Shown in pieces: positions 1 through 64,000 of a stretch of DNA of 64,000 bases. Numbering within the stretch: the first letter of the stretch is position 1; each line of letters starts with the position of its first letter. Made by a program: the position numbers and the translations under genes. The notes under the pieces were generated by a model. It worked only from the letters and a program-made list of their open reading frames with translations, made no database searches and had not been told where the DNA came from. The stretch is from NCBI RefSeq assembly GCF_020866905.1, contig NZ_JAIVCC010000005.1:484088-548087 (forward strand), given 5' to 3'. The DNA comes from Salinimicrobium sediminilitoris. Lineage in GTDB: Bacteria > Bacteroidota > Bacteroidia > Flavobacteriales > Flavobacteriaceae.

Positions 1-1
1 G

Positions 2-433
2 GCGAATTATGAGCAGGCCCGGGACCTGCTGCAGGACAGTTTTATAAAGATCTTTGAGAATATTCAACAGTATAGAGAAAAAGGCACTTTCGAAGGCTGG
101 ATGACCCGTATAGTGATCAACACGGCTATTAAAAAAAGCAAGAAGAACGGTATCCACCTTAGTATAACCGGGGATATTTTTGAAGAGATTGACGAAGAGC
201 TGGATGATGAAATTCTATCCCTTGATTTTTTGATAAAAATAATTCAGGAGTTGCCGGATGCTTACAGGCTTGTCTTCAACCTCTATGTAATGGAAGAATT
301 TTCTCATAAAGAAATTGCCCGAATGTTGGGTATATCCGAAGGAACTTCTAAATCCAATCTCGCCCGTGCCCGCATTAAGCTAAGAGAAAGTATCAAACGT
401 CATAAAATGACAAATTACCTGAAATCAATATGA
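2..433 (+). CDS. ECF-type RNA polymerase sigma factor, 5' truncated by the window edge
   Basis: The reading frame is already open at base 2 and runs to a TGA at 433, so the start lies outside the window. The first residues (DLLQDSFIKIFENIQQYR and following) match sigma-70 region 2, with the conserved GTFEGWMTRI stretch that ends it. Residues LPDAYRLVFNLYVMEEFSHK through EIARMLGISEGTSKSNLARA form region 4 with its helix-turn-helix. The internal ATG at 101 is not the start, because it would remove region 2. The stop overlaps the start of the next gene (ATGA), so the two are co-transcribed. ECF factors are usually controlled by a membrane-bound partner, and the next gene fits that role. Confidence 0.93.
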   Translation, partial: ANYEQARDLLQDSFIKIFENIQQYREKGTFEGWMTRIVINTAIKKSKKNGIHLSITGDIFEEIDEELDDEILSLDFLIKIIQELPDAYRLVFNLYVMEEFSHKEIARMLGISEGTSKSNLARARIKLRESIKRHKMTNYLKSI

Positions 434-1674
434 AAATGGGTAAGGACATCGACAGCATTTATCGGGATCGCTTTAAAGGAGCTAAAGTCCCGCCACCGGA
501 AGATTCCTGGGAAAATATCCTGTCCCAATTGCCTCAAAAAAGGGAAAAAAGAAAGCTCTTTCCTCTGTGGTTCCAAATTTCGGGAGTGGCTGCTGCTTTG
601 GCCCTCATCTTTGCTGCGTACCTGCAAAGCCCTACCTTATTTGATAAAAAGGATGATGTGGTTGTGACGCCTGTTACAAAAGAATTGAATATGATTCCTT
701 TGGATGCTTCAGAAACTTTTAATGAGGTGATGAGAGAATCGGAAATAATTCTTCAGGTTTTGATATTGCAAAATTGGCGGGCACAACATCAGGAAAACGA
801 CTATCAATTTGCTTCAGCAAGGGAGGAAAATTCGGAAAAGATAAATAATTCAAATGGTGATTTTTCAAATATCAGGCATGGAGAAGATGCCGAAATTGCT
901 AATGATAAGGAGGAGCCGGTGGAGGAAAATTTGGTAGCAGAAACAAATTCCGCAGGGGAATTATCTCCGGCAGTTGCATTAGTTCCAAAAGATGATCCCG
1001 ATGCTGTTACTCTTAAAAATGAAAGATCCGCCGAAAAATTTAAATTGACCACCAGGATTGCGCCTGTATATTTCAGTAATATGGGGAATGGTAATGCTTT
1101 GAATAATAGTTTTTCGCCAAAAGAGGCTTCGGGGCAAGTTACTTTTTCTTATGGGGTAAATGTTGCTTATAAGGTTTCCGAAAAGATCAATATCAGGTCT
1201 GGTCTTAATAAGGTGGATCTTGAGTATAATACCCGCGAGGTCTCGTTCAATGATGTAGCCGCTACTAATACTTTTGCCTCAAAAATGGCAGAAACAACGA
1301 CTCTTTCCTCTCCTTCAAATGGAACCTTAAGCCAAAAAATGGGCTTTTTAGAGGTGCCCCTGGAGGTGGAATATGTTCTTATAAATGAAAAATTTGCATT
1401 TGGAATTATTGGAGGTGGCAGTATATTATTTCTCGAAGAAAATGAGCTTTTACTTGACTTTCCGGATAATAAGGCCAATCTTGGGGAGACAAATAACATG
1501 AACAACCTTAGCTACACTACAAATCTTGGGCTTAGTATGGGTTATAATTTATCAAAACAGCTACAGTTAAGTTTGGAACCGGTGGTTAAATTTCAAATGA
1601 ACACTTTTAGGTCTAGCGAAGGACAAACTCCTTATTTCTTCGGGTTATATTCGGGATTTAGCTATAAATTTTAA
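430..1674 (+). CDS. Membrane-anchored protein with C-terminal outer-membrane beta-barrel-like domain, probable partner of the ECF sigma factor
   Basis: This 414-aa protein overlaps the sigma gene by four bases. Its N-terminus (IYRDRFKGAKVPPPEDSW) is the short cytoplasmic type seen in Bacteroidota anti-sigma-like proteins. It is followed by one membrane segment at about residues 47-66, an acidic low-complexity linker (about 110-200), and a C-terminal region of alternating hydrophobic strands that ends in FGLYSGFSYKF, a PorT-like barrel ending. Tethering the sigma factor is inferred from position and topology. No classical zinc-binding anti-sigma motif is visible. ATG at 430 or 436 are both possible starts. 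Confidence 0.75.
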   Translation: MKMGKDIDSIYRDRFKGAKVPPPEDSWENILSQLPQKREKRKLFPLWFQISGVAAALALIFAAYLQSPTLFDKKDDVVVTPVTKELNMIPLDASETFNEVMRESEIILQVLILQNWRAQHQENDYQFASAREENSEKINNSNGDFSNIRHGEDAEIANDKEEPVEENLVAETNSAGELSPAVALVPKDDPDAVTLKNERSAEKFKLTTRIAPVYFSNMGNGNALNNSFSPKEASGQVTFSYGVNVAYKVSEKINIRSGLNKVDLEYNTREVSFNDVAATNTFASKMAETTTLSSPSNGTLSQKMGFLEVPLEVEYVLINEKFAFGIIGGGSILFLEENELLLDFPDNKANLGETNNMNNLSYTTNLGLSMGYNLSKQLQLSLEPVVKFQMNTFRSSEGQTPYFFGLYSGFSYKF

Positions 1675-1701
1675 TTTTTCTGTATTCCTTTAAAGCCAAA
1701 C

Positions 1702-1723
1702 CTCTCAAAAATGGCATTTTTAT
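1702..1723 (+). repeat. Dispersed short palindromic repeat, copy 1
   Basis: CTCTCAAAAATGGCATTTTT. The core AAAAATGGCATTTTT is a near-perfect palindrome. It belongs to a family with consensus AGCTTCWAAAAWGSCATTTT that recurs in intergenic DNA of this window. This copy lies about 130 bases upstream of prs. Confidence 0.5.
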
Positions 1724-1817
1724 CGGTCTTATTTCTGAAGCCTGATTCATAGAGGTCTTTCCTTTTTTATTTCTGAAGAAAGTATTTTAGCCGGGCGTTT
1801 CCCCTGAAATTAATTTC

Positions 1818-1825
1818 TAAATTTG
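1818..1825 (+). promoter_or_regulatory. Bacteroidota -7 promoter box for prs
   Basis: TAAATTTG matches the TAnnTTTG -7 consensus of Bacteroidota and is followed by GCAGGG. The prs ATG is 26 bases downstream. No strong -33 TTTG is visible at the expected distance. Confidence 0.55.
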
Positions 1826-1851
1826 CAGGGCAACAACACAAACTACACACA

Positions 1852-2793
1852 ATGCCTGAAGTTAACACCGCAGCGAAAATTTTTTCCTGTAATCAAAGCC
1901 GGGACCTGGCCGAGAAAATTGCTGAATCCTATGGTTCAAAGCTGGGAAATGTTATTACCTCCACCTATAGTGACGGGGAATTTCAACCTTCCTTCGAGGA
2001 ATCTGTTAGAGGATCGAGAGTTTTTATCATTGGCTCAACTCACCCGGGATCAGACCACCTCATGGAACTGCTTCTTATGCTCGATGCTGCCAAAAGAGCG
2101 TCTGCAAGACATATCACAGCCGTAATTCCTTATTATGGATGGGCAAGGCAGGACAGAAAAGATAAGCCACGTGTGCCAATCGCGGCGAAACTTATAGCTA
2201 AAATGCTGGAGACTGCAGGAGCTACAAGGATCATCACCATGGATCTCCATGCAGATCAAATTCAGGGATTTTTCGAAAAACCCGTAGATCATCTGTTTGC
2301 TTCAACTGTTTTCCTTCCGTATTTACGTAGCCTTGAGCTGGAAAATCTTACAATTGCTTCCCCCGATATGGGGGGATCTAAAAGAGCATATGCTTACTCT
2401 AAAACTATGGAAAGCGATGTTGTGATCTGTTACAAACAAAGGGCTAAGGCAAATGTGATTTCCCACATGGAATTGATTGGGAATGTTGAAGGCCGTAATG
2501 TGGTACTTGTTGATGATATGGTTGATACCGCAGGAACCCTCACCAAAGCTGCAGATGTGATGATGGAAAGAGGTGCGCTTAGTGTAAGGGCAATATGTAC
2601 TCATCCCGTACTTTCGGGAGAAGCTTATGAACGCATCGAGAATTCTAAACTTTTAGAACTAATCGTTACCGATTCTATTCCGTTGAAAAAGAAGAGTAAG
2701 AAAATCCGCGTGGTCACCTGTGCCGATCTTTTTGCCGATGTTATGAACAGGGTTCATAACAACAGGTCAATAAGTTCAAAATTCATCATGTAA
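1852..2793 (+). CDS. prs: Ribose-phosphate pyrophosphokinase
   Basis: PRPP synthetase makes 5-phosphoribosyl-1-diphosphate from ribose-5-phosphate and ATP for purine, pyrimidine, histidine, tryptophan and NAD synthesis in the cytosol. The 313-aa length is normal for class I enzymes. Visible family marks are the flexible-loop/ATP region YYGWARQDRK, the metal site DLHADQIQGFF and the PRPP-binding loop VVLVDDMVDTAGT. The start is the ATG at 1852, with MPEVNTAAKIFSC leading directly into the first strand. It has its own promoter box and is followed by rplY, an arrangement common in Flavobacteriia. Nothing unusual is seen. Confidence 0.97.
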   Translation: MPEVNTAAKIFSCNQSRDLAEKIAESYGSKLGNVITSTYSDGEFQPSFEESVRGSRVFIIGSTHPGSDHLMELLLMLDAAKRASARHITAVIPYYGWARQDRKDKPRVPIAAKLIAKMLETAGATRIITMDLHADQIQGFFEKPVDHLFASTVFLPYLRSLELENLTIASPDMGGSKRAYAYSKTMESDVVICYKQRAKANVISHMELIGNVEGRNVVLVDDMVDTAGTLTKAADVMMERGALSVRAICTHPVLSGEAYERIENSKLLELIVTDSIPLKKKSKKIRVVTCADLFADVMNRVHNNRSISSKFIM

Positions 2794-2873
2794 GCTGAAG
2801 TGAGAATTTAGAGGTTAGATTTTAGAAGTTATAAGTATCAGGTAGATAAAATTGTTGTCTGGATTGAATCTGA

Positions 2874-2895
2874 AGCTTCAAAAATGCCATTTTTA
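2874..2895 (+). repeat. Dispersed short palindromic repeat, copy 2
   Basis: AGCTTCAAAAATGCCATTTT with the same palindromic core as copy 1. It lies about 80 bases downstream of prs and about 80 bases upstream of rplY. Confidence 0.5.
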
Positions 2896-2947
2896 TTCTC
2901 TTTAAAATAATTAGGCTTCAGGCTTTTAATAGCTGAAAAAAAAGATT

Positions 2948-2955
2948 TACTTTTG
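2948..2955 (+). promoter_or_regulatory. Bacteroidota -7 promoter box for rplY
   Basis: TACTTTTG followed by CAG fits the TAnnTTTG consensus, 20 bases before the rplY ATG. This gives rplY a short leader of its own. Confidence 0.55.
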
Positions 2956-2974
2956 CAGCCTAAAATTTTTAACA

Positions 2975-3607
2975 ATGAAATCAATTACGATCAACGGATC
3001 TAAAAGAGAAAGCGTAGGCAAGAAAGCTACAAAAGCCTTACGTAATGCTGGACAGGTTCCTTGCGTATTATACGGGGGAGACGAGCCATTACATTTTGCA
3101 GCAGATGAGATTGCCTTTAAAAGCCTTGTATACACACCAGATGTGCATACAGTGGAAATTAAATTAAAAGGTGGTGAGAAATTTAACGCTGTACTACAGG
3201 ACATCCAGTTCCACCCTGTAACAGATGCAATTTTGCATATCGATTTCTACCAGATCTTTGAAGACAAAGAAATTTCTATGGAAATTCCGGTTCACACTAC
3301 TGGAGTTGCCCGTGGGGTGAAAAATGGTGGGGTATTGAGATTCAACCTGCGCCGAATGAGAGTGAAAGGTCTTCCAGGAAATCTTCCAGATTTTATTGAA
3401 GCAGATATCACGCCACTTAAGATTGGTAACAAACTTTATGTTACTGCTCTTAAAAGTGAAGAATTTAAGATCATGCACCCTGATAATACTGTTGTTTGCC
3501 AGGTTAGAACTTCTCGTAACGTTATCGCCGATACCGAAGATGAAGAGGAAGAAGTTGCTGCAGATGAAGTGCCTGCAACAGAAGTTGACGAAAACGAAAA
3601 CGCATAG
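2975..3607 (+). CDS. rplY: 50S ribosomal protein L25/general stress protein Ctc
   Basis: Binds 5S rRNA in the large ribosomal subunit. The 210-aa protein is the long (CTC/TL5) form: an N-terminal L25 domain (residues 1-95, with [20 protein letters not shown] and PCVLYGG), then the second TL5-type beta domain (about 96-185), and a strongly acidic C-terminal tail ([11 protein letters not shown]). ATG at 2975 directly precedes the conserved start of the fold. A rho-independent terminator follows 27 bases after the stop. The pair prs-rplY followed by pth is a recurrent order in this family of bacteria. Confidence 0.96.
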
Positions 3608-3633
3608 ATTTATAAAATCTTATTCAAAAGATA

Positions 3634-3667
3634 AAGCATCCCTTATTAGGGATGCTTTTTTTATTTT
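3634..3667 (+). terminator. Rho-independent terminator after rplY
   Basis: Stem AAGCATCCC (3634-3642) pairs with GGGATGCTT (3649-3657) across a six-base loop and is followed by a run of T with one A. It also decides the pth start, because the upstream ATG at 3652 falls inside this hairpin. Confidence 0.85.
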
Positions 3668-3684
3668 TACCAAAAAAGAAATCT

Positions 3685-4320
3685 ATGCTCTCGTTCTTTG
3701 GTAGGATTTGGACTAAAAAACCTAAAGAAGATTCTAAAGAAGAAATTCCCCCTATGAAAAAATTTCTCATTGTTGGGCTGGGAAATATTGGCCCAAAATA
3801 TCATAACACCCGTCACAATATTGGATTTAAAGTTCTTGACTTCCTGGCAGAAAAGGAAGGCCTAACCTTCGAATCTCAAAAACTTGGTGATGTAGCAACC
3901 TACAAATTTAAAGGCCGCAGCTTTATTCTGCTTAAACCCTCCACCTATATGAACCTTAGTGGAAAAGCAGTAAATTACTGGCTGCAAAAAGAAAAGGTGC
4001 CGCTGGAGCATTTGCTGGTAATTACAGATGACCTCAATCTCGGGTTTGGGACTATAAGAATTAAAACCAAAGGCAGCGACGGCGGGCATAACGGCTTGAA
4101 AGATATACAGGCGCAATTGGGAACGACAAATTATAATCGTTTTCGTTTTGGGATAAGCGATGAGTTTTCAAAGGGGAGGCAGGTAGATTACGTGCTGGGG
4201 GAATGGGATGAAGAGGAAGCAAAGAAACTGCCCGAAAGACTGGAGAAATCGGCCGAAGTTATCAGGTCCTTTGGTACAGCAGGCATGAACAACACAATGA
4301 ATACCTTTAACGGGAAATAG
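3685..4320 (+). CDS. pth: Peptidyl-tRNA hydrolase
   Basis: Cleaves peptidyl-tRNA released from stalled ribosomes and recycles the tRNA. The family core begins with KFLIVGLGNIGPKYHNTRHN (catalytic His in the TRHN motif), followed by STYMNLSG and the DDLNLGFG and KGSDGGHNGLKDI segments. I use the ATG at 3685 (MLSFFGRIWTKK), which gives a 23-residue basic leader before the core; related Flavobacteriia carry a similar leader. The ATG at 3754, exactly at the core, is the alternative. The ATG at 3652 is rejected because it is in the rplY terminator. ribF follows after eight bases. Confidence 0.95.
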   Translation: MLSFFGRIWTKKPKEDSKEEIPPMKKFLIVGLGNIGPKYHNTRHNIGFKVLDFLAEKEGLTFESQKLGDVATYKFKGRSFILLKPSTYMNLSGKAVNYWLQKEKVPLEHLLVITDDLNLGFGTIRIKTKGSDGGHNGLKDIQAQLGTTNYNRFRFGISDEFSKGRQVDYVLGEWDEEEAKKLPERLEKSAEVIRSFGTAGMNNTMNTFNGK

Positions 4321-4328
4321 AAGTAGTC

Positions 4329-5267
4329 TTGAAAGAACACAAAGGAGCACATGCTTTTAACAGCGATCATCATACAGTAGTCACTATAGGTACTTTTGAC
4401 GGGGTGCACATTGGGCATCAAAAGATCATTGAAAGGCTGGTAAATACTGCCAGGGCAGGAAATCTTGAATCGGCTATCCTTACATTTTTCCCTCATCCCC
4501 GCATGGTGTTACAAAAAGATGCAGGTATAAAACTGATCAATACTATTGAGGAGCGAAAGGAGATCCTGGAGAAAAGCGGTATAGACCATTTGATCATTCA
4601 TCCCTTCACTCAACAATTCTCACGCCTTTCGGCGCGGGAGTTTGTGCGGGATATTCTTGTAAATAAATTAAAAGCCAGAAAGGTCATAATAGGGTACGAC
4701 CACCGCTTTGGGCGAAATAGAACTGCAGACATCAATGATCTGCGTGAATTTGGAAGAGAATATGATTTTGAAGTAGAGGAAATTTCAAAACAGGATGTGG
4801 AAGACGTAGCCGTAAGCTCTACTAAAATAAGGAAAGCACTTTTAGAAGGTAGGGTAGAAAAGGCGAATCAATATTTAAGCTATCCTTTTGCACTTGCCGG
4901 TACTGTTGTAAAGGGCAAAGGTCTTGGGAAAGAATTCAGTTATCCCACCGCCAATCTTCACATTAATGAAAACTATAAATTAATTCCCAAAAACGGGGTA
5001 TACGTAGTTCGGTCGGTTATTGACGGGAAAGTAGTTTTTGGGATGATGAACATAGGAACCAATCCCACTGTTGGAGGTACCGAGAAAACTGTTGAAACTT
5101 ACTTTTTCGATCTCGATAAAGATCTTTACGGGGAATATCTCTCCATTGAGCTTCTCACACGGATTAGAGATGAAAAGAAATTTGACACCATTGAAGCCTT
5201 GAAGCGGGCGATGAAGCAGGATGAGGCTTTTAGCTTTCAATATATTCGGGATAATTATGCTAAATAA
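4329..5267 (+). CDS. ribF: Bifunctional riboflavin kinase/FAD synthetase
   Basis: Phosphorylates riboflavin to FMN and adenylates FMN to FAD. The N-terminal FAD synthetase domain (about 1-180) shows VVTIGTFDGVHIGHQKII, with the nucleotidyl-transferase HxGH, and later EISSTK-like DVAVSSTKIRKAL. The C-terminal riboflavin kinase domain (about 185-310) shows GTVVKGKGLGKEFSYPTANL and GMMNIGTNPTV. The start is TTG at 4329; no ATG or GTG occurs in frame before the core. At 312 aa it has normal length. Its last 11 bases overlap the next gene. Confidence 0.95.
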   Translation: MKEHKGAHAFNSDHHTVVTIGTFDGVHIGHQKIIERLVNTARAGNLESAILTFFPHPRMVLQKDAGIKLINTIEERKEILEKSGIDHLIIHPFTQQFSRLSAREFVRDILVNKLKARKVIIGYDHRFGRNRTADINDLREFGREYDFEVEEISKQDVEDVAVSSTKIRKALLEGRVEKANQYLSYPFALAGTVVKGKGLGKEFSYPTANLHINENYKLIPKNGVYVVRSVIDGKVVFGMMNIGTNPTVGGTEKTVETYFFDLDKDLYGEYLSIELLTRIRDEKKFDTIEALKRAMKQDEAFSFQYIRDNYAK

Positions 5268-6576
5268 ATGGCTCTTCACCCGAATAGATAATTCTGCACT
5301 TATTGTGTTCAGGATTCTCTTTGGGTTGTTGCTTGCCATTGAGGCTATTGGAGCCATTTTTACCGGCTGGGTAAAACGGGCTTTTATTGAGCCGGATTTC
5401 ACTTTTAATTTTATAGGATTTAATTTTCTGCAGCCTCTGCCGGGTAACGGGATGCTGTGGTATTACGCAATTATGGGTCTATTTGGCATCTTTGTGATGC
5501 TGGGGTACAAGTACAGGCTAAGTATTTTCATGTACACCATTATGTGGGCTGCGGTTTACCTGATGCAAAAATCCTCCTACAATAATCATTATTATCTTTT
5601 AATGCTGTTGTGTTTCCTCATGATCCTGCTTCCTGCGCACAGGTATGCATCGATTGATGTCTGGAAAAAACCGGAATTAAAAAAGTTAAGCATGCCAAGC
5701 TGGGTCTGGATATTGCTTGTGGTGCAAATGACCATTGTGTACACCTATGCAGCTGTAGCCAAGATCTACCCCGACTGGTTTGATGCTACCCTGCCGGGAA
5801 TATTAATGTCTGCAAGAAGGGATTACTGGCTTATTGGGGATTTCCTTCAGCAAACCTGGGTTCATTATACCATTGCCTGGTTCGGATTTTTATTTGACCT
5901 CTTGATCATTCCACTACTGCTCTGGAAAAGAACACGAATTTTCGCATTTTTGGCAGCTGTGTTTTTTCACCTCTTCAACAGTCTTATTTTCCACATTGGG
6001 ATATTTCCCTACCTGGCCCTCGCCTTTACCATCTTCTTTTTTCCAACTGAAAAAATTAACCGCATTTTTCTTCGGAAGAAACCTCACTATTCAGGGAACG
6101 AAGTTGAGGTGCCGGAATATAAAACGCCGCTTTTGGTCTTTTTCGGTATCTGGTTCGTTGTGCAGCTGGCTTTACCCGTGCGGCACTGGTTCTTTAAAGA
6201 TGATGTTTTATGGACAGAAGAGGGACATCGTCTTAGCTGGCGCATGATGTTGAGGTCAAAGGCCGGGAGGATACAGTTTAAGGTGGTGGACAAAGCCAGG
6301 CCGCAGGATACAATTTTTGTCCAAACAAGCCGGTACCTTTCCCCTAAACAGCAGCGGGCGGTATCCACAAAACCCGATATGATCTGGCAGTTTTCCCAGC
6401 GCCTCGAAGAAGAGTTTGAACTTACGGGGAAGGAGGTAGAGATCTATGTTGACAGTAAGGTGAGCGTTAATGGCAGGCCTTACCAACCTTTTATAGATCC
6501 AAAGGTTGACCTGGCAGCAAAGAAATGGAATCATTTTGGACATCATGACTGGATTTTACCGTCCTCGATTGAATAA
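5257..6576 (+). CDS. HTTM domain membrane protein (vitamin K-dependent gamma-carboxylase-like)
   Basis: A 439-aa integral membrane protein with roughly eight hydrophobic segments in the first 300 residues and a soluble C-terminal part. NSALIVFRILFGLLLAIEAI, the YLMQKSSYNNHYYL region and HRYASIDVWKK are typical of bacterial HTTM proteins, which resemble the membrane half of gamma-glutamyl carboxylase. Whether bacterial members carboxylate anything is not established. The start is the ATG at 5257, overlapping the end of ribF by 11 bases and suggesting translational coupling; the upstream ATG at 5221 would lie deeper inside ribF. Confidence 0.85.
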   Translation: MLNKWLFTRIDNSALIVFRILFGLLLAIEAIGAIFTGWVKRAFIEPDFTFNFIGFNFLQPLPGNGMLWYYAIMGLFGIFVMLGYKYRLSIFMYTIMWAAVYLMQKSSYNNHYYLLMLLCFLMILLPAHRYASIDVWKKPELKKLSMPSWVWILLVVQMTIVYTYAAVAKIYPDWFDATLPGILMSARRDYWLIGDFLQQTWVHYTIAWFGFLFDLLIIPLLLWKRTRIFAFLAAVFFHLFNSLIFHIGIFPYLALAFTIFFFPTEKINRIFLRKKPHYSGNEVEVPEYKTPLLVFFGIWFVVQLALPVRHWFFKDDVLWTEEGHRLSWRMMLRSKAGRIQFKVVDKARPQDTIFVQTSRYLSPKQQRAVSTKPDMIWQFSQRLEEEFELTGKEVEIYVDSKVSVNGRPYQPFIDPKVDLAAKKWNHFGHHDWILPSSIE

Positions 6577-6593
6577 TGTTATAAGGCTTTTGC

Positions 6594-6601
6594 TATTTTT
6601 G
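6594..6601 (+). promoter_or_regulatory. Bacteroidota -7 promoter box for serS
   Basis: TATTTTTG, with a TTG 22 bases upstream that could serve as the -33 element. It lies 50 bases before the serS ATG. Confidence 0.45.
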
Positions 6602-6651
6602 TTCCTTTACCCTTGAAATGCCATTACGGCAAATCTTCAAAAACCAATATT

Positions 6652-7923
6652 ATGTTACAGGTAGCCAATATCAGGGCGAATAAAGAGGCGTACTTAAAGG
6701 CCTTAAAAAAGAGAAATTTTGATGCTGAAGAAGTTTTTTCTGAAGTGCTTGATTTGGATGAGACACGTCGTTCTACCCAGGCCGAGCTGGATGAAAAATT
6801 AGCCGAATCCAATCGTCTTTCAAAAGAAATTGGAATGCTCTTCAAGACAGGAGAGCACCTGAAGGCAAATCAACTGAAACAACAAACTTCAGAACTTAAG
6901 GAGTCTACCAAAGAACTTTCAGAAAAGCTTGCGGCTACAACCATGGCTCTTAATCGGGTCCTGTATAACATTCCTAATATCCCAAACGACCTTGTTCCTG
7001 CAGGAACTTCAGAAGAAGATAATGTTGAGGTCTATAAAGAAGGGGAAGTGCCGCAACTGGCTACAGATGCACTGCCGCACTGGGAGCTGGCAAAGAAATA
7101 CGATATTATAGATTTTGAACTTGGAAACAAGATCACCGGTGCCGGGTTTCCGGTTTACAAAGGAAAAGGAGCCCGCTTGCAAAGAGCGCTTATTTCTTAC
7201 TTTTTAGATAAGAATGTAGGCGCAGGATATACCGAGTTCCAGATGCCGCTTATGGTGAATGAGGCTTCAGGATATGGCACAGGTCAGCTGCCCGATAAAG
7301 AAGGGCAAATGTATCATGTCACCGAAGATAACCTTTATCTTATTCCAACTGCCGAGGTGCCTATCACCAACATGTTTAGGGATGATATGTTATCTGAAAA
7401 TGATTTGCCTATCGCCTGTACAGGCTACACTCCTTGCTTTAGAAGAGAAGCCGGATCTTACGGGGCACACGTTCGCGGCCTTAACCGCCTGCACCAGTTT
7501 GATAAAGTGGAGATCGTAAGAATTGAAAAACCCGAAAATTCTTATGCAGCCCTGGATAAAATGGTGGAGCAGATCAAGGATATCCTTAGAGATTTAAAAT
7601 TGCCTTACAGGATCCTTAGGTTGTGTGGAGGTGACCTTGGGTTTACCTCGTCACTAACTTATGATTTTGAAGTATTTTCAACAGCACAGGACAGGTGGCT
7701 GGAGATTAGTTCCTGTTCGAACTTCGAAACCTTCCAGGCCAATAGATTAAAACTTAGGTATAAGTCGGCCGATGGTTCAAAGCAGCTGGCTCATACTTTG
7801 AATGGTAGTGCCCTTGCTTTGCCTCGCGTCCTGGCAGGAATTCTTGAAAATTACCAGACACCGGCAGGGATAAAAGTACCCGATGTACTCGTGCCTTATA
7901 CCGGTTTCGATTTGATAGATTAA
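6652..7923 (+). CDS. serS: Seryl-tRNA synthetase
   Basis: Charges tRNA-Ser with serine; class II synthetase. The 423-aa protein has the N-terminal tRNA-binding helical arm (about 30-110, rich in KELSEK-type coiled coil), the motif 2 region FRREAGSYGAHVRGLNRLHQ and motif 3 NGSALALPRVLAGILENYQ. TAEVP (serine and ATP site) is present. The ATG at 6652 starts MLQVANIRANKE, the usual beginning. A longer frame from 6613 has no family support. A strong terminator follows. Confidence 0.97.
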   Translation: MLQVANIRANKEAYLKALKKRNFDAEEVFSEVLDLDETRRSTQAELDEKLAESNRLSKEIGMLFKTGEHLKANQLKQQTSELKESTKELSEKLAATTMALNRVLYNIPNIPNDLVPAGTSEEDNVEVYKEGEVPQLATDALPHWELAKKYDIIDFELGNKITGAGFPVYKGKGARLQRALISYFLDKNVGAGYTEFQMPLMVNEASGYGTGQLPDKEGQMYHVTEDNLYLIPTAEVPITNMFRDDMLSENDLPIACTGYTPCFRREAGSYGAHVRGLNRLHQFDKVEIVRIEKPENSYAALDKMVEQIKDILRDLKLPYRILRLCGGDLGFTSSLTYDFEVFSTAQDRWLEISSCSNFETFQANRLKLRYKSADGSKQLAHTLNGSALALPRVLAGILENYQTPAGIKVPDVLVPYTGFDLID

Positions 7924-7949
7924 TTAATTTTTTTGAATAAACTTTAAAG

Positions 7950-7982
7950 CCTCACAGGTTTCCAGACCTGTGAGGTTTTTTC
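7950..7982 (+). terminator. Rho-independent terminator after serS
   Basis: CCTCACAGGT (7950-7959) pairs with ACCTGTGAGG (7966-7975) across six bases and is followed by TTTTTTCTTTT. Confidence 0.9.
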
Positions 7983-8010
7983 TTTTCAACAGAATAAGAT
8001 CCTCACTTTC

Positions 8011-8032
8011 AGCTTCTAAAAAGGCAATTTAA
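8011..8032 (+). repeat. Dispersed short palindromic repeat, copy 3
   Basis: AGCTTCTAAAAAGGCAATTT, a diverged member of the AGCTTCWAAAAWGSCATTTT family, 27 bases before the TPR gene. Confidence 0.45.
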
Positions 8033-8058
8033 AGTATATTTACTTAAAACAGTTGCAG

Positions 8059-9843
8059 ATGCGTTTTCTCTACTTCTTTCTCCTTCTTCTTTGCACCCAT
8101 TTTTCAGGCATTGCGCAGTCAGAGCAGCTGGCGAAGAATTATTTCGACAGGGGTGAATTTGAGAAGGCAGAAAATATCTATGAAAAACTCCTGGAACAGG
8201 AGCCTTATAACGCCTCATTTTTCTACGGACTTATTGCGACCTATCAACAACTTGAAAAATACGGCGAGGCAGAAAAACTGCTTAAACACCGGGTGAATAA
8301 TACGGCTAATGCGCCTCATTTTCTTGTGGAACTCGGGCATAATTTTGAATTGCAGGGGAAAAACACCCAGGCAGATCAATTTTACACTGAAGCCTTAAGG
8401 GCTATAGAGTCCAGGCCAAATTATGCTTTTTCCATTGCCCGGTCTTTTGAAAAATACAGCAAGCTCGACAGGGCAGTGACGGCTTATGAACTAGGGATGA
8501 AGATGAATCCCGATGCCGAGTATAGTATCCAGCTGGCGCGGCTGTACGGCGAACAGGGAGATATTGAAAAGATGTTTAGCAATTACATTGAGGTGCTGGG
8601 GAACAATCCTAATTTACTGCCGGGAGTGAGCCGTATCTATAGCCAGTTTATAAGCGATGATCCTACCAATGAGGCTAATCTCATCTTTAGAAAATTGCTG
8701 CTTAAAAAGCTTCAGGAGGACCAGAATATCCTTTATAATAACATGTTGAGCTGGCTTTTTGTGCAGCAAAAGGAATATCAAAAGGCTTTTCAGCAGGAAA
8801 AGGCGATCTACCGCAGGTCGAATCAGGGATTGGGATCTATTCTTCGGCTTACAGTGATGGCACAGGAAGAAGGACAGCTGGAGACGGCTCTGGAGGTACT
8901 TGATTTTATTATTGCCGAAGCCCCTAATGAAGATCTTAGGTTGCAGGCCCATCAGCTAAGACTGAATATTCTTCAGGAAACACTTCCGAAAGAAAAATAT
9001 TCGGAGATAGAGGAGGCTTATAAAGCCCTTTTTAAGACCTATGGGAATGCAACGGCTATGTTATCTCTTTACATTGATTATGCAAATTTCCTGGCTTTTA
9101 AACAGAATAACATAGCAAAAGCCCGGGAAGTTCTAAATGTATTCCTGGAGCGTGATCTCAAAAAGAATGAAGAAGCAGCTTTAAAAATGGCTTTGGCCGA
9201 TATTCTTGTGCTCGATGAGAAGTTTAACCAGGCGTTGATCTATTTCTCACAGGTGCAAAACCTGGTTGAGAATGATGTCGTTGCACAAATGGCCCGATTC
9301 AAGGTGGCAAAAACCAGCTATTATAAAGGAGATTTTGACTGGGCGACCATACAGTTGGATGTATTAAAGTCGGCCACTTCGCAATTGATCGCCAATGATG
9401 CCATGGAATTAAGTCTTTTAATAAGTGAGAATTCCCTGGAGGATAGTACAAGAACAGCTTTGAAACTGTATGCCAGAGCCGATTTGCTGGCTTTTCAGGA
9501 AAAGGAAGCTAAAGCAATAGAGGTACTGGATTCTGTCCTTACAAAGCATAAAGGAGAAAAGATTGAGGATGATGCCCTTTTAAAGCAGGCGAAGCTGTAT
9601 GAGGAGGCAGGGCAATACGAAAAAGCCGAACAGAATTACCTCGCCATCATAGAACATTATAAAAATGAGGTTTTGGGAGATAATGCACATTTTTACCTGG
9701 CCGAATTATACGCGGGGAAACTGGATCAACCCGATAAGGCGCAGGAGTTTTATGAAAAAATTATCTTTAATTACGCCGATAGTATTTACTTTGTCGACGC
9801 CCGGAAAAAATTCAGGCAACTTCGGGGAGACGAACTCGAATAA
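8059..9843 (+). CDS. Tetratricopeptide-repeat protein, exported
   Basis: A 594-aa protein with a signal peptide (MRFLYFFLLLLCTHFSGIAQ, cleavage near AQ-SE) and then TPR-type helical repeats over most of its length, e.g. AKNYFDRGEFEKAENIYEKL near the start and KLYEEAGQYEKAEQNYLAII near the end. TPR proteins of this kind act as periplasmic or outer-membrane scaffolds; the specific partner is unknown. The ATG at 8059 is preferred over the TTG two codons upstream. It runs in the same direction as DUF4286, rsmA and mgtE, with a 42-base gap to the first of them. Confidence 0.85.
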   Translation: MRFLYFFLLLLCTHFSGIAQSEQLAKNYFDRGEFEKAENIYEKLLEQEPYNASFFYGLIATYQQLEKYGEAEKLLKHRVNNTANAPHFLVELGHNFELQGKNTQADQFYTEALRAIESRPNYAFSIARSFEKYSKLDRAVTAYELGMKMNPDAEYSIQLARLYGEQGDIEKMFSNYIEVLGNNPNLLPGVSRIYSQFISDDPTNEANLIFRKLLLKKLQEDQNILYNNMLSWLFVQQKEYQKAFQQEKAIYRRSNQGLGSILRLTVMAQEEGQLETALEVLDFIIAEAPNEDLRLQAHQLRLNILQETLPKEKYSEIEEAYKALFKTYGNATAMLSLYIDYANFLAFKQNNIAKAREVLNVFLERDLKKNEEAALKMALADILVLDEKFNQALIYFSQVQNLVENDVVAQMARFKVAKTSYYKGDFDWATIQLDVLKSATSQLIANDAMELSLLISENSLEDSTRTALKLYARADLLAFQEKEAKAIEVLDSVLTKHKGEKIEDDALLKQAKLYEEAGQYEKAEQNYLAIIEHYKNEVLGDNAHFYLAELYAGKLDQPDKAQEFYEKIIFNYADSIYFVDARKKFRQLRGDELE

Positions 9844-9885
9844 ATGAATAATTACGATTCCGATTAGGAAAAGGAAATATAGCTT

Positions 9886-10194
9886 ATGTATATCTACAAT
9901 GTCACAATAAATATCCAGGAAAATGTTCACGAGGAGTGGGTGGAATGGATGAAGAAGGAACATATCCCCGATATGCTCAATACGGGGAAATTCACCAAAG
10001 CTCTTATGACCAGGGTAATGGTGAAGGAAGAAATGGGTGGCATAACCTATTCTGTTCAATATACAGCCCCAAACAAAGAAATGCTGGAGCGCTATTACGA
10101 GGAAGATGCTCAAGAATTAAGAAAGAAATCTGCCATTTTTGAAGGGCAATTTGTAGCGTTTAGGACCGAGCTGGAGGTAGTAAGCGAACAGTAG
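9886..10194 (+). CDS. DUF4286 family protein
   Basis: A 102-aa protein beginning [20 protein letters not shown], which is the recognisable start of DUF4286, a small alpha/beta (dimeric-barrel-like) family found in Bacteroidota. No catalytic residues are known. It lies 14 bases before rsmA; this neighbourhood is recurrent in Flavobacteriia and suggests one transcript, but the function is unknown. Confidence 0.85.
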
Positions 10195-10208
10195 AAATCC
10201 CGGTTTAC

Positions 10209-11051
10209 ATGAAAAAAAAATACAACAGGAAAGGTGAAAACCACCACAATACCTATGTGCCCCAACACCAGGATGGTGATGTAAAGGCCAAAAAACATCT
10301 GGGCCAGCATTTTTTGACCGATGAAACTGTGGCACAAAGGATCGCCGATACTTTAAGTTATTCAGGTTATCCTTTTGTGCTTGAAATAGGTCCGGGAATG
10401 GGAGTGCTTACAAAATATTTAATCAAAAAGGATGCAGACCTCCACGTGATCGAGATCGATAGGGATAGCGTCGCATATTTAAAGGAACATTATCCTGCGC
10501 TGGAAGGAAAGATCCATGAAAAGGACTTCCTAAAATATGATGTAAGTGAGATCTTTGGGCAGGATCAATTCGCAATAATTGGGAATTTCCCATACAATAT
10601 TTCAACCCAGATCGTTTTTAAGATGCTGGAACTTCGGAGGTTTATTCCGGAGTTTTCGGGCATGTTTCAAAAGGAAGTCGCTCAGCGCATTTGTGAAAAA
10701 GAAGGGAATAAGACCTACGGAATTCTTTCGGTCCTGGTCCAGGCATTCTATGAAGCCGAATATCTTTTTACAGTCCCCCCTTCAGTATTTAATCCGCCAC
10801 CAAAAGTGGACAGTGGGGTGCTTCGGTTTACCCGGAAAGAAGATTTTTCACTGCCTGTGGATGAAAAATTGTTTTTCAGGGTGGTGAAGACGGCTTTTCA
10901 GCAACGTAGAAAAACGCTTCGGAATAGCTTGAAAATCTTTGACCTGCCCGATAGTATTAAAGAAGATAGTATCTTTGACCTTCGTCCGGAGCAGCTTAGT
11001 ACTGCTCGTTTCATAGAACTTACGCAAAAAATTGAGCCTAATGCAATTTGA
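10209..11051 (+). CDS. rsmA: 16S rRNA (adenine1518/1519-N6)-dimethyltransferase
   Basis: Dimethylates two adjacent adenines in the loop of helix 45 of 16S rRNA with SAM (KsgA). Motifs are [11 protein letters not shown] at the entry to the fold, [15 protein letters not shown] (SAM motif I) and [11 protein letters not shown], the N-x-PY catalytic motif IV with F where most bacteria have L. The 280-aa protein has a basic, poorly conserved 25-residue N-terminus ([14 protein letters not shown]). It overlaps mgtE by 11 bases. Confidence 0.96.
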
Positions 11052-12393
11052 GGTAACCGAAGAATATATCGAGCATATTGAACTTCTCATAAAAGAGAAG
11101 CGCGAAGCCGAACTCCTGGAGCTACTGGAGGAGGTGCACCCTGCCGATATAGCCGAGATCCTCGATGAATTGGACCTCGACGAAGCTACCTACATCATAA
11201 AGCTGCTTGACAGCACCAAAACTTCTGAAGCTCTTATGGAGCTAGAGGAAGATGTGCGGGAACGCATTCTCGATAACCTTACGGCCAAAGAAATTGCCGA
11301 GGAGCTTGAGAATATGGATACCGATGATGCCGCCGATATCATCGCAGAACTTTCTGAAGAACGTAAGCAGGAAGTGATCCAGGAAATCTCAGATGAAGAG
11401 CACGCCGAGCATATTGTGGAACTGTTGCGCTACGATGAGAATTCGGCCGGGGGACTTATGGCCAAGGAACTTGTAAAAGTTAATGAGAACTGGAGTGTTA
11501 CCGGTTCCCTCGCCGAGATGAAAGCCCAGGGCGAAAATGTAACCCGCGTGCATTCCATTTATGTGGTTGACGATAAGGGGAGATTAAAAGGGAGGCTTTC
11601 CTTAAAAGATCTGCTCACGGCTTCAAGCAAAGCCAACATCAGTGATGTTTATATAGATAAGGTAGATTACGTAACTGTACATACCAAAGGGGAGGAAGTT
11701 GCGCGTATCATGCAGAAGTATGACCTGGAAGCTATACCCGTTGTTGATGAAATGGGCAGGCTCGTGGGCCGTGTCACTGTCGACGATATCCTTGATTTTG
11801 TAAGGGATGAAGCCGAAAGAGATTACCAGCTGGCTGCCGGTATTTCTGAAGATGTTGAGGCCGATGACTCCATCCTGCGCCTTACCCGTGCAAGATTGCC
11901 CTGGCTTATTTTAGCACTTTTGGGAGGTTTTGTTTCAGTAACAGTTTTGGGGACGTTTGATGCCGCCATGCAGGAACATGCTGCCCTGTTCTTTTTTGTG
12001 CCTCTAATTGCCGCGATGGCAGGAAATGTTGGAGTACAATCCTCTGCTATTGTATTGCAGGGTCTGGCCAATCAAAGTCTAAGTGGTTCCCTTTGGAATC
12101 GCCTTGTAAAAGAAATCCTGCTCAGCTTGTTAAATGGAGCTGCATTGGCCCTGTTGCTAATCATTGGCGGAATTTTCCTATTGGGATTTGATTTCAAATT
12201 TGGCCTTACCGTTGGGATTTCCCTGATTTCGGTGATCGTGATCGCATCGCTTATTGGTACTTTTGTTCCAATAATCCTGGACAAGTTTGGGATCGATCCG
12301 GCTATGGCAACGGGCCCGTTTATTACAACCAGCAATGACATTTTTGGGATCCTTATCTACTTTTCCATAGCGAAGCTCATCCTGGGCTTTTGA
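11041..12393 (+). CDS. mgtE: Magnesium transporter MgtE
   Basis: Inner-membrane Mg2+ channel gated by intracellular Mg2+. The order is canonical: an acidic N-terminal superhelical domain (about 1-125, [15 protein letters not shown]), two CBS domains (about 130-255, [18 protein letters not shown] and [20 protein letters not shown]), then five membrane segments with the family signature [16 protein letters not shown] chose ATG at 11041 ([14 protein letters not shown]); the TTG at 11032 is weaker. The start overlaps the rsmA stop. Length 450 aa is normal. Confidence 0.96.
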
Positions 12394-12446
12394 TCTTCCA
12401 AAACCATTTTTGAATTTTGGAATTTGGAATTTGAACATTGTTATTC

Positions 12447-12540
12447 TTTTCATGGGGGCTGCTGCGCACCGGGCTTTCCGCTGTATTTTTTTACCCTCCA
12501 AAAAGGGTAAAAAAGATGCCGCTTCAATCCCTGCCCCAAC
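12447..12540. repeat. GC-rich structured intergenic repeat, copy A
   Basis: GC-rich stretch with CGGGCTTTCCGCT, an internal hairpin (TTTTTTACCCT against AGGGTAAAAAA) and CCGCTTCAATCCCT. A second copy with the same framing words lies at 26172-26275. The element type is widespread in Bacteroidota intergenic DNA as far as I remember; its role is unknown. Confidence 0.5.
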
Positions 12541-12580
12541 TTCATTTTTGTAATTTAGTTCATCTTAAAAATGCCATTGT

Positions 12581-12946
12581 ATGATACCTATTGATCCCAG
12601 AGAAAAATTGAAAAGCTTCAGCAACCATTGGCATCCGCGTCAAATAGGGGTTGTCAATGACATGCAGGTACTCGTAGCGAAAGTGAAAGATGAATTTGTT
12701 TGGCATCAACATGATGAAGAAGATGAATTGTTCCAGGTGCTAAAGGGAACTTTATATCTTCAGTTCGAAGATCACACAGAGACTGTAAGGGAAGGGGAGA
12801 TCATTATTGTTCCCAAAGGAGTCAAACATTGTCCTATGACTAAAGATGGTGAGGAAGTGCATATTATGCTGTTTGAAAAACTCAGCACCAAACACACCGG
12901 GGAGGTGGAAGACAGCCTCACCCAATCTGACTATCCAAAAATCTGA
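12581..12946 (+). CDS. Small cupin-domain protein
   Basis: A 121-aa single-domain cupin. VWHQHDEEDELFQVLKG carries the metal-binding HxHxxxxE pattern, and VPKGVKHCP gives the second-motif histidine. Small cupins of this type may be isomerases, dioxygenases or sensors; the substrate cannot be told. The ATG at 12581 is directly preceded by a diverged AAAAATGCCATT repeat (12561-12575). It lies seven bases before the dehydrogenase gene, suggesting an operon. Confidence 0.88.
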   Translation: MIPIDPREKLKSFSNHWHPRQIGVVNDMQVLVAKVKDEFVWHQHDEEDELFQVLKGTLYLQFEDHTETVREGEIIIVPKGVKHCPMTKDGEEVHIMLFEKLSTKHTGEVEDSLTQSDYPKI

Positions 12947-12952
12947 TTTTTC

Positions 12953-13900
12953 ATGACCATTCTTCACGCCGACTCCAATCACCCCACTCTTTTACAACAG
13001 CTCGAAGCTAAAGGACATATAAACATTGAAGCTTACAATCAAAGTGAGCAGGAGATCCTGGAGAACCAACATCTATATGATGGCATCGTAATAAGGAGCA
13101 GGTTTAAAATCGACAGAGATTTCCTTGATGCTGCGCCCAATTTAAAATTCATCGCCCGTGTAGGTGCAGGTTTAGAGAGTATTGATGTAGAGTATGCTAA
13201 AAAAAGAGGTGTGAAGCTATTTTCTGCACCCGAAGGAAATAGAAATGCAGTGGGCGAACATGCCCTGGGAATGCTTCTTTCCCTCTTCAACAAACTAAAC
13301 CAGGCCGACAGGCAGGTTCGGGAAGGCTTGTGGTATCGTGAAGCCAACCGCGGAGTAGAGCTTGAAGGGAAAACTGTTGGGATCATTGGCTATGGAAACA
13401 TGGGAAAGTCCTTGGCCAAAAAGCTGCAGGGGTTTGATGTAAAGGTGGTTTGTTATGACATTTTAGAGGGAGTGGGAGATGAGCATGCAGAGCAGGTTTC
13501 TTTGGAGAAATTCAGGAGAGAATGTGATGTGGTTAGCCTACACACTCCCTGGACTCCGGAAACTAACAGAATGTTCAATAAAGATTTTATTCAGGCTTTC
13601 GAAAAATCTTTCTGGCTAATCAACACCGCTCGTGGAAAAAGTGTGGTCACCGAAGACCTTGTTTCGGCCTTACAATCTGGAAAGATCCTTGGTGCAGGAC
13701 TGGATGTACTGGAGTATGAAAAAGGTTCTTTTGAAGATCTTTTTACTGAAGCTGCCGAAATGCCTCAGGCACTTCAGGAGCTGCTGGTAATGCCCAACGT
13801 GCTCCTAAGTCCCCACGTGGCAGGATGGACGGTAGAAAGCCACAAAAAGCTGGCCGATACCATAGCTCATAAGATCATAGCTCATTTTAAGGATCTATAA
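12953..13900 (+). CDS. D-isomer-specific 2-hydroxyacid dehydrogenase (phosphoglycerate dehydrogenase-like)
   Basis: NAD-dependent oxidoreductase of the SerA/LdhA superfamily, 315 aa. IGYGNMGKSLAKKL (residues 145-158) is the Rossmann dinucleotide loop. The catalytic triad is visible: Arg227 in NTARGKS, a Glu near 254 in LDVLEYE, and His288 in SPHVAGW. It has no C-terminal ACT domain, so it is the short form; phosphoglycerate, glyoxylate or hydroxypyruvate activity cannot be separated by sequence reading alone. Neighbour to a cupin upstream and a VOC protein downstream. Confidence 0.9.
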   Translation: MTILHADSNHPTLLQQLEAKGHINIEAYNQSEQEILENQHLYDGIVIRSRFKIDRDFLDAAPNLKFIARVGAGLESIDVEYAKKRGVKLFSAPEGNRNAVGEHALGMLLSLFNKLNQADRQVREGLWYREANRGVELEGKTVGIIGYGNMGKSLAKKLQGFDVKVVCYDILEGVGDEHAEQVSLEKFRRECDVVSLHTPWTPETNRMFNKDFIQAFEKSFWLINTARGKSVVTEDLVSALQSGKILGAGLDVLEYEKGSFEDLFTEAAEMPQALQELLVMPNVLLSPHVAGWTVESHKKLADTIAHKIIAHFKDL

Positions 13901-13948
13901 AGAAAAGGTGCACTACCAGTGCGTCTCCGTTTTTAAACAAAAGGTACT

Positions 13949-14335
13949 ATGAAAAAAAGAGTAACAGGCATAGGCGGGATCTTCTTCAAAACCAAAGATC
14001 CAAAAACAACAAAAGATTGGTACAATAAACATCTTGGCCTTAACACAGACCAGTGGGGGAGCACTTTCTGGTGGAAGGATAAAGAAGGAAACGACTGCTC
14101 TACCCAGTGGAGCCCAATGAAAGAAGACACAGATTATTATGAGCCTTCAAAAAAGCAGTTTATGATTAATTACCGGGTGGAGAACCTGGAAGAATTGCTT
14201 GAGGAACTAAAGAAAGAGGGCGTAGAGATCGTAGGGGAGATGCAGACTTTCGAATATGGGAAGTTCGGCTGGATCATGGATCCCGACGGTAACAAGATCG
14301 AACTGTGGGAACCGAATGATAAGGCTTTTTTATAG
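13949..14335 (+). CDS. VOC (glyoxalase/bleomycin-resistance) family protein
   Basis: A 128-aa protein with the paired beta-alpha-beta-beta-beta modules of the vicinal oxygen chelate fold: KKRVTGIGGIFFKTKDPKTT, then FGWIMDPDGNKIELWEP as the C-terminal strand with a metal-ligand glutamate. Substrate unknown. Its last six bases overlap the convergent gene at 14330-14839. Confidence 0.88.
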   Translation: MKKRVTGIGGIFFKTKDPKTTKDWYNKHLGLNTDQWGSTFWWKDKEGNDCSTQWSPMKEDTDYYEPSKKQFMINYRVENLEELLEELKKEGVEIVGEMQTFEYGKFGWIMDPDGNKIELWEPNDKAFL

Positions 14336-14839
14336 CAGCTTCCCTGCCACATTCTTATCGTGCTTTATTATCTCGTCATTCAGGTATTCCTTGAAATTCC
14401 TTAACAATCCGTCTTCCTCGCTTCTAATGAAGTTCAATAATCCTATGATTGCGAGTGGAAAAATGGCAAACTGGATTAAGAAAATTGGCCATTCGAATTT
14501 GATAATTATCTGAAGAAAAACAACCAGCAATGGTAGAACGATCAATAATGTAGCAAGGAAAGTTTTGCTTCTTGTTTTCAGTTCAATTTTCGTTTTTGAA
14601 TTTTCTATTTCAGTCAATTTCCCATAGAATAAAATTTCACTTTTAGTATTTGGTCGGTTTATATCAAATATTAGGTTGCTGCCGTATGAAAAATTTAAGC
14701 TTATTATGAACCTGCGGTCCGTCAACCATTGTAAGTGAAATTTTTCAGGATCTCTATTCAATATTTGTTTTACCTCCGCGGGTTTAATTGTTACTCCAAG
14801 ATTCTCAGTCCTGGATTCATAAAGGGAGCGAAATTTCAT
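14330..14839 (-). CDS. Uncharacterised two-TM membrane protein
   Basis: A 169-aa protein with a soluble N-terminal half, a strand-rich middle containing FYGKLTEIENSKTKIELKTR, two membrane segments (about 92-112 and 118-136) and a short charged tail (LLRNFKEYLNDEI). The middle and topology resemble the 173-aa protein at 61704-62225 (NGKLFPADPENKTDVKIDFR before its first membrane segment), so I infer that both belong to one uncharacterised Bacteroidota family. It is at the edge of the AT-rich island and its end overlaps the VOC gene. Confidence 0.7.
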   Translation of the reverse strand: MKFRSLYESRTENLGVTIKPAEVKQILNRDPEKFHLQWLTDRRFIISLNFSYGSNLIFDINRPNTKSEILFYGKLTEIENSKTKIELKTRSKTFLATLLIVLPLLVVFLQIIIKFEWPIFLIQFAIFPLAIIGLLNFIRSEEDGLLRNFKEYLNDEIIKHDKNVAGKLL

Positions 14840-14953
14840 TTTTAATTGGTTGGAGGAATTTCAACGGTCTCGTTTATTTCCAGTTGGCGCAGTAGGGCAC
14901 TCAAATTTATCGGTTCAGTATTAGTTGGTTTGTCAAATTAATTTTTTTTCTTT

Positions 14954-14991
14954 CTAACGCTACCGGCTATTGACGATAAACTGTTGTTAGC
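14954..14991. other. Imperfect inverted repeat, recombination-site-like
   Basis: CTAACG near 14954 and TTGTTAGC near 14984 form inverted ends around a 25-base GC-containing core (TACCGGCTATTGACGATAAA), set in very AT-rich DNA just after the stop of the ATPase gene. The ends resemble the simple sites of integron attC elements (GTTR-type), but do not meet that consensus fully. Confidence 0.3.
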
Positions 14992-15004
14992 TGCTGGCTT
15001 TTAA

Positions 15005-17140
15005 CTATTTGCCTGTAAAGAAGTCTATTCCCATTGGTGTTAGGATATATTTATAAGTTTTACCAGCTTCTTTTTTTCTGCTAATTAAATTATGCTGTTC
15101 GTCTAATTTTTTTGCTCTCCAACCAATCAATTGTCCGCTATAATCTACCTCTTGAGCAATGTCCCTCGCATATAACTCAGTATCTGAATTTTGAAGTTCT
15201 TTTAAAATTTTTACTTCAGGTATGGGAAGCATTTTGTTTTTATCGATACGATCAATTTGATCTTTAATATCATCAGATAGTGTTTCGATAATGACCTTTG
15301 ATTGACATTTATTACACCTATAATTATTAAACTCTAAGAATTTTAAATCCTGAATTTCAAATTGTTTCTCACAATCTGGATTCGAACAGATTATACGTTT
15401 AGCGTTAGATAAGAACTCTGTAATTACTTTGGTATAATTAAATGGTCTTTCAATAAAGTATTTACGATATTTTGTGCCTTTTGGCTTACCCCAAATTATA
15501 TTTTCTTTTTTACATAGACCATAGTTTAGGGAATATATAGAAACCGGTAATCCATCCTTATCACTTAAATCATTATACTTACTTATGAAAAAGTTTAATT
15601 CTAACGTCTTAAGAAATTCTTCAAATCTCGGATCGAAATGAAAGTGACTGGAGTAAGGAGTGTTTTGTAAATATATTGAACCTTTTAATTCTTTTGAAGT
15701 AATTCTTTTCTTTATGTTCTTAGCTTTTTCTATAAAAATGTTTAGAAGACTTTTTAGCTGAAGAACTGATATTTTTTCATCTAAAGAAATTAGTGAGTGA
15801 GTGGTTGTTTCGAAAAATGAAAATATTTTTTCATTGTAATATCTTTGTGAAGCTTCCTCAATGTCGCTTTTATTAATTTTATTATCATAAATTATTCTAC
15901 TTTGATAACAGTAGGAAAGTATATATCCTAATATTCGAGGAACATTCATAGATGCATTAAAAAGAATTTCAAAGTAATCATCCATTGAGTTCTTAGATGT
16001 TTCAAAGAATTCTTCGACTTCTGAATCCGCAAACCTTCTAAATCTCTTTTCTAAAATTCTTTTTGTAAATCCAATTGCATTGGTTTCCATTTTATCTCTA
16101 TCGAATTCTGAATAAAGATTATAAAAATCTAAATTGATCGTATCTATCTTTCCAGGATCTATTTTCCCAAAATAAATTCGATTAGGATAAGCAGCAACTT
16201 TAAACTTGATAAACTCATCGGACCAGTTATTTAGTGGAGCTAGTATTACATCAACAAATGTCTTGATTGAGTCATCGTCAATTTCAGAAAAATCATCTAG
16301 GAGTATGTATAAATGTCTTATTTTGAGTAGAGATAAAGTCTCTTTTATCCCCACAATTATTTCTTTGATTTGAAATACTTTCAGAAAAACATTTGAAAAA
16401 ACATCTTCATTTTCAAAAGATGTTTTTTGGCCTTTTTTCCATCCAATACCCGAATTTGTTCCGGCTTTTCCCGAAACTCCATCTGGATTCGCCTTTACCT
16501 CAAAATCAACGCCTTTTAAATCGATATTTCTTTCTTTGGTATTTTCTTCCGAACTTTTTTGAGAAACACTAATTTTCTGTAAAATCGGAATTTCAATATT
16601 TTCTAAATATTTATTATCCTCAACATTGTTCTTAAGCTCCTCTAGTTTTTCTTTTACAGCCTCAACTTGAGTAACACCGATGATTTCTAATAACTTGTCA
16701 ATATTAGAATCAAACTTTTTGGTTACCTGTTCAATAATCGCACTTAGGACATTTTGTATAAAAGCTCTTTCAATTAAGTATTTATCTAATAAGTCAGATG
16801 GTATTAAATCATCTAAACCATTAACTCTTGATAATTTTGTCTGTGAAGATTCATAGATTGTTTTAACATCTAAATAGCATGGTAAATAGCCTTTCATTTC
16901 TCTTAATTCTTGCTCGATTCTGAGAAAAATTGTCGATTTGCCTGTACCTTTTCTTCCTATTAAAAATGTCGTGTTTTCTTTTAAGGATTTTTGTAATATG
17001 TAATCATTAGGTAGTAAATCTGTATATAGTTCCTTAAGTAAATTTCTTCCACGTTGATCAATTAAATCAGCTCTTCTATATTTTTTTAGTGATTCTACTG
17101 CTTCAAAGAATCCTGTTTTTTGAGTTTGTGTGTATGTCAT
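15005..17140 (-). CDS. Large P-loop ATPase with zinc ribbon and C-terminal winged helix, possible defence gene
   Basis: A 711-aa protein. Walker A is FLIGRKGTGKST (residues 59-70) and Walker B is LYILLDDFSEID (277-288), followed by a helical region (about 300-500). Cys585, Cys590, Cys609 and Cys612 form a zinc ribbon (CSNPDC ... CNKC). The last 70 residues look like a winged helix ending KTYKYILTPMGIDFF. The P-loop resembles Sll1717-type ATPases, a family I name only tentatively. The gene is much richer in A+T than the flanking housekeeping genes. Its neighbour at 17303-18136 ends in a similar winged-helix sequence. Function unknown; a stress-sensing or antiphage role is inference. Confidence 0.8.
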   Translation of the reverse strand: MTYTQTQKTGFFEAVESLKKYRRADLIDQRGRNLLKELYTDLLPNDYILQKSLKENTTFLIGRKGTGKSTIFLRIEQELREMKGYLPCYLDVKTIYESSQTKLSRVNGLDDLIPSDLLDKYLIERAFIQNVLSAIIEQVTKKFDSNIDKLLEIIGVTQVEAVKEKLEELKNNVEDNKYLENIEIPILQKISVSQKSSEENTKERNIDLKGVDFEVKANPDGVSGKAGTNSGIGWKKGQKTSFENEDVFSNVFLKVFQIKEIIVGIKETLSLLKIRHLYILLDDFSEIDDDSIKTFVDVILAPLNNWSDEFIKFKVAAYPNRIYFGKIDPGKIDTINLDFYNLYSEFDRDKMETNAIGFTKRILEKRFRRFADSEVEEFFETSKNSMDDYFEILFNASMNVPRILGYILSYCYQSRIIYDNKINKSDIEEASQRYYNEKIFSFFETTTHSLISLDEKISVLQLKSLLNIFIEKAKNIKKRITSKELKGSIYLQNTPYSSHFHFDPRFEEFLKTLELNFFISKYNDLSDKDGLPVSIYSLNYGLCKKENIIWGKPKGTKYRKYFIERPFNYTKVITEFLSNAKRIICSNPDCEKQFEIQDLKFLEFNNYRCNKCQSKVIIETLSDDIKDQIDRIDKNKMLPIPEVKILKELQNSDTELYARDIAQEVDYSGQLIGWRAKKLDEQHNLISRKKEAGKTYKYILTPMGIDFFTGK

Positions 17141-17302
17141 AAATTTCTTCTAAAGGCTTGCATAATAGTAGTCTATGCTATCCCAAGTTGCGGGAGTAGG
17201 GATCCGGACTTGTCAGCTTAGTTTTCTAATTTCTTGGTTTCCTAAAATTAAACTTCTTCAATAATACCCGTAATTTGGGATGAACCGTAGTTGTGCAAAG
17301 TA

Positions 17303-18136
17303 TTATTCATCCATTCTTTCTTTGAAATACTGATCTACCATAGCTTTACCTTTTGGTGTCAAATAGTACTTATCAGTTTTATTTGTCAAATTATGGACTT
17401 TTGTTATTAAATCTTCTTCAAAATACATTACTAAACCTAATTCATCTACTTGGTCTTTTGGATACTCTGTTTGCTTTAATAATTCTGTAATATCCTTTAT
17501 GAATCTATCTATGAAACTTTTATCATAATTATGATACTCTTGATATATTCTTTTTTTCTCTTTCTCTATTTCTTCTTTTTTTTCTAGAAGGATATCGTAT
17601 TTCTCTGTATTTGATTTCAAATGTTCGTTAGTATCAGATAACTGGGTTTTTAATTCAGAATTTTCCGTTTCTAAGCTATCTATAAAATCATCTTTTTTAA
17701 TCAACTCGTTACTGAGGTTGGTTATCTTTCGATTTAAATCGGACTTTTCTTTATAGTCTGCTCTTAAATTTTCTAGTTTTACTTCTTCTTCAGCTAGTGC
17801 TTGCTGTCCCTTAATATCGATCAGTCTTTGTTGTAAGAAACTATCTTTTCTACCTTTCAATGCAAAATGGCCAATTTTATCAAATAGCCACATAACATAA
17901 GGAAGTACTGCAACATATACGACGGCAATAATTAATGGGAGGATTAAATAAGTACTAACACTATTATAATCATTTTCGACAATATCAATTCTTTTTTCTA
18001 TGATTTTACTCGAAAATAGTATAACTAAAATTGCTTTCCAGTTTAAAGCTAAAAACGAAATAATAAAGGACCCAATAAATGGATTTTTAATTCTTTCTTC
18101 GGAGGACCTCAAAATTGAGGAGATTAAATTTTTCAT
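17303..18136 (-). CDS. Two-TM coiled-coil membrane protein with C-terminal winged helix
   Basis: From the ATG at 18136 it has 277 aa: SSEERIKNPFIGSFIISFLA leads into membrane segment 1 (about 20-43), segment 2 follows at about 62-85, then a long charged coiled coil (about 95-205) and a C-terminal domain ending DKYYLTPKGKAMVDQYF. The first part belongs to a scattered family with NPF-x-G-x-F-I and NWK in the membrane segment; its function is not known to me. A longer form from 18166 is possible but adds only MGYKKLGKYY. The gene is AT-rich, same strand as the ATPase, 162 bases upstream of it. Both probably form one accessory module. Confidence 0.78.
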   Translation of the reverse strand: MKNLISSILRSSEERIKNPFIGSFIISFLALNWKAILVILFSSKIIEKRIDIVENDYNSVSTYLILPLIIAVVYVAVLPYVMWLFDKIGHFALKGRKDSFLQQRLIDIKGQQALAEEEVKLENLRADYKEKSDLNRKITNLSNELIKKDDFIDSLETENSELKTQLSDTNEHLKSNTEKYDILLEKKEEIEKEKKRIYQEYHNYDKSFIDRFIKDITELLKQTEYPKDQVDELGLVMYFEEDLITKVHNLTNKTDKYYLTPKGKAMVDQYFKERMDE

Positions 18137-18400
18137 ATAATATTTGCCCAACTTCTTATACCCCAAATAAACCTGTTGTTTTCCCTTTTTTATTTACCGG
18201 ATAAACAATTCTACCTGAGGCTCAGTAAATCTATTAAAATTTTGTTAAGGAACTTGAGGGAAAACCGTAAAGAAGCCGGATTTCAGCCAGAAGAGCTAAA
18301 AATTCAGATTACACTTTTCACTGAGAAACCTGCACGAAATCCTTTTCTTTTAAAAATATCCTAAAGAGCAGCTAACTTTTTCCCTGCGGGAATAAGGCCT

Positions 18401-18408
18401 TACCTTTG
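18401..18408 (+). promoter_or_regulatory. Bacteroidota -7 promoter box for the MFS gene
   Basis: TACCTTTG followed by CAG, 20 bases before the TTG start. The transcript would begin in the short repeat at 18410. Confidence 0.55.
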
Positions 18409-18409
18409 C

Positions 18410-18431
18410 AGCTTCAAAAAAGGCATTTTGA
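18410..18431 (+). repeat. Dispersed short palindromic repeat, copy 4
   Basis: AGCTTCAAAAAAGGCATTTT, followed by GA. It sits between the promoter box and the coding region and contributes the TTG start codon of the MFS gene. Confidence 0.5.
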
Positions 18432-19642
18432 AGGATTATTTTTACTTTCTAAAGGGAAATTTCAGGACCGTAAGCTTTGGTTGGCTGCTCACGCTTCTAT
18501 CGGGCTTTGGACAAACTTTCCTTATTTCCCTCTACGTACCCGAGATCATCAGGTCTTTCAGTATTTCTGAAGGTGCTTTTGGAGCGATCTATGCCGGCTG
18601 TACGATTGCAGCTTCTTTCATCATGCTTTCCGTTGGTCATACGGTAGATCATAAGCCGGTTAAAAAAGTCACTGCTTTTACAGTTGCTGGCCTGGCACTT
18701 TCCAGTATCCTGCTTGGAGTTTCTGAAAGTATAATTCTGCTTATAGTTGCAGTTACCGGCCTCCGACTTGCAGGCCAGGGGTTGCTCACGCACATTAGCA
18801 TGACCATCATGTCAAAGCAATACGTGAATGACCGCGGAAAAGCCCTGAGCTTTTCCTCTCTCGGTTTTTCGGTAGGGGAAGCTATTTTTCCGCTTATCAT
18901 CGCTTTCCTCATAAGCTGGTTCGATTGGCGGGTTGCCGCAATTGCCAGTGGGGTTGCTCTTTTGATCTACCTCATCCGACTTAAATTCACCCGACTTGAA
19001 TATTTTGATGAAAAGCTGTCGACAAAGGGAAGTCCGTCTCCCTGGTCTTTATTAAAGGATTATAAATCTGTGGTTTTTGACAGGAAGTTCGGAGTGATGA
19101 TGCCCGCCAGTTTCATCCTTAGCTTTGGTGCAACTGCGATCTTCTTTTATCAGTATGTATTTGTGGAGAACAAAGGCTGGTCTGTACAATTATACGCCAC
19201 CTTCTTTACTGTTTATGCAGTAACCCGTTTCCTTTTTTCCCTTTTTGGAGGGATGTGGGTAGATAAATTCACAGCCAGGAAACTCTTCCAGTATTATTTG
19301 ATCCCAATCAACTTAGGGCTGTTGCCTTTTGCTTTCATGGAAAGCATCGTAGGAGCATTGATCTTTCTCGTCACCGCCGGAATAAGTATGGGAGTGGCAG
19401 GAACGGTCAAAACAGCTTTAATAGCCGAACTCTACGGAACAGAAAAAATGGGAGTGATAAGAAGTGTCTTCACCATGTTCTCCGTCATTAGTACCGCACT
19501 GGGACCCCTCGTAGTCGGCTTATTAATGGACGCCGGAGTAGGCTTTGAATACCTCATGGCCGGAATTTTTGTCCTCATGGCCCTGATCATCATCAACTCT
19601 CAACGGATCAAATCCTATCAGGATCAGGAAATACCTGCATAA
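18428..19642 (+). CDS. Major facilitator superfamily transporter
   Basis: A 404-aa polytopic inner-membrane protein with about 12 hydrophobic segments. The loop 2-3 region GHTVDHKPVKKV and the matching second-half loop GGMWVDKFTARKLF are the MFS A-type motifs in both halves. The substrate is unknown. The start is TTG at 18428, 20 bases after a good promoter box; no in-frame ATG precedes the first membrane segment. It is divergent from the AT-rich island and appears to be ordinary chromosome. Confidence 0.88.
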   Translation: MKDYFYFLKGNFRTVSFGWLLTLLSGFGQTFLISLYVPEIIRSFSISEGAFGAIYAGCTIAASFIMLSVGHTVDHKPVKKVTAFTVAGLALSSILLGVSESIILLIVAVTGLRLAGQGLLTHISMTIMSKQYVNDRGKALSFSSLGFSVGEAIFPLIIAFLISWFDWRVAAIASGVALLIYLIRLKFTRLEYFDEKLSTKGSPSPWSLLKDYKSVVFDRKFGVMMPASFILSFGATAIFFYQYVFVENKGWSVQLYATFFTVYAVTRFLFSLFGGMWVDKFTARKLFQYYLIPINLGLLPFAFMESIVGALIFLVTAGISMGVAGTVKTALIAELYGTEKMGVIRSVFTMFSVISTALGPLVVGLLMDAGVGFEYLMAGIFVLMALIIINSQRIKSYQDQEIPA

Positions 19643-20025
19643 TGCCTTATTCTCGATACAAATCTGTTCCTGCTATCGCAGTTCCAGATTCACCCAAATT
19701 GACACAAAGATTCATTTTTTGTGAAGACATTCGGCTGATTTGAAATAATCGATCATTAAAGAAAATTCTGTTCTTTTTCCATTGATGAAAAAGAACCAAA
19801 AAATCGGCTTACGAAAATGTTGCTAAAATTTTCATTCGGAGCCTAAATTTTAGGAACTCGCCACCATCCTTTTGAAAAATTTCATAATCTCGATGGCTCA
19901 AAAGCCTAAAATTTTACGGCTCACTCATTTCAATTTTCACGCAAAATTTTCGATAGGCCGTTTGATGATATCCTCTGAATCGACAGCGGAATCTTGTTAA
20001 TTGGCAATTGTTTATTGCTAATTGA
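19643..20025. other. Gene-free stretch with a hairpin-rich intergenic sequence
   Basis: 383 bases without a supportable gene. A hairpin TTCTTTTTC (19771-19779) against GAAAAAGAA (19787-19795) starts a stretch of short AAAATTTT-type inverted words up to about 19980. Similar TTCTTTTTC...GAAAAAGAA text is, as I remember, common in Bacteroidota intergenic DNA. No promoter or terminator is clear. Confidence 0.4.
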
Positions 20026-20226
20026 TCAGGCAAGCGTGTCTTCAATCTTCTGAACTCTCCCCACTTCTCCCGTTTCCAACCGTACTTTTATTCCGTGGGG
20101 ATGCATGGGAGATTTAGTAAGTATGTCGGCCACGTAACCATAGGTCAGCCTGCCCGATCGTTGATCTTGCTTTTGCACTATTGCCACCCTGCTTCCGGGG
20201 GTAAGATCTTTTCTTGTGGGTTTCAT
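20026..20226 (-). CDS. YwbE family protein
   Basis: A 66-aa protein beginning MKPTRKDLTPGSRVAIVQKQ and with GYVADILTKSPMHPHGIKVR, characteristic of the YwbE (DUF2196) family, a small SH3-like beta fold of unknown function. It starts one base after the stop of the oxidoreductase gene upstream on the same strand, so the two are co-transcribed. Confidence 0.92.
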   Translation of the reverse strand: MKPTRKDLTPGSRVAIVQKQDQRSGRLTYGYVADILTKSPMHPHGIKVRLETGEVGRVQKIEDTLA

Positions 20227-20227
20227 T

Positions 20228-20878
20228 TTACCCGCGGCTTAGTTCGATCATAGCAGATTTTATTGGTTCTTCGCCTTCAATAGCTTCAAAGGTCATATTT
20301 TGAACCAGGGGATCTGCCAGGGACATAATTAAAAGAAAAGCCACATCGTCTCTTGGGATCTCTCCTGCGCCTTCGAGCTTGTGTGCCAGTTCTACTTTTC
20401 CGGTGCCCATGTCATCAGAAAGTCTTCCCGGGCGTATAATCGTGTAGTTTAGTCCGCTTTCCTCAAGATGTTTATCTGCTGCTGCTTTTGCTTTAAGGTA
20501 GTGCTCCAGCTTTGGATGGCTGGAAGGTTCATCTGCTCCCATTGCGCTTAACATGATGAACTTTTTGACTTTAGCCTTTTTGGCTGCATCGATAATTTTA
20601 ATAGCCCCTTTTTCATCTACTTCCGTAGTTTTTTCCTCTCCGGTATCTCCTCCCGAACCTGCAGCAAAAATCACTTTTTTGACACCTTTCATCGCTCCGG
20701 AGAAGTCCTCCTGCTCCAAGTCGGCAAGTACCCACTTGACTTCCATGTCCTCAAAAATGGTCTTTTGCTCTTCCTTTCTAATCATGGCCATCGGCTCAAA
20801 ACTCTGACTGTTGTTGAGGATCTCAATAATCCTTTTTCCTGTACTTCCGGTTGCTCCTACTATTAATATCTTTTCCAT
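20228..20878 (-). CDS. NAD(P)-binding oxidoreductase, atypical SDR
   Basis: A 216-aa Rossmann protein. ILIVGATGSTGKRIIEIL is the nucleotide loop; HPKLEHYLKAKAAADKHLEE corresponds to the active-site region of atypical SDRs, with Tyr-x-x-x-Lys spacing (YLKAK), and NYTIIRPGRL follows. Such proteins are NmrA/YwnB-like reductases or redox sensors; the substrate is unknown. Coupled to the YwbE gene. Confidence 0.9.
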   Translation of the reverse strand: MEKILIVGATGSTGKRIIEILNNSQSFEPMAMIRKEEQKTIFEDMEVKWVLADLEQEDFSGAMKGVKKVIFAAGSGGDTGEEKTTEVDEKGAIKIIDAAKKAKVKKFIMLSAMGADEPSSHPKLEHYLKAKAAADKHLEESGLNYTIIRPGRLSDDMGTGKVELAHKLEGAGEIPRDDVAFLLIMSLADPLVQNMTFEAIEGEEPIKSAMIELSRG

Positions 20879-20961
20879 GTTTTCTATTTTTTTCCTAAAA
20901 CAGCAAGTTAAGCATCAAAAAATCTAAATCCAACTTCATGTTTTTAATATGAAGAGCAGGT

Positions 20962-22785
20962 TTACTTTGGAAGTTCTCCGTTTTTCCGCATTTCTGTGAC
21001 CTTGCGCTCCAGTTCCTGCTGAAATTCTTCCATTACCGGGCGTACAGTGCTTTCCGGAAGGTCGGCTATTCGAATGTACATAAGTCCGTCAACTGCGTCA
21101 TTGAACATAGGATCCACGTTGAAGGCTACTACTTTGGCATTTTGCTTAATATACTTTTTTATAAGCACAGGAAGGCGCATGCTTCCCGGTTCTACCTCGT
21201 CAATGATCTTGTCAAATTTATTGAGATCGGCTTTGGTCTCATCGAAAATTAGATCCTTATCCTGGTCCTTAAGTTTTACTTTGAATTCTTTTTTAGGCCT
21301 TATGTATTGAGCTACATATGGGTCATAATAATTTGACCTCATGAACTCTATCATTAAAGACTTTGAAAAGTTGGAGAACTTGTTGCTAATACTTACCCCT
21401 CCTATAAGGTATTTGTGCTTCGGAAATCTCAAGGTGCAGTGTACTATCCCTTTCCAAAGTAAAAACAGTGGCATGGGACGCTGCTGATATTCCTTAATAA
21501 TGAAGGCCCGGCCCATTTCGATAGATTCGCTCATCATTTTATGCAGCTCTGGCTCAAACCTGAAGAGATCCTGCAGGTAAAATCCATTGATCCCATACTT
21601 CTCAAAGATCTCGGCGCCCATACCCATTCGATATGCTCCTGCAATTTTGTTGGTCTCATTATCCCACAGGAACATGTGATAATAATAATCATCAAATTTA
21701 TCGAGGTCGGTAGACATATTGGTCCCTTCGCCTATTGCCCTGAAGGTGATTTCCCGAAGCCTTCCAATTTCCTTGAGCACATTGGGAATGATCTCTTTTT
21801 TGGCAAGAAAAACTTCATAGTTTTTACTTTCCAGTAGTCTTTTGTCCAGTTTGCGGCAGAGTTCCACCTCTGCCATCATAAGATCGGAATGTGTTTCTTC
21901 CACGATCTTTTTCGGAGGTTTCGGGATCTTAAAGTTCTTGGGAATACCTTTCAAAAATGGCTTTTTTTCAAAGGCATTGGCAAGCATATAAGTCTTTCGG
22001 CGTAAGAAAGCCGTTAATGATTCTACGGTGGTGATCTCCTCCAGGTCCTTGGGTTGGATAGGGTTTCCAATCCGCACTTTGATCTTGCGTCTCTTTTGTG
22101 AAAGCATCTCACTGGGCAGCTTGGCAGTTCTAAGGACATCACTTACCGAAGCCAGTTTATAGAAAAAGGTGCTGTTCTTGGCATGAAAATAAACCGGGAT
22201 CACGGGTACTTTGGCCTTCTGAATAAGTTTCATCGCCGCAGGATCCCACGGCCGGTCCACGATCCTTCGTTCATCGCGATAGGTGGAAACTTCTCCCGCC
22301 GGGAAAATTCCCAGAGGTTTCCCCTCCTGTAAATGGGTTATGGCTTCTTTTATACCTCTTGTGCTGGATTGTGCTTCCTTGTGATCTTCAAAAGGATTGA
22401 CAGGCATAATAAACGGCTGAATAGGCTCAATACGCTGTAGCAAAAAATTGGCGATCACCTTAAAATCCTCCCGCTGTGACAGTAAAAGCTTAAGCAAGAT
22501 CATCCCGTCAATCCCTCCCAGGGGATGATTTGAAATGGTAATAAAAGGTCTTGACTTTGGGATTCGCTTCAGGTCATCTTCAGGAATCTCAAAATCTATT
22601 TCAAAACCTTTCAGAATAGAATCGATAAATTGAGGGGCAGTCATATGCTTCCGCTTATCATATTCCTTATTGATCACCGAAAGTTGGGTGGTTTTTAAGA
22701 CTATCCACCCTATAGAAGTTCCTATAAATCCGAATTTGTCCAAATTCATGACTTTGGCAACTTCTTTTGCACTTACAATTCCCAT
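20962..22785 (-). CDS. glsF: Bifunctional O-/N-acyltransferase (OlsF/GlsF-like), glycine or ornithine lipid synthesis
   Basis: A 607-aa two-domain protein. The N-terminal part (about 1-290) is a PlsC-type lysophospholipid acyltransferase with NHPLGGIDG and GIFPAGEVSTYRD. The C-terminal part (about 300-560) is the OlsB-like GNAT domain with REITFRAIGEGTNMSTDLDK and GAYRMGMG. This O-acyl plus N-acyl fusion is the architecture of OlsF, and of GlsF in Flavobacterium, which make amino-acid lipids (flavolipin-type) from glycine or ornithine. Product identity here is inferred. lysC follows upstream on the same strand with a 19-base gap. Confidence 0.82.
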   Translation of the reverse strand: MGIVSAKEVAKVMNLDKFGFIGTSIGWIVLKTTQLSVINKEYDKRKHMTAPQFIDSILKGFEIDFEIPEDDLKRIPKSRPFITISNHPLGGIDGMILLKLLLSQREDFKVIANFLLQRIEPIQPFIMPVNPFEDHKEAQSSTRGIKEAITHLQEGKPLGIFPAGEVSTYRDERRIVDRPWDPAAMKLIQKAKVPVIPVYFHAKNSTFFYKLASVSDVLRTAKLPSEMLSQKRRKIKVRIGNPIQPKDLEEITTVESLTAFLRRKTYMLANAFEKKPFLKGIPKNFKIPKPPKKIVEETHSDLMMAEVELCRKLDKRLLESKNYEVFLAKKEIIPNVLKEIGRLREITFRAIGEGTNMSTDLDKFDDYYYHMFLWDNETNKIAGAYRMGMGAEIFEKYGINGFYLQDLFRFEPELHKMMSESIEMGRAFIIKEYQQRPMPLFLLWKGIVHCTLRFPKHKYLIGGVSISNKFSNFSKSLMIEFMRSNYYDPYVAQYIRPKKEFKVKLKDQDKDLIFDETKADLNKFDKIIDEVEPGSMRLPVLIKKYIKQNAKVVAFNVDPMFNDAVDGLMYIRIADLPESTVRPVMEEFQQELERKVTEMRKNGELPK

Positions 22786-22804
22786 TCAGTATGTTTTTTA
22801 AATC

Positions 22805-24055
22805 TTAAGGTATGGCTACTAATTGCACGGTTTCCCGGGTAGTCTGTTTAAGCAGGATCTTCTTGTCTTTTTCCAGTGCCTCTACGGCTTTTTCATCAAA
22901 ATGCCTTATGGTGTAAAGGGAAACCCCGGTGTTGTAACTCACTCTAAAGGTCGCCTTTAAATGATTGATCAACTTTTCCAGGTTATTAAATTTATTATCA
23001 ATACAAACAGAAAAGCTAATGGCCGAATTCTGAATAAGGTCCACTTTTATCTGGTATTTATGAAATAAACTGAAGATCTCGCTTATATTTTTTTCCAGGA
23101 TAAAGGAAAAGTCCAAGGAAGATAAAGAGATCAAAACCTGGTCTTTTTTGACAATAAAGCAAGGGATCTTCGGAAGTATAGGCTGCCCCTTTCTTACTGC
23201 CGTTCCCGGGTTCCCCGGATTCAAAAATGATTTCACAAACAACGGAATTTCCTTTCGCTGCAACGGCTGAAGCGTCTTTGGATGGATCACCGAAGCCCCG
23301 TAAAATGCAAGTTCTATGGCTTCTTCATACGAGATTTGCTCCAGCAGGTGCGGATTTTCAAATGCTCTTGGATCTGCATTCAACACTCCGGGGACATCTT
23401 TCCAGATGGTTACGCTGTCGGCATTCAGGCAATAGGCGAAAATTCCGGCGGTGTAATCACTTCCTTCCCGTCCCAAAGTAGTGGAAAAGTTATTAGGATC
23501 TCCACCAATAAAACCCTGTGTTATCGTGAGGCTCTTAGGATTAACTTTTAATTTTATTTGTGCCTGTGTTTCGTCCCATTGCACTTGTGCATCACGGTAA
23601 GTACTATCAGTTCGAATGCAGTTTCTCGCGTCAAGCAGGTCATTTTTAATTCCGCGGGAAGAAAAATATGTGCTAACAATATTGGTTGAAAGTAACTCCC
23701 CGTAGATCACAACCTGATCGTAAACGAAGTCATAATTGGTCGAGCGGTTATGATTAAGGAAATTCTCCAGTTCCTGAAATATATCCCGCACTTGAGCAAA
23801 AGCAATATGATCTTTATTTTCGAAAAGTCCCAGCAGGATCTCTCTGTGATATTCCTTTACCGGCTGTAGAGCATCATTAAATTGCCCTTTTTGAAGATAA
23901 TCTTTTACAACCTCCTCCAGGGCATTGGTGGTCTTCCCCATAGCCGAGATGACTATAAGCTTTTCATTAATTCCTTCTCCCTCGAGTACCTTGAGAACGT
24001 TCTTTACTCCGCCGGCATCTCTTACAGATGCGCCTCCAAATTTGAATACCTTCAT
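22805..24055 (-). CDS. lysC: Aspartate kinase
   Basis: Phosphorylates aspartate, the first step to lysine, threonine and methionine. The 416-aa protein begins with KVFKFGGASVRD (kinase signature KFGG-S), contains GFIGGDPNNFSTTLGREGSD and the DPR site of VLNADPRAF, and ends in ACT-type regulatory sequence (about 300-416). It is monofunctional, without a fused homoserine dehydrogenase. It overlaps the preceding GNAT gene by four bases, so the GNAT-lysC-glsF order is probably one transcript. Confidence 0.95.
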   Translation of the reverse strand: MKVFKFGGASVRDAGGVKNVLKVLEGEGINEKLIVISAMGKTTNALEEVVKDYLQKGQFNDALQPVKEYHREILLGLFENKDHIAFAQVRDIFQELENFLNHNRSTNYDFVYDQVVIYGELLSTNIVSTYFSSRGIKNDLLDARNCIRTDSTYRDAQVQWDETQAQIKLKVNPKSLTITQGFIGGDPNNFSTTLGREGSDYTAGIFAYCLNADSVTIWKDVPGVLNADPRAFENPHLLEQISYEEAIELAFYGASVIHPKTLQPLQRKEIPLFVKSFLNPGNPGTAVRKGQPILPKIPCFIVKKDQVLISLSSLDFSFILEKNISEIFSLFHKYQIKVDLIQNSAISFSVCIDNKFNNLEKLINHLKATFRVSYNTGVSLYTIRHFDEKAVEALEKDKKILLKQTTRETVQLVAIP

Positions 24056-24534
24056 CTGGCAGTTTCTACGTAGTTGGTGATTCCGTTCTCATCCATCTGC
24101 ACTGTGTACCAACCCTCAAGAATATTAGCTCCGCTGCGTTTGTAAAAGTCAATGGCATGCGTGTTCCAGTCCAGCACCACCCATTCCACACGTTTTAATC
24201 CCTGTTCCTTGGCATATTCAATCACCTTTCGATATAATTGGTTTCCAAGCCCGGTACCACGTTTTTCCTCTCTTACAATAAGATCCTCCAGATGCAGCGT
24301 TCGGCCTTTCCAGGTGGAAAAACGATAGTATACAAGGGCCATACCTTCGATCCTGCCATCAACTTCAGCCACAAAAACATGAAAAAGCGGATGCTCTCCA
24401 AAACCTTCCTTTTCCAAAGTCTCGACAGTGGTGATTACTGCATCGGGTTCTTTCTCAAAGGCGGCCAGTTCTTTAATAAGTTCCAGCACTGCCGGCATGT
24501 CTTCCTTTCTTGCATCTCGAATTATGGTATCCAT
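24052..24534 (-). CDS. GNAT family N-acetyltransferase
   Basis: A 160-aa acetyltransferase. The acetyl-CoA loop is VREEKRGTGLGNQLYRKVIE (R/Q-x-x-G-x-G/A), and LDWNTHAIDFYKRSGA is the usual motif B. It resembles the diamine/thialysine acetyltransferase (SSAT-like) subgroup by its ALVYYRFSTWKGRTLHLEDL segment. First gene of the presumed lysC transcript. Confidence 0.92.
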   Translation of the reverse strand: MDTIIRDARKEDMPAVLELIKELAAFEKEPDAVITTVETLEKEGFGEHPLFHVFVAEVDGRIEGMALVYYRFSTWKGRTLHLEDLIVREEKRGTGLGNQLYRKVIEYAKEQGLKRVEWVVLDWNTHAIDFYKRSGANILEGWYTVQMDENGITNYVETAR

Positions 24535-24617
24535 AGCTTTTGTTTACTGACAAAAATAGAGATTTGATTTTAAGATTAAATTACGAAAACGTTATAGTCG
24601 CTTAAAATATTTTGGTT

Positions 24618-24625
24618 TAGTTTTG
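24618..24625 (+). promoter_or_regulatory. Bacteroidota -7 promoter box for fbp
   Basis: TAGTTTTG, 27 bases before the fbp ATG, in the divergent region between the GNAT gene and fbp. Confidence 0.45.
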
Positions 24626-24651
24626 TCCGGTAAAGCATATTTACTACTTCC

Positions 24652-25662
24652 ATGATCAAGAAAAATCAAACATTAGGCGAGTTTATTATTGAAAACCAGG
24701 CAGAATTCGCTTACTCCTCCGGAGAACTTTCCAGATTAATCAATTCCATAAGACTTGCCGCCAAAGTGGTAAATCACGAGGTGAACAAAGCCGGACTGGT
24801 AGATATTACAGGAGCAGCAGGAGAAACTAATGTTCAGGGCGAAGATCAACAAAAACTGGATGTATATGCTAACGAGAAGTTTATCCAAACCCTCACAAAC
24901 CGTGAGATTGTGTGCGGGATCGCTTCCGAAGAAAATGACGATTTCATAACCATTGCCGGTTCAAATAATGACCACAAAAACAAATATGTAGTTCTAATGG
25001 ACCCGCTGGATGGTAGTTCTAACATCGATGTAAATGTTTCTGTAGGTACCATCTTCTCCATATATAGAAGAGTTAGTCCTGTGGGAACGCCTGTTCAACT
25101 GGAAGATTTTCTACAGCCCGGGAACAAACAGGTCGCTGCAGGCTACGTGGTTTATGGGACTTCAACTATGCTTGTGTATACCACCGGGCACGGAGTGAAT
25201 GGATTTACGCTTAACCCGGCATTGGGATCATGGTATCTGTCTCATCCCAATATGAAGTTCCCCGAAAAAGGATGTATTTACTCTGTTAATGAAGGGAATT
25301 ACGTACATTTTCCAAAGGGAGTGAAAAATTATATAAAATATTGCCAGGAAGAAAAGGAAGACAGGCCTTATACCTCAAGGTATATAGGATCTCTGGTTTC
25401 CGACTTTCACCGGAATATGATCAAAGGTGGTATTTATTTCTATCCAACCACCTCCAGTGCCCCGAATGGAAAGTTGAGGTTGCTTTATGAATGTAACCCT
25501 ATGGCCTTTATTGCCGAACAGGCCGGTGGGAAAGCGAGTAACGGCTTCGACAGAATTCTTGATATTGATCCTACCGAGTTGCACCAACGGGTGCCCTTCT
25601 TCTGCGGTAATAAGGAAATGGTGGAGAAAGCCGAAGAATTCATGGCGAAAGACCCCGAATAA
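24652..25662 (+). CDS. fbp: Class 1 fructose-1,6-bisphosphatase
   Basis: Hydrolyses fructose-1,6-bisphosphate in gluconeogenesis. The 336-aa protein carries the metal/phosphate motif [12 protein letters not shown] (residues 117-128), CGIASEEND (metal-ligand glutamates) and the late [20 protein letters not shown], which holds the active-site lysine and a metal-ligand glutamate. ATG at 24652 is well placed behind a promoter box. The C-terminus [13 protein letters not shown] is normal. It is convergent with the TerB-like gene. Confidence 0.97.
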
Positions 25663-25666
25663 CTTC

Positions 25667-25689
25667 AGCTTCTAAAAAGGCATTTTAAG
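25667..25689 (+). repeat. Dispersed short palindromic repeat, copy 5
   Basis: AGCTTCTAAAAAGGCATTTT between the convergent fbp and TerB-like genes, five bases after the fbp stop. It matches copy 3 (8011) and copy 4 (18410) closely. Confidence 0.55.
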
Positions 25690-25692
25690 AAC

Positions 25693-26118
25693 CTATTTAT
25701 TCTTGTATAACAGGTAGCGGTAGTCATCAAAGCTCATCCCGCTAAAGATTTCCATGGAACGTTTAATGATCCCTTCAGAAACCTGGGGCGAGAAGCCCAT
25801 ACCTATTGCGTATTTGCGCAGCAATTCTACCTCTTCCTCATCTATGTCATGGTCTGAATAAATGATCCTGAAAAGATCATAAAGTCTCTCAAGCCGTCCT
25901 TCCATTGAATTATTAGGGTGAATTGGAAATGCATTTGGATTTTTAAGCACCTTAGTATACTCGTCTTCCTGAATATCGAGCTTCATCGCGAATCTCTTTA
26001 ACTGGGCTTCTTCCCGGTCATTAATAGGTCCGTCTGCAGCGGCAAGATTTACAATTGAAGCAAAATGCCCTAAATTTCTAAGGTGTTCCCCGGTTCCAAA
26101 TAGGTCTGAAAATGACAT
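25693..26118 (-). CDS. TerB-like (tellurite resistance/DUF533-type) protein
   Basis: A 141-aa all-helical protein. The repeated acidic turns AAADGPINDREEAQLKRFA and YSDHDIDEEEVELLRKYAIG are the metal-binding TerB pattern. TerB domains bind Ca2+-like ions at membranes and occur in stress proteins; the presence of one such gene does not show tellurite resistance. Confidence 0.85.
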   Translation of the reverse strand: MSFSDLFGTGEHLRNLGHFASIVNLAAADGPINDREEAQLKRFAMKLDIQEDEYTKVLKNPNAFPIHPNNSMEGRLERLYDLFRIIYSDHDIDEEEVELLRKYAIGMGFSPQVSEGIIKRSMEIFSGMSFDDYRYLLYKNK

Positions 26119-26171
26119 AGTCTAGTATTTTTTACTCAAATATAATAAAATAAGGAGTATTTAATGATTGT

Positions 26172-26275
26172 GCTTTGGGGGTTTCCCCCACTTTAAAAGC
26201 GGGGGCCGCGCTTTCCGCTCATAGTCCCTCGCCTTTACAGGCTTCGGGAGCTATCCGCTGCAATCGCTAACCCAA
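26172..26275. repeat. GC-rich structured intergenic repeat, copy B
   Basis: Contains CCCCCACTTTAAAAGCGGGGG, a hairpin, then GCGCTTTCCGCT, a variable middle and CCGCTGCAATCGCT. The frame words match copy A at 12447-12540 (GGGCTTTCCGCT, CCGCTTCAATCCCT). It lies before the MBL exonuclease gene. Confidence 0.5.
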
Positions 26276-26349
26276 AAAAATCCCATTTTCAGGTTTAATA
26301 TTTTCCTAATACCACAGCTGTCCTGCTCAAAAAATCCTAACTTGAATTT

Positions 26350-27390
26350 ATGCCGCTCAAAAAACAGATAAAACCCCTGCTTTGTTTTGATGACAAAGGT
26401 ATCTACTGCGAACCTGCGGGTGTTTATTTGGATCCCTGGAAACCTGTTGATAAAGCTATTATTACCCATGGCCATGCCGATCATTCCCGCTGGGGCCACA
26501 AGCAATATATCACGCATAATACCAATGTTCCCATTATAAAACATCGATTGGGGGAGATCGAAGTTTCCGGAAAAGAATACGGAGAAACATTCCTTATCAA
26601 CAACGTAAAATTTTCCCTTTTTCCGGCAGGTCATATTATAGGTTCTTCACAAGTACGGGTAGAGCATAAAGGAGAAGTCTGGGTTTTTAGTGGAGATTAT
26701 AAGACCGAAGATGACGGTATTTCTACTCCTTTTGAACCCGTTAAATGTCACGCCTTCATTACCGAATGCACCTTTGGATTGCCCGCTTTTAAATGGCTGC
26801 CGCAGGAGCAGGTGATGAATGATATCAACAGCTGGTGGCAGCAAAATCGATCTGAGGGAAAAACATCAGTTTTGTTCGGTTATTCCCTCGGAAAAGCTCA
26901 GCGATTGCTGAAGTTTTTGGATCCTTCTATCGGAAAGATCTTTACCCATGGCGCCATTGAAAATATGACGGAAGTGCTCAGGCCGTTAGCCGATTTTCCC
27001 GAAACTACCCGCATCACCCGCGAAACAAAGAAGGAAGAAATTAAAGGAGGAATGGTACTGGCACCGCCCAGCGCCCACGGCAGTACCTGGATAAGGAAAA
27101 TGGTGCCCTACGAAACCGGAATGGCCAGTGGCTGGATGGCCTTTAGAGGCGCCCGCCGCCGCAGGGCCGTTGACCGCGGATTTGTATTGTCAGATCATTG
27201 TGATTGGCAGGGACTGTTGTCATCGATCAAAGCCACAGGTTGTGAAAGAGTAATCTGCACCCACGGTTATTCGGAGATCTTCTCCCGCTTCCTAAATGAA
27301 CAGGGCTACGACGCCCGCACCGCCGATACTCAATACGAAGGAGAACTGGCGGAGATGAATTCTAAAAAGGAAGAAAATGAAGAAGATTAA
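26350..27390 (+). CDS. Ligase-associated DNA damage response exonuclease (metallo-beta-lactamase fold)
   Basis: A 346-aa MBL/beta-CASP nuclease of the type encoded with bacterial LigC-like ligases. ITHGHADHSRWG is the HxHxDH metal motif; FPAGHIIGSSQVRVE and VFSGDYKT supply further ligands; SDHCDWQG is near the C-terminus. It would trim DNA ends for the ligase encoded next. The operon order exonuclease, ligase, helicase, phosphoesterase is conserved in many bacteria, but here 369 bases of repeat-containing DNA separate it from the ligase. The C-terminal SKKEENEED tail is charged and variable. Confidence 0.92.
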   Translation: MPLKKQIKPLLCFDDKGIYCEPAGVYLDPWKPVDKAIITHGHADHSRWGHKQYITHNTNVPIIKHRLGEIEVSGKEYGETFLINNVKFSLFPAGHIIGSSQVRVEHKGEVWVFSGDYKTEDDGISTPFEPVKCHAFITECTFGLPAFKWLPQEQVMNDINSWWQQNRSEGKTSVLFGYSLGKAQRLLKFLDPSIGKIFTHGAIENMTEVLRPLADFPETTRITRETKKEEIKGGMVLAPPSAHGSTWIRKMVPYETGMASGWMAFRGARRRRAVDRGFVLSDHCDWQGLLSSIKATGCERVICTHGYSEIFSRFLNEQGYDARTADTQYEGELAEMNSKKEENEED

Positions 27391-27759
27391 AAAAGTGGTC
27401 AGTGGTCGGTGGTCAGTAGCTCCCTCGCTGAATAGCGGAGTTGCCGGGCAAAAATAACCTTGCAGTAAAGTAGAAGTCAGATTTTTGAAGTACGAATTTT
27501 GATTTTCTGCTTTGTCAGCCCCAGCGGGGCGAAATATTGGTAGCCCGGGGTGAAACCCCGGGTTGTAGATATTCCGAATCATGCCGTCCGTAGGAGCGAC
27601 CCCGGGGTAGTAATATGATAGTGGTCAAAAAAGAGATAAAAGAAAGACAAAAGCAGCAAATGAAATAATCAGCAATTAATAAAAAATAATCAGTATTTAA
27701 TAGAAAATATTCAATCCCAATTAACCAATCACTAATCCCTAATTAACTAATTAACCAAC
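27391..27759. repeat. Gene-free stretch with REP-like palindromes
   Basis: 369 bases without a gene inside the repair operon. GTGGTCAGTGGTCGGTGGTC is a short tandem stretch at 27396-27415. The REP-like unit at 27518-27610 has GCCCCAGCGGGGC (27518-27530), AATATTGGTAGC (27532-27543), CCCGGGGTGAAACCCCGGG (27544-27562) and a GTAGGAGCGACC tail. AATATTGGTAGC recurs at 52297 after another palindrome. The last 140 bases are AT-rich and probably carry the ligase promoter, but no clear box is seen. Confidence 0.6.
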
Positions 27760-29349
27760 GTGGAGGAATTCGCAGCACTTATAAGAGAACTTGACAGCAC
27801 CAACAAAACCACGGTGAAGGTGGCGGCATTGACACGTTATTTTCAGCGGGTGCCGAATAAGGATAAGGTGTGGGCAATTGCTATCCTCTCGCACCGCCGT
27901 CCGCCAAGACCGGTGAATACAACCTTGCTGCGTCAATTTGCAGCCGAACTCGCTAATATTCCGCTGTGGTTATTTGAAGAATCCTATCATATTGTAGGAG
28001 ATTTGGCTGAAACTATTGCATTGGTCATTCCGCCGGCAGAGGAATCCAGTGAAAAAAGCCTTACCCAATACCTTGAGGAGATCATCGACCTTAAATCTGC
28101 CACCGAAGCCGATAAAAAGGAATACCTGCACGAGAACTGGGCAGCATTGAATTATTACGAACGCTTTGTTTTTACAAAGCTAATTACCGGAAGTTTCAGA
28201 ATTGGGGTGAGTCAGAAGTTGATGACCCGCGCCCTTTCAAAAGCCGCCGATATAGATGAAGATGTACTTGCCTATAAATTAATGGGTAATTGGAATCCGC
28301 AAAAAATCTCTTTCCAAAAGCTCATTTTAGAAGAGAATGAAGAAGATTTTCTTTCAAAACCATATCCGTTTTACCTGGCGTATGCTATTGAAGGAGAACC
28401 TCAGGATCTGGGTGATCCCGCCGACTGGTCTGCCGAGCATAAATGGGACGGAATAAGATCTCAGGTGGTGATTCGGAACCGGGAGATCTATGTGTGGAGC
28501 CGGGGAGAGGAGCTCGTTACCGATAAATATCCTGAATTTTCCTCCTTTTTGGAGATCATCCCCGACGGAACGGTAATAGACGGTGAGATCCTTCCTTTTC
28601 CGGAAGGAGATATTGGAACATTCAACGACCTGCAAACCCGCATCGGCCGAAAAACCGTTTCAAAGGCGCTGCTGGAAAAGACTCCGGTAATATTAAAAGC
28701 TTACGACCTGTTGGAGTGGCAGGGAGAAGACATTCGTACAATGCCTTTTTTGGAAAGAAGAAAGATCCTGGAGAAGCTGCATTCCACGGCAGCAACAGAA
28801 GAAACTCCTTTTCATCTCTCCAAAACTATTTCCTTCAACAAATGGGAGGAAGCTACTGAAGAACGGGAAAGGGCGCGGGAGGTCAAAAGCGAAGGCCTGA
28901 TGCTCAAGCGGTGGGATTCGCCGTACCTCGTAGGAAGGAAAAAAGGCGATTGGTGGAAATGGAAGGTAGAGCCATTGACCGTTGACGCTGTCCTCACCTA
29001 CGCTATGCGTGGCCACGGCCGCCGCTCCAATCTTTTTACCGATTACACCTTTGCGCTCTGGCAGAATAACGAGCTGGTCACCTTCGCCAAAGCCTATTCA
29101 GGCCTTACAGATGCAGAATTCCGCCAGGTGGATGCCTGGATCAAGAAGAACACGGTCGAACGTTTTGGTCCTGTCCGCTCGGTCACACCTCAGCTGGTTT
29201 TCGAAATAGCCTTCGAAGGCATAGCCGAATCCAAAAGACATAAAAGCGGAGTCGCCACAAGATTTCCTAGAATTTTAAGGTGGAGGCAAGACAAAAAAAT
29301 TGAAGAAGCAAATACAATAGAGGAATTAAAGCAGTTGATCCCGAAATAA
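27760..29349 (+). CDS. ATP-dependent DNA ligase, ligase-associated repair operon
   Basis: A 529-aa LigB/LigC-type ligase that seals nicks with ATP, distinct from the essential NAD-dependent LigA. An N-terminal helical domain (about 1-200) precedes the adenylation motif AEHKWDGIRSQ, with nucleophilic Lys228; EGLMLKRWDSPYLVGRKKGD is motif IV/V and WWKWKVEP follows, then the OB domain to about 510. The start is GTG at 27760. Its stop is followed at once by the 201-base structured repeat that leads to the DUF559 gene. Confidence 0.93.
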   Translation: MEEFAALIRELDSTNKTTVKVAALTRYFQRVPNKDKVWAIAILSHRRPPRPVNTTLLRQFAAELANIPLWLFEESYHIVGDLAETIALVIPPAEESSEKSLTQYLEEIIDLKSATEADKKEYLHENWAALNYYERFVFTKLITGSFRIGVSQKLMTRALSKAADIDEDVLAYKLMGNWNPQKISFQKLILEENEEDFLSKPYPFYLAYAIEGEPQDLGDPADWSAEHKWDGIRSQVVIRNREIYVWSRGEELVTDKYPEFSSFLEIIPDGTVIDGEILPFPEGDIGTFNDLQTRIGRKTVSKALLEKTPVILKAYDLLEWQGEDIRTMPFLERRKILEKLHSTAATEETPFHLSKTISFNKWEEATEERERAREVKSEGLMLKRWDSPYLVGRKKGDWWKWKVEPLTVDAVLTYAMRGHGRRSNLFTDYTFALWQNNELVTFAKAYSGLTDAEFRQVDAWIKKNTVERFGPVRSVTPQLVFEIAFEGIAESKRHKSGVATRFPRILRWRQDKKIEEANTIEELKQLIPK

Positions 29350-29550
29350 ACCACCCCGTCTCCGCTACCGCGGATCCACCCCTCCTTAAAAAAAGGAGGG
29401 GAGCTTTTCGGAACAGCTTTGCTGTTCCCGTAAACAAATGTGGGTTTAAAAAATTTATAAAAGTGAAGTAAAATTATCAATAGTAGTACAAATAGCTCCT
29501 TCCCTTGCTAAGGGAAGGTGGATCCGCCGCAAGGCGGAGACGGAAGGGTC
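29350..29550 (+). repeat. DUF559-flanking structured repeat, unit 1 (complete)
   Basis: Begins ACCACCCCGTCTCCGCT at the ligase stop codon and ends GACGGAAGGGTC. It holds four hairpins: CCCCTCCTT (29379) with AAGGAGGGG (29393); GGAACAGC (29410) with GCTGTTCC (29421); CCTTCCCTT (29498) with AAGGGAAGG (29510); and TCCGCC (29523) with GGCGGA (29533). Unit 2 at 29946-30144 is a direct copy. The DUF559 gene begins 33 bases after it. Confidence 0.85.
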
Positions 29551-29583
29551 TGACGGCTGCTTCTAAATTATTACACAGCCAAA

Positions 29584-29985
29584 ATGAAAAAGAAAATCCA
29601 CAACCGTAAACCCCTCGAACCATACCGCAAGAAGCTCCGCCACCACGGCACAACTGCCGAGGCCTACCTGTGGATGCATCTGCAAAAAAAGAAGCTGGAG
29701 GGAAGGAAATTCAGGAGGCAGCATAGTATTCTAAATTTCATTGTAGATTTCTATTGTGCAGAAGAAAGGCTGGTGATCGAACTCGATGGGCAGTATCATA
29801 TGAATCCTACTAACCAAGAAAAAGACAGTGTGAGAACAAAGAGGCTGGAGGAATTAAATATGAGAGTGCTAAGATTTGAGAATAAGACAGTATTTGATAA
29901 TTTGGAGTGGGTGTTGGAGGAGATAAAGAAAAATTTCAGGAACGGACCACCCCGTCTCCGCTCCCGCGGATCCACCCCTCCTTGA
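29584..29985 (+). CDS. DUF559 endonuclease-domain protein, embedded in repeats
   Basis: A 133-aa protein of the DUF559 family, related to the very-short-patch-repair and restriction-like endonuclease fold. FRRQHSILNFIVDFYCAEER followed by LVIELDGQYH gives Asp55, Glu66 and Asp68 in a PD-(D/E)xK-like arrangement. The fold ends near EEIKKNF; the last 14 residues (RNGPPRLRSRGSTPP region) are encoded by repeat unit 2, and the TGA at 29983 lies in the loop of its first hairpin. Inserted between ligase and helicase of a conserved operon, it looks like mobile cargo. Biochemical activity of the family is not well defined. Confidence 0.88.
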   Translation: MKKKIHNRKPLEPYRKKLRHHGTTAEAYLWMHLQKKKLEGRKFRRQHSILNFIVDFYCAEERLVIELDGQYHMNPTNQEKDSVRTKRLEELNMRVLRFENKTVFDNLEWVLEEIKKNFRNGPPRLRSRGSTPP

Positions 29986-30144
29986 AATAAGGAGGGGAGC
30001 TTTAGGGAACAGCTTTGCTGTTCTATGGACAGATGTGGGTTTATCGAAAAAGTGAAAAAGAAACTAAAAATATAAATAGTACCACAAACAGCTCCTTCCC
30101 TTGCTAAGGGAAGGTGGCATTCCGAAGGAATGACGGAAGAGTTC
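29946..30144 (+). repeat. DUF559-flanking structured repeat, unit 2 (complete)
   Basis: Direct copy of unit 1: starts ACCACCCCGTCTCCGCT, hairpins CCCCTCCTT (29975)/AAGGAGGGG (29989), GAACAGC/GCTGTTC (30007-30023), CCTTCCCTT (30094)/AAGGGAAGG (30106) and CATTCC (30118)/GGAATG (30127). The last stem differs in sequence from units 1 and 3 but still pairs. The 5' end codes for the tail of the DUF559 protein. Confidence 0.85.
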
Positions 30145-30190
30145 CATGGGAACACGAATTTAAATTTTTAACTAAAGAAATATTCATAGG

Positions 30191-30260
30191 AGTACCAAAC
30201 AAAAGCTCCTTCCCTTGCCAAGGGAAGGTGGCTCCGCCGAAGGCGGAGACGGAAGGGTCC
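30191..30260 (+). repeat. DUF559-flanking structured repeat, unit 3 (second half only)
   Basis: Only the downstream half is present: CCTTCCCTT (30208)/AAGGGAAGG (30220), CTCCGCC (30232)/GGCGGAG (30242) and GACGGAAGGGTC. It ends 16 bases before the helicase start. Confidence 0.8.
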
Positions 30261-30276
30261 AACCGGAGACGAAAAA

Positions 30277-32802
30277 ATGAACAAACCCCAACTCATAAAA
30301 CTCGCCAACGACTGGTTCAAATCCCGGTCCTGGAAGTCCTTTGCTTTTCAAAAAGAGTCCTGGAAGGCTTTTTTGGATGGTAAGCACGGACTACTCAATG
30401 CCCCCACCGGGAGCGGGAAAACCTACGCTCTCTGGATCCCGATCGTGCTGGATTACATTAGACAAAATCCGGATTATAAAACTAAACACAAACCCGGACT
30501 CAAAGCTATCTGGATCACGCCGCTGCGGGCGCTCTCGGTGGAGATCGAGCAGGCGGCGAACCGGTTTGCTCAGGATATTGGCAGCGGACTTACGGTAGGT
30601 ATCCGCACCGGCGATACTTCCCAAAAATTACGTGCTGCCCAGAAGAAACAAATGCCCGACCTCCTTATCACCACACCCGAAAGTCTGCAACTGCTACTTG
30701 CTTCCAAGAGTTATGCAAAGACTTTTAAGGATCTCAATGCTATTGTTATTGATGAGTGGCATGAGCTTTTAGGAACCAAGCGCGGAGTCCAGATCGAACT
30801 CGCAATTTCCAGGCTCAAAACTGTGGCTCCAAAAATGAAGATCTGGGGGATCTCTGCTACCATAGGAAACCTTCAGGAGGCACGTGAGGTTTTGCTGGGC
30901 CCGAAATCTGAAGCTTTTGAAAATTCAGTACTTATTCGGGCAGATATTAAGAAGAAGATCACTGTAAAATCTATTATTCCGGAGAAGATGGAAACTTTCC
31001 CCTGGCGGGGGCATCTGGGATTACACCTGATCGATGAGGTGGTGCCAATCATCCGGAAGTCCAGAACAACACTGCTCTTTACAAATACAAGGTCACAATG
31101 TGAGATCTGGTTTCAGCGGATACTTCAGAAGTATCCAGAATTTGCGGGAGAATTGGCTATGCATCACGGGAGTATCAACAAAGAGACACGACTATGGGTG
31201 GAGCAGGCGATACGGGATGAGCAATTAAAAGCGGTGGTAGCAACTTCCAGCCTCGACCTCGGAGTGGATTTCGCCCCGGTGGAGACCATTATTCAGATCG
31301 GCGGACCAAAAGGTGTTGCCCGATTTCTCCAGCGGGCGGGAAGAAGCGGCCACCAGCCGGGGAAGGAAAGCGTCATCTACTTTTTACCCACTCATGCCAT
31401 GGAACTTATAGAAGCTTCAGCCTTACAAAAGGCAGTGAAGCATACGGTGGTGGAGGATCGTATTCCATACCTGAATTCGTTCGATGTTCTGGTTCAGTAT
31501 TTAACAACTCTTGCAGTTTCAGACGGATTCTTTCCGAAGGAGATCTGGCCCGAGGTCAAATCCACCTTCTGCTATCAGGCACTTTCCGAAGAGCAGTGGG
31601 AGTGGCTGCTGAATTTCATCACTCAGGGAAGTCAGACGCTGCAGGCTTATGACGAATACAAAAAAGTAGAGATTGAGGAGGATGGGCTATTTAAAGTGAA
31701 TAACAGAGCAATCGCCATGCGGCACCGGTTGCAGATTGGCACAATAGTAAGTGACGCGGTGCTGGCGGTGAAATATTTGGGCGGAGGATATATTGGTACC
31801 ATCGAGGAATGGTTTATCTCAAAGCTGAATCCCGGGGATGTTTTCACCTTCGCCGGAAAGAACCTGGAGCTTTACCAGATCAAGAACATGCAGGTGATCG
31901 TGAAAAAATCGAAGGTAAAAAATTCCCGCTTCCCCAGCTGGGCGGGGGGACGCATGAGCTTTTCGGCACAAATGAGTGAGCTGCTGCGGGAGGAGATGTT
32001 TGTAGCTTCAGAAATTGAAGAAGCCGAATCGCCGCAGAATGTCACCCCAAGTACCTCGGCTGCGCTCGGTATAGGCTCCGCCGAGAAGTCAATTGAACTT
32101 CAGGCCATGACCAACATCTTCAAAAGACAAAAAAAGGAATCCATTATCCCAAAAAAAGATGAATTCCTCATTGAAACGTTCAAAACCCGCGAAGGATATC
32201 ACGCTATTTTTTATCCTTTTGAAGGAAGATTTGTTCATGAAGCCATGGCCAGTCTGCTCGCCTACAGGATTAGTCTGCTGTCGCCCATCACTTTTTCACT
32301 GGCCTTTAATGACTACGGATTTGAACTGCTTTCCGATCAGGAGATCGATATGCAACAGGTCTTCGATAATGATCTTTTTTCTCCGGAACATCTCATGGAT
32401 GATTTGCAAACCAGCCTGAATGCCACTGAGATGGCAAGAAGAAAATTCCGTGATATTGCCGTGATCGCCGGAATGGTCTTCACCGGCTTTCCGAACAAGA
32501 TGATCAAAACCAAGCATCTTCAGTCCAATTCACAGCTGCTTTTCAGTGTTTTCAGAGACTATGAACCGGACAATTTATTGTTTCAGCAGGCGTTTAGAGA
32601 AACGTTCGAACATCAGTTGGAGGAAGGTCGTTTGAGATTGGCCATGGAGCGAATTTCGGAACAAAAATTGGTATGGAAACAATGCCAGAAACCCACGCCT
32701 TTCGCCTTTCCGATCATCACCGACAGGATGCGCGAGAAATTATCTTCAGAAAAACTGGAGGACAGAATTAAAAAGATGATGGCACAATGGGAAGACCTGT
32801 AG
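30277..32802 (+). CDS. Ligase-associated DNA damage response DEXH-box helicase (Lhr-like)
   Basis: An 841-aa superfamily 2 helicase of the short Lhr type. N-terminal RecA domain: LLNAPTGSGKTYALW (Walker A, about 38-52), ITTPESLQLLL, VIDEWHEL (DEWH) and GISATIGN. Second RecA domain: LFTNTRSQCEIWFQRIL, ATSSLDLGVDF and FLQRAGRSGHQPG. The rest is the winged-helix and Lhr-core region. In this operon it is thought to remodel DNA for the exonuclease and ligase. ATG at 30277 lies directly after repeat unit 3, so its native leader has probably been replaced. It leads into the phosphoesterase gene. Confidence 0.93.
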   Translation: MNKPQLIKLANDWFKSRSWKSFAFQKESWKAFLDGKHGLLNAPTGSGKTYALWIPIVLDYIRQNPDYKTKHKPGLKAIWITPLRALSVEIEQAANRFAQDIGSGLTVGIRTGDTSQKLRAAQKKQMPDLLITTPESLQLLLASKSYAKTFKDLNAIVIDEWHELLGTKRGVQIELAISRLKTVAPKMKIWGISATIGNLQEAREVLLGPKSEAFENSVLIRADIKKKITVKSIIPEKMETFPWRGHLGLHLIDEVVPIIRKSRTTLLFTNTRSQCEIWFQRILQKYPEFAGELAMHHGSINKETRLWVEQAIRDEQLKAVVATSSLDLGVDFAPVETIIQIGGPKGVARFLQRAGRSGHQPGKESVIYFLPTHAMELIEASALQKAVKHTVVEDRIPYLNSFDVLVQYLTTLAVSDGFFPKEIWPEVKSTFCYQALSEEQWEWLLNFITQGSQTLQAYDEYKKVEIEEDGLFKVNNRAIAMRHRLQIGTIVSDAVLAVKYLGGGYIGTIEEWFISKLNPGDVFTFAGKNLELYQIKNMQVIVKKSKVKNSRFPSWAGGRMSFSAQMSELLREEMFVASEIEEAESPQNVTPSTSAALGIGSAEKSIELQAMTNIFKRQKKESIIPKKDEFLIETFKTREGYHAIFYPFEGRFVHEAMASLLAYRISLLSPITFSLAFNDYGFELLSDQEIDMQQVFDNDLFSPEHLMDDLQTSLNATEMARRKFRDIAVIAGMVFTGFPNKMIKTKHLQSNSQLLFSVFRDYEPDNLLFQQAFRETFEHQLEEGRLRLAMERISEQKLVWKQCQKPTPFAFPIITDRMREKLSSEKLEDRIKKMMAQWEDL

Positions 32803-32810
32803 CTTCAAAA

Positions 32811-33449
32811 ATGACAAAAACGCTTACTCTTAATAATCAGACTTTTATTTTACACCCTTCCGGCGCCATGTTCTGGGAGGAGGAAGATCTGCTGGTGATA
32901 AGTGACGTTCACCTGGGGAAGGTCTCCCATTTCCGGAAGTTTGGAAGTGCCGTGCCCCAACAGGCGGTGAAAGGTAACTTCCAAAAAATGGATGCTGTAA
33001 TCACATTTTTCACACCTCAGAAAATTGTTTTCCTGGGAGATCTTTTTCACAGTTCCCTGAATAAGGAATGGCTGATCTTTGCAACCTGGCTGGAGAAAAT
33101 TTCTGCGGAAGTCACTTTAGTAGAAGGAAATCACGACATCATTTCTCCGCTAAAATATGAAGCTTTGGGAGTAAAACTCACTCCGGAGATCGTGCTCCAC
33201 AATTTCCTCTTCACCCACCACCCCGAAGAAAGAGCCGGATTCTTCAACTTTTCGGGACATATACATCCGGGAGTGAAAATCCACGGTTTGGGCCGACAAC
33301 AACTCAAACTTTCCTGTTTCTTCAAATCAAGAGATCAATTGATCCTGCCTGCTTTCGGTGAATTCACCGGCAAGCATATCCTCATTCCGCAGGGAGATGA
33401 TGAGGTGTATGTGGTGACAAATGAGGAGGTTATTTGTTTGAATGAATAA
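32811..33449 (+). CDS. pdeM: Ligase-associated DNA damage response endonuclease PdeM
   Basis: A 212-aa calcineurin-like metallophosphoesterase, the fourth member of the ligase-associated repair set. Metal motifs are VISDVHLGK, VFLGDLFHS, VEGNHDII, FTHHPEE and FSGHIHPG. I start at ATG 32811 (MTKTLTLNNQTF), nine bases after the helicase stop; an upstream ATG at 32787 would overlap the helicase by 16 bases. A sequence matching the AGCTTCAAAAATG repeat word spans 32801-32813 and includes the start codon. Confidence 0.92.
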   Translation: MTKTLTLNNQTFILHPSGAMFWEEEDLLVISDVHLGKVSHFRKFGSAVPQQAVKGNFQKMDAVITFFTPQKIVFLGDLFHSSLNKEWLIFATWLEKISAEVTLVEGNHDIISPLKYEALGVKLTPEIVLHNFLFTHHPEERAGFFNFSGHIHPGVKIHGLGRQQLKLSCFFKSRDQLILPAFGEFTGKHILIPQGDDEVYVVTNEEVICLNE

Positions 33450-33509
33450 GGTATAATTGCAAAATAAGCCTGGAAATTAGTACTAAGACTCTTTGGAGAA
33501 CCTAAAATT

Positions 33510-33676
33510 GGGCTAAAGCCCTTTCATAATGCCAATTTTTAACCACTGGCTGAAGCCAGTGGCAATTCATGGGTTCCAACAAATAATTCATTTTCAAATT
33601 CATCAATTGTCTCCGCTGAATTGCCTCCGCCTTCAGGCGGAGGATTAGGATATAGTATAAAGAAGGGCTTTAGCCC
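33510..33676. repeat. Palindrome cluster (REP/BIME-like), left copy
   Basis: Four palindromes in order: GGGCTAAAGCCC (33510-33521), CCACTGGCTGAAGCCAGTGG (33543-33562), CCTCCGCCTTCAGGCGGAGG (33624-33643) and GGGCTTTAGCCC (33665-33676). The same four in the same order flank the other side of the transposase at 34295-34459. It lies in the 337 bases between pdeM and the transposase gene, in which no other gene is seen. Confidence 0.85.
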
Positions 33677-33736
33677 AAATTATCTCCATTGTAATGATGG
33701 AATATTTTAAAAGGAAACAATAAAGATGTTTCATGA

Positions 33737-33793
33737 ATTGCCTCCGCCTTTAGGCGAGGATCAGAGAAGAGGTAAGCAAAACGGCTTTAGCCC
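33737..33793. repeat. Partial palindrome cluster joined to the transposase 3' end
   Basis: GAATTGCCTCCGCCT, a slightly decayed CCTCCGCCTTTAGGCGAGG (33741-33759) and GGCTTTAGCCC (33783-33793). The transposase stop codon (33787-33789, read on the minus strand) is inside the last palindrome. Confidence 0.75.
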
Positions 33794-34236
33794 AAATGTT
33801 CATCCTGGAATTTCTTAAAATTGTATTTTTTTATGAATTGCTCATATTCTTCCTGAAATGATTTCTTTCTGTGATGCTCTTCCTGATTTTTAATATAGTC
33901 TCTTACCCTATCAAGATTAGATTCTGAAACAGAGACAGCAAAATAATCATCCTGCCATTCAAATTTATGAGCGGTTAACTTGTTCTTGTTGATCCAATAA
34001 GAAGATTCACCTTTAATTAAATTTATCACCTTTTGAATAGTTTGATCTACACCTAAGGAAACTAAGCAGTGACAGTGATCTGCGTGTCCATTGACAAAGT
34101 CTACAAATATTCCTTTTGATCTGGCATTTTCTTCTATATGCTGCCACACTTTTCTTCGAAGTTCAGGAGAATTGAGGAAGGGAATCCTGTTTTTGGTGCT
34201 CCAAACAAAATGAAGGTAAACTTTAATGTAAGGCAT
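33787..34236 (-). mobile_element. REP-associated tyrosine transposase (IS200-like, RAYT)
   Basis: A 149-aa Y1-type HUH transposase. VNGHADHCHCLVSLG holds the HUH pair (His54, His56), and RVRDYIKNQEEHHRKK holds the catalytic tyrosine (Tyr114). YLHFVWSTKNRIPFL is the typical beginning. The basic tail ends in DEHLG, where the last codons are the palindrome GGGCTAAAGCC. RAYTs act on REP palindromes and are usually single-copy domesticated genes. The matching palindrome clusters at 33510-33676 and 34295-34459 are its presumed cognate sites. Start ATG at 34236. Confidence 0.93.
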
Positions 34237-34294
34237 GGTTTTGTGCTAATTGGCTGATGATGAATTTAATTAATAAATTTGATACAAAAAGATT

Positions 34295-34459
34295 GGGCTA
34301 AAGCCCTTGGGATTTTGTCATTCTAAACCACTGGCTGAAGCCAGTGGCAATTCATAGGTTGCAACATAAATTACTTTCAAATTCATGAATTACCTCCGCT
34401 GAATTGCCTCCGCCTTAAGGCGGAGGACCAGAGAATGATGAGAAATAGGGCTTCAGCCC
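34295..34459. repeat. Palindrome cluster (REP/BIME-like), right copy
   Basis: GGGCTAAAGCCC (34295-34306), CCACTGGCTGAAGCCAGTGG (34328-34347), CCTCCGCCTTAAGGCGGAGG (34407-34426, perfect) and GGGCTTCAGCCC (34448-34459). Same order and spacing as the left copy. A further hairpin, TTCAGC with GCTGAA (34491-34506), precedes the mfd promoter. The 309 bases here hold no gene. Confidence 0.85.
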
Positions 34460-34520
34460 AATCCTTTTCTTTTAACTCTTCCTTAATTCCTTCAGCTTTA
34501 GCTGAAAGGCAATAACTTCT

Positions 34521-34528
34521 TATCTTTG
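34521..34528 (+). promoter_or_regulatory. Bacteroidota -7 promoter box for mfd
   Basis: TATCTTTG followed by CACC, 17 bases before the TTG start codon of mfd. Confidence 0.55.
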
Positions 34529-34545
34529 CACCAAATTTTTAATTT

Positions 34546-37500
34546 TTGAGTAAATCTTCTATTGCCCAAAGCTTTGCACAGTCGGCTCAACAGCTTGAAC
34601 TGGGGAAAGCCCTTGCCCTGCCGCGAAATAATGTTCAGTTAAAAGGGCTGGTTGGTTCGGCACTTTCTTTTGTCATTGCCAATGCTTTTGAGGAAGCTGA
34701 GAAACCTTTTCTGCTGATCTTTAATGACAAGGAAGAAGCTGCCTACTATCTAAATGACCTCGAGCAACTTTTAGGTGACAAAAATGTGCTTTTTTACCCC
34801 GGAAGCTATCGCAGGCCATACCAACTGGAAGAAACCGATAATGCTAATGTGCTGCTCAGGGCAGAAGTACTCAACCGAATCAACTCCCGTAAAAAGCCGG
34901 CGCTAATAATTACTTATCCGGATGCCATTTTTGAGAAGGTAGTAACGCGGAAGGAACTTGAAAAAAACACACTGAAGATCAAGGTTGGCGACGAATTGTC
35001 TATTGACTTTGTGAACGAGGTGATGTTCGAGTACAAGTTCAAGAGAGTGGATTTTGTGACCGAACCAGGAGAATTTTCTGTTCGTGGAGGAATTCTGGAT
35101 GTTTTCTCCTTCAGCAATGATGAACCGTACAGGATTGAATTTTTCGGTGATGAGGTGGAGAGCATCAGAACTTTTGATGTGGAGACGCAGCTGTCGACAG
35201 ATCAGGTGAAGAAGATCACAGTGATCCCGAACGTAGAGCACAAGAAGCTTCAGGAAGTAAGGGAGAGTTTTTTGAAATATATTTCAGAAAAAACGGTGAT
35301 CTTCAGCAAAGATACCGAGCTGCTTTTCTCAAGAATAGACAAACTCTTCGGAAAAGCCGAAGAAGCTTTTAAAGATCTTTCCGAAGACATAAAGCACAAC
35401 GAGCCGGAAGAATTGTTCTGTAATTCGGCACTTTTGAAGGAGCAAATGCAGGATTATTCGCTGGTGACAATGAACTCAAACCAGACCCTGAAACAAGTTC
35501 AGGGTGACGGGGATTTTCAGCAAATACTTTTCAACACCAAACCTCAACCTTCTTTTAATAAACAATTCGACCTGTTGATCCAGGATCTGCATGATCATTC
35601 GGAAGGGGGATATTCCAATTATATTTTCTGCGTCAGTGAGCAGCAGGCCAAGCGTTTTCACGACATATTTGATGATGTAGATAAAGAGGTAAAGTATAAA
35701 ACCGTGGTTCTTTCCATGTATCAGGGGTTTATTGATGAGGCTTCAAAAATGATTTGCTATACAGATCACCAGATCTTTGAACGCTACCATAAATTCCACC
35801 TCAAGAACGGCTATGCGAAGAAGCAGGCGATCACGCTGAAGGAATTGACCAATCTTGAAGTCGGCGATTATGTTACGCATATTGACCACGGAATTGGAAA
35901 GTTCGGCGGACTTCAAAAAATTGATGTTGAGGGCAAAAAGCAGGAAGCGATCAAGCTCATCTATGGCGAACGCGACATCCTGTACTTGAGCATTCACTCG
36001 CTGCACAAGATCTCAAAATATAACGGCAAAGACGGGAAGCCGCCCAAGATCTATAAACTGGGCAGCAACGCCTGGAAAAACCTGAAACAAAAGACCAAGG
36101 CGCGGGTAAAACATATCGCCTTCAACCTTATCGAATTATACGCCAAGCGCCGACTGCAGAAAGGCTTTGCCTATGGCCCGGATTCTTATCTACAGCATGA
36201 ACTCGAGGCCTCCTTTCTTTACGAAGATACGCCTGATCAAAGTACCGCCACAGCAGATGTTAAAGCCGACATGGAGAACGAACGCCCGATGGACCGCCTG
36301 GTGTGCGGGGATGTCGGCTTCGGAAAGACTGAAGTTGCGATAAGAGCCGCGTTTAAAGCTGTGGATAACGGAAAACAGGTAGCAGTGCTGGTGCCGACGA
36401 CAATTCTGGCTTTTCAGCATTACAAGACTTTTACCGAACGCTTGAAAGATTTTCCAGTAACTGTCGATTACCTGAACCGTTTTAGGACCGCAAAGGAACG
36501 AAAAACCACGCTGGAGGAGCTGGAGAATGGAAAGGTGGATATAGTCATTGGAACCCATCAGCTGGTGAACAAAGCAGTTAAATTCAAAGATCTCGGACTA
36601 CTTGTTGTGGACGAGGAGCAGAAATTTGGTGTGGCTGTAAAAGACAAGCTGAAGACCATTAAGGAAAATGTAGATACACTTACGTTGACCGCGACGCCAA
36701 TTCCGCGTACCCTGCAATTCAGTTTGATGGCTGCCAGGGATCTATCTACAATAACAACTGCGCCTCCAAACAGGTATCCTATTGAGTCGCATGTGATAAG
36801 ATTTTCAGAAGAAACCATTCGCGATGCCGTTTCCTATGAAATTCAGCGGGGCGGGCAGGTTTTCTTCATTCACAACCGGGTGGAGAACATCAAGGAAGTC
36901 GCGGGAATGATCCAACGACTGGTACCCGATGCGAAGATTGGGATCGGTCATGGACAAATGGAAGGAAAAAAGCTGGAGACTTTAATGCTGAAGTTCATGA
37001 ACGGCGAATTCGACGTGTTGGTTTCCACGACTATCGTGGAAAGCGGACTCGACGTTCCAAATGCCAACACCATCTTTATCAATAACGCCAATAACTTCGG
37101 ACTCTCAGATTTGCACCAGATGCGGGGACGCGTGGGTCGAAGCAATAAAAAAGCATTTTGCTATTTCATCACTCCGCCATACTCTGCCATGACCGATGAT
37201 GCGAGGAAGCGAATCACAGCCCTGGAGCAGTTCAGCGAATTGGGCAGCGGATTCAATATTGCGATGAAAGATCTGGAAATTCGCGGCGCAGGTGATCTTT
37301 TAGGAGGGGAACAAAGCGGATTCATCAATGAAATAGGCTTTGATACTTACCAGAAGATCCTGAATGAAGCCATAGAGGAACTGAAGGAAAATGAATTCAG
37401 GGATCTTTATGAGGGGCAGGAGACAGAGGATAAGGAATATGTGAAGGATACGCAGATCGATACCGACTTTGAGCTGTTGTTCCCCGATGACTACATTAAC

Positions 37501-37932
37501 AACATTTCCGAAAGGCTGAATCTTTACACTCAGCTCAACAACCTGAAAACGGAAGAAGAGCTTCAGAAATTTGAAGCCGAACTTGTCGATCGTTTCGGAG
37601 AACTACCTTCAGAGGCCGAAGATCTTCTAAACAGCGTCCGCATCAAATGGATCGCTTCTAAGATTGGACTGGAGAAGATCGTGATGAAGCAGGGAAAACT
37701 CATTGGTTATTTCATTGCCGATCAGCAGTCGCGTTTCTATCAGAGCAAAGCCTTTACAAAAGTGCTGCAGTATGTACAAACGCATCCGCAGTCTTGCACC
37801 ATGAAAGAAAAGAAAACCCGCAGCGGGTTAAGGTTGCTGCTTACGTTTGAAAAAGTGACTACTGTAGATAGAGCGTTAAAGGTACTGCAACCTCTGGATG
37901 TGAAGGTGCCGGTGGAGATAGAGGAAAAATAA
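34546..37932 (+). CDS. mfd: Transcription-repair coupling factor
   Basis: Removes stalled RNA polymerase at DNA lesions and recruits UvrA. The 1128-aa protein shows the UvrB-like N-terminal region (about 1-300), the CarD-like polymerase-binding domain (LEVGDYVTHIDHGIGKFGGL, near 440), the translocase (CGDVGFGKTEVAIRAAFKA, VVDEEQKFGV, TLTATPIPRTLQ, DLHQMRGRVGRS) and the C-terminal TRCF domain. The start is TTG at 34546 behind a promoter box. Residues about 312-322 (NQTLKQVQGDG) are encoded by a palindromic repeat inserted in frame in the linker after the UvrB-like part. Confidence 0.96.
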   Translation: MSKSSIAQSFAQSAQQLELGKALALPRNNVQLKGLVGSALSFVIANAFEEAEKPFLLIFNDKEEAAYYLNDLEQLLGDKNVLFYPGSYRRPYQLEETDNANVLLRAEVLNRINSRKKPALIITYPDAIFEKVVTRKELEKNTLKIKVGDELSIDFVNEVMFEYKFKRVDFVTEPGEFSVRGGILDVFSFSNDEPYRIEFFGDEVESIRTFDVETQLSTDQVKKITVIPNVEHKKLQEVRESFLKYISEKTVIFSKDTELLFSRIDKLFGKAEEAFKDLSEDIKHNEPEELFCNSALLKEQMQDYSLVTMNSNQTLKQVQGDGDFQQILFNTKPQPSFNKQFDLLIQDLHDHSEGGYSNYIFCVSEQQAKRFHDIFDDVDKEVKYKTVVLSMYQGFIDEASKMICYTDHQIFERYHKFHLKNGYAKKQAITLKELTNLEVGDYVTHIDHGIGKFGGLQKIDVEGKKQEAIKLIYGERDILYLSIHSLHKISKYNGKDGKPPKIYKLGSNAWKNLKQKTKARVKHIAFNLIELYAKRRLQKGFAYGPDSYLQHELEASFLYEDTPDQSTATADVKADMENERPMDRLVCGDVGFGKTEVAIRAAFKAVDNGKQVAVLVPTTILAFQHYKTFTERLKDFPVTVDYLNRFRTAKERKTTLEELENGKVDIVIGTHQLVNKAVKFKDLGLLVVDEEQKFGVAVKDKLKTIKENVDTLTLTATPIPRTLQFSLMAARDLSTITTAPPNRYPIESHVIRFSEETIRDAVSYEIQRGGQVFFIHNRVENIKEVAGMIQRLVPDAKIGIGHGQMEGKKLETLMLKFMNGEFDVLVSTTIVESGLDVPNANTIFINNANNFGLSDLHQMRGRVGRSNKKAFCYFITPPYSAMTDDARKRITALEQFSELGSGFNIAMKDLEIRGAGDLLGGEQSGFINEIGFDTYQKILNEAIEELKENEFRDLYEGQETEDKEYVKDTQIDTDFELLFPDDYINNISERLNLYTQLNNLKTEEELQKFEAELVDRFGELPSEAEDLLNSVRIKWIASKIGLEKIVMKQGKLIGYFIADQQSRFYQSKAFTKVLQYVQTHPQSCTMKEKKTRSGLRLLLTFEKVTTVDRALKVLQPLDVKVPVEIEEK
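35485..35505 (+). repeat. In-frame palindromic repeat inside mfd
   Basis: ACCCTGAA (35485-35492) pairs with TTCAGGGT (35498-35505) across five bases, continuing into GACGGGGA. It codes for the TLKQVQGDG stretch. This repeat word is, from memory, a common dispersed sequence in bacterial genomes and often found translated. Confidence 0.7.
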
Positions 37933-37952
37933 AACCTCTGAAAAAGATTTTA

Positions 37953-37995
37953 GACTTCACAGCCTCGATAATTATCGGGGCTGTGAGGTCTTTTT
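37953..37995. terminator. Terminator hairpin between convergent mfd and antiporter genes
   Basis: GACTTCACAGCC (37953-37964) pairs with GGCTGTGAGGTC (37979-37990), with an inner CGATAATTATCG, followed by TTTTT. It probably serves both directions, though only the plus side has a clean T run. Confidence 0.8.
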
Positions 37996-39253
37996 AAGTC
38001 CTACTCTCCAGGTTCTCCCGTTCATTAGTTCCTTCAGTGGAGTTGTGATACAGTTTTTCAAAAGGGACGCTGGTCAAACCATGGACAACTGTCGAAGCCG
38101 CAACAATGAGGCTTGGGATGATCCATGCATTTTCAAAATGCGCCTTGTCTTTGGATAGTACCGCATAGTAAAGAGCAGCAACTCCGATAGGGCCGAACCA
38201 ACCCATAAGCAGCACACTGTATATTTTCTTCCGGAATTGAGGCATAATGGGCATGAGCAGCAAAAGTGCAGGTAGTCTTCTAAGGAAAAGGATAAGGATC
38301 ACTATCCAAACCGAAGTCCAGCCCATACTATACCATTCCTGCCAGGGCAGCATTAGTCCCAGGATAAAAAACACGGGTATGGTTGTTAGTCGTTCCTTCG
38401 TCTCCTGAACTCTCTGTTCTTTGAGGTCTTCATTTGCTGTAATATCCTTGGCAAATGCGAAGCCACCGACAAATACAGCGATGATAGGATTCATTTTAAG
38501 CAGGTGAAAACCGCCTAAAAGAAGGAGGGCCACACCTATTGAAAAGGAAAGGAGAGTTTTCTCATTCAGATATCCTGCTTTGTGTGTTTTCTTCATTAGG
38601 AATCCGCAACCATACCCTACTCCGTAAGCCAGGATTGCACAGAGGATACTCTCGTAAAGCAGGACTTTTATGAACCATTCCGAAAGGTCGCCGCCGCCCT
38701 CTGCTCCTAACAGGTAGAGCGCTAAAAATACAATAGGATAGGCAAAACCGTCATTCGCACCTGCTTCAAAGGAAAGGGTATTCCTGATCTTTTCCGGGAG
38801 ATATTTTTCAGCTTTTTCTCCCGTGACAAGAGTGGATGCGACTACGGGATCTGTAGGCGTCACAATAGCACCAATCAAGAGACATTCAAAAACAGATAAC
38901 TTAGGAAGGAGCAGGTAAATTATTCCACTGCTCAAACCCCACATGAAGATCATTCCGAAGATAACAAGGTTAGAATAGGATACAGCGTTTTTCCTGAAGA
39001 TGTGAGTTGGTAGTCTTAATGCTGTTGCCATTAAAGCCATTGCTATGGTGAATTGACAGGCGTATTCAAGCACCTTGAATTCCGAAATGGAATCTGATGT
39101 TTTTATGATGTTAAGAACATCTGGTCCAAGAAGTACTCCTAATAAAAGGGCAAGAAGTGGTTCTGTGACAGAAATATTCTGGATCTTTTTAAAGAAAGCC
39201 CCCGAAAGAATGATCAAAAAACTTATAAAGAATAAGATGAGCATTAAGTCCAT
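37994..39253 (-). CDS. Monovalent cation:proton antiporter (NhaP/CPA1 type)
   Basis: A 419-aa inner-membrane protein with about 12 hydrophobic segments. GAIVTPTDPVVASTLV and the FEAGANDGFAYP motif carry the ion-binding aspartates of the CPA1 group (the ND pair). It would exchange Na+ or K+ for H+, in keeping with a marine lifestyle. The short hydrophilic C-terminus (YHNSTEGTNERENL) has no regulatory domain. The ATG at 39253 gives a normal first membrane segment. Confidence 0.92.
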   Translation of the reverse strand: MDLMLILFFISFLIILSGAFFKKIQNISVTEPLLALLLGVLLGPDVLNIIKTSDSISEFKVLEYACQFTIAMALMATALRLPTHIFRKNAVSYSNLVIFGMIFMWGLSSGIIYLLLPKLSVFECLLIGAIVTPTDPVVASTLVTGEKAEKYLPEKIRNTLSFEAGANDGFAYPIVFLALYLLGAEGGGDLSEWFIKVLLYESILCAILAYGVGYGCGFLMKKTHKAGYLNEKTLLSFSIGVALLLLGGFHLLKMNPIIAVFVGGFAFAKDITANEDLKEQRVQETKERLTTIPVFFILGLMLPWQEWYSMGWTSVWIVILILFLRRLPALLLLMPIMPQFRKKIYSVLLMGWFGPIGVAALYYAVLSKDKAHFENAWIIPSLIVAASTVVHGLTSVPFEKLYHNSTEGTNERENLESRT

Positions 39254-39461
39254 GGCCTCAAATTTTTGTGCGGGTTTTCTTAAAGTTAAGTAGTCACTGC
39301 TCCTATTCTCTTAAGAATTTTATAAAATTCCTTTTTTGGCCGATTGGCTCCTGTCTATGCCTTAAAGTTCCCTTAACGGCATGGCTCTTTTTACCGCTTT
39401 CTTTTATCTTGTGGTGAAGGAGATTCTCAAAACTTTATCTGCTTTACATCAAAAGTGTTAC

Positions 39462-40721
39462 ATGCGACAACTTATAATTAAAATTCCAAAAGGACACAAA
39501 GAGGAAATTTTTCAGACTATTGAAGAATTTGAAGGAAGGAACACTATTTTTCTTCCAAATGAGGAGCAGGATGTATTCATAATTTTCCTGCCAAACAGGA
39601 AGGTCAATAATTTTCTAAAAAGGCTTGATGATTTTGAAGAGCCGGAGATCAATTTGATCCCGAGAGGAGTGATCACACTTTATCCGCCTGCGTCGGAATC
39701 TCCCGACCAGGTGGCCGATGTGCAACCAAAAAGCTCCCTGGAGATCTATTTGGGAGGGATCCAAAGTGTGGGTTCCATCAAAGGCCTTATAGGTTATTCC
39801 ATCGCAGCGGGAATCATCGTATGGATAGGCCTGTACACCACCAGTGTTTTTTTATTGATCGCCGCCATGTTGGTCGCTCCTTTTGCAGGCCCCGCTATGA
39901 ATGCTGCACTGGCCACGGCAGCAGGGAAAATGCCGTTGCTAAAAAGCAGCCTGAAACGCTACGGCATGGCCATAGGAATTGGGATTATTGCAAGCTTTTT
40001 AATGACCGTTATTTTTCCTCTTGAAACACTTACTCCGCTAATGGTGGAGGTTAGTCATGTGTCAAAAGTTGCAATTTTACTTCCTCTTATTTCAGGTTTT
40101 GCAGGCGCTATTAACGTTGTACAGTCAGAAAGGGACAGCCTTGTTTCCGGCGCGGCAGTAGGTATTCTTGTTGCAGCTTCCCTCGCCCCGCCGGTTGGCC
40201 TGGTGGGTGCAGGTCTCTACCTTATGGATTGGGAGGTGGTTTGGAGTAGTATCTTCAGGATCATCCTGCAACTGCTGGGCATTCATCTTACAGCTACGCT
40301 GGTTTTCTACTTCTTTGGTAAAGTAACACCCAGCGGAGTTCGATTTCTAAAAGGAAATAAATGGATCACATATATTACCAGTGGAATAGTAGTTCTTGGA
40401 ATTGCTGGTATGATGTTTTGGCAGTTTAGTCAGCCTCCTTTTCTGCGGAAGGCCAGCATGAATACAGAGCTAACCGAAAAACTTGATAGTGAATTGAACA
40501 AGCTCAACTATATTGAAGTAATAGGAAAAGATGTGAATTTTACGAACACCATGATCAAGGGAAATCCTACTGTGAGCTATAATGTGACCGTGCTTCCGAA
40601 GGATTCAACTTTATCAGAAGCTGTTTTGAAAAAAAGAATAATCGATCACCTCAAAGAAAATATTCGTCACCAGGAGGACAATATTTATGAGGTATACCAG
40701 ATCAATGTGGCCGAAGATTAG
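39462..40721 (+). CDS. DUF389 family membrane protein
   Basis: A 419-aa protein: a soluble N-terminal alpha/beta domain (about 1-95, MRQLIIKIPKGHKEEIFQTI), about six membrane segments (about 100-320) with the family signature LIAAMLVAPFAGPAMNAALA, and a C-terminal soluble part. DUF389 (TIGR00341-type) proteins have no proven function; ion or small-molecule transport is commonly suggested. I chose the ATG at 39462 over 39381, because the upstream 27 residues are not family-like. The DUF421 gene follows after 20 bases. Confidence 0.88.
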   Translation: MRQLIIKIPKGHKEEIFQTIEEFEGRNTIFLPNEEQDVFIIFLPNRKVNNFLKRLDDFEEPEINLIPRGVITLYPPASESPDQVADVQPKSSLEIYLGGIQSVGSIKGLIGYSIAAGIIVWIGLYTTSVFLLIAAMLVAPFAGPAMNAALATAAGKMPLLKSSLKRYGMAIGIGIIASFLMTVIFPLETLTPLMVEVSHVSKVAILLPLISGFAGAINVVQSERDSLVSGAAVGILVAASLAPPVGLVGAGLYLMDWEVVWSSIFRIILQLLGIHLTATLVFYFFGKVTPSGVRFLKGNKWITYITSGIVVLGIAGMMFWQFSQPPFLRKASMNTELTEKLDSELNKLNYIEVIGKDVNFTNTMIKGNPTVSYNVTVLPKDSTLSEAVLKKRIIDHLKENIRHQEDNIYEVYQINVAED

Positions 40722-40741
40722 AATATTGAAAATGTTCAAGT

Positions 40742-41275
40742 ATGGATGACACTACTTTTTTATGGAACGGCATACAACCAATATTGCGAATTGTAATTGT
40801 TGGGATTACTGCTTATGTGGCGATCGTTCTTATTTTAAGAATATCGGGTAAAAGAACCCTTGCTAGCATGAGCGCTTTTGACTTTATCATCGCCGTGGCT
40901 GTGGGTGCAGTTTTTGGCCGTACCCTAACAACCAAAAACCTTTCTATTTCCGAAGCCCTTACAGCCTTTATTCTGTTGGCGGTGCTTCAGTTCGTTTTTG
41001 CTTATCTGGAGGGAAGATCAAAAGCATTTAAAAAGATCTTCAGTACTTCTCCAACACTGCTCTTTTATGATGGGAAATTTATTCAGAAGAATCTTCATAA
41101 GGAGAGACTTGATGAAAGTAAGGTGATAGGTGCAGCCAGAAAAAAAGGTTTTGGAAGTATGGATGATGTCGCTGCCGTGATTCTTGAAATAGATGCCACT
41201 CTTTCTGTCATTGGAAAATCCAATGAAGGGGAATCTTCTACTTTTAGTGAACTGCTGGAGAGAGAGGACCTCTAA
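40742..41275 (+). CDS. DUF421 (YetF-like) membrane protein
   Basis: A 177-aa protein with two or three membrane segments at the N-terminus, the DUF421 signature LRISGKRTLASMSAFDFIIA and a cytoplasmic domain with PTLLFYDGKFIQKNL. YetF-type proteins affect spore or membrane properties in Bacillus; the role here is unknown. Probably co-transcribed with the DUF389 gene. Its end overlaps the convergent yraN by four bases. Confidence 0.92.
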   Translation: MDDTTFLWNGIQPILRIVIVGITAYVAIVLILRISGKRTLASMSAFDFIIAVAVGAVFGRTLTTKNLSISEALTAFILLAVLQFVFAYLEGRSKAFKKIFSTSPTLLFYDGKFIQKNLHKERLDESKVIGAARKKGFGSMDDVAAVILEIDATLSVIGKSNEGESSTFSELLEREDL

Positions 41276-41631
41276 AAGTGTAAAAAGGCATCCTCTAAAT
41301 GTTCCAGTCTTGTGCCGGCTTTGTTCTTAATAATGGCAATAATGTCAAACCGCACCTCCACATCGAGGTTGTGTTCGTTTACAAAATAGTCGATCGCCTT
41401 AACCAGTTGATTGATCTGTTTCTTCTTTACAAAATCCTGTGGATCCCCAAAGTCGGGTGTACTGCGGGTTTTGACTTCTACAACCGCCAGGATATTATCT
41501 TTTTGGGCGATGATGTCAACTTCAGCTTTTTGATAAATAAAGTTACGGGCCACAATTTCATAACCTGTAGCAAGAAGATGGGCTACGGCCATTTCCTCAC
41601 CACGTTTTCCAAGTTCATTGTGTTGTGCCAT
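41272..41631 (-). CDS. YraN family endonuclease-like protein (UPF0102)
   Basis: A 119-aa protein with the family beginning LGKRGEEMAVAHLLATGYEI, then ARNFIYQKAEVDIIAQ and VVEVKTRS, giving the PD-(D/E)xK-type E, D and ExK residues of the restriction-nuclease fold. Activity is unproven. A ccTTCAAAAATGGGTTTTTA word related to the dispersed repeat lies just upstream (41644-41665). Confidence 0.95.
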   Translation of the reverse strand: MAQHNELGKRGEEMAVAHLLATGYEIVARNFIYQKAEVDIIAQKDNILAVVEVKTRSTPDFGDPQDFVKKKQINQLVKAIDYFVNEHNLDVEVRFDIIAIIKNKAGTRLEHLEDAFLHF

Positions 41632-41715
41632 AATTTGTAGTGATCCTTCAAAAATGGGTTTTTATTCTGCCTTTTTTGAGAGGTAATTCTTTTAACTTTT
41701 CTGAATTGAGGAGGA

Positions 41716-42297
41716 TTAATTTTCTTTCTGAAAAATAATAGCCCTAACCTTTAGATCCAGGTTAATAATATCTTCGGGGTCTGCTTCAATGATTTGATCA
41801 CCGTAAAAACTTTTTGGAGGTGCAGCCACCGGTGCCAAAAATACCCTGACATTGGAATCCTTCATCTTACCGTCTTTCCAGTCAACTGCGCCGCTATAAT
41901 CCCATCCAAAGCCATAGAAGTCTATATTTCCTTCATTGATTTCGACCAGATCTTCATAACTGGTTCCCACTTCAATTCCTTCCCTGGTTCTCCAACGGCC
42001 ATCATTTTCAGTATATATCTGGTGAGGTTTATTTCTTGTTTTATCATCCCATATAATTAGAAGCTCGTCATCTGTTTTGGGATATAGAATGCTGTAGGCC
42101 CTTTTTTCGGTTCCCTCTGCGAAGAAGTCAACACCTTCAGAAATCTCTGCTTCGGGATAGATTTCTTCTAAATTGTTCTCTTTTATGACCTCGGCTAAAT
42201 TTTCAAGACGGAATTTTTCCGAAGAATTGGCCGTCAACTTTTTGCTTTTACAACCTGAAGCTAAAATTATAAGCCCCAGTATTAGTAGTTTCTTCAT
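41716..42297 (-). CDS. Uncharacterised lipoprotein
   Basis: A 193-aa protein from the ATG at 42297: MKKLLILGLIILASGCKSKK is a lipoprotein signal peptide with lipobox ASGC, so the mature protein is lipid-anchored at Cys16. The rest is soluble and acidic, with SILYPKTDDELLIIWDD and GTSYEDLVEIN. The upstream start at 42321 adds only eight residues before the signal. No family is recognised beyond Bacteroidota hypothetical proteins. It is divergent from metG. Confidence 0.75.
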   Translation of the reverse strand: MKKLLILGLIILASGCKSKKLTANSSEKFRLENLAEVIKENNLEEIYPEAEISEGVDFFAEGTEKRAYSILYPKTDDELLIIWDDKTRNKPHQIYTENDGRWRTREGIEVGTSYEDLVEINEGNIDFYGFGWDYSGAVDWKDGKMKDSNVRVFLAPVAAPPKSFYGDQIIEADPEDIINLDLKVRAIIFQKEN

Positions 42298-42409
42298 TTT
42301 TACTTTTTTACTAAAATGCACAACATTTGCCGCACCTGCACTGCCTTTTACTAAAATTTAACGTGTAATCCCCTGTACTTGCTTAACTTTACAGCCTTTA
42401 ATTTTGACC

Positions 42410-44524
42410 ATGGAATTACCAAAAAGATATACTATTACGGCTGCCCTGCCGTACACTAACGGACCTATACATATTGGCCATTTAGCAGGCGTGTACGTGC
42501 CTGCCGACATCTATGCCCGCTTCATGAGGATGCAGGGGCGCGAGGTGGCTTTTGTGTGCGGAAGTGACGAGCACGGGGTGCCTATTACCATAAAAGCAAA
42601 AAAGGAAGGCGTTTCTCCCCAGGATGTGGTGGATAAATATCACAAGATTATCAAAACGAGCTTCCAGGACTTCGGAATTTCCTTTGATAATTATTCAAGA
42701 ACATCTGCTGAGGTACATCATAAAACTGCTTCCGAATTCTTTAAAAAGCTTTACGACGCCGGAAAGTTTACTGAAGAAACTACACAACAGCTCTATGATG
42801 AGAAAGCAGACCAGTTTCTTGCAGACCGGTTTGTTGTTGGAACCTGTCCAAAGTGCGGGTATGAAGAAAGCTATGGCGACCAATGCGAGAAGTGCGGGAC
42901 CAGCCATAACGCCACAGACCTTATTAACCCAAAGTCGGCCATAACGGGTTCAATTCCTGTGCTTAAGGAAACACGGCATTGGTTTTTGCCTCTTGATCAA
43001 TACGAGGGCTGGCTAAAAGAGTGGATCGTCGAAGGGCATAAGAAAGACTGGAAGTCCAATGTCTACGGACAGGTGAAATCCTGGATCGATGATGGGCTTC
43101 GTCCCCGTGCAGTAACCCGGGATTTGGACTGGGGGATCCCTGTGCCGGTAGAGGGTGGCGAAGGAAAAGTGCTTTACGTATGGTTCGACGCGCCAATTGG
43201 ATACATTTCTTCCACAAAAGAGTGGGCAGAGAAAACAGGTAAAGACTGGGAACCCTTCTGGAAAGATGAAGGGACCAAACTGGTACATTTTATAGGGAAA
43301 GACAATATAGTTTTTCACTGCGTGATCTTCCCGGCCATGTTAAAAGCTGAAGGAAGTTACATACTTCCCGAAAATGTGCCTGCAAACGAATTTTTAAACC
43401 TTGAAGGCAACAAACTTTCAACCTCGAAAAACTGGGCAGTTTGGTTGCATGAATACCTGGAGGAATTTCCCGGTCAGCAGGATGTGTTGAGGTATGCTTT
43501 GACCGCTAATGCACCCGAAGCCAAAGACAATGACTTTACGTGGAAGGATTTCCAGGCTCGTAATAACAACGAGCTTGTTGCGATCTTTGGAAACTTCATC
43601 AATAGAGTGGTAGTGCTTACCAATAAATATTATGATGGGATTGTGCCTAAACCGGGAGAGTTTTCTGAAGTTGACGAGCGGACTTTAGCCGAATTAAAGG
43701 CTTATCCTGCAGTGATTGCCAGTTCCATTGAACGTTACAGGTTTAGAGAGGCCCAGGGAGAGTTGATGAATGTCGCCCGCCTCGGAAATAAATACCTGGC
43801 CGATGAAGAGCCTTGGAAATTAATTAAAACTGATGAAGAAAGGGTTAAGACCATTATGTATGTAGCGCTGCAGATTTCTTCGGCTTTAGCCAGTCTCAGC
43901 GAACCTTTCCTTCCTTTCACCTCCCAAAAATTGAAGAGCATGCTTGATTACGGCCGTTCAACTTCCGAAGCTGTTATCTACACTAGCGGAGTAACTTTTG
44001 GAGTAGAAAATGAGGAGAGCGAATGGGATAATATTAGTGCCGGGAAGGAACTTTTAGAACCGGGACACGCCATTGGTAAAGCAGAATTGCTTTTCTCAAA
44101 AATCGAAGACGAACAAATTCAGAAACAATTGGATAAACTTGAAGCCACCAAAGCGGCAAACATAGCTGACAATAAAAAAGCAGAACCACAGAAGGAAACT
44201 GCCACTTTTGAAGATTTTTCAAAAATGGATCTTCGGGTTGGGACTATTGTAGAAGCCGAAAAAATGCCAAAGGCGAATAAGCTTTTAGTACTAAAAGTAG
44301 ATACAGGTCTTGACGTGCGAACCATAGTATCTGGAATTGCTGAAAGCTTTAAGCCCGAAGATATCATTGGAAAAAAGGTGACCGTTCTGGTGAACCTTGC
44401 TCCAAGAAAACTTCGTGGGGTAGAAAGTGAAGGCATGATCCTCATGACCGAGAATACTGGAGGTAAGCTGGTCTTTGTAAACCCAGATGAAGACGGAGTG
44501 AAGGAGGGGACGGTGATTTCTTAA
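42410..44524 (+). CDS. metG: Methionyl-tRNA synthetase
   Basis: Charges initiator and elongator tRNA-Met; class I synthetase. The 704-aa protein has [18 protein letters not shown] (HIGH motif), a zinc knuckle [31 protein letters not shown] (KLSTS variant of KMSKS) and a fused C-terminal tRNA-binding domain ([20 protein letters not shown], about 600-704). The ATG at 42410 is preferred to the TTG two codons upstream. A TAATTTTG box (42399-42406) lies only four bases before the ATG, so a TAACTTTA at 42384 is a better promoter candidate. A terminator follows. Confidence 0.97.
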
Positions 44525-44588
44525 GGGAAACATTTAGCCAGTTTTGGAAGTTCTGATCCTAAAATTTGACTAAAAATGGATAAAAATA

Positions 44589-44625
44589 AAACCTCACTAG
44601 CGAAAAGTTTAGTGAGGTTTTATGA
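44589..44625 (+). terminator. Rho-independent terminator after metG
   Basis: AAACCTCACTA (44589-44599) pairs with TAGTGAGGTTT (44610-44620) across ten bases and runs into TTTATGATTTT. Confidence 0.75.
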
Positions 44626-44758
44626 TTTTAGAGCTGCAAAATATTGATTTACAGCCTGATGCAGAAGACTTTAGAAAATCGTATTTTGGCGTAGTTGTTG
44701 AATTTTTATTGATCCCTACCTTAAAAGATTATTAATTCTTCAACAAATCTTTCGCTTT

Positions 44759-47239
44759 ATGCAGAAACTACTACTTCTTGCCTCCCATTTTCTATTAATT
44801 ATTTTTAGTTCCTCCTCAATGGCCCAGGAACAGCAGGTGAATTTACTTCCTCACCAGGAAGAAATGATCCAGAGTCTCGATGAATATTTTGCTGTTCAAA
44901 GAGAAGCGGTGTATCTTCATTTAAACAAAAACCTTTTTCTCAAGGGCGAGCAATTGGGTTTTTCTGCTTACGTCCTTAATAAGCATAACCTGCAACCCTC
45001 CTTTTCCACGACTAATTTATATGTTCAAATTAAAGATCCTGAGGGAGAAGTGGTAAAAGAGGAGCTGCTTCTTGTGAACAAAGGCATTGCTTCGGGCGTT
45101 GTAAATATTGATTCAGATTTTAGTTCAGGCAATTATACCGTCACCGCTTTTACAAATTATATGCGCAATTTTAAGGAACAGGATTTTTTCTCTGAATCCA
45201 TTCAAGTCCTGGAATCAAATATTGTTTCAGCAGAAAACAGAAGCGGAGTAGAAAAAGTAGATGCACAGTTCTTACCCGAAAGTGGTCACCTGCTTAGCGG
45301 TATCTTAAACAACGTAGGAGTCATTGTTAAAGACAGTTTGGGATAAGGATTGCCCAATGCAGAAGTGGTTATGAAAGATAGCAAAGAGCAGGTTGTTGCC
45401 CGTACCCGGCTCAACGAATTTGGAATAGGAAAGTTATCTTTTATTCCTGAACCTCATGAAAAATACGAGGGACTGGTTTTAACCGGTGAAAAAGAAATTC
45501 CTGTTGGTTTCGGGAAGAAGGTAGATCAAACGGGGGTAATAATTTCTGGAAGTCAAAGAAAAAACCAGTTGAATATCCTTGTAAAGACGAATTTGGAGAC
45601 CATGCCCCAGGTTCACTCAAGGCCTTACGTCCTGCGTATCCAGGGAAGGAATCTTTCCGGCACTTTTATAATCGATTTTGAGGAGGAGAAAACGATTCCT
45701 TTGATGGTTGACCTGTCCGTCCTGGATGCAGGAATAAATGTTGTCACCCTATTTAATGAAGAACAAAGACCTGTAGCCGAAAGGCTTTTCTTTAATTACA
45801 ATGGATTACCGATAGCAAAGGCCGCAAAATTATCTCATAAGGAAGTAAATGATTCTCTACAACTAAAGCTTTCCTTTGGTGATAAACGGGATAGAGCCAT
45901 GAGTATATCAGTGCTACCCACCAACAGTGTTTCATATTCAAGAAATCACAATATAGTGTCCCACAACCTCCTGCAACCTTACATTAGAGGTGCGGTTGAG
46001 AACGGAGGCTGGTATTTTGAAGACATAACTGAGGCTAAAAAAAATGAGCTGGACAATCTTTTGATTACTCAGGGCTGGAGTAGTTATGACTGGCAAAACA
46101 TCTTCAATTTCGACAAGAATCTTCAATATAATTTTGAGGATCATATTTCCTTGAAGGTTCATGTCTCAAAAAAGGATCAGAAGAGGAAGAATTTGAAGTA
46201 CATGATCCATGCTTCAGATATAAATCCGCTTCAGGTTATTGATTTGCCCGAAGGAACTCCGGAGTTTTTCTTTGATGGATATCTTCCGACCAAGGATGAA
46301 CAAATGATCATTTCCAGAATGCAACCCGACGGGGATTTACTACCTGCACAGGTATCTATTCAGTTTTTCCCCAACTCTATACCAGATTTTCGGCCACAAG
46401 TGGCTGCCCTGACTCCAAAGTTTATAAAATTCAATAAGCAAAATACCTCCCTCGTCCCGGCCTTTGCTGATGTTGAGCAGGACGCAGAAGAACTTGATGA
46501 GGTGCTGCTTACAGCGACAATCGACAAAGTAACAGAGCGGGAAAGAAAGCTCAATCAACACTCCTGGGGAAGAGTTTCGGTTATACGGGAACAGGATATT
46601 CGGGGCTATGGTACGTTAGGAGATTATTTACGATCCAAGGGTGTTTTTGTTAAAGAAGTGGGGGGAACATTTACGGCGACCTCAACTGGTGCAGGAGGAG
46701 GCGGGATTTTTACTACCGGCTACGGGAATGATGAGGGAACTCCTGACGACGGTGCTAATACAGGCCCTCAAGCCCCGGAAGATCCTATGAAATTTATGGC
46801 ATTTTACCTGGACGACAATTACATGCCCGACACTTCCATGTTCTACGGCTATTCTCTTACTAATGTAGATCGGGTGGAAATTAATAAAACAGGAATGGGT
46901 AATGGATTCATTGGAGCCAGGGGAAGTGTCAAGGTATATACAAATTTTAAGTTGAGGATGGGACAGGCTTTAAAACGAAACAGGATTCAACAATTAGATG
47001 TTCCTTTAGGATACAGTGAAGGCAAAACCTTTTATACCCCCACATACGAAAACCGTCACGACAAATTCTTTGAAGAATATGGAGTGATAGACTGGAAACC
47101 TTTTGTAAGGACTGAAGATAGCGATGAGATTAGCGTTGTAGTTGAGAAACCCGAAGTAGATTTTCAAATGGTCATAGAAGGAATAACAGCAGATGGGGAT
47201 CTTATTTATGATGTCCAAACGGTGTCAGTGGAAGAGTAG
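44759..47239 (+). pseudogene. MG2/TonB-plug-type surface protein gene broken by one in-frame stop codon
   Basis: One frame of 826 codons is interrupted by a TAA at 45344-45346. The 195-codon first part has a signal peptide (MQKLLLLASHFLLIIFSSSS) and AVYLHLNKNLFLKGEQLGF, the beginning of an MG2-like macroglobulin domain. After the stop the same frame continues with GLPNAEVVMKDSKEQ and ends in a TonB-receptor plug-like region (GRVSVIREQDIRGYGTLGDY, then LDDNYMPD and VDRVEINKTG). VKDSLG-stop-GLPN fits an uninterrupted family strand, so one nonsense change best explains it. Without readthrough neither part would work. A sequencing error is possible. Confidence 0.85.
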
Positions 47240-47244
47240 GTTCA

Positions 47245-47252
47245 TATATTTG
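47245..47252 (+). promoter_or_regulatory. Bacteroidota -7 promoter box next to the deacetylase start
   Basis: TATATTTG followed by CAGGAC and then the ATG at 47259. The six-base gap implies a very short or leaderless transcript if the box is used. Confidence 0.45.
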
Positions 47253-47258
47253 CAGGAC

Positions 47259-48161
47259 ATGCTCAAGATCGCTTTTCATCCCATATACGTGCTGCCTTTA
47301 CCTGAAGGTCACCGATTCCCAATGGAGAAATATGAGCTGGTGCCGCAGCAACTATTGCACGAGGGCACATGCACGCGAGAAAACTTCTTTGAACCCGATT
47401 ATCCAGATGAAGCCGATATTCTGGCTGTACATGACCGGGATTATGTGGAGGCACTAAAAAACCAGACACTGAGCTACAGGGAAGCGAGGAAAATTGGACT
47501 ACCATTGTCTGAACAGCTGGTGGAGCGCGAGTTTATCATTGCTTCGGGCACCATAAAGGCTGCGGAATACGCCCTGCAGCATGGCATCGCCATGAACATT
47601 GCCGGCGGCACTCACCACGCCTACACAAACCAGGGGGAAGGATTTTGCATGTTCAACGATCAGGCGGTGGCGGCACGATGGCTACAGCGGAACAAACTGG
47701 CTGAAAAGATATTTATTGTGGACCTCGATGTGCACCAGGGAAATGGAACAGCAGAAATATTTCAGAATGATCCTTCAGTTTTTACTTTTTCAATGCACGG
47801 CAGGAACAATTATCCATTCAAAAAAGAAAAATCTGATCTCGATATTGAGTTGGAAAATGGCACCGGGGATAAGGAATATCTCAAGATCCTTAAGAATACT
47901 TTGCCCAATCTCATCGAAGAACAAAAACCTGATTTCATCTTTTACTTAAGTGGTGTCGATATCCTTTCGACCGATAAACTCGGAAAACTTGGCTGCACAG
48001 AGGCCGGATGTAAGGAGCGGGACCGATATGTGCTGCAAACCTGCCACGATCTTAAGATTCCCGTAGAGGTAAGCATGGGCGGCGGCTATTCACCTCATAT
48101 TAAAAATATAATTGACGCCCATGCCAATACCTTTCGGCTGGCGCAGGAGATATATTTTTAA
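47259..48161 (+). CDS. Histone deacetylase superfamily protein (class IV/AcuC-like)
   Basis: A 300-aa zinc deacetylase fold. Metal and active-site segments: NIAGGTHHAYTNQGEGFCMF (paired His), IFIVDLDVHQGNGTAEIF (metal Asp and His) and SGVDILSTDKLGKLG (third ligand). Bacterial members deacetylate acetyl-lysines, acetoin-pathway targets or polyamines; the substrate here is not known. The ATG at 47259 begins MLKIAFHPIYVLPLPEGHRF, the family start, 19 bases after the broken gene. A palindromic terminator follows. Confidence 0.92.
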   Translation: MLKIAFHPIYVLPLPEGHRFPMEKYELVPQQLLHEGTCTRENFFEPDYPDEADILAVHDRDYVEALKNQTLSYREARKIGLPLSEQLVEREFIIASGTIKAAEYALQHGIAMNIAGGTHHAYTNQGEGFCMFNDQAVAARWLQRNKLAEKIFIVDLDVHQGNGTAEIFQNDPSVFTFSMHGRNNYPFKKEKSDLDIELENGTGDKEYLKILKNTLPNLIEEQKPDFIFYLSGVDILSTDKLGKLGCTEAGCKERDRYVLQTCHDLKIPVEVSMGGGYSPHIKNIIDAHANTFRLAQEIYF

Positions 48162-48197
48162 AACAATAAGCGCAGGAGATCTCCTGCGCTTGTTGTT
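48162..48197. terminator. Bidirectional terminator palindrome between deacetylase and ssb genes
   Basis: A perfect 24-base palindrome (48168-48191: AAGCGCAGGAGA and its complement) extended by AACAA and TTGTT arms. It serves convergent genes and has almost no loop in the DNA form. Confidence 0.8.
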
Positions 48198-48213
48198 TTA
48201 AAAGGTCATTTTT

Positions 48214-48552
48214 TCAGGCTTGCTTTTCCGGTAATATCAACTCTCTGCACACGATCTCTGTGACATATTTTTTGTTGCCGTTCTTGTCTTCATAGCTGCG
48301 GCTGCTAAGTTTTCCTTCGATCTCAATTTCCCTTCCTTTGGGAACCTGTTTTTCGACCATTTCGGCCAGTTTTCCCCAGGCAACTACGTTATGCCACTGA
48401 GTGACGGTTGTCTTTTGACCATTCTGTTTGGTAAATGTCTCCCGGGTGGCAATTGAGAATTTTGCAAGTTTTGTTCCGGTGCTAAGGGTCATGATCTCCG
48501 GGGCTTTGCCCACATTGCCCGATAGCTGCACGTTGTTCTTTATTGTGTTCAT
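48214..48552 (-). CDS. ssb: Single-stranded DNA-binding protein, short form 1
   Basis: A 112-aa OB-fold SSB: NNVQLSGNVGKAPEIMTLST, TVTQWHNVVAWGKLAEMVEK and KGREIEIEGKLSSRSYED. It ends at CRELILPEKQA directly after the OB fold, without the disordered linker and acidic tip (DDDIPF-like) of the housekeeping SSB. I use the ATG at 48552; the longer frame from 48606 would add 18 non-family residues that lie in the upstream ssb gene. It is the most diverged of three tandem copies. Confidence 0.92.
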   Translation of the reverse strand: MNTIKNNVQLSGNVGKAPEIMTLSTGTKLAKFSIATRETFTKQNGQKTTVTQWHNVVAWGKLAEMVEKQVPKGREIEIEGKLSSRSYEDKNGNKKYVTEIVCRELILPEKQA

Positions 48553-48580
48553 GATAGTATGGATTATGTTGGCCAGATCG

Positions 48581-48913
48581 TTATTTTCCGAGAAGCAGTA
48601 CCTCATTGCAGATGACTTCGGTTACATATTTTTTTACTCCGTCTTTGTCATCATAACTCCGGCTGGTGAGTCGGCCTTCCAGGCCTATCTCTTTTCCTTT
48701 TGGTACGTAATTTTCAATTAGTTCGGCGGTCTTGCCCCAGGCGACCACATTGTGCCACTGGGTATCGGTTACTTTTTCTCCCTTGTTGTTCTTATAGGTT
48801 TCATTAGTGGCGATTGAAAATCTAGCCATTTTCTTACCCGATTCAAATGTGAGGATCTCCGGTGTCTGACCTACATTCCCAATCAACTGTACTTTGTTTC
48901 TTAGTGCATTCAT
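48581..48913 (-). CDS. ssb: Single-stranded DNA-binding protein, short form 2
   Basis: A 110-aa OB-fold SSB with MNALRNKVQLIGNVGQTPEI, TDTQWHNVVAWGKTAELIEN and EIGLEGRLTSRSYDDKDGVK, ending EVLLLGK, again without a C-terminal acidic tip. It is about 28 bases from copy 1 and 42 from copy 3, and nearly identical to copy 3 in protein sequence, with about a dozen differences. Recent tandem duplication is the simplest explanation. Confidence 0.93.
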   Translation of the reverse strand: MNALRNKVQLIGNVGQTPEILTFESGKKMARFSIATNETYKNNKGEKVTDTQWHNVVAWGKTAELIENYVPKGKEIGLEGRLTSRSYDDKDGVKKYVTEVICNEVLLLGK

Positions 48914-48955
48914 GATTTCTGTTTTTTAATGTTTTTAATTATTCTCAGTTTCTTA

Positions 48956-49288
48956 CTATTTCCCCAGTAAAAGGACTTCGCTGCATAGTACTTCGGTTAC
49001 GTATCTGGTAACACCTTCTTTGTCCTCATAGCTGCGGCTGGTAAGTTTTCCCTCAATACCGATCTCTTTTCCTTTCGGAACATAATTTTCGATGAGCTCT
49101 GCAGTCTTTCCCCAGGCTACTACATTATGCCATTGGGTGTCGGTTACTTTCTCGCCCTGGGCATTTTTATAGGTTTCATTTGTGGCGATGGAGAATCTTG
49201 CCATTTTCTTACCCGATTCGAAGCTGAGGATCTCCGGTGCGTTGCCTACATTCCCAATCAACTGTACTTTGTTTCTTAGTGCATTCAT
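48956..49288 (-). CDS. ssb: Single-stranded DNA-binding protein, short form 3
   Basis: A 110-aa copy that matches the middle gene over its length (LRNKVQLIGNVGNAPEILSF, KGKEIGIEGKLTSRSYED, CSEVLLLGK). It is first in the presumed three-gene transcript. All three lack the partner-recruiting C-terminus, so they probably act besides a full-length SSB encoded elsewhere, for example in competence or recombination; this is inference. Confidence 0.93.
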   Translation of the reverse strand: MNALRNKVQLIGNVGNAPEILSFESGKKMARFSIATNETYKNAQGEKVTDTQWHNVVAWGKTAELIENYVPKGKEIGIEGKLTSRSYEDKEGVTRYVTEVLCSEVLLLGK

Positions 49289-49471
49289 GTTATAAAGAAT
49301 TAAATAAGTTGAAAATCATTCGTTCATTTCAACAGGACAAACCTACTACCACCAACAAATGATAATCGGTTGATACTGATTTGTTTTCGTTTAGATCTGT
49401 TTGTAAGCATTTGTAAATGGCTATGCTTGCAGCTAATTTTTTCGTATTATTACATGTATAGACCTTCTGCC

Positions 49472-50035
49472 ATGAAAAAGCTGATCCTTTTACTCCTTAT
49501 CTCTACTCTGCTTTCTTCCTGCAGGGAAAAACAACAGGCTGAAGAACAGGTGGTAGTTGAAAGCTCTCTTTTTGAAACGGAATTCACTGACTACAGGCAT
49601 TTGAAGATGTTGGCAGGTTACGAAAAGGTGATTGATACTTCAGTATATATGGGCACCCCCGAGGATACCTACAGGCTATTGAACCTTAGGAAGAATGGAG
49701 ATTACCTTGTGCTCTTCTACAAGGTGGCAGGGCGGGATGAGCAGGAAATCAAGCACACAACTTACCTTGCATTAGATACGCTTCTGGTAAAAAAACTGCA
49801 GAACGATGAACGCGTAACCGTGGGTTACTGTTATCATGTAGACTATCATGAAGGTGAGATCGTAGCCCTTGTCAAAGGGACAGGTAAAACAGATGTGATG
49901 GAGACAGTTAGGGCCTGGAGGGCAAATCCCGAATCTGAAGAAATCGAACCTCTACAGGACTTTGGTGACATCAAATGTCTTGATCAATTCTTTGAGAGTG
50001 AGAATTCGACAATCCCTATAGAAGATATTTCATGA
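49472..50035 (+). CDS. Uncharacterised lipoprotein, first gene of a mini-ABC operon
   Basis: From ATG 49472, 187 aa. MKKLILLLLISTLLSSCREK is a lipoprotein signal with lipobox LSSC. The body (FTDYRHLKMLAGYEKVIDTS, GDYLVLFYKVAGRDEQEIKH) is not recognised. An upstream start at 49370 would place 34 odd residues before the signal. Its last codons overlap the next gene by four bases. Confidence 0.75.
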   Translation: MKKLILLLLISTLLSSCREKQQAEEQVVVESSLFETEFTDYRHLKMLAGYEKVIDTSVYMGTPEDTYRLLNLRKNGDYLVLFYKVAGRDEQEIKHTTYLALDTLLVKKLQNDERVTVGYCYHVDYHEGEIVALVKGTGKTDVMETVRAWRANPESEEIEPLQDFGDIKCLDQFFESENSTIPIEDIS

Positions 50036-50313
50036 ATTTGAGAGCCTTCTGGAAGTATTACCGGGATTTTAATTTCTTCAATCTCGTCTTTTCTGTTATA
50101 AGCGCAATTTATTTTGGAGTGATAATCGGCCTGCTCATTTTTATTTCATTTGGTATGTTTATCGGTTTTTTTGGATTCCATTATTTCAGGAAGAATGAAT
50201 ATTATCTTTATTTCAACCTCGGCTTAAGCAGGAGTTATTTGATCAAAAGGGTCTGGATCCTGAACGTTATCTTTATTTTGCCTGTCCTCCTAATACTTTT
50301 CTTATTTATATGA
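50032..50313 (+). CDS. Small three-TM membrane protein, possible ABC permease partner
   Basis: A 93-aa hydrophobic protein with segments at about 18-36, 36-52 and 73-93 and the charged patch RKNEYYLYFNLGLSRSYLIK between them. The position between a lipoprotein and an ABC ATPase, with four-base overlaps on both sides, suggests it is the membrane part of the transporter. It is far smaller than normal ABC permeases. NLGLSRSYLIKRVWILN resembles an inter-TM coupling stretch, but this is only inference. Confidence 0.7.
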   Translation: MNLRAFWKYYRDFNFFNLVFSVISAIYFGVIIGLLIFISFGMFIGFFGFHYFRKNEYYLYFNLGLSRSYLIKRVWILNVIFILPVLLILFLFI

Positions 50314-50978
50314 ATCGGTTAGAGGTAACAGGAGTGAATAAGAGCTTCGGAAAAAGGCAGATTTTAAAAGAAATTTCCTTCAGCTGCAAAAAGGGAGAAA
50401 TAATTGGCCTTTTTGGAAGGAATGGTTCCGGTAAATCCTCTTTACTTAAAGGAATGATGGGAACTTTAAAAGTGGGTTCATTAAATTTGAATATTGATGG
50501 TGTGAAGATGAAGGCTTCAGAGGTTATTCCGCAGCAAAAAATTGGCTTTTTACCGCAGGATACTTTCCTTCCGAAGGAGATGAAAGTGCGCGATGTTATT
50601 CCATTAATTTTTCCGGAAGGGGAAGCACAGGACAGGATTTTTTACGCTCCCGGGGTTGCTGCTTTTGATGGTCAAAAGACAGGAAAGCTCTCTGCCGGAC
50701 AGTTAAAATACCTGGAGGTGCTGTTACTTTCCCACCTGCCGCACCCTTTCCTGCTGCTTGATGAACTATTTTCAATGGTGGAGCCGCAGTATATTGAAAA
50801 AATAAAAGAACTTCTACTCAATCTAAGAACTACTAAGGGATTAGTAATTACTGATCATTACTATCGTGATGTGCTGGAAATCTCCAACCGTAGCTTTGTT
50901 TTAAAGGATGGAAATTTGTTTGGAGTAGAGAATGAGAAAGACCTGGCAACCTTTGAATATTTAAAAGAAAGAAATTAA
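50310..50978 (+). CDS. ABC transporter ATP-binding protein, atypical
   Basis: A 222-aa nucleotide-binding domain. Walker A is LFGRNGSGKSSLLK, Walker B region HPFLLLDELFSMVEP and the H-loop sits in ITDHYYRDVLE. The signature is LSAGQLKYLEVL rather than LSGGQ, and the Walker B glutamate is in DELF. The region between Walker A and signature is short (GFLPQDTFLPKEMKVRDVIP). Overlaps both neighbours. It may export or insert the lipoprotein or a small lipid; no substrate is evident. Confidence 0.88.
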   Translation: MNRLEVTGVNKSFGKRQILKEISFSCKKGEIIGLFGRNGSGKSSLLKGMMGTLKVGSLNLNIDGVKMKASEVIPQQKIGFLPQDTFLPKEMKVRDVIPLIFPEGEAQDRIFYAPGVAAFDGQKTGKLSAGQLKYLEVLLLSHLPHPFLLLDELFSMVEPQYIEKIKELLLNLRTTKGLVITDHYYRDVLEISNRSFVLKDGNLFGVENEKDLATFEYLKERN

Positions 50979-51451
50979 TGAAACCAGCTTCTGCTAAAGA
51001 GATAAGAGATGAATTAAAACATCAGGACAGGGAAGAGCTGCTGCAAATAGTCCTGCGGCTGTCCCGCTTTAAAAAGGAAAACAAAGAGCTGCTAACCTAT
51101 CTTCTGTTTGATGCAAATGATGAAGAAGAATATAAAGCAAAGGTGAAAGCCGAAATTGATACCGAGTTTGCCGCCATCAATCGCAACAACTTCTACTACA
51201 CGAAAAAGAGTATGCGCAAGCTGCTCAAAAATGTGAAAAAATATAGTCGTTATTCGGGTAAAAAAGAAACTGAAATAGAATTACTCATCTATTTCCTTCA
51301 GAAAATGGAAGATTATAAACCTTCCATTCACCGAAATAAGATCCTCCAAAATATGTACGACCGTCAGCTGGAACTGGTGAAAAAGAATATGGAAAAGCTG
51401 CACGAAGACCTGCAGTACGACCTGAACCTGGAACTGGAGAAGCTTAAGTAG
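50978..51451 (+). CDS. Uncharacterised charged helical protein
   Basis: A 157-aa highly charged, lysine- and glutamate-rich protein with no signal or membrane segment (REELLQIVLRLSRFKKENKE, KSMRKLLKNVKKYSRYSGKK, MEKLHEDLQYDLNLELEKLK). Mostly helical by composition. Starts in the stop codon of the ABC gene (TAATG), so translationally coupled. Family not recognised. Possibly a cytoplasmic accessory factor of the mini-ABC operon. Confidence 0.75.
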   Translation: MKPASAKEIRDELKHQDREELLQIVLRLSRFKKENKELLTYLLFDANDEEEYKAKVKAEIDTEFAAINRNNFYYTKKSMRKLLKNVKKYSRYSGKKETEIELLIYFLQKMEDYKPSIHRNKILQNMYDRQLELVKKNMEKLHEDLQYDLNLELEKLK

Positions 51452-51549
51452 TACTGAGTATTTAGTATTGAGAAATTTTAAGCATCAAGCACCAAATTTC
51501 AGGCACCAAATTTCAGACAGGATACAGAATTCCAAGTATTATTTTTTTT

Positions 51550-51573
51550 AACCTGCAACCTGCAACCTGCAAC
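51550..51573 (+). repeat. Short tandem repeat
   Basis: Three copies of AACCTGC plus AAC, after a stretch of CACCAAATTTCAGG-type half-repeats (51490-51525). Simple sequence between the operon and the GNAT gene. Confidence 0.7.
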
Positions 51574-51611
51574 TTTTTTAATTGTTTATTGATAATTGTT
51601 AATTATGAAAA

Positions 51612-52139
51612 ATGGATTTTCCTAACCTAACCACCTCGCGATTAAACCTTCGGCAGATTACAGAAGACGATCTGCAAAATATCTATAACGGGCTTTCCCA
51701 TCCTAAAGTAATTAAATATTACGGTGTGAATTATAGCACTCTTGAAGAAACCTGGGAACAGCTGGAGTGGTATGCAGAGCTTGAAAGGACTCATTCCGGC
51801 ATCTGGTGGGCAATTATTTCAACTGAAGATGAGGAATTTTGTGGTGCAATTGGTTTCAACAACCTGAGTCGGGAACACAAAAAAGCCGAACTTGGATTCT
51901 GGCTGCTTCCGAAGTATTGGGGCAGGGGATACGTCCAGGAGTCCATGGAGGTGGTGCTTGACCATGGTTTTGGAAAGTTGGATCTACACCGGATCGAAGC
52001 CTTTGTGGAAACAGAAAACATTAGTAGCCAAAAAGCTCTTGAAAAACAACATTTTCAGCAGGAAGGAATCATGAGAGATTCAGAGATAAAGGACGGGAGG
52101 TTTATTAGTGTGGTGGTTTTTTCAAAATTGAAAAAATAA
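51612..52139 (+). CDS. GNAT N-acetyltransferase, RimJ/RimL type
   Basis: A 175-aa acetyltransferase: LTTSRLNLRQITEDDLQNIY opening, ELGFWLLPKYWGRGYVQESM acetyl-CoA loop, FGKLDLHRIEAFVETENISS followed by KALEK. RimJ/L-like enzymes acetylate ribosomal or other N-termini; the target is unknown. ATG at 51612 overlaps an A-rich start. Single gene with repeat DNA on both sides. Confidence 0.92.
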   Translation: MDFPNLTTSRLNLRQITEDDLQNIYNGLSHPKVIKYYGVNYSTLEETWEQLEWYAELERTHSGIWWAIISTEDEEFCGAIGFNNLSREHKKAELGFWLLPKYWGRGYVQESMEVVLDHGFGKLDLHRIEAFVETENISSQKALEKQHFQQEGIMRDSEIKDGRFISVVVFSKLKK

Positions 52140-52597
52140 AGCGCACCAAACACCAAATTTTTACCCGCCGGAGCCTGTGGCGAAGGAGGGTCAAGCTCCA
52201 AGCGCTTACCCACCGAAGCTTCAGCAGAGGAGGGCTAAATTCAATAATGATTTGATGATTCGAAGGCGCAGGTAAAAACATGTCCCGTAGGGACAGAATA
52301 TTGGTAGCTAATAAACCGCCGCCAGATCAATGTCCCGTAGGGACAACATATAGATAAACCTTTAGGAACTATAGAAATCGTCACGGATTACAAATCCGCG
52401 CCATCTTCGATTCAAAACATTTTCGTGGCCAAAATTCAATTAACAATTACCAATTAATAATGAACAGGGGTAACAGGTCTGAGTGAGAAGATCTGAGTAT
52501 ATACAAACTATTCGTGTATTCGTGGCAAAAAAATCAAACCATGTAACCTGGAAACCTTCATCAGCAGATTAATCAAAAAATCACTATTTTTAATAAC
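52140..52597. repeat. Gene-free stretch with several REP-like repeats
   Basis: 458 bases without a gene. Two related words TTACCCGCCGGAGCCTGTGG (52159) and TTACCCACCGAAGCTTCAGC (52205). TGTCCCGTAGGGACA twice (52281-52295, 52331-52345), the first followed by AATATTGGTAGC as at 27532. CGGATTACAAATCCG (52384-52398) with flanking CA and GCGCCATCT, also at 56949. The last 150 bases are AT-rich and unstructured. Confidence 0.75.
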
Positions 52598-52945
52598 ATG
52601 GAAAAAAACTGTCTTGAATGTGGGGAAAAGATCGTAGGGAGAACCGATAAGAAGTTTTGCAGTGATTACTGTCGCAATTCCTATAATAACAACTTGAACA
52701 AGGACAGCAAAAACATGGTGCGCAACGTGAACAACCAGTTGCGTAAAAATTACCGTATCCTGGAGGAGCTAAATCCCGATGGGAAAATCAAACTTCCAAA
52801 ATCCAGGCTTGCCGCAAAAGGATTTAATTTCGATTACTTCACCAGCATCTATACTACAAAAACCGGCAATACCTACTACTTTGTCTATGATCAGGGATAC
52901 CTGCCGCTGGATGGGAACTTTTATGCGCTGGTAAAAAGAATATAA
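52598..52945 (+). CDS. Small zinc-ribbon protein (DUF2116-type)
   Basis: A 115-aa protein with CLECGEKIVGRTDKKFC, then DYCRNSYNNN: Cys5, Cys8, Cys21 and Cys25 form a zinc ribbon of the recycled-ribbon type. The remainder (NVNNQLRKNYRILEELNPDG, LAAKGFNFDYFTSIYTTKTG) is a Bacteroidota-specific extension. Function unknown; nucleic-acid binding is plausible. Convergent with the CBS gene. Confidence 0.85.
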   Translation: MEKNCLECGEKIVGRTDKKFCSDYCRNSYNNNLNKDSKNMVRNVNNQLRKNYRILEELNPDGKIKLPKSRLAAKGFNFDYFTSIYTTKTGNTYYFVYDQGYLPLDGNFYALVKRI

Positions 52946-52950
52946 GCTAA

Positions 52951-52983
52951 AAGCCTCCCGGTTCTAAGATTCCAAAGAGGCTT
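52951..52983. terminator. Possible bidirectional terminator
   Basis: AAGCCTC (52951-52957) and GAGGCTT (52977-52983) pair around a 19-base loop between convergent genes. No good T run follows. Confidence 0.4.
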
Positions 52984-52997
52984 CAGTAAAAAATATT

Positions 52998-53471
52998 TTA
53001 AATACCAGGGTTCCAGCTCTGCCCTTTAAGATTTAAGGCTGCCCGCAATACATCACTCTGGCTTAACTGGCCCACGAGTTCCCCATTCTTAACTATGGGA
53101 AACCGCCTGAACCTGTTTTCAATGAATATTTTTGCAGCGTCCAGCACGTTCATATCGGCGTCTATCGTCATCGCGTTACAGGTCATGCGTTTTTCCACAA
53201 GATTATTATCCATTGGCATGTTGTAATAGCGACTGTCGGAGATATGTTTCATACAATCCCCTTCAGAAATTACACCCAGCAGCTTGTTATCTTCATCTAC
53301 CACGCAACCCCCGGAAATTTTATGTTTCAAAAAGAGTTCCATGACTTCAAAAACAGTTTGATCTTTCCTAAAGGTCACAAGGTCTGTAGACATATAATCT
53401 GAAACGCAAACAGAAGCACTTGCAGCCTTTTCGGGCTCGGCCCTTCTACCCTGAAAACTTTTAATACCCAT
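52998..53471 (-). CDS. CBS-domain protein
   Basis: A 157-aa protein with two CBS repeats (about 25-85 and 95-150): DYMSTDLVTFRKDQTVFEVM, GVISEGDCMKHISDSRYYNM and MTIDADMNVLDAAKIFIENR with VGQLSQSDVLRAAL. CBS pairs bind adenine nucleotides. No catalytic domain is attached, so it may regulate another protein. The N-terminal SFQGRRAEPEKAASASV is a variable leader. Confidence 0.92.
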   Translation of the reverse strand: MGIKSFQGRRAEPEKAASASVCVSDYMSTDLVTFRKDQTVFEVMELFLKHKISGGCVVDEDNKLLGVISEGDCMKHISDSRYYNMPMDNNLVEKRMTCNAMTIDADMNVLDAAKIFIENRFRRFPIVKNGELVGQLSQSDVLRAALNLKGQSWNPGI

Positions 53472-53589
53472 AGCACAAGTGTTTGATAATTAGTTCTTAA
53501 AATATAAAATTTATATAATAACCTGAAGTGTGTTGGCAATAATTTAAGATTTTTGGGAGTAAGTCTTTAGTTGTTGAAGTGCTTTTAGA

Positions 53590-53597
53590 TATATTTG
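53590..53597 (+). promoter_or_regulatory. Bacteroidota -7 promoter box next to the M28 peptidase start
   Basis: TATATTTG, with only four bases before the ATG at 53602. If used, the transcript would be leaderless or nearly so. Confidence 0.4.
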
Positions 53598-53601
53598 AAT
53601 T

Positions 53602-55914
53602 ATGTCGAAACAAATTCAAGCAGGAATTGCCTTATTAATAATTATTTCCGGGGTTATTTGGAGCTTCTCCGGTACCAGGCCACAGGTGGATCTGAGCAAA
53701 GAAGTGCCGGCCGGTCAATTTTCTACTGCACGGGCTTTTGAGCATGTGGAGGCTTTGGCACAGGAGCCGCATTATGTGGGCAGTGCTGCCCATTCCAAAG
53801 CGCGCAATTACATCGTGGATGAACTTGAACAGCTGGGTCTGCTAATAGAAATGCAGGAAGGCTTTTCCCTCAACAGGGAAGGCACCCTTGTACGGGCGCA
53901 AAATATCCTGGCGCGAATTCAAGGTACGGGAGACGGTCCTGCGCTGCTTCTTATGTCCCATTATGACAGCGCAATGCATTCTTCGCCGGGGGCAAGTGAT
54001 GCTGCCAGTGGCGTTGCCACCATTCTTGAAGGGATTCGTGCCTACCGGACTTCGGGAAAAGTGCCTGAAAATGATATCATACTGCTCTTTACCGATGCCG
54101 AAGAGTTAGGTCTTAATGGCGCCGACCTATTTACAGAAGAACATCCCTGGGCTAAAGAAGTGGGGCTGGCCCTCAACTTTGAGTCTCGTGGCAGCGGGGG
54201 AAATTCTTTTATGCTGCTTGAGACCAATAGCGGGAACCAGGCGTTGATCAACCATTTTTCAGAAGCCGGGGTGCAATTCCCGGTCACCAATTCCCTCGCT
54301 TACAGCGTGTATAAAATGTTGCCCAATGATACAGATCTCACGGTGTTGCGGGAACAGGGGAATATTAACGGCTTCAACTTTGCTTTTATTGACGATCATT
54401 TTGATTATCACACGGCAACAGATGTTCCCGGGAACCTGGATCTGCGAACCCTGGCTCACCAGGGGAGTTACCTTATGCCTTTACTGAATTATTCGGCGTC
54501 GGTCCCTTTAGATAATTTTTCTTCGGAAGAAGATGTACTCTTTTTTAATCTTCCCGGATTCAATTTTATTAAATATCCCTATAGCTGGATCATGCCCATG
54601 GTCATCCTGTCCTTTACATTGCTGCTTGGAGTGATCATTTATGGTTTGCTGAAGCGGAGGCTGGAAATAAAATCAATGGTGAAAGGATTTTTGCCTTTGC
54701 TTTTGTCGCTGTTCCTGGTAGGTATTCTAGGTTACTTTTTATGGGAATTAGTTCTTTGGTTTTACCCGCAGTACAAAGAAATGGAACACGGCTTTACCTA
54801 TAACGGCTACTGGTATATTGGAGCAGTGATTTTTCTTGCTCTCGCTGTATGTTTTTATGTCTATCACAAGTTTAGAAAACCACAAAATTCCCGTCAGTTA
54901 TTGGTAGCACCTCTCATTTTGTGGTGGGTGATAAGTGTGCTGGCCGCAGTTTATTTAAAGGGTGCTGCATATTTTATTATTCCGGTGTTGTTTGGAATAA
55001 TCCAGCTGTTGATAATGATTTTTGATCCAAAATGGAAGTTGCCCATATTGGCATTTTTGAGTCTGCCTGTCATTTTTATTCTCATGCCTTTTATAGTCTC
55101 TTTTCCGGTGGCACTGGGTCTTGGGATGCTGGTGCTTACGGCGGTCCTGGTGAATTTATTGTTCGTACTGCTGTGGCCGGTTTTTGGAGCCTTCAGGAAT
55201 AATCAGTTATTTGGGTTTCTGAGTTTTCTTGTATTTATGGTGCTCTTTGTGATCGCGCATTTTAAATCAGATTTTAATGAAGATCGTCCCCGCCCCAACA
55301 GTCTGGTGTACCTGGCCGATAAAGATAAAGGCGTTGCTACCTGGAATACCTATGAAGAAATACTGGATGACTATACTGCGCCATATTTTGAAAATGCTTT
55401 AGAGGCACAGCTAAAGCACTGGTTTGGCAGCAAGAATGGCAGTAACTTCAGTAAAACGGCGGTGGCGCCACAAATCATGCTTCCGGAACCTTATGTTTCG
55501 GTTCAAAAAGCTGTTATTGAACCCGAAGGCGAGGATGTATATAACATTAAGATTGCGCCCAACCGCGATATTAACAGGATTGAACTTTTTGCCGACAAAG
55601 GAATTGATTTTAATTATTTTAAAGCCAATGCAAAAGAAGCGGGAGATTTGCGACCCGGCAGCAGTGACCTTCATGTGCATAAAAATCGCTGGTGGGATAA
55701 TATCCTGACTTATTATGCGGTGAGTAAAGACACCCTAAGGCTGGAGCTGAGTGTGGAAGAGGGAATCCATCCCGAGATCACTCTTTTGGAAGCCTCATAC
55801 GACCTGCATGAGAATCCGCAGTTACAGGTGCCTGCGCGGGCAGATGATATGATCCCAAGGCCGTTTGTGCTGAATGATGCAATTGTTGTAAAACGAACCT
55901 TTAAATTGGAGTAA
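53602..55914 (+). CDS. M28 family zinc aminopeptidase with membrane domain
   Basis: A 770-aa protein. An N-terminal membrane anchor (about 7-24) is followed by the M28 catalytic domain (about 30-320): SHYDS (His120, Asp122), SDAASG (Asp133), DAEELGLNG (Glu167, Glu168), NFESRG (Glu194) and HFDYHT (His270). About eight membrane segments follow (330-560), then a soluble C-terminal domain. This layout matches the large Bacteroidota and eukaryotic FXNA/ERMP1-like M28 membrane peptidases. It would release N-terminal residues from peptides in the periplasm; substrate unknown. ATG at 53602 is close behind a promoter box. Confidence 0.9.
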   Translation: MSKQIQAGIALLIIISGVIWSFSGTRPQVDLSKEVPAGQFSTARAFEHVEALAQEPHYVGSAAHSKARNYIVDELEQLGLLIEMQEGFSLNREGTLVRAQNILARIQGTGDGPALLLMSHYDSAMHSSPGASDAASGVATILEGIRAYRTSGKVPENDIILLFTDAEELGLNGADLFTEEHPWAKEVGLALNFESRGSGGNSFMLLETNSGNQALINHFSEAGVQFPVTNSLAYSVYKMLPNDTDLTVLREQGNINGFNFAFIDDHFDYHTATDVPGNLDLRTLAHQGSYLMPLLNYSASVPLDNFSSEEDVLFFNLPGFNFIKYPYSWIMPMVILSFTLLLGVIIYGLLKRRLEIKSMVKGFLPLLLSLFLVGILGYFLWELVLWFYPQYKEMEHGFTYNGYWYIGAVIFLALAVCFYVYHKFRKPQNSRQLLVAPLILWWVISVLAAVYLKGAAYFIIPVLFGIIQLLIMIFDPKWKLPILAFLSLPVIFILMPFIVSFPVALGLGMLVLTAVLVNLLFVLLWPVFGAFRNNQLFGFLSFLVFMVLFVIAHFKSDFNEDRPRPNSLVYLADKDKGVATWNTYEEILDDYTAPYFENALEAQLKHWFGSKNGSNFSKTAVAPQIMLPEPYVSVQKAVIEPEGEDVYNIKIAPNRDINRIELFADKGIDFNYFKANAKEAGDLRPGSSDLHVHKNRWWDNILTYYAVSKDTLRLELSVEEGIHPEITLLEASYDLHENPQLQVPARADDMIPRPFVLNDAIVVKRTFKLE

Positions 55915-55997
55915 ATTTGAAGTAGAACCAAGAACCAGGAACCAAGAGCCTAGAGCCAAGAATCAAGATAGCTAAACCCGATATTGGAATTTGGTGC

Positions 55998-56846
55998 TTG
56001 GAATTTGGAATTTCATTTAAATCCTTAAATATTATACCTTTCAAAAACATATCGATTCTTGGAATCGGCTGGCTGGGACTACCGCTGGCTAAAATGCTTC
56101 TTGCTGAAGGTCTTTCGGTGAAAGGCTCCACCACCTCTGCAGATAAACTGCCTCTTTTGAGTAATGCCGGAATAGCCGGATTTCAACTGAAGGTTGCTGC
56201 GGAAGGAATTGTAGGAGATATAGAAGCTTTTCTGGCTTTGACCGATGTCCTGGTGATAGATTTCCCGCCGGGACTCCGCAAAGATCCGAAATCTGATTAT
56301 TCGGGGGCTATTGCAAAGCTGGGACGGGCAATAGAAACTTCAGGGGTCAAAAAGGTCATTTTTATCTCCTCGATTTCAGTTTATGAGGAAACAGAAAACT
56401 TTACCATATATACCGAAGATCATAAACCTAACGCAACTTCGGCTTCGGGCAGGGAGATCATTTCCGCAGAAAAAACATTGTCCCAAAATCCCATTTTTGA
56501 CACCACAGTGATTCGCTTTGGCGGACTTATTGGCGCGGGAAGGCACCCGGTGAAATATCTCGCCGGCAGAAGCGGACTCGCAAATCCACTGGGGCCTGTG
56601 AACCTTATTCATTTGAAGGACTGCCTGCAGGTGATAAAAAAGGTACTCGAAAATGACATTTTTGGAGAGGAATACAACGCTGTTTTTCCGCTAAATCCAC
56701 CACGTGAAAAGTACTACAGCGAAAAAGCTTGTGAAGCCGGACTGGAAATTCCGGAATTTGATCATTCTAAATCTTCGGTCGGAAAAATAATTTCAGCATC
56801 TAAAGTGATGCGGGAGCTGGGGATAGAATTTAGGGCAGGAATATGA
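55998..56846 (+). CDS. NAD(P)-dependent epimerase/dehydratase-like SDR without a normal start
   Basis: From TTG at 55998 the frame encodes 282 aa. The Rossmann loop ISILGIGWLGLPLAKMLLAE, the ISSISVYEE segment and IRFGGLIGAGRHPVKYLAGR identify an SDR of the YeeZ type. Homologues begin about at KNISILG; here that codon is TTC and no ATG, GTG or near TTG lies there. The 5' end up to about 56013 is a TTGGAATTTGG-type repeat that also supplies the only TTG. The gene may start in the repeat, or the native start was lost. Confidence 0.7.
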   Translation: MEFGISFKSLNIIPFKNISILGIGWLGLPLAKMLLAEGLSVKGSTTSADKLPLLSNAGIAGFQLKVAAEGIVGDIEAFLALTDVLVIDFPPGLRKDPKSDYSGAIAKLGRAIETSGVKKVIFISSISVYEETENFTIYTEDHKPNATSASGREIISAEKTLSQNPIFDTTVIRFGGLIGAGRHPVKYLAGRSGLANPLGPVNLIHLKDCLQVIKKVLENDIFGEEYNAVFPLNPPREKYYSEKACEAGLEIPEFDHSKSSVGKIISASKVMRELGIEFRAGI

Positions 56847-57196
56847 TCAATTCAGCAACAATTAACAATTATCATTGATCCCCTGCAGGCTCAGGCCAAG
56901 GCCTGAAGTGATTTTGTTCGAATAAATAATTCCTGCCTGCTATCGGCACGGATTACAAATCCGCGCCATCTGTTTGATCCAACTTTTCCAAAGTTTTAAT
57001 AATGAGACATGGCTTTTCATTCTGAAGTATGCTATTTTAATCTATGGAACCTTGGAAAAGTTTTAACCGGTTTGGAATTTGGATATTGGTGCTTGGAACA
57101 TTTCGTTTCCCCTCTTAATAACTTTTGAAACTTTATGAGTTGCTTCCCCCTTCTGTTTTTTTAGATTTGAAGTTTTCAATAACCAGAGGATAGACT
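56847..57196. repeat. Gene-free stretch with REP-like repeat and inverted pair
   Basis: 350 bases without a gene. CGGATTACAAATCCG (56949-56963) with GCGCCATCT, the same as at 52384. AACTTTTCCAA (56981-56991) and TTGGAAAAGTT (57052-57062) are inverted 60 bases apart. TTTGGAATTTGGATATTGG and TGCTTGGAAC follow at 57066-57096. GCAGGCTCAGGCCAAGGCCTG (56886-56906) holds a short palindrome. Confidence 0.65.
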
Positions 57197-57553
57197 ATGA
57201 GTGCATTCGTGATAAGTAAAAGAGATAATGGAAATTACAAGTTCACTTTTGCCTCCCGGAAGGGGAAAACCATCTTCACCAGCATTGCCTGTAAGCAGAA
57301 ATCGGATTGCGAGAAGATCATAGAAACTATTCGGGAGGACACCGAATCTTTTACTTTTAGAAAAGCCAGGACAGGTTCGGGAAAATACTTCTTCAGGATC
57401 ACCCGGGGCGGATTCGTTCTCGCCACCAGCCGCAAATTCTCTACAGAACTTATGCTTCAGAAAGGGATCGACCAGTTCCTAAAATATGGAACTGATGCCG
57501 AAACCCTGGACTTTTCCATTAGCGATAATGTTTTTGCCGAGGTGGAGGAATGA
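57197..57553 (+). CDS. YegP family protein (DUF1508)
   Basis: A 118-aa protein with two copies of the YegP beta-beta-alpha unit: FVISKRDNGNYKFTFASRKG with ACKQKSDCEKIIETI, and RKARTGSGKYFFRITRGGFV with RKFSTELMLQKGIDQFL. The fold is known but the function is not. Start ATG at 57197. Confidence 0.9.
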   Translation: MSAFVISKRDNGNYKFTFASRKGKTIFTSIACKQKSDCEKIIETIREDTESFTFRKARTGSGKYFFRITRGGFVLATSRKFSTELMLQKGIDQFLKYGTDAETLDFSISDNVFAEVEE

Positions 57554-57687
57554 TCATTAACAATTTCCAACTAACAATTTTGTTGGCCATTAATGGTTTT
57601 TCTGAAAGAGGTCTGGTTTAACTTCAAAATCCCGGTAAGGAAGAAAATTTTAAAATTTATCTCATATTTACAATCTTAAATATTGAA

Positions 57688-58836
57688 ATGAAGAAACTAT
57701 TTTTTCTTTTAGTGGTGCTATTTCCATCTATTTTATCAGCTCAAATAGAAGATCATGTTTATGAATTATCGGACTCTTCTAATATCCTTTCTGAAAGTGT
57801 AAAGACAATTATTTCGAAGAATATCGACAACAAGCAGTTTGTGTTCTTAGGAGAATCTTTTCACAGATCTGGAGCAGATCTAAGAAAGAAAACAGACTTC
57901 GTTAAATACCTTGTGAAGGAAAAGGGTTTTGAAAATATCATCTTTGAATCAGATTTTTATGCGCTTTATAATGAACATCAGCAGTCCCATCTCTATGGTA
58001 TCTGGTCTCAGGCTGAACAATGTCAGGAACTCTTTAAGTTTTTTGACGAGTATAGTGTTACCATTTGGGGTGTAGATAATAAATTTCATTCTCCTTATTC
58101 TAAAAAAACCTTTCCGGGCGACCTGGAGAAGTTTCTAAAAAGTGAAGGAATAGATTTCAGCAGTAGGTATATATCCATTGTGCGCCAGATCCTGGAATCT
58201 GAATTCAAGGCTAATGATCTCATTGCTCCTGAGGATCTGCTTTACTTTGATAATGAAACTGAAAAGATTCTCATTCATCCAAATGTTCACAAGAACAGGT
58301 TTTGGCTGCAGGCTATCAAAAATTTAAGAAGTTGCTCCATTGTCTACAGGTCAAAGGATGTAAAATTGTCAATTGCTGAAAGAGACCGGCAGATGGCTGA
58401 AAATCTCAGCTTTTTCGCAAATAAATATCCCGGGAAAAAATTTATAGTCTGGGCGGCTAATGCACATATTGCAAGGACAGATAGTGAATACATGGGAGAG
58501 AAAACTATGGGAGTTGAATTTTTAAAGGCCAATCCCGATAATTCATACCACATCGCATTCGCTTCAGTAAAAATGCCTTACCGGAAGATTAAGAAAATTC
58601 AGAGAAAGAGAAAATCCCGGAAGAATCTCTTACACTACCTGCCCGATATTGATCAGGACTATTTTATGGACGCCAAAGAAATTAGAAGTAAATTTCCGGA
58701 GTTAGCGGGTTCACCTTATTATGCCAAATTATGGAGTGCCAGGAAAAAGCATTTAAAAACGGAGTGGCTCCGGCATTTTGACGCAATTGTTTTTATAGAA
58801 GATGGAGAGCTGGCTCAATATCTCCCTTTAAAATAA
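57688..58836 (+). CDS. Erythromycin esterase-like protein, exported
   Basis: A 382-aa protein with signal peptide MKKLFFLLVVLFPSILSAQ and the EreA/EreB-type core: FVFLGESFHRSGADLRKKTD (catalytic ExxH-like region), FENIIFESDF, WGVDNKF and VWAANAHIARTD. Family members cleave macrolide lactones or related esters, but many distant members have unknown substrates; resistance cannot be claimed. Related to the N-terminal segment of polysaccharide-degrading esterases. Convergent with the broken gene at 58839-59725. Confidence 0.78.
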   Translation: MKKLFFLLVVLFPSILSAQIEDHVYELSDSSNILSESVKTIISKNIDNKQFVFLGESFHRSGADLRKKTDFVKYLVKEKGFENIIFESDFYALYNEHQQSHLYGIWSQAEQCQELFKFFDEYSVTIWGVDNKFHSPYSKKTFPGDLEKFLKSEGIDFSSRYISIVRQILESEFKANDLIAPEDLLYFDNETEKILIHPNVHKNRFWLQAIKNLRSCSIVYRSKDVKLSIAERDRQMAENLSFFANKYPGKKFIVWAANAHIARTDSEYMGEKTMGVEFLKANPDNSYHIAFASVKMPYRKIKKIQRKRKSRKNLLHYLPDIDQDYFMDAKEIRSKFPELAGSPYYAKLWSARKKHLKTEWLRHFDAIVFIEDGELAQYLPLK

Positions 58837-58838
58837 TA

Positions 58839-59725
58839 TTAATTGCTCAGGACCACATTCAGGGCAAGATCTTTCATCGGGAATGAGATAATTCGCTTAA
58901 GGTCTTTCGGGAATTTCCAGCTTCCGCCGTAATACCACCAGAGCAAATCCCCGTCGCCTCCTTTCACCATTCCCAGCTGCGGTTGGTATATGTATTTAAT
59001 GGATTTCCCCTCTTCATAATTTCTGTTCATGTGCCTGTATTCCTCCTGATAGATCCTTCCCAAGAGTATAAAGAAACCATTTTCCGGCACCTGCACTTTT
59101 TCTTTGGTCAGGTCTATAGTGGTCTCTTTCCGGCCCTTTTCGGTTTCAATAATAAAATTCTTAGACAAGTACTTTTCGGAAGGCCGTCCGTCGGGATCTG
59201 CAGCAATGATCTTGATGGAAAGCGGCACGGGATCGTTCAGGGTGTTATCTGTCACCACTGAAATTTCTTTTATAAATGGAGTTTTTTCATATCTGGACTT
59301 GTGTTCAAAAAACCGGGCAGCGGAGTATTGCAGATTTTTTCCCGCGTAAAGGAATTCCAGGATCTGCCCGCGGCGCTTATAGGAGGTTATATCCTTTTCA
59401 AGTTCCTGTTTCCTAGGTATGATTACCACTTCGCTGAGTTCTTCTGTGCTTTCTTTCAAGTAGATGGTCAAATGCTCTATTCCTGCCAATACCTCCTTTG
59501 ATTCAACCTCATATAGGAGATCATCAAAGTGTCTCCTTCTTTTGCCTTGTCGATGGAGAATTCGCCATTGTGGTCACTGGTACTGCCCAAAGCTTTGTTT
59601 TTGATCCATACGTTTACGTACTGGATTGGCCTTTTCTCAATGCTATCCACGATGGTGCCGGTTACCTGAGAGAAGATCAATTGTGAGGATAGAGTTAGTA
59701 AGACTGCAACAAATAGATTTTTCAT
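58839..59725 (-). pseudogene. Carboxypeptidase-regulatory-like domain protein gene, frameshifted
   Basis: The 5' part (59725 to about 59505) encodes MKNLFVAVLLTLSSQLIFSQ and the CarboxypepD_reg domain (VTGTIVDSIEKRPIQYVNVW, KALGSTSDHNGEFSIDKAKE), then runs off frame as SYMRLNQRRYWQE and stops. In a second frame VESKEVLAGIEHLTIYLKES resumes and continues to 58839 with the conserved WYYGGSWKFPK end. Rejoining needs a one-base gain or a two-base loss near 59505-59512. Such Bacteroidota proteins are surface or periplasmic. Likely pseudogene or sequencing error. Confidence 0.85.
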
Positions 59726-59730
59726 AATTT

Positions 59731-59919
59731 CTAAGGCATAAAATTATCTTCTTTCTTGAAAGATTTCCAAAAGGATTCGTCGTATGGAATCCCGTCCAGC
59801 AACGTATTTTTCTTCCAGTTATCCCGGTTTAGGATTTCAATATCATCTGCAGTATAATAGGTATTAGGTATCAATGGTCTTCTTGAAATTTTGATAAAAT
59901 TCCCTCCGGCATCAGGGAT
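59731..59919 (-). pseudogene. 3' stump of a paralogous carboxypeptidase-regulatory-like gene
   Basis: Translating the minus strand gives DAGGNFIKISRRPLIPNTYY, then TADDIEILNRDNWKKNTLLD and FWKSFKKEDNFMP before a TAG at 59733-59731. An in-frame stop lies just upstream near 59922, and no start codon precedes it. The text looks like the C-terminus of a Bacteroidota surface-protein family. It abuts, and overlaps in another frame, the end of the gene at 59912-60964. Confidence 0.65.
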
Positions 59920-60964
59920 TCATGCCAGGAGAAGAATTTGGGACCACTGGTTTGGAGCTGTTCCTTTCCCTTGCAGCTTTGATTGACACCCGGTCTTTAA
60001 TGGCTATGAGGAAGGGCGCAGTCCAGAAAACAATCCAGATTAAGGTTAGCTCCGGAAGAAAATTAAATATATAATTCGCCGAAAATACCACAACAGATAC
60101 CATACTTAGTAGCAAGGAATCTTTTATTCGTACCTGCTCCAGGGAAAATCTACCTATATGGAGTTTGTTCATTCTGGCTATTCTTGTTAGATGGTCCTTA
60201 TCAAAAAAGCTGTTTTTGGAGGGTACGTACACAGCGACCATTCGAAGGTTCTGGATGATATAGACAAGAGATATTCCCAATAAAAAGTGCTGTAGAATAT
60301 TAATGAAGTAATCTATGGAATAAATACCGGTAAAGTATTGGAAATGGTAGACCCTGTAGATGTAGACAAGGGAAAAGATGCTCATTACAATAGAACTCCA
60401 AACGCTTAGGATGAGTCTTGTTCTTTTGGTTAATCTGTGGGAAGAAAATGCGTTATAAAAAGAAAAAACAATGAATACTATTCCTATCCCAAGAGCAGAA
60501 ATCATAAAGTAATTGGATCCAATAAAAAAACCGGTCTGGAGGACCAGGTAAATTACAGCAATGGACTGGAGTAACGTGACTCCTTCGGTGATTCTGGGGG
60601 TTGCTTTCTTTTCGTAAAATATTGCTGAAATAAAAGCAAATATGACGATGAAAATATAGGGCCAATTCCTAATCTTTTCGGCGGCATTAAACGAGTCGAG
60701 ATTGATAATAAATACTAGAAAGGAGGACAGAATAAAGGCAAACATTAGTTTAATAACAAAGAATGTCCAATGATCACTGAGTCTCTTATTTTCTGTGATC
60801 AGGCCGCAAATGAGAGGAATGGTAAGGAAAGGTAAAACATAAAAGTCTGCCTGAAATATGAGGAATACAAGATAGCCCAGCGAAACCAGGCAAAATGCAA
60901 CGCAAATTATGACTGCCCCATTAATATCCTTTATTGTAAAATTTCCTAATTTTATTTCTTTCAT
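59912..60964 (-). CDS. Uncharacterised polytopic membrane protein
   Basis: A 350-aa protein with about nine hydrophobic segments, among them GAVIICVAFCLVSLGYLVFL and FFVIKLMFAFILSSFLVFII. A soluble tail RDRVSIKAARERNSSKPVVP follows. No transporter motif is recognised. Its 3' end meets the stump at 59731-59919 (GMNP-TGA overlaps the stump's upstream end), so its C-terminus could have changed. Same strand as the HTH and DoxX-like genes. Confidence 0.6.
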   Translation of the reverse strand: MKEIKLGNFTIKDINGAVIICVAFCLVSLGYLVFLIFQADFYVLPFLTIPLICGLITENKRLSDHWTFFVIKLMFAFILSSFLVFIINLDSFNAAEKIRNWPYIFIVIFAFISAIFYEKKATPRITEGVTLLQSIAVIYLVLQTGFFIGSNYFMISALGIGIVFIVFSFYNAFSSHRLTKRTRLILSVWSSIVMSIFSLVYIYRVYHFQYFTGIYSIDYFINILQHFLLGISLVYIIQNLRMVAVYVPSKNSFFDKDHLTRIARMNKLHIGRFSLEQVRIKDSLLLSMVSVVVFSANYIFNFLPELTLIWIVFWTAPFLIAIKDRVSIKAARERNSSKPVVPNSSPGMNP

Positions 60965-61072
60965 AGAACCTGATTATAAGGATTTAAAACTTCTTTCACT
61001 TGAACCTATCATCATCTACCGATCTTAATTGGTTTGACTGAGTTCTGTATTTGGATATAAGGTTAAGAAAAT

Positions 61073-61183
61073 TTACTCTTGAATTTTTTCAACAGGAGGC
61101 TTTTCGAATAATCCCGCTTTAAAATGCTCCCAGTCAGAAAAGATTGCACTTGCCAGAATGAAGGTGAAAAAAGCTACAATGGC
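61073..61183 (-). pseudogene. Start-less small membrane protein fragment
   Basis: The minus strand encodes AIVAFFTFILASAIFSDWEH, then FKAGLFEKPPVEKIQE and TAA at 61073-61075. FSDWEHFKAGLF resembles the end of a short Bacteroidota membrane protein. It begins directly after the TGA of the DoxX-like gene in the same frame and has no start of its own, so it is a remnant, or the real C-terminus of a fused gene behind a stop. Confidence 0.5.
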
Positions 61184-61648
61184 TCACAACTTTATATTGG
61201 GTTCGTATATAATTCTAATTTGATGTTGGGTCACCTCTTTCCTTTCCTGCTCTTCAAAACTTTCTGATCTGTACTTATTGTTTTTGATAAATAAATGCGG
61301 CTGTCTTATGTAAGAAGCGAAAATGGTCGCCATAAGAACCAGAATCACGACCTCAGATGGTTTTCCTTTATACATATGGATCAGAACAATAAAGATCATA
61401 TATAAAACCAGCATGGAAGTGCCTATCAAAATAGTTTTTCTGTACAAGAACAGCCCTGTCCCAACTAACAGGAAAGTACCGGCGATGATCATTACAACAG
61501 CACTTTCTACTATTTTTCCGGTTTGATATGGGTTGAGTAATTTGTCCAGAGCATTTGGAATATAGTAAAGGGTGATTACCAGTGAAGGTAACCAGGTCAA
61601 TATGCTGCTAAGGGTTTTTTGTCTTCCTGCTGTTTTTTGTTCGGTCAA
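61184..61648 (-). CDS. DoxX-like four-TM membrane protein
   Basis: A 154-aa protein with four membrane segments (about 18-36, 48-68, 74-92, 98-114). LPSLVITLYYIPNALDKLLN resembles the first DoxX segment, with the G/N-x-L-D-K-L pattern. DoxX proteins are thought to act in membrane redox or oxidative stress. Start is TTG at 61648, no ATG in the first segment. Ends EPNIKL-TGA followed in frame by the remnant 61073-61183. Confidence 0.65.
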   Translation of the reverse strand: MTEQKTAGRQKTLSSILTWLPSLVITLYYIPNALDKLLNPYQTGKIVESAVVMIIAGTFLLVGTGLFLYRKTILIGTSMLVLYMIFIVLIHMYKGKPSEVVILVLMATIFASYIRQPHLFIKNNKYRSESFEEQERKEVTQHQIRIIYEPNIKL

Positions 61649-61703
61649 TATTTGAGGTGTTAGATGTTATTGAAAGTTTTTTGACAAGGTTCTGTTTAAA
61701 ATA

Positions 61704-62225
61704 CTATACAGACTGCTGAGCCCGATCCTTTTCTGTCGGCCCTCGGCCTTCAGCAGGCGTAAATTCTAATATTCCGGAGATCAAAGTCTTATATTCCTGA
61801 ACTTGCCTCTCAAACTCCTTTTTTATATGTAGTCCGATCAAGACCCCTGTTGCTAATAAAATTCCTCCTATTATCCACATATAAGTATTAGAACTGTACT
61901 CCAGGGCCACCCCGCCTAACAAGCCTAATCCCAAAATAAGATGGCCGTAAAGCAGTACTTTGGATAATGGGTGTAACCTGAAATCAATTTTTACATCGGT
62001 CTTGTTCTCAGGATCTGCCGGGAATAATTTTCCGTTTACAATAAGATTATTTTGAGTATTTATTTCAAATCCCAGGAGCATCCGTTTCCGGATCTTAAAT
62101 TTTACCGGTTCCTTTTTATCAGAATTTACTTTAAAGACAAATCCTTTAGTTCCGCCAAGGGAGGATTCTAACCTTCTGCTGACCTCTTTAGGATCATTTT
62201 TTACTTGAAAATTCCATGCTTTCAT
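61704..62225 (-). CDS. Uncharacterised two-TM membrane protein
   Basis: A 173-aa protein: N-terminal soluble part (MKAWNFQVKNDPKEVSRRLE, FVFKVNSDKKEPVKFKIRKR), strand region NGKLFPADPENKTDVKIDFR, two membrane segments (about 88-106, 113-130) and HIKKEFERQVQEYKTLISGI. Similar layout and a similar GKL...NKT word to the island protein at 14330-14839. Family recognised as Bacteroidota hypothetical, function unknown. It lies between an HTH gene and a DoxX-like gene. Confidence 0.75.
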   Translation of the reverse strand: MKAWNFQVKNDPKEVSRRLESSLGGTKGFVFKVNSDKKEPVKFKIRKRMLLGFEINTQNNLIVNGKLFPADPENKTDVKIDFRLHPLSKVLLYGHLILGLGLLGGVALEYSSNTYMWIIGGILLATGVLIGLHIKKEFERQVQEYKTLISGILEFTPAEGRGPTEKDRAQQSV

Positions 62226-62304
62226 ATTATTATTTTAGGATTTTTTGTCCACCGGCAGAGAGGTTTAGTAATAGTTTTAACCAGTCTGTCGAGATTCCTT
62301 TCAA

Positions 62305-62886
62305 CTATTTAAAGATCCGGAATGCCGGTACGAATCTGAATTTTTGTTCCTTGTAGATCCTTATGCTATTGATAAGAATTACTACAAAATTGTAGAAATA
62401 TAGAATTATTAGCGGAATATAGAACAGTAGAATGCTTTTTGGACTTAGAGTGGTAAACCCGCTAAAAAAGCCGAAGAACATCAGGATAAAACAAGAGAAA
62501 AAAATAATGCACCAGGTGATCTCAAAGTTCATAATGGATTTACCGAGTTCATTCACCTTCTTTAATTTGTCTTTTTTAAGGATCCAGAAGATGAGGGGAA
62601 CAATTACCCCCAGGATCGGAAAGAATAGAAATCCCATGGCAGACAAACACATTAGAGTGAGATATCCTTTATCTTCAGTTACCTGCCAGTCGATTATTTC
62701 ATCGGGGGTGGTTGCCAGGGCCCGAGCTAATCTTTTTAAAGAATCTCCCCGGGGAACAGTCTCATTATTTTCAACCCGTTGAATTGTCCTTAAACTGAGG
62801 CCGGAATTTTCTGCAAGCAGTTCCTGCGTCAGGCCGTTTTGCTTTCTAAGTTCTTTTACTCTTTTAGATAATTTGAGATCTTTCAT
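62305..62886 (-). CDS. Membrane-anchored HTH transcription regulator
   Basis: From ATG 62886, 193 aa. An XRE-type helix-turn-helix occupies residues 5-60 (KLSKRVKELRKQNGLTQELL, SLRTIQRVENNETVPRGDSL), then four membrane segments (about 72-185) with charged KKDKLKKVNELGKSI. This HTH plus DUF4870-like layout is common in Flavobacteriia as a small membrane-tied regulator; the signal is unknown. An upstream start at 62931 adds 15 unlikely residues. Confidence 0.88.
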   Translation of the reverse strand: MKDLKLSKRVKELRKQNGLTQELLAENSGLSLRTIQRVENNETVPRGDSLKRLARALATTPDEIIDWQVTEDKGYLTLMCLSAMGFLFFPILGVIVPLIFWILKKDKLKKVNELGKSIMNFEITWCIIFFSCFILMFFGFFSGFTTLSPKSILLFYIPLIILYFYNFVVILINSIRIYKEQKFRFVPAFRIFK

Positions 62887-62994
62887 TTCTATGATTTTGT
62901 GTAGAGCAAAAGTATTCTGTGAACCAATCAAAGTGTTGCGTCTTTGCTACGACATTTTACCGTCATTAGTGTCAGATTAGTTAAAATAAAGGCT

Positions 62995-63453
62995 CTAGGG
63001 CTCTATCTGTACAATAACTTCTTTTGAGAGATTGCCGGTATGGGTACCAATAATGGTTTCATATTTTAGGATCTGTCCTGCCGAAAAAAGGTTTGAAGGG
63101 ATCATGATGTCGATATCCTTCACATGCCTGGTAGCGCCATTGTCATGCTCATGAAATCCTCCCATGGGAACTTCCCTGGTGATCTCTATTCTTTCTCCCT
63201 CATGGATGGTCCTAAAGAACCTGGGCGAACTACCATCATTGGATTGAGTTCTGATCTGAAGGATCAGGGGTTTTTCGGGAGTAGTGAAGGACGCGTATAC
63301 AGTGTCTTCCGTTACTTTCTGCTTATTATTGTGGCCATAGTCATCAAAAGTGGCATACTCTATCCAACTTTCACTATAATCAAGTTCATTACTACAGGAT
63401 GCGGATAAAAGCGGCAATGAAAGAATGAGAATAATAAATGTGGATCTATTCAT
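62995..63453 (-). CDS. Uncharacterised lipoprotein
   Basis: A 152-aa protein with lipoprotein signal MNRSTFIILILSLPLLSASC (lipobox LSASC, Cys20). The body (YATFDDYGHNNKQKVTEDTV, RTIHEGERIEITREVPMGGF, SAGQILKYETIIGTHTGNLS) is beta-rich. Not recognised. Probably in one transcript with the barrel gene upstream, 28 bases away. Confidence 0.75.
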   Translation of the reverse strand: MNRSTFIILILSLPLLSASCSNELDYSESWIEYATFDDYGHNNKQKVTEDTVYASFTTPEKPLILQIRTQSNDGSSPRFFRTIHEGERIEITREVPMGGFHEHDNGATRHVKDIDIMIPSNLFSAGQILKYETIIGTHTGNLSKEVIVQIEP

Positions 63454-63481
63454 GGTTGTTCTTTTTACTTTTTAATATCAA

Positions 63482-64000
63482 TTAAAACCTGTAGCCAATC
63501 CTCAAATGCAGATTAATAGCTAAGTCACTTTGATTTTCAAGGTAGCCCGCTTGCTTCGCAAAGGTATACTTGTAGCCCAGACCAATTCCGGTTTCGTAGT
63601 TGAAGTGGCTGCAAATGTGCCTCCTTATTCCCCATGTGGGAATTATTGAAATATCACTTATCACCCGGATATTTTCATAGTTAGAGATCACAAACCAATC
63701 GGGATGAAAGTTTGTCTGTAGGGATACAAAATTGCCTGAGTTCCCTTCTGTTCTTCTGGATTTTCTTTGTCTTTTATCGAGGTTGTAATACCATCTGGGC
63801 TCAAGACTTATCACCGGCGCCAGTAAAAATCCAACCTTGTCGTAATAGCTGCCGGCAAACAATCCGGTGTCAAAGCCGAGTTCACTTCTCAGCGCGATCT
63901 CCTCTGAAAGGGCAGCCTCATTATGAAACCAGAGGCCCAAAATTCCACTCTGGATACCGTAGGTGGAGTGCTCTACACTGGCATTTTGAGAATTAGCAAA
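63482..64000 (-). CDS. Outer-membrane beta-barrel protein, 5' truncated by the window edge
   Basis: The frame is open from the window end (FANSQNASVEHSTYGIQSGI upstream of LGLWFHNEAALSEE) to the stop at 63482, at least 172 codons. Alternating strands (FLLAPVISLEPRWYYNLDKR, FVSLQTNFHPDWFVISNYEN, LAINLHLRIGYRF) with an aromatic C-terminal residue indicate an outer-membrane barrel. The TTG at 63940 is not the start because the family sequence continues upstream. Confidence 0.8.
   Translation of the reverse strand, partial: FANSQNASVEHSTYGIQSGILGLWFHNEAALSEEIALRSELGFDTGLFAGSYYDKVGFLLAPVISLEPRWYYNLDKRQRKSRRTEGNSGNFVSLQTNFHPDWFVISNYENIRVISDISIIPTWGIRRHICSHFNYETGIGLGYKYTFAKQAGYLENQSDLAINLHLRIGYRF

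What the first reader, a model, noticed from the sequence alone, without database searches (positions are those of the whole stretch)
29350..30260. DUF559 nuclease gene boxed in by 200-base structured repeats and reading into its own repeat
Two direct copies of a four-hairpin repeat (29350-29550, 29946-30144), plus a half copy (30191-30260), bracket a DUF559 nuclease-like gene. The last 14 codons and stop of the nuclease lie in repeat unit 2. The final stem differs in the three copies (TCCGCC/GGCGGA, CATTCC/GGAATG, CTCCGCC/GGCGGAG) yet always pairs, which is compensatory change and suggests the hairpin matters. The whole package sits between ligase and helicase of a conserved operon, as an insertion would. 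DUF559 genes next to such repeats look like an undescribed nuclease-based mobile or palindrome-spreading system, comparable with RAYT/REP.
Basis: partly seen in the sequence, partly recalled or inferred. Interest (0 to 1): 0.88.

Follow-up and report, generated by a model that had tools for sequence, protein, structure and literature searches.

The report
Nuclease gene riding on DNA palindromes
A small gene for a likely DNA-cutting enzyme sits between palindromic DNA repeats inside a repair operon, and its relatives sit between similar palindromes in many bacteria, often in frame inside essential genes, which points to a little-noticed kind of selfish mobile element.

Summary
Two 200-base hairpin repeats and a half copy bracket a DUF559 nuclease gene between the ligase and helicase of the ligase-associated repair operon. 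Hairpin stems differ as blocks between copies yet nearly always pair. The layout is an insertion: of 27 resolved ligase-helicase junctions in the family, 17 are empty and 5 carry DUF559. It is old: 9 of the 10 genus genomes with the ligase keep it; the tenth kept one repeat and lost the gene. The link is general. Of 167 distinct DUF559 loci, 111 share a repeat between both flanks, against 2 of 107 distant windows and 0 of 30 control genes; 22 of 27 in other phyla. DUF559 also lies in frame in leuS, metH, recG, aroC and other genes, with putative catalytic residues kept. Its fold resembles a homing endonuclease. Best reading: a homing-like selfish nuclease that travels with cognate palindromes. 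Cutting, transposition and spreading were not shown; copies at one site cluster on the DUF559 tree, so site changes look infrequent.

The parts
29350..29550 (+). Repeat unit 1, starting directly after the ligase stop codon
   Evidence: 94% identical to unit 2 over the first 78 nt; 86% over 172 nt; folds at z -7.9
29357..29378 (+). CGTC-tagged stem-loop with TCCA tail (TCCGC/GCGGA) in unit 1
29379..29401 (+). CCCCTCCTT/AAGGAGGGG stem-loop; the CCCCTCC..GGAGGGG pattern has 18 copies in the own genome, 16 of them away from this locus
29410..29428 (+). Middle stem-loop GGAACAGC/GCTGTTCC, replaced by unrelated stems in some relatives
29498..29518 (+). CCTTCCCTT/AAGGGAAGG stem-loop
29523..29542 (+). 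Final stem-loop TCCGCC/GGCGGA followed by GACG (inverted CGTC tag)
29584..29985 (+). DUF559 (Vsr-like fold) nuclease gene, 133 aa; 12 whole codons and the stop lie in unit 2
   Evidence: PF04480 E 1.5e-32; AlphaFold model pLDDT 83 matches 3HRL and homing endonuclease I-Bth0305I
29946..30144 (+). Repeat unit 2
30118..30132 (+). Final stem-loop of unit 2, CATTCC/GGAATG
30191..30260 (+). Half copy of the repeat (right half), final stem CTCCGCC/GGCGGAG at 30232-30248
   Evidence: 94% identity to query 139-201
27760..29349 (+). Host operon gene: ATP-dependent DNA ligase (TIGR04120)
30277..32802 (+). Host operon gene: ligase-associated DEXH helicase (TIGR04121)

Best explanation
DUF559 genes are the nuclease genes of a family of selfish, homing-like elements that travel with cognate GC-rich palindromes. 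Proposed cycle: the nuclease nicks or cuts a palindrome or neighbouring site in DNA lacking the gene; the break is repaired from a gene-bearing copy, with the palindromes as shared homology, so the gene ends up between two palindrome units. Insertions survive between genes, or in frame in protein linkers, where palindromes are translated as Gly/Pro/Ser-rich peptides. Recombination between the two direct units removes the gene and leaves one palindrome. Shown here by comparison: the linkage, insertion into an empty site, in-frame insertion into essential genes, loss that leaves one repeat, conserved putative catalytic residues, and matching of repeats to nuclease lineages. Inferred: cutting at the palindrome, repair-driven copying, the recombination step, and spread of gene-free palindromes by the nuclease.
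For: Linkage: 111 of 167 loci versus 2 of 107 and 0 of 30; strong hairpins on both sides in 50 of 167 versus 0 and 0. By group: 55 of 88 in the family sample, 34 of 52 in other Bacteroidota, 22 of 27 in other phyla. Empty sites: ligase junction; leuS linker of about 24 aa in most relatives read. In-frame hosts confirmed by Pfam on 14 ORFs; leuS holds DUF559 in 13 of 147 genomes with a leuS match. On the LeuRS tree the insert changes state 7 times in 48 rows, at least 6 forced by strong branches; without five distant rows 6 times in 43, at least 4 forced. Loss: G005 has one repeat and no gene and nests among carriers; G010 metH has one in-frame palindrome and no gene (loss or target not decided). 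Cognate repeats: among 89 loci outside the named host sites, in pairs without a shared neighbouring gene, similar flanks in 34.5% of pairs with DUF559 identity 50% or more, 4.3% at 35-50%, 0.5% below; 0 of 999 permutations as high. Nuclease: 187 of 196 rows keep E26, D55, E66, D68 and H72. Fold: 3R3P I-Bth0305I, profile E 4.4e-6 and Foldseek E 4.2e-5.
Against: 56 of 167 loci lack clear left-right repeats, among them 31 of 57 in long ORFs. Copies at one site cluster strongly on the DUF559 tree (13 changes for 8 labels, 61.7 in shuffles), so site changes look infrequent, though the tree is poorly resolved. Synonymous divergence of insert and host is high in nearly all pairs compared; only one pair (Tenacibaculum recG, host pS 0.57, insert 0.23) points clearly to separate transfer. 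No target-site duplication or exact ends were identified; I looked by eye only, mainly at metH. One studied DUF559 protein, Caulobacter VsrA, is proposed to do mismatch repair. Five ligase junctions are long without DUF559. The loci are not a random sample.
Confidence: 0.6

Rival explanations
1. The palindromes are moved by a tyrosine (IS200/RAYT-type) transposase, and DUF559 is cargo caught between two repeat copies.
For: An IS200/IS605-type ORF lies at 33790-34236 in the window (NF033573, 62.5 bits, cut-off 55). The window repeats carry CGTC-tagged hairpins with a CCA tail like published CGTC REPs. Many palindromes have no DUF559.
Against: Repeat sequence follows the DUF559 lineage at places without shared neighbours and palindrome presence follows DUF559 presence. 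Putative catalytic residues of DUF559 are kept even inside host genes. Presence of such transposases was not compared with the repeats.
Confidence: 0.15
2. DUF559 elements home into palindromes that already exist and spread by other means; the palindrome is only the target, and the two-sided repeats come from the target being copied.
For: Gene-free palindromes are common in the own genome (16 of 18 copies away from the ligase locus). Single palindromes without the gene occur at the ligase (G005) and metH (G010) sites.
Against: The 17 empty ligase junctions have no strong palindrome, and G005 nests among gene carriers, so its repeat is best read as a remnant. The lineage match of repeats and nuclease would need each nuclease to choose one palindrome family.
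Confidence: 0.15
3. DUF559 is a Vsr-like repair nuclease serving the host; in this operon it works with ligase, helicase, exonuclease and PdeM, and the repeats are incidental.
For: Caulobacter VsrA (CCNA_02930) carries DUF559, is needed for the SOS response seen when the methylase ScmA is absent, and is proposed to do very-short-patch repair (PMC12907096). The ligase operon is a damage-response operon and 9 of the 10 genus genomes with the ligase keep the gene there.
Against: Relatives sit in leuS, metH, hisF, hemD, hisD and aroC reading frames, which have no tie to repair. 22 of 27 resolved junctions in the family sample lack it. Two of the nine genus copies at the junction carry an internal TAG.
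Confidence: 0.1

Closest known systems
RAYT / REP (REPtrons)
   Same: A single enzyme gene flanked by short palindromes that also occur alone, between genes and sometimes inside genes (as described in PMC3733652 passages).
   Different: RAYT is an HUH tyrosine transposase; DUF559 is a Vsr/PD-(D/E)XK-type nuclease. The GTAG tag is not a feature of these repeats (4 of 167), and DUF559 itself is repeatedly found in frame in essential genes.
CGTC-tagged REPs and Rickettsia RPE (PMC3733652)
   Same: CGTC-stem-loop-CCA at the window repeats and at some close relatives. [quoted passage not shown]
   Different: Only 8 of 167 DUF559 loci show the tag next to a stem of 5 or more, 1 of 102 distant windows, so DUF559 is a candidate partner for some of them at most.
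EDxHD homing endonucleases (I-Bth0305I, PDB 3R3P)
   Same: Nearest solved fold after the DUF559 structure 3HRL. Insertion into conserved genes at fixed sites, patchy presence and decayed copies (L158, L159) recall homing nucleases.
   Different: No intron or intein around it was seen: the palindromes and the nuclease lie in the host reading frame.
Vsr very-short-patch repair endonuclease; Caulobacter VsrA
   Same: Fold (1VSR Foldseek E 9e-3); DUF559 domain in VsrA.
   Different: No methylase among the six window ORFs scanned; flanked by palindromes; placed in many unrelated genes.
Inteins
   Same: In-frame insertion in conserved genes with a nuclease domain kept and in some copies decayed (general knowledge of inteins, recalled).
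   Different: No splicing domain at E 1e-6 in 14 Pfam-scanned host ORFs; inserts in leuS are about 145-220 aa.

Membership tests
DUF559 (PF04480) | Score over the curated cut-off | tested here: met
   112.1 bits, cut-off 20.6
RAYT/REPtron | HUH tyrosine transposase | tested here: not met
   The only Pfam hits at 1e-3 are DUF559 and MTES_1575; fold is Vsr/EDxHD-like
RAYT/REPtron | Enzyme gene flanked by palindromes that also occur alone in the genome | tested here: met
RAYT/REPtron | GTAG tag beside the stem | tested here: not met
   4 of 167 near, 0 of 102 far, 1 of 30 control; at this locus the tag read is CGTC
CGTC REP | CGTC tag and CCA tail around a stem-loop | tested here: met
   Window repeats
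CGTC REP | Stem of 8-9 bp, loop of 4-5 | tested here: not met
   Window stems are 5-7 bp against the published 8-9
Homing endonuclease gene | Nuclease fold related to a proven homing endonuclease | tested here: met
   3R3P profile E 4.4e-6, Foldseek E 4.2e-5
Homing endonuclease gene | Present/absent at one conserved site among relatives | tested here: met
   leuS 13 of 147; ligase junction 5 of 27 resolved
Homing endonuclease gene | Cuts the empty site and is copied into it | not testable with these tools
   Needs biochemistry and a homing assay
Homing endonuclease gene | Insert moves separately from its host gene | tested here: inconclusive
   One pair clear (pS 0.23 versus 0.57), the others highly diverged
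Vsr repair | Partner cytosine methylase and T:G mismatch nicking | not tested
   No methylase among the six window ORFs scanned; the rest of the genome was not searched and activity cannot be tested here
Insertion sequence / MITE | Terminal inverted repeats and target-site duplication | tested here: inconclusive
   Gene-free L013 element has 15-bp perfect ends; no duplication identified by eye, no systematic search

The most novel reading that the evidence does not exclude
DUF559 proteins define a phylum-spanning class of mobile element in which a Vsr-fold homing nuclease uses its own palindromes as target, repair homology and in-frame protein linker, and so spreads both itself and gene-free palindromes, including some CGTC REPs for which no mobilising enzyme was known.
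Probability: 0.35. Interest if true: 0.93.

Novelty: new variant of a known kind. Interest (0 to 1): 0.84.

Why it matters
If true, a domain of unknown function found in many bacterial phyla would be the working part of a widespread selfish element that inserts itself into essential proteins without a splicing device. It would give a candidate enzyme for palindromic repeats whose mobiliser is unknown, explain recurrent insertions in leuS, metH and recG products, and offer a testable nuclease-palindrome pair. It would also warn that DUF559 genes in repair operons need not be repair genes.

Tried and rejected
VIA-align was not available.

Considered and rejected: (a) CGTC tag as the general mark of DUF559 repeats, since only 8 of 167 loci show it. 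(b) Recent insertion at this operon, since 9 of the 10 genus genomes with the ligase share it. (c) The two nearly identical DUF559 copies 1.4 kb apart in L175 as proof of transposition: on reading the sequence they lie in a tandem array of related genes and look like a segmental duplication. (d) The E. coli DUF559 gene as a two-sided example: left-right score 9, with a GC-rich palindrome seen on one side. (e) Defence gene: PADLOC gave only weak hits (E 3e-4 and 2e-3, the second a homing endonuclease model). (f) My first statement that each site is one DUF559 clade: true only among the named sites; against all 196 rows recG, metH and hemD need 1 change, ligase 2, the second leuS site 2, hisF 3 and leuS 6.

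Rows dropped or set aside: 37 of 210 loci as identical or at least 80% identical, and 6 of 173 for flanks under 200 nt; 3 of 30 ligase junctions unresolved; metH of G003 and G005 has no DUF559-length ORF but its linker was not caught by my pattern. One genome-collection locus without a stated phylum (L285) was counted with other Bacteroidota. Genomes with only weak DUF559 matches (E above 1e-9) were counted as without it.

Papers: PMC3733652 passages and section 6; PMC12907096 one passage and section 12; PMC6083498 and PMC3943268 passages; all others only as listings. I did not find the link in print; of the 14 papers naming DUF559 I opened one, so this is not proof of absence.

Full report
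WHAT IS THERE. The window holds the ligase-associated damage-response operon: exonuclease, ATP-dependent ligase, DEXH helicase and PdeM. Between the ligase stop codon and the helicase start lie repeat unit 1 (29350-29550), a 133-aa DUF559 gene (29584-29985), unit 2 (29946-30144) and a half unit (30191-30260). Both units fold as single-stranded DNA much better than shuffled sequence. Each unit starts with a CGTC-tagged stem-loop, continues with CCCCTCC/GGAGGGG, a middle hairpin and CCTTCCC/GGGAAGG, and ends with a stem-loop followed by ACGG or GACGG.

HAIRPINS ARE SWAPPED AS BLOCKS. Fifteen copies from the genus were compared. The middle hairpin has at least five unrelated stem sequences, and the last one TCCGCC/GGCGGA, CATTCC/GGAATG or TCCGGC/GCCGGA. 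Nearly all copies still pair; G002 is the exception, with a poor last stem and no middle hairpin found. RNAalifold on the alignment is less striking: 5 of 33 consensus pairs show a kept change on both sides, covariation term -0.28.

THE SITE. In the genus, 10 of 12 genomes (own included) have the ligase; 9 carry DUF559 with a repeat on each side at this junction, and G005 has one repeat and no gene. On a ligase tree G005 nests among carriers, so it most likely lost the gene. In the wider family sample 44 of 149 genomes match the ligase fragment at E 1e-3; 30 junctions were fetched and 27 resolved. In 17 the distance from ligase stop to helicase P-loop is 101-154 nt with no strong palindrome. 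Five have DUF559 (G000, G001, G154, G084, G124; 745-1038 nt; the same five by profile search). Five are longer (206-1255 nt) without DUF559. The tree needs 5 changes of state, at least 2 forced by strong branches. So the package is an insertion, old in this genus and found at the same junction in three other genera.

THE LINK IS GENERAL. I collected 210 loci with a DUF559 domain (genus, family sample, 12 of 38 plasmid records, and the 80 genome-collection loci returned): 196 distinct, 173 at under 80% identity, 167 with usable flanks. Left and right 300-base flanks share a stretch (local score 16 or more) in 111 of 167, against 2 of 107 windows at least 600 bases away in the same loci and 0 of 30 acetyltransferase genes. 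Strong hairpins on both sides occur in 50 of 167, 0 of 107 and 0 of 30. The share is 55 of 88 in the family sample, 34 of 52 in other Bacteroidota and 22 of 27 in other phyla; 85 of 110 for short reading frames and 26 of 57 for long ones. Outside Bacteroidota the gene again interrupts operons in some records, for example sufB-DUF559-sufC and paaD-DUF559-paaZ.

COGNATE REPEATS. Among 89 loci outside the named host sites and with matching flanks, flank similarity rises with DUF559 similarity. After removing pairs that share a neighbouring gene, similar flanks occur in 34.5%, 4.3% and 0.5% of pairs at DUF559 identity 50 or more, 35-50 and under 35; 0 of 999 permutations reach the observed rank correlation of 0.24. 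In 149 family genomes the CCCCTCC..GGAGGGG palindrome occurs in 22 of 55 with DUF559 (E below 1e-9) and 7 of 94 without (Fisher p 2.6e-6); three or more copies in 11 versus 0; the reversed control pattern occurs in 5 of 149. Some of these copies flank DUF559 itself; a hand count of copies more than 2 kb from any DUF559, own genus left out, gives 18 of 53 versus 7 of 94 (p 7e-5). Genomes are related, so these p values are too sharp. In the own genome 16 of 18 copies lie away from the ligase locus.

IN FRAME WITH ESSENTIAL GENES. DUF559 lies in an open frame inside leuS at two sites, metH, recG, aroC, hrpA and ribE, after the front part of valS and hsdM frames, before hemD, hisF and a PALP-type dehydratase, and after hisD (one ORF of each kind confirmed by Pfam, 14 in all; the gene names beyond the Pfam domains are my reading). 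Fusions at a 5' end could also be an upstream gene that lacks a stop; insertions with host domains on both sides (leuS, metH, recG, aroC, hrpA, ribE, helicase) do not have that doubt. In Mucilaginibacter it lies inside a homologue of the window's own helicase (L256). The joining peptides look like translated palindromes (PPSGARG, PLPVGEGPGVRA and the like, by eye). leuS holds DUF559 in 13 of 147 genomes with a leuS match, metH in 3 of 117 in the family sample and 3 of 10 in the genus. In G010 the metH linker holds one palindrome and no gene. The LeuRS tree needs 7 changes of state among 48 rows, at least 6 forced; all 16 inserts were confirmed by profile; without five distant rows it needs 6 in 43, at least 4 forced.

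HISTORY. On a DUF559 tree copies at one site cluster: 13 changes for 8 labels against 61.7 in shuffles. Against all 196 rows recG, metH and hemD need 1 change, ligase (with the three other genera) 2, the second leuS site 2, hisF 3, leuS 6; many forks are unresolved (first version). Site lineages therefore persist and changes of site look infrequent, rather as with inteins. Synonymous divergence is high in nearly all pairs; one Tenacibaculum recG pair has 0.23 in the insert and 0.57 in the host, which suggests separate transfer but is a single case.

ENZYME. Five conserved, putatively catalytic residues are all kept in 187 of 196 rows. Two leuS copies (L158, L159) have lost some of them yet stay in frame, as expected when an insert outlives its activity. 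The AlphaFold model (pLDDT 83) matches 3HRL, a DUF559 structure (E 5.6e-8), then the homing endonuclease I-Bth0305I (E 4.2e-5), and more weakly Vsr (E 9e-3).

READING. The evidence best fits a homing-like selfish nuclease that travels with its own palindromes. Linkage, insertion, in-frame tolerance, loss to one repeat and conserved residues rest on comparison made here. Cutting, copying and palindrome spread are inferred. RAYT membership fails on the enzyme. Homing membership is met for fold and for presence/absence at a fixed site, and untested for activity. A study of Caulobacter VsrA proposes mismatch repair for one DUF559 protein (PMC12907096); that remains a rival, not excluded for every member. 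Published CGTC REPs are said to lack a dedicated transposase (PMC3733652); the window repeats carry that tag and tail, with shorter stems, but most DUF559 repeats do not.

Noticed in passing
window 33790-34236 (-): IS200/IS605-type transposase ORF (NF033573, 62.5 bits, cut-off 55) about 340 bases past pdeM; its link to the repeats was not tested.
   Followed up: partly
window 34546-37932; L011 6129-7568: The mfd ORF contains the in-frame peptide TLKQVQGD, which looks like another palindromic repeat (CCCTGAAACAAGTTCAGGGTGACG) present in seven copies in L011; it resembles a CGTC REP and was not seen directly beside DUF559.
   Followed up: no
L120, L208: The same leuS linker that takes DUF559 carries other in-frame repeat-like peptides (SELDSES/LKQVQHD; SAPLNH) in other genera: perhaps a shared landing place for different repeats.
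   Followed up: no
L158, L159: leuS inserts with decayed DUF559 residues but an open frame, perhaps domesticated as a LeuRS domain.
   Followed up: partly
L251: A Sphingobacteriales leuS fragment with two DUF559 domains, one at each of the two leuS sites.
   Followed up: partly
L175 1000-4300: Two DUF559 copies 96.7% identical over 605 bp in a tandem array of related genes; intact paralogues may offer an internal empty site.
   Followed up: partly
L013 3401-3664: Gene-free 264-base element with 15-bp perfect inverted ends (ACCACCCCGTCCGCT), MITE-like.
   Followed up: no
L372 (G137) ligase-helicase junction: A different palindrome (CAAGGTTTTCAAAACCTTG), with a similar inverted stretch after it, occupies this junction without DUF559.
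   Followed up: no
L367 (G049), L369 (G022): Ligase-helicase junctions of 1255 and 908 nt without DUF559; what fills them was not read.
   Followed up: no
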